From assembly GCA_030603605.1 (NCBI GenBank), contig JAUVXN010000058.1, positions 1 through 7,485 of the forward strand: a stretch of 7,485 bases of DNA, written 5' to 3'. The position numbers were made by a program, and so were the translations under genes. Origin of the DNA: Dehalococcoidales bacterium. GTDB taxonomy: Bacteria; Chloroflexota; Dehalococcoidia; Dehalococcoidales; RBG-16-60-22. Under the pieces are notes generated by a model, which was not told the origin of the DNA, made no database searches, and saw nothing but the letters and a program-made list of their open reading frames with translations. Of this stretch, positions 1-7,485 are shown piece by piece (the stretch's first letter is position 1; every line of letters begins with the position of its first letter).

Positions 1-480
1 GATGTCATTTTCCACGGCAGGGATTTGGCGGTGAATCTCATTAATGCTAGCTCGGCTTGAGGTATGGCAAATTAACAGCCTACCGCCCCTTTTAATTACC
101 CGGTTCATTTCAGCGAGGGCTCTTAGCTTATCCTGGAAGTGGGGAAAGCAGGAATTGCAGACTACAATATCAAAGATTTCATTACCCAGGGGGATATTAG
201 TTACATCAGCACAAAGGTAATCAATGTCTCCGTTGAAGCCCTTGGTGCAGGCACACCCCAGCATTTTCTCGGCAAAATCCAGGGCAACTATTCGCCCACC
301 CTTTCCCACCTCACGCAGGAGAAAGTGAATGAATACACCGGTCCCTGTCCCCACATCAAGTACAATAGAACCAGGCTTAATCTTCAAGCGTTTAGCCATT
401 CGCTCAAGCTTGGTTGTGTCCCTTTCCGAACTGGTTTCATCCCAGCTGGCAGCCTTCTCGTTGAAATATGCCCTAACCAT
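1..480 (-). CDS. Class I SAM-dependent methyltransferase, 3' end beyond window
   Basis: The first 160 codons are visible; the C-terminus lies past the left edge. The protein has a Rossmann-type SAM-binding domain: motif I VLDVGTGTG at residues 40-48, an acidic residue closing strand 2 (VALDFAEKML, Asp68), CADVTNIPL around Asp92, the FDIVVCNS strand-4 segment (103-110) and RVIKRGGRLLI (127-137). This is the UbiE/Methyltransf_11/25 type of fold; the substrate cannot be read from the sequence. The ATG start is 2 nt after the znuB stop (TAG-TA-ATG), with GGAAG 7 nt upstream inside the end of znuB, so translation is probably coupled to znuB. It is the last visible gene of the metal-transporter operon. 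Cysteines at 76, 78, 90, 108 and 111 are rather many for this fold. A role linked to metal or metalloid handling is possible but is inference only. Confidence 0.88.
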   Translation of the reverse strand, partial: MVRAYFNEKAASWDETSSERDTTKLERMAKRLKIKPGSIVLDVGTGTGVFIHFLLREVGKGGRIVALDFAEKMLGCACTKGFNGDIDYLCADVTNIPLGNEIFDIVVCNSCFPHFQDKLRALAEMNRVIKRGGRLLICHTSSRASINEIHRQIPAVENDI

Positions 481-482
481 TA

Positions 483-1325
483 CTATTCTTCCGAGAGTGG
501 TTTCTTTTGCCAACCTTTCACCTTCCTCTTGGGAGAGAAAATAGCGGCTATCATAAAGATTACCGATGAGGTAACTACTATTGTGGCGCCACTGGGAATG
601 TTGAAAAGGTAGGATATCAACAGACCTATCCAGCCAGAGAGAACACCAAAACCCGCCGAGAGCAGAAACATTCGTTTCATACTATAGGTAAGCTGGTAGG
701 CAGCGGCGGCTGGATTCAGAATCAGACTGAAGATAAGGAGTCCGCCTATAGAACGCAGGGAGGCAGTAATAGTAGCCCCAGTCAAGAACAGGATACCATA
801 TAAAATCAGCGTGGCCGGTAAACCCACCGAGAGGGCCATGTTACGGTGAAAAATGGTGGCCTGGATTTCCTTATAAAAGATAAAAACCAACCCCACCACC
901 ACCACGGTCACTACTGCCAAAAGTATGATATCGCTTCTGGTATTGGTGAGAATACTACCCCATAGTAACTCTAGGGCTCCCGATTTGGTGCCGGGCATCA
1001 GTCCCATAAAGAGGAAGGCAATCCCCAGCATAAGAGAAAAGATAACCCCTAATGAAGTTTCGGGACTAAGCTGCCCACGGTCAGCCAGAGGGCCAATAAT
1101 GGCTGCCGATAGCAGGCTAAAGGTAAAAGCGCCGACCAAGGGGTTAAAGCCCAGCCACAGTCCAAGCAGTGCTCCAGCAAAGGCAGCGTGTGCCATACAC
1201 ACGCCGATAAAGGGCATATGCATTAGCACCACGAAAACACCTATGGTAGCACAGGCAATACCACCTAGAAAGGCAGAGAGGATGGCATTCTGCATGAATT
1301 GGTAGCCAAAAATGGATAAATCCAA
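483..1325 (-). CDS. znuB: Metal ABC transporter permease (ZnuB/ABC-3 family)
   Basis: Integral membrane subunit, expected to form the channel through which a divalent metal released by the binding protein enters the cell. At 280 aa it has the usual family length and about seven to eight hydrophobic segments (roughly residues 12-34, 40-60, 63-80, 94-112, 132-151, 168-187, 192-211, 220-262). Family landmarks are the MAHAAFAGALLG segment (44-55, matching the SHAxxPG-like motif of ABC-3 permeases), PETSLGVIFS (88-97) and GGLLIFSLILNPAAAA (194-209). The start is TTG: AAGGAG lies 8 nt upstream and overlaps the region of the znuC stop, while the next Met (residue 11) would cut into the first membrane segment. 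Only 12 nt separate it from znuC. The tail after residue 264 is basic and probably cytoplasmic. Specificity for zinc, manganese or iron cannot be told from this subunit. Confidence 0.93.
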   Translation of the reverse strand: MDLSIFGYQFMQNAILSAFLGGIACATIGVFVVLMHMPFIGVCMAHAAFAGALLGLWLGFNPLVGAFTFSLLSAAIIGPLADRGQLSPETSLGVIFSLMLGIAFLFMGLMPGTKSGALELLWGSILTNTRSDIILLAVVTVVVVGLVFIFYKEIQATIFHRNMALSVGLPATLILYGILFLTGATITASLRSIGGLLIFSLILNPAAAAYQLTYSMKRMFLLSAGFGVLSGWIGLLISYLFNIPSGATIVVTSSVIFMIAAIFSPKRKVKGWQKKPLSEE

Positions 1326-1337
1326 GCCTAAGACTCC

Positions 1338-2120
1338 TTAACCCTGGCCCAAAATGACCTCTCTCCGCCTCTTCTCAACCGCCGAGATGGGCATATCATA
1401 TAGCTGACTGAGGTTATCATCAGTGAGCAGTTTATCAGGAGGGCCCTCAGCCTTGATGAGACCTTCTTTCATTAGCACCACCCGGTCACAAGCGACAGGC
1501 AGTGCCCCCAGGTCGTGGGTCACAAATAGAGTGGTAAGGTTCCGTGAATCATGAATTCGTTTCACCAGTTCCAGTATCTCCGTTTGTGCCTTCCAGTCCA
1601 GTGAAGCAGTTGGCTCATCGAGCAGAAACAATTCCGGCTCCTGTGCCAGACACCGGGCTATGGCTACCCGTTGTTGCTCACCGCCGGAGAGGTGACCAAT
1701 AGGTCGCCGGGCAAGGTGAGTCATACCCACCAGCTCCAGCATCTCGTCCACGATTTCCCAGTCGTGCCTGCCTGGTCTTCTAAGCAAACCCAAAAGCCCG
1801 TAGCGACCTATCATCACTACTTCACGGACATTCATTGGCATCCGTGGGTCTATGTTCTCAACTTGAGGCACATAGCCAACCTTTTTTCTCAGAGAGTGAC
1901 CATTACTCGGGGTGAGGTAGCCCCCCAAGACCCACACCCGCCCGCTAAGCAGTTTGCCCAGCCCATTAACTATGGTAAGAAGCGTAGTCTTTCCAGCACC
2001 GTTAGGACCGATAATACCAACGAACTCCCCAGACTCTACCTTAAGCGACACGCCCCGAAGAGCGATATCTTCCCGATAGGAAACCACGGCATCCTCAATA
2101 TTTATAACGGTAGCTCCCAC
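1338..2120 (-). CDS. znuC: Metal ABC transporter ATP-binding protein (ZnuC family)
   Basis: Cytoplasmic ATPase that powers the metal importer formed with the downstream permease. All ABC motifs are intact over 260 aa: Walker [10 protein letters not shown] (38-46), Q-loop VGYVPQ (Gln86), signature LSGGEQQR (144-151), Walker B LFLLDEP (164-170, catalytic Glu169), D-loop SLD (173-175) and switch His202 in VTHD. The [18 protein letters not shown] stretch after the Q-loop is typical of zinc/manganese ATPases of the ZnuC/MntB group. The start is GTG; GGAGG is 8 nt upstream and the next Met is residue 94, beyond Walker A, so a later start is excluded. It begins 33 nt after znuA and ends 12 nt before znuB. 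Nothing suggests decay. Confidence 0.95.
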
Positions 2121-2153
2121 CTTCTTATCCTCCCTCTCTTACCTGGTATCCAT

Positions 2154-3011
2154 CTACTGAGCTATTGCCTCCAGTATCAACTCAATATTATAGTCAATAG
2201 CTTTCTCCCAGGTCTCGGTATTATCAAAGCCGCTAGGGAAATCGGAAAGTATTATTCTCTTGCAGCCGATGTCCATAGCTATTGGCAGCCCGGCATCCTG
2301 CCCGCTCTGCAGGTTATCGATAATCAGGGTTACATTTTCTTCCCTTCCCTTGTCCACCAGTTCTTTTACCACCTGTGGGGTAAATGAATCGGGCCTGCCA
2401 AAAACAGCCACGATATTGAGACCCGTCCATTGGACAAACCCGACCAGCATGTCAGCACACATTACATTGATGTCGGCAAGGTTTTCTTTAGCCAGTTTGG
2501 CTTCTATCTCAGCCTCTTTAGCCTCAATCCTATCCTTGTACTCGGCCGCCAGTTCCTGATAAGCAGCACTGTTTTCGGCATCTACCTCAGACAGGGCAGC
2601 CACAATCCTATCTACTGCCGCTAGTTGGACTGGTGGCGTCATCCAGTCGGGGTTTTCACCAACCTTAACATCAATCGTGGCTACGGTGAGGTCAGGATTA
2701 TTGGCTGAGGCGATTAGCTCCTGAGAAAATATCTCCCCCTGCCAGCCGTGCAGGAGAAAAAGGTCAGCCTCAGCTAGTTTCTGAATATCGCCGGGCTTGA
2801 CATCAAAATGCCCCGGGCACTGGGCGGGGGGAATAATGTTAACCACATCAACGAGGTCACCGCCCACTCGTTCCACAATTTGAGCCATCATGGAGGTGCT
2901 GGTAACTACCTTAAGCTGGGAAGTCTTTGCTGGTTCGCAACCGCTCAGAATTGAGGCAATGACGAGACTCAGGACCAAAATACCAATAATGAGACCTTTA
3001 GATTTTTTCAT
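2154..3011 (-). CDS. znuA: Metal-binding lipoprotein of ABC importer (ZnuA/TroA family), variant site
   Basis: Extracytoplasmic solute-binding protein that captures a metal and hands it to the permease. It has a lipoprotein signal: basic MKKSK, a hydrophobic stretch (7-22) and lipobox LSGC with Cys25 as the lipid-modified residue. The mature part follows the cluster A-I fold: VVTSTSMMAQIVERVGGD (35-52), PPAQCPGHFDVKPGDIQKL (61-79), ADLFLLHG (82-89), a helical, charged linker (about 150-178) and IILSDFPSG (253-261). His68 matches the first metal ligand of ZnuA/TroA. The usual second His (DPHxW) is replaced by NPDWMTPP (Asp122) and the third (HxAFxY) by VMCADMLVGF (Cys185, Asp187); Asp257 may serve as the last ligand. 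The His-rich loop of many zinc-specific ZnuA proteins is absent. The metal is therefore uncertain. ATG start; an AAAGGA sequence lies about 12 nt upstream. First gene of the operon. Confidence 0.88.
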   Translation of the reverse strand: MKKSKGLIIGILVLSLVIASILSGCEPAKTSQLKVVTSTSMMAQIVERVGGDLVDVVNIIPPAQCPGHFDVKPGDIQKLAEADLFLLHGWQGEIFSQELIASANNPDLTVATIDVKVGENPDWMTPPVQLAAVDRIVAALSEVDAENSAAYQELAAEYKDRIEAKEAEIEAKLAKENLADINVMCADMLVGFVQWTGLNIVAVFGRPDSFTPQVVKELVDKGREENVTLIIDNLQSGQDAGLPIAMDIGCKRIILSDFPSGFDNTETWEKAIDYNIELILEAIAQ

Positions 3012-3029
3012 AAAGTATGATTTTCCTTT

Positions 3030-3058
3030 CTATAATGTTTCTGATTGTTTATAAGCAA
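3030..3058 (-). promoter_or_regulatory. Likely promoter of the znuA operon
   Basis: On the minus strand a TTGCTT -35-like box (3058-3053) is followed after 17 nt by TTATAG (3035-3030), or after 18 nt by TATAGA. The -10 match is weak. The position is supported by comparison with fur: the -35 box lies 5 nt after the end of the 36-bp repeat in both places. Transcription would start roughly 10 nt before the Shine-Dalgarno sequence of znuA. Confidence 0.5.
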
Positions 3059-3063
3059 TTTGA

Positions 3064-3099
3064 TGCACCTGCAACTAAACGCAATAATAAATTAAAAAA
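3064..3099. repeat. 36-bp imperfect repeat, copy 1 (upstream of znuA)
   Basis: This copy matches 3590-3625 at 31 of 36 positions in the same orientation; the five differences (positions 6, 11, 17, 25 and 27 of the repeat) are all transitions. It lies between the fur stop and the znuA promoter. The core CTGCA-ACTAAA-CGCAA (3069-3084) is a degraded form of the dyad seen in copy 2, and one end is an A-tract. It is probably a regulator-binding site or upstream promoter element shared by znuA and fur. Confidence 0.75.
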
Positions 3100-3101
3100 A
3101 A

Positions 3102-3524
3102 TTATTTCCGGCACTCCTCACAGAGACCAAAAATAGCCAGATGACTCAGCCGAGCACTGAAGTTATACCGATGAAATAAAACATCCTGGAGACGAGCCAG
3201 TGTTGATTCATCAATATCAATTATAGTCCCACATTTCTCGCAGACCAGGTGATGGTGGTGCCCTTTATCCGCCGAATGATACCTGACCCGACCTCCCCCG
3301 AGGTCGGTCTCAGTTACCAGACCGAGTCGTTTTAACAGTTCCAGGGTGCGATAGACAGTTGAGATGTTAACCTGAGGGTATTTAGCCGCAATCTGGGCAT
3401 AGATTTCCTCGGCGCTAATATGGTCGTCGCTATCCTCAATAGCCGACAAAACCATTATCCGCTGAGGCGTCAGCCGATATCCTAGCTCGCTTAACTTATT
3501 AGCCATACCTCCGGGCTGTTTCAC
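3102..3524 (-). CDS. fur: Fur-family metal-responsive transcriptional regulator
   Basis: DNA-binding repressor of the Fur/Zur/PerR/Mur family, 140 aa, the usual length. The N-terminal winged helix includes RLTPQRIMVLSAIE (17-30) and recognition helix NISTVYRTLELL (53-64). The C-terminal dimerisation and metal domain has HHHHLVCEKCG (89-99) and a terminal CEEC, giving the structural zinc site Cys95/Cys98 with Cys135/Cys138. The gene lies just upstream of, and in line with, the metal-uptake operon, which suggests it senses the metal that operon imports (zinc, manganese or iron); the sequence alone does not separate Fur from Zur. The GTG start is preferred: AGGTG lies 8 nt upstream, whereas the Met at residue 7 has GGAGG only 1 nt away. 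Its own promoter and a copy of the 36-bp repeat lie upstream, so autoregulation is likely. Confidence 0.93.
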   Translation of the reverse strand: MKQPGGMANKLSELGYRLTPQRIMVLSAIEDSDDHISAEEIYAQIAAKYPQVNISTVYRTLELLKRLGLVTETDLGGGRVRYHSADKGHHHHLVCEKCGTIIDIDESTLARLQDVLFHRYNFSARLSHLAIFGLCEECRK

Positions 3525-3555
3525 TTAACCTTCACCTAATTTAACAAACTAATAT

Positions 3556-3584
3556 ATTGTACCGGATAAAAATAATTTCCGCAA
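3556..3584 (-). promoter_or_regulatory. Promoter of fur
   Basis: On the minus strand TTGCGG (-35, 3584-3579) and TACAAT (-10, 3561-3556) are separated by exactly 17 nt. Transcription would start near 3549, about 25 nt before the GTG start. The 36-bp repeat ends 5 nt upstream of the -35 box. Confidence 0.7.
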
Positions 3585-3589
3585 GCTTT

Positions 3590-3625
3590 TGCACTTGCAG
3601 CTAAATGCAATAACAGATTAAAAAA
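3590..3625. repeat. 36-bp imperfect repeat, copy 2 (upstream of fur)
   Basis: Second copy of the element at 3064-3099. Here the core is a perfect 16-bp dyad, TTGCA-GCTAAA-TGCAA (3595-3610), which is a plausible site for a dimeric regulator such as the Fur-family protein encoded next to it. An adjacent TGCA (3590-3593) repeats the half-site, and an A-tract follows on the promoter-distal side. The copy lies between the dtd stop and the fur promoter. Function is inferred from placement. Confidence 0.78.
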
Positions 3626-3656
3626 TTCACCGTTCTATTGCCAGGGGAAAATGCGC

Positions 3657-4106
3657 CTAAAATTTTCGTTTACTCTCCAATAGTATCGTTACTGGACCAT
3701 CATTATGGATTTCTACCTGCATATATTGCTGAAAACGCCCGGTGGCCACCCTTAATCCGGTGGCACGAGCCTGCTCCACAAATCGCTCAAATATCTCCTC
3801 GGCCTGGGCCGGCGGTGCCGCCTCAATAAAGCTAGGACGACGACCCTTTCTAGTATCAGCCAACAGAGTAAATTGGCTCACCACTAATAGCTCACCCTTG
3901 ATATCCAGAGCGGAAAGGTTAAACCTGCCCTCTTCATCGGAAAAAATACGCAGGCTAACAATTTTTTGTGCCAGATATTGCGCATCCTTTTCTGTATCCC
4001 CACTGGCTACTCCTACAAAAACCACCAGCCCCCGACCTATCCTACCCACCACCTCACCACCAACGCTAACTGAGGCTCTGGTGACTCGCTGTAGCAGTGC
4101 CTTCAC
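3657..4106 (-). CDS. dtd: D-aminoacyl-tRNA deacylase (DTD)
   Basis: Cytosolic proofreading enzyme that hydrolyses D-amino acids from mischarged tRNAs and also clears glycine from tRNA-Ala. At 149 aa it is full length. Both signature motifs are present: SQFTLLADTRKGRRPSF (77-93) and NDGPVTILLES (135-145), with the Gly137-Pro138 pair that forms the cross-subunit cis-proline element. The N-terminus MKALLQRVTRASVSV is typical. The GTG start overlaps the stop of the upstream zinc-ribbon gene (GTGA) and has a GGAAGGAG sequence ending 8 nt upstream, so the two genes are co-transcribed and probably translationally coupled. No clear terminator follows; readthrough toward fur is possible. Confidence 0.96.
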   Translation of the reverse strand: MKALLQRVTRASVSVGGEVVGRIGRGLVVFVGVASGDTEKDAQYLAQKIVSLRIFSDEEGRFNLSALDIKGELLVVSQFTLLADTRKGRRPSFIEAAPPAQAEEIFERFVEQARATGLRVATGRFQQYMQVEIHNDGPVTILLESKRKF

Positions 4107-4342
4107 CCCTGCTTCTCCTTCCGTTTACCCTTATCAGGCGTCCTCTCCTCGGTTTTCTCACCACCTTTACGATTATCCGTAATATAGAAGCCGCTCCCCT
4201 TAAAGATAACAGGAATGGAGTGAAGGACACGGCGAGCTTTCCCCTGGCACTTGGGGCATATAGCCACCGGCTCCTCATCAAATCTCTGCTTCCTTTCAAA
4301 ATGAAAGCGACAAAGACTACACTTATACTCATAGATAGGCAC
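4103..4342 (-). CDS. FmdB-family zinc-ribbon protein
   Basis: Small (79 aa) putative regulatory or RNA/DNA-associated protein of the FmdB/CxxC_CxxC_SSSS group. It opens with the family start MPIYEYKCSLC and has Cys8/Cys11 and Cys29/Cys32, which would bind one zinc. The GSGFYITD segment (49-56) is also typical of the family. The last 22 residues are highly charged, rich in Lys, Glu and Arg, and probably disordered. The biochemical role of the family is not established. The start is GTG; GAGG lies 7 nt upstream, and the canonical N-terminus fixes it. It is the first gene of a two-gene unit with dtd, sharing 4 nt with it. Confidence 0.9.
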   Translation of the reverse strand: MPIYEYKCSLCRFHFERKQRFDEEPVAICPKCQGKARRVLHSIPVIFKGSGFYITDNRKGGEKTEERTPDKGKRKEKQG

Positions 4343-4372
4343 TACTTTACCTCACATAATTTTTGCCCATAT

Positions 4373-4401
4373 ATTCTACAGCAATAGCTCTACTAAGGCA
4401 A
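4373..4401 (-). promoter_or_regulatory. Promoter of the zinc-ribbon/dtd unit
   Basis: On the minus strand TTGCCT (4401-4396) and TAGAAT (4378-4373) are separated by 17 nt. The -10 box matches consensus at five of six positions. Transcription would start near 4366, about 24 nt before the GTG start. Confidence 0.65.
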
Positions 4402-4467
4402 TTTGAAATTGTTTATCAACTTCACCCTCTTGTTGCCCTTCTTTCAATAAATGACCCAATATTTTCC

Positions 4468-4496
4468 TAGACTTTTAAGCAAAAAGGGAGTAAAAT
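4468..4496 (+). promoter_or_regulatory. Putative promoter of the leader/SWIM transcript
   Basis: TAGACT (4468-4473) and TAAAAT (4491-4496) are separated by 17 nt. The region is AT-rich, so other -10-like boxes exist (for example 4508-4513, which lacks a good -35). Transcription would begin near 4503, giving a leader of about 125 nt before the SWIM gene. Confidence 0.5.
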
Positions 4497-4533
4497 TAAG
4501 TAAATGATAAAATGTTAATTAGAGGTAGATAAT

Positions 4534-4578
4534 ATGCGTTTAGTAGCTACAATTTTAACAAGTAATACAGAAAAGTAA
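4534..4578 (+). CDS. Putative 14-aa leader peptide upstream of the SWIM gene
   Basis: A short reading frame encodes MRLVATILTSNTEK and ends in TAA exactly at the base of the terminator hairpin that follows. AGAGG (4521-4525) lies 8 nt before its ATG, so it could be translated. The peptide has three Thr and two Leu but no long run of one amino acid, so a classical amino-acid attenuator is not obvious. A ribosome at its stop codon would cover the left arm of the hairpin and could let RNA polymerase pass. A frame this short can arise by chance; the support is its ribosome site and its exact position. Confidence 0.4.
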   Translation: MRLVATILTSNTEK

Positions 4579-4608
4579 GCACTGAGTCTAATTAGGCCAG
4601 TGCTTTTT
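4577..4608 (+). terminator. Intrinsic terminator, possible attenuator before the SWIM gene
   Basis: The arms AAGCACTG (4577-4584) and CAGTGCTT (4598-4605) pair perfectly. After a single bulged A (4585) the stem continues as GTCT/AGGC (4586-4589 with 4594-4597, one G-U pair) and closes on an AATT loop. A T-run (4604-4608) follows at once. It lies within the leader of the SWIM gene, 19 nt before its start, so it either ends a short RNA or controls readthrough into that gene. On the opposite strand the T-run is lacking, so it acts on plus-strand transcripts. Confidence 0.8.
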
Positions 4609-4627
4609 AGGTTAAGGAGGTGTAGTT

Positions 4628-4888
4628 ATGCAGTCCAGCCTGATTGGGAAAATCGAAAAGGCCAAACGCTACGCTCAGGAGCCAGAGCGGGTTACATTCT
4701 CTGAGCTTTCAGTAAAATTCCGAGGAGAGAATAACGACTACACTACTGAATACAAAGATGGAAAGTGGCATTGCTCGTGCCCCTTTTTCTCAACTTGGGA
4801 GGTTTGCAGCCATACCATGGCACTGGAGAGAATGCTAAGCAATATGCTACCTGAAGAAGCTCTGACTACACAATATACTACCCCTTGA
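4628..4888 (+). CDS. Small SWIM zinc-finger protein
   Basis: A protein of 86 aa made almost entirely of a SWIM domain. The metal ligands are Cys49-x-Cys51, then Cys60-x-His62 (C-x-C-x8-C-x-H), within WHCSCPFFSTWEVCSHTMAL. The first 45 residues form a basic helix and two probable strands (VTFSELSVKFRG, YTTEYKDGKW), as usual before the motif. SWIM domains bind DNA or protein partners and occur in bacterial SNF2-type ATPases and in recombination-related proteins; a free-standing one has no assigned role. The ATG start has an excellent ribosome site, AAGGAGGT, 6 nt upstream. It is alone on its strand, preceded by a leader ORF and terminator, and followed by the convergent folC. The short length looks natural, not truncated. 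Confidence 0.88.
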   Translation: MQSSLIGKIEKAKRYAQEPERVTFSELSVKFRGENNDYTTEYKDGKWHCSCPFFSTWEVCSHTMALERMLSNMLPEEALTTQYTTP

Positions 4889-4995
4889 GTTTCACTTGCC
4901 AGCCTTACCCCGTTAGAGACGATTCTATCGGCAATTACCTTGTTTTTTCACAATCAACTTCTTGCCTGCCCTGACGCCTAATTATACCTTCTTAC

Positions 4996-5010
4996 GCTTC
5001 CACCGGAAGC
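4996..5010. other. Short perfect hairpin between the SWIM gene and folC
   Basis: GCTTCC-ACC-GGAAGC forms a 6-bp stem with a 3-nt loop, 20 nt past the folC stop on the minus strand. It has no real T-run on either strand, so it is at best a weak or factor-assisted end for folC, or a bidirectional 3' element. The rest of the 141-nt gap (4889-5029) between these convergent genes shows no gene or other clear signal. Confidence 0.3.
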
Positions 5011-5029
5011 AGTCACTTCTTTTCATTGG

Positions 5030-6358
5030 TCACATTGTCAAACAAAGCTTACCCGCCTGCTCAATTGCTCTGGCAACCACGAATAGAGAACCGGTAACGC
5101 AAATAAGATCCTTGCCCCCAGCTAGAGTTAGAGCCAGAGGCAGGGCAGTTGAAATATCATCCGTTGCCTGTGCTTCCACCCCATGCTGGCTAAACTCTGC
5201 CACAATAGGGGCTGTGGCCATAGCCCGAGGATGAATAGAGCGAGTGACAATTACTTTATCAAAAAGGGGCACTAATTCTGAGACTATTCCAGCTATATCC
5301 TTATCAGACGAGGCTCCGATAATCAAGATAGCTCGGTCAAAGTCAAAGTATTGCTCAAGAGACTGCTTCAACTTGCGGGCTGAGTCAGGGTTATGGGCGC
5401 TATCAACTACCAGAAGGGGACGGCGGCTTAGAACCTGGAGCCGACCCGGCCAGCTCACCTGCGCCAGACCCTTAGTGATACTATCTCCGGAAATATGAAA
5501 GCCCTTTTCAGCTAAAACCTCCAGGGCAGCCACCGCCGTAGCCGCATTCTCCAGCTGATATTGACCAAGAAGCGGGATGGATAATTCATAACTAGCCAAT
5601 CTTCCCGCCACGCGAAGTGATTGTCGGCTAGAATCAAAGCCGAGACTCTGCCAGGTGACATCACTACCTACCCTGACCAGCCTTGCCCCACGATTGAGGC
5701 AGGTGTCCTTGATTACTCGGGCTGCCTCATCACGTTGTAGTGAGGCTACTACCACACCACCAGGCTTGATGATACCCGCCTTCTCAGCAGCAATCTCAGC
5801 CAAGGTATTACCCAATACCTCGGTATGGTCGAAGCTAATCGAGGTAATAATGCAAACCTCAGGCTGGATTACATTAGTGGCATCAAGCCTGCCCCCCAAC
5901 CCTACCTCCACCACCTGAAAATCCACCCCTTTTTGCTCAAAGTAGGCAAAGCCCAGAGCTGTCATTAGCTCAAAGGTAGTCAACTGACCATAGGTGGCTT
6001 TCTCGTTCACTGCCTCAACCTCAGGCTTTAGTCTTTCCACTAAACTAGCCAGCTCTGCTTCAGAGATTAACTCGCCATTAACCCTGATACGCTCGTTGAA
6101 GGTATGCAGATGGGGTGAGGTGAAAAGCCCAGTAGTATAACCGGAGGCAGTGAGGGCCGACGCCATCATGACAGCCACACTCCCCTTACCCTTGCTACCG
6201 GCAATGTGAACCGACTTAGCTTTTAAGTGAGGATTATCTAAACGCCCCAGTAGCTCCTCCATACGTCTCAGGTCATAATAAGCTGCGTCGCGTGGCCTGG
6301 GCACCGTCTCATAGTCAATAAAGCTGTAGATGTAATCTAAAGCCTGTTGATAATCCAC
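5030..6358 (-). CDS. folC: Folylpolyglutamate synthase / dihydrofolate synthase
   Basis: Cytosolic Mur-ligase-type enzyme that adds glutamate to folates with ATP and, in many bacteria, also makes dihydrofolate from dihydropteroate. At 442 aa it is full length. Visible motifs are the P-loop AGSKGKGS (53-60), SPHLHTFNERIRVNG (81-95), EVGLGGRLDATN (151-162), SFDHTEVLG (175-183) with His178, AAEKAGIIKPG (190-200), GQYQLENA (265-272), WPGRLQ (303-308) and the C-terminal VDSAHNPDS (318-326). The omega-loop and both domains look intact. Whether it has both activities cannot be decided by eye. The start is GTG; AAGGAG lies 8 nt upstream. It is monocistronic here, divergent from pyrF and convergent with the SWIM gene. 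Confidence 0.96.
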   Translation of the reverse strand: MDYQQALDYIYSFIDYETVPRPRDAAYYDLRRMEELLGRLDNPHLKAKSVHIAGSKGKGSVAVMMASALTASGYTTGLFTSPHLHTFNERIRVNGELISEAELASLVERLKPEVEAVNEKATYGQLTTFELMTALGFAYFEQKGVDFQVVEVGLGGRLDATNVIQPEVCIITSISFDHTEVLGNTLAEIAAEKAGIIKPGGVVVASLQRDEAARVIKDTCLNRGARLVRVGSDVTWQSLGFDSSRQSLRVAGRLASYELSIPLLGQYQLENAATAVAALEVLAEKGFHISGDSITKGLAQVSWPGRLQVLSRRPLLVVDSAHNPDSARKLKQSLEQYFDFDRAILIIGASSDKDIAGIVSELVPLFDKVIVTRSIHPRAMATAPIVAEFSQHGVEAQATDDISTALPLALTLAGGKDLICVTGSLFVVARAIEQAGKLCLTM

Positions 6359-6390
6359 TCCCTCCGCTCCTTCCCGAATATCAGAAGCCC

Positions 6391-6399
6391 ATTATATCA
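6391..6399 (-). promoter_or_regulatory. Extended -10 promoter of folC
   Basis: The minus strand reads TGATATAAT, a perfect TATAAT with the TGn extension. No good -35 box lies 16-18 nt upstream (TGGTGA at best), as is common for extended -10 promoters. Transcription would start near 6384, giving a leader of about 26 nt. Confidence 0.65.
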
Positions 6400-6448
6400 C
6401 TACTGATTGAACCTCACCACTTTGAACTGGGAGCTGAGAGTGCGACAC

Positions 6449-6478
6449 TTGACGCTCATCTATGGCTACTGATATTAT
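6449..6478 (+). promoter_or_regulatory. Promoter of pyrF
   Basis: TTGACG (6449-6454) and TATTAT (6473-6478) are separated by 18 nt; each matches consensus at five of six positions. Transcription would start near 6485, so the leader is only about 15 nt. That leaves no room for a pyrimidine attenuator or PyrR-binding leader RNA. Confidence 0.65.
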
Positions 6479-6499
6479 CATCATTAACAGAGGGACAAA

Positions 6500-7321
6500 G
6501 TGAACTTCGTTGAAAAGCTGACCAACGCCACCAGGGAAAATGAGAGTTTGCTCTGTATCGGGCTTGACCCTGACCCAAAGCGGATGCCCAAGAATGTGGG
6601 TATTTTTGAATTCAATAAGGCAATTATTGAGGCTACTGCCGATTTAGTATGTGCCTATAAACCAAACCTTGCTTTCTATGAAGCCCTGGGTAACGAGGGG
6701 CTGGATGCCCTGAAGCAGACGGTTAAATATGTACCGGATGATATTCCCGTAATTGCGGATGCCAAGCGGGGCGATATCGGTAATACGGCTAAAGCTTATG
6801 CCCGGGCTATCTTTGATAACTTTGACTTTGATGCCACTACGGTGAATCCGTACCTTGGCTTCGACTCAGTAGAACCCTTTATTCAGTATCAAGACAAAGG
6901 GGTATTCATCCTGTGCCGGACATCAAACACTGGTGCCGTCGACTTCCAGTCCCTTAAGTGTGAGACAGAGGAGCACAGCCATCGCCCCCTATTTGAGCTC
7001 GTAGCCCTGAAAGCCAGTCAGTGGAACATATACGGCAATATAGGGCTGGTTGTTGGCGCTACCTATCTTGAGGAATTAAGGTTGATTCGACAAAGTCACC
7101 CCGATATGCCACTGCTAATACCGGGTATTGGTGCCCAGGGGGGAGACCTGGCGGCCACTGTCCGCTATGGAGTTAATGCCAGGGGAGAAGGGGCAATTAT
7201 CAACTCGTCAAGAGGAATCATTTACGCCTCGCCAGGGAAAGATTTTGCTCAGGCAGCGCGCCAGGCTGCCTCATCTCTACAGGAACAGATTAACTATTTT
7301 TTGTCCACCTCCATCCCATAG
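6500..7321 (+). CDS. pyrF: Orotidine 5'-phosphate decarboxylase (type 2)
   Basis: Catalyses the last step of UMP synthesis, OMP to UMP plus CO2, in the cytosol. At 273 aa it fits the longer type 2 PyrF subfamily (COG0284, PRK00125-like) and not the ~230-aa type 1. Motifs are LLCIGLDPDPKRMP (17-30), KPNLAFYEALG (54-64), the catalytic segment DAKRGDIGNTAKAYA (87-101) with Asp87, Lys89 and Asp92, TVNPYLGFDSVEPF (114-127), ILCRTSN (137-143), PGIGAQGGD (208-216) and SSRGIIYAS (236-244). The start is GTG: GAGGG lies 5 nt upstream, and the next Met (residue 29) would remove the GLDPDP substrate-binding motif. It is followed after 27 nt by a DUF951 gene in the same direction, probably co-transcribed. 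No other pyr genes are in the window. Confidence 0.96.
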   Translation: MNFVEKLTNATRENESLLCIGLDPDPKRMPKNVGIFEFNKAIIEATADLVCAYKPNLAFYEALGNEGLDALKQTVKYVPDDIPVIADAKRGDIGNTAKAYARAIFDNFDFDATTVNPYLGFDSVEPFIQYQDKGVFILCRTSNTGAVDFQSLKCETEEHSHRPLFELVALKASQWNIYGNIGLVVGATYLEELRLIRQSHPDMPLLIPGIGAQGGDLAATVRYGVNARGEGAIINSSRGIIYASPGKDFAQAARQAASSLQEQINYFLSTSIP

Positions 7322-7348
7322 CTAAATACTAACTTTCAGGGAAAAAGA

Positions 7349-7485
7349 ATGGTTATGGAGATAAAGCTGGGTGATGTGGTCCGTCTCAAGAAGAAACACC
7401 CCTGCGGCAGCTATGAGTGGCAGGTAGTCAGGCTCGGTGCTGACATCGGGCTTGAGTGCCTTAAATGTGGGCACCGTGTTTTCCT
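7349..7485 (+). CDS. DUF951 family protein, 3' end beyond window
   Basis: Forty-five codons are visible before the right edge. The protein reads [20 protein letters not shown], then ends in [18 protein letters not shown]. This is the DUF951 pattern: a short (about 65-75 aa) protein with LGDxVxxKKxHPCG and a later CxxCG zinc-knuckle-like pair (Cys37, Cys40, with Cys19 as a possible further ligand). Its function is unknown; the fold is probably a small beta-barrel that might bind nucleic acid, which is inference. The first ATG is chosen because AGGG lies 8-9 nt upstream; a second ATG two codons later is possible. It lies 27 nt after pyrF without a terminator between them. Confidence 0.85.

Follow-up and report, generated by a model that had tools for sequence, protein, structure and literature searches.

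Why should nearly the same short block of DNA stand both upstream of a Fur-family regulator gene and upstream of the gene for a ZnuA-family binding protein that follows it? The question is raised by a 7,485-nucleotide stretch from a Dehalococcoidales bacterium (the window), whose minus strand carries genes for a D-aminoacyl-tRNA deacylase, the Fur-family regulator (3102 to 3524; PF01475, 115.3 bits), a ZnuA-family substrate-binding lipoprotein (2154 to 3011; PF01297) that is a candidate nickel binder, an ABC transporter ATPase (1338 to 2120) and an ABC-3 family permease (483 to 1325), both assigned by family match, and a methyltransferase truncated at the window end. No NCBIfam model scored above cut-off for the regulator, the binding protein, the ATPase or the permease. 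The answer that we regard as quite probable, judging from the sequence, is a Nur-like nickel repressor that uses a doubled Nur-type box to control itself and a probable nickel importer, the one called "znuA".

Relatives were collected by scanning a genome collection with the window lipoprotein, which gave 38 loci (L001 to L038); 35 of them are labelled Chloroflexi, Chloroflexota or Dehalococcoidia/-ales, L029 is labelled Spirochaetales, and L036 and L037 Hydrogenedentota. The methyltransferase gene (window 1 to 513) overlaps the end of the permease gene, and a similar one sits after the permease in L005, L014, L018, L028 and L029. An 86-aa open reading frame at 4628 to 4888, with a similar one in L007, carries a CSCPFF...CSH pattern that we take to resemble a SWIM zinc finger; Pfam and NCBIfam gave no match to it.

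The repeat is part of a longer operator array

The two blocks first noted, 3064 to 3099 on the znuA side and 3590 to 3625 on the fur side, are both oriented toward the minus-strand genes and are identical at 31 of 36 positions, all five mismatches being transitions, just as had been reported. Among direct 36-mer self-matches of the window this one scores highest; the maximum was 25 in 20 dinucleotide shuffles of the window and again 25 in 300 shuffles of region 2986 to 3660. The surrounding sequence differs, as the earlier note had also stated, the flanks agreeing at only 12 of 40 positions downstream and 6 of 30 upstream. The perfect dyad TTGCA-N6-TGCAA announced before fur is present (3595 to 3610), although such a 16-bp dyad alone is not above chance in the window (3 matches with at most 3 mismatches versus 4.33 expected). 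The site is significant because it is repeated and conserved in relatives. As a probe for the regulon the exact 16-bp dyad was discarded as too loose when used alone: of the 8 sites that it picked out in 10 genomes, 4 fell within unrelated genes or at their ends.

The 36-bp block is shorter than the functional unit, and on the znuA side it comprises the end of a T-tract and the first part of an array. Each 32-bp array consists of four TTGCAA-like half-sites at offsets 0/10/16/26, that is, two abutting TTGCAA-N4-TTGCAA dyads of 16 bp each. On the minus strand the znuA-side array (3053 to 3084) reads TTGCGT / TTGCAG / GTGCAT / TTGCTT and the fur-side array (3579 to 3610) TTGCAT / CTGCAA / GTGCAA / TTGCGG, and the two agree at 23 of 32 positions. 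This changes the meaning of the TTGC-type −35 box that had been placed 5 nt beyond each block: the 5-nt gap holds for both copies, but the TTGC is the fourth half-site of the array, and only at fur does it serve also as a predicted −35 element (TTGCGG, 3579 to 3584, minus strand), with the predicted −10, TACAAT, 17 bp past it (3556 to 3561, minus strand). The T-tract, eight T on the minus strand at 3094 to 3101, ends 10 nt ahead of the znuA-side array, a position that is fixed in relatives; the fur-side copy (3620 to 3625, minus strand) is without counterpart in the other 16 fur-side sites compared.

Conservation of the array and origin of the fur-side copy

The spacing of the half-sites was examined in 59 upstream regions (24 of fur, 35 of znuA) taken regardless of sites, leaving aside L036 and L037 as well as regions that had runs of N or lacked a start. 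Among 1210 offset sets, 10/16/26 ranked first overall and also first in the fur and znuA groups separately, and the mean best array score was 17.05 versus 12.48 (sd 0.13) in 20 shuffle sets. The half-site pair spacings 10, 16, 26 and 6 stand out, spacing 10 with a z of 20.7 as against 6.3 for spacing 11, that of the Nur box.

Sites picked by eye from the score list number 27 on the znuA side (of 39 regions) and 17 on the fur side, with 3 extra. The 12 regions with no znuA-side site listed are L007, L010, L014, L016 (partly masked), L018, L022, L028 (a site-like stretch was omitted), L029, L033 (cut), L036, L037 and L038. Out of 28 fur genes found, 11 have no fur-side listing: L003, where a site is visible and was not registered, L012, L013 and L021 (cut), L025, L032 (a single dyad), and L019, L020, L022, L024 and L038, where the site lies after the −10. 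A control site common to the Fur-family gene and the transporter, as the earlier note proposed, is thus borne out in the relatives searched, where it is conserved, and fits autoregulation; it is neither the classic Fur box nor the E. coli-type Zur box.

It is harder to follow the argument that the repeat is not a recent duplication, which is doubtful for the block itself. With the frame shifted by one base, the window fur-side block matches the znuA-side block of L001, the nearest relative, at 31 of 36 positions, and the fur-side block of L001 at 23 of 36; in the part before the array the figures are 15 of 16 and 9. Among the 17 fur-side sites, moreover, the T-tract of the znuA side is in place only in the window. 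The window fur-side block probably arose in this lineage from the znuA side, by local copying or by conversion.

Promoter geometry and mode of control

On the fur side, at least 4 of 6 positions match TATAAT 17 bp past the fourth half-site in 14 of 17 sites, the window promoter TTGCGG-17-TACAAT being one of them, and the same is found in all 3 extra array copies. No such −10 match occurs at that distance in the 27 znuA-side sites, on which ground a promoter downstream of the array was rejected there. In L009, L023 and L026 the gene starts only 6 to 14 nt past the znuA-side array, so there is no room for a promoter. In several relatives the znuA-side array lies in transcribed DNA. L005, L008 and L034 carry a pair of arrays ahead of the importer, spaced by about 100 bp; the upstream one covers a TTGATA-17-TATAAT promoter and the second stands behind a T-tract. 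Since the separate upstream promoter has its own array, the second should lie in transcribed DNA. In five relatives (L019, L020, L022, L024 and L038) a TTGCAACCAGGTGCA-type site follows immediately after the TATAAT before fur.

Taking into account that: (i) the array overlaps the fur −35; (ii) a related site can follow the TATAAT, and (iii) the array can lie in transcribed DNA, the geometry is that of a repressor. The earlier note had held activation or an UP-element role to be as plausible as repression. A role of the site in activation, or as an UP element, immediately ahead of the −35 at both genes would agree with an array that ends on the fur −35; the missing −10 at znuA, the genes that begin so close behind the array and the five sites placed directly after TATAAT at fur make it extremely improbable. 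The znuA-side copy could instead be an RNA leader element, a hairpin or a switch and not a DNA operator, being transcribed in several relatives and near the gene start. This is very unlikely too, because no covariation above shuffles was detected (paired cells 87.8 versus 87.6 percent), the consensus energy is −2.02 with 3 pairs, the window has no Rfam match at gathering score, and the same array is present at the fur −35 and upstream of it, where transcription is not expected.

For repression by a Fur-family protein we propose the following model. The two blocks would belong to a pair of 32-bp operators at which the protein encoded between them binds, each operator probably holding two repressor dimers side by side. 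Acting as Nur does, the metal-loaded repressor, most likely carrying nickel, would cover its own −35 and repress its own gene; bound to the copy that separates fur from znuA, it would limit transcription into the transporter genes. The products of the znuA-like, ATPase and permease genes would make up an importer of nickel, not of zinc, produced under nickel scarcity.

The T-tract ahead of the internal operator

A run of at least 4 T ends 9 to 10 nt ahead of the array in 24 of 27 znuA-side sites and in just one of the 17 fur-side sites, that of the window; as background, 2.5 percent of 20-nt windows in nearby upstream DNA contain at least 5 T. Where fur, cooT or a small gene lies directly upstream in the same orientation, the T-tract is present in 26 of 30 loci, and where none does, in 0 of 5 (p 0.0004, indicative only, since the loci are related and kinship is uncorrected). 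These counts come from array-registered loci with full flanks, 34 of 69 having been dropped (21 with an array score below 16, 11 duplicates, 1 masked and 1 cut). The tract is kept at 39 to 45 percent protein identity (L095, L097, L099 and L103).

Two more conventional roles for the tract were not supported. A promoter with its −10 on the T-tract gave no signal against shuffles (7.41 versus 7.31); L005 and L008 carry TATAAT at this position. An intrinsic terminator would need a hairpin before the tract, and none is conserved over 24 sites (mean −1.7 versus −3.0 for shuffled sequences), an energy of −8 or lower being reached in two of them, the window (−12.3) and L011 (−8.4).

The place of the znuA-side copy within the operon, behind a fixed T-tract, suggests roadblock control. 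A more specific and tentative proposal, which we hold to be possible and on balance doubtful, is that this copy is a hairpin-less terminator switched by the repressor. RNA polymerase that has transcribed the fur (or cooT) gene would run into the metal-loaded repressor on the array and stall, at a distance that we take to place its active site on the T-tract; there the weak U-rich hybrid would let the polymerase drop off, and when metal is absent it would read through into the importer. A fixed T-tract combined with an internal operator would be a simple form of switched termination, and one that is directly testable.

The regulator resembles Nur

The window regulator matched 26 PDB sequences, among which 3eyy ranked first both with the single protein (114.1 versus 97.6 bits) and with the family profile (147.5 versus 126.6 bits). 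Nur joins the window family against the Fur and PerR rows in an 18-row tree whose branches are long (93/93, not starred). His81, His88, His90, His126 and four cysteines are kept in all 23 family members, and His33 in the 22 that cover it; His81 and His126 are common to Nur, whereas the rows of Fur (9ire) and PerR (2fe3) carry Asp and Arg there. The M-site of Nur we take to consist of four histidines, 33, 86, 88 and 90. His33, His88 and His90 are kept in the window family and His86 is replaced by Gly; as a guess, the invariant His81 could be the fourth ligand in an all-His site H33/H81/H88/H90. From the Ni-site, presumably His70, His72 and His126 in Nur, His126 alone is kept, with E/K/R at 70 and D/E/N at 72. 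Entry 3eyy is Nur, the nickel regulator of Streptomyces coelicolor, and the Ni-site may be a crystallisation artefact, according to excerpts of PMC7055735. In the open-licence literature we found nothing on a Nur-type nickel regulon in Chloroflexi, nor on a Fur-family-linked nickel transporter of Dehalococcoid bacteria.

The array in other operons and the identity of the metal

A sequence-only profile built from 40 sites was run, with filters tightened at the cost of weak matches, over 148 genomes of the class, and matched (E up to 0.05) in 37 genomes at 47 distinct places. Thirty-six of these adjoin a fur homologue, CbiM, NicO, SBP_bac_5, a ZnuA-family gene or CooT (34 of 45 without the two that are training sites); three are of uncertain class (L049 and L113, with FmdE, and L111), and eight, judged mostly by eye from reading frames, are unrelated (L063, L064, L072, L107, L112, L115, L116 and L118). 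At nine places an uptake gene of the NicO, CbiM, SBP_bac_5 or ZnuA family occurs with no fur next to it: L053, assigned by tblastn only, L058 and L060, where CbiM is the third gene, L059, L069, L074, assigned by likeness to L059, L075, L108 and L109. A NicO-like gene follows fur in L014 and L055. Several NicO assignments are near or under the Pfam cut-off. The L055 protein is above it, and that of L014 scores 27.2 against a cut-off of 27.7, is above the DsbD_2 cut-off and has a weak arsenical permease match. The cooT gene lies within the operon of L005, L006, L023, L032 and others, and CooT is a nickel-binding protein, as stated in the part of PMC6006190 consulted. Because the array stands beside nickel-uptake genes in relatives, nickel is the more likely substrate of the transporter labelled zinc.

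Some of these operons hold other genes as well. In L059, L074 and L108 the array heads an operon with a methyltransferase and then an SBP_bac_5 protein (by Pfam in L059, and for the SBP only in L108), which may serve the uptake of a metallophore or a nickel chelate. In L049 and L113 the array stands ahead of FmdE-family genes with a zinc-ribbon end, followed in L049 by a Peripla_BP_2 protein. A small protein with an IEHNREHS-like motif is encoded between fur (or dtd) and cooT (L006:2448-2666, L023:1595-1864, L005:4394-4597); it has no Pfam or NCBIfam family at cut-off and one weak Chap-C match.

Zinc-binding ZnuA proteins use the His of a DPH motif and a second His as ligands. In the alignment of the window and L001 to L038 (39 rows), residues 65 to 70 instead read CPGHFD in every one of the 38 rows covering them, among these the distant L036 and L037; in another alignment the stretch of the second His ligand is gapped. 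With no motif filter, residue 88 is His in 36 of the 39 rows and residue 90 Trp in 38; in 30 further loci (L077 to L106, some from the same genomes) Cys65 is kept in 27, His68 in 25 and His88 in 30. Genome G006 encodes, besides, a second and canonical ZnuA (DPHEWE), whose best PDB match is a ZnuA entry and whose gene is divergent from that of a 132-aa Fur-family protein that does not rank Nur first. Between them lies TGATAATCTATTATCA, with no array in the intergenic stretch. Operators of the Zur regulon are TGATAAT-type palindromes, and such a palindrome is present at this separate pair; the sites studied here are TTGCAA arrays and not Zur-type.

For these reasons nickel is more likely than the zinc implied by the gene names. 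That the locus is a zinc (Zur-ZnuABC) system would agree with the PF01297 and ABC-3 matches, with some sources that label homologues 'zinc transport system' and with the complete genome G002, which has a single Fur match and a single ZnuA-family match, so that in it several metals might be handled by the one system. Set against the CPGHFD motif, the separate canonical pair of G006 without an array, the Nur likeness and the arrays that elsewhere adjoin CbiM, NicO, SBP_bac_5 and CooT, we judge a zinc system quite unlikely. The same regulator and operator could respond to cobalt, or to nickel and cobalt alike, since the CbiM and NicO families include cobalt carriers and the Pfam description of CbiM is cobalt uptake; CooT and the Nur likeness favour nickel, and SBP_bac_5 beside the array fits NikA-type nickel uptake, broad as this Pfam family is, which leaves cobalt an unlikely effector. 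A match to the prismane/CODH family, which also covers hybrid cluster proteins, was obtained in each of the 10 host genomes searched, and this suggests a nickel need. In these genomes, mostly drafts, CbiM was found in 1 of 10, a NicO match below cut-off in 1 and CooT in 5, and in 9 of the 10 neither CbiM nor NicO was detected. If the ABC importer takes up nickel, it would fill this gap, correct the 'zinc' label and open up for study a nickel-specific branch of the ZnuA/TroA fold; Nur-type control would be extended from Streptomyces to Chloroflexota with a new operator layout.

Comparison with known systems

The locus shares with Zur-ZnuABC a Fur-family regulator adjoining a PF01297/ABC-3 importer, and differs from it in the operator, the ligand motif and the neighbour genes, the canonical pair being found apart in G006. 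As regards the internal operator, PurR, GalR, ArsR, CcpA and CodY act as transcriptional roadblocks, as listed in the review PMC10310618, and in these systems too the repressor site is downstream of the start, within transcribed DNA. What distinguishes the present sites is the conserved T-tract at a fixed distance ahead of the site; a word search of the review for 'Fur', 'Zur' and 'U-rich' gave no hit.

The closest system is that of Nur, the best solved relative of the window regulator, with which it has in common a Fur-family protein of PF01475 fold, TTGCAA-type half-sites, a dyad that overlaps the promoter and nickel uptake genes nearby. The Nur box is given as tTGCaa-N5-ttGCAA in the section of PMC3919588 consulted, whereas the dyad gap here is N4, one base shorter, and two dyads abut. 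His70 and His72 of the Ni-site and His86 of the M-site are absent here, and the target is a ZnuA-family importer as against nikABCDE and sodF, a role in controlling nickel transport genes being indicated for the window regulator by gene neighbourhood. Because the box spacing and the Ni-site residues differ, we do not class the protein as Nur itself.
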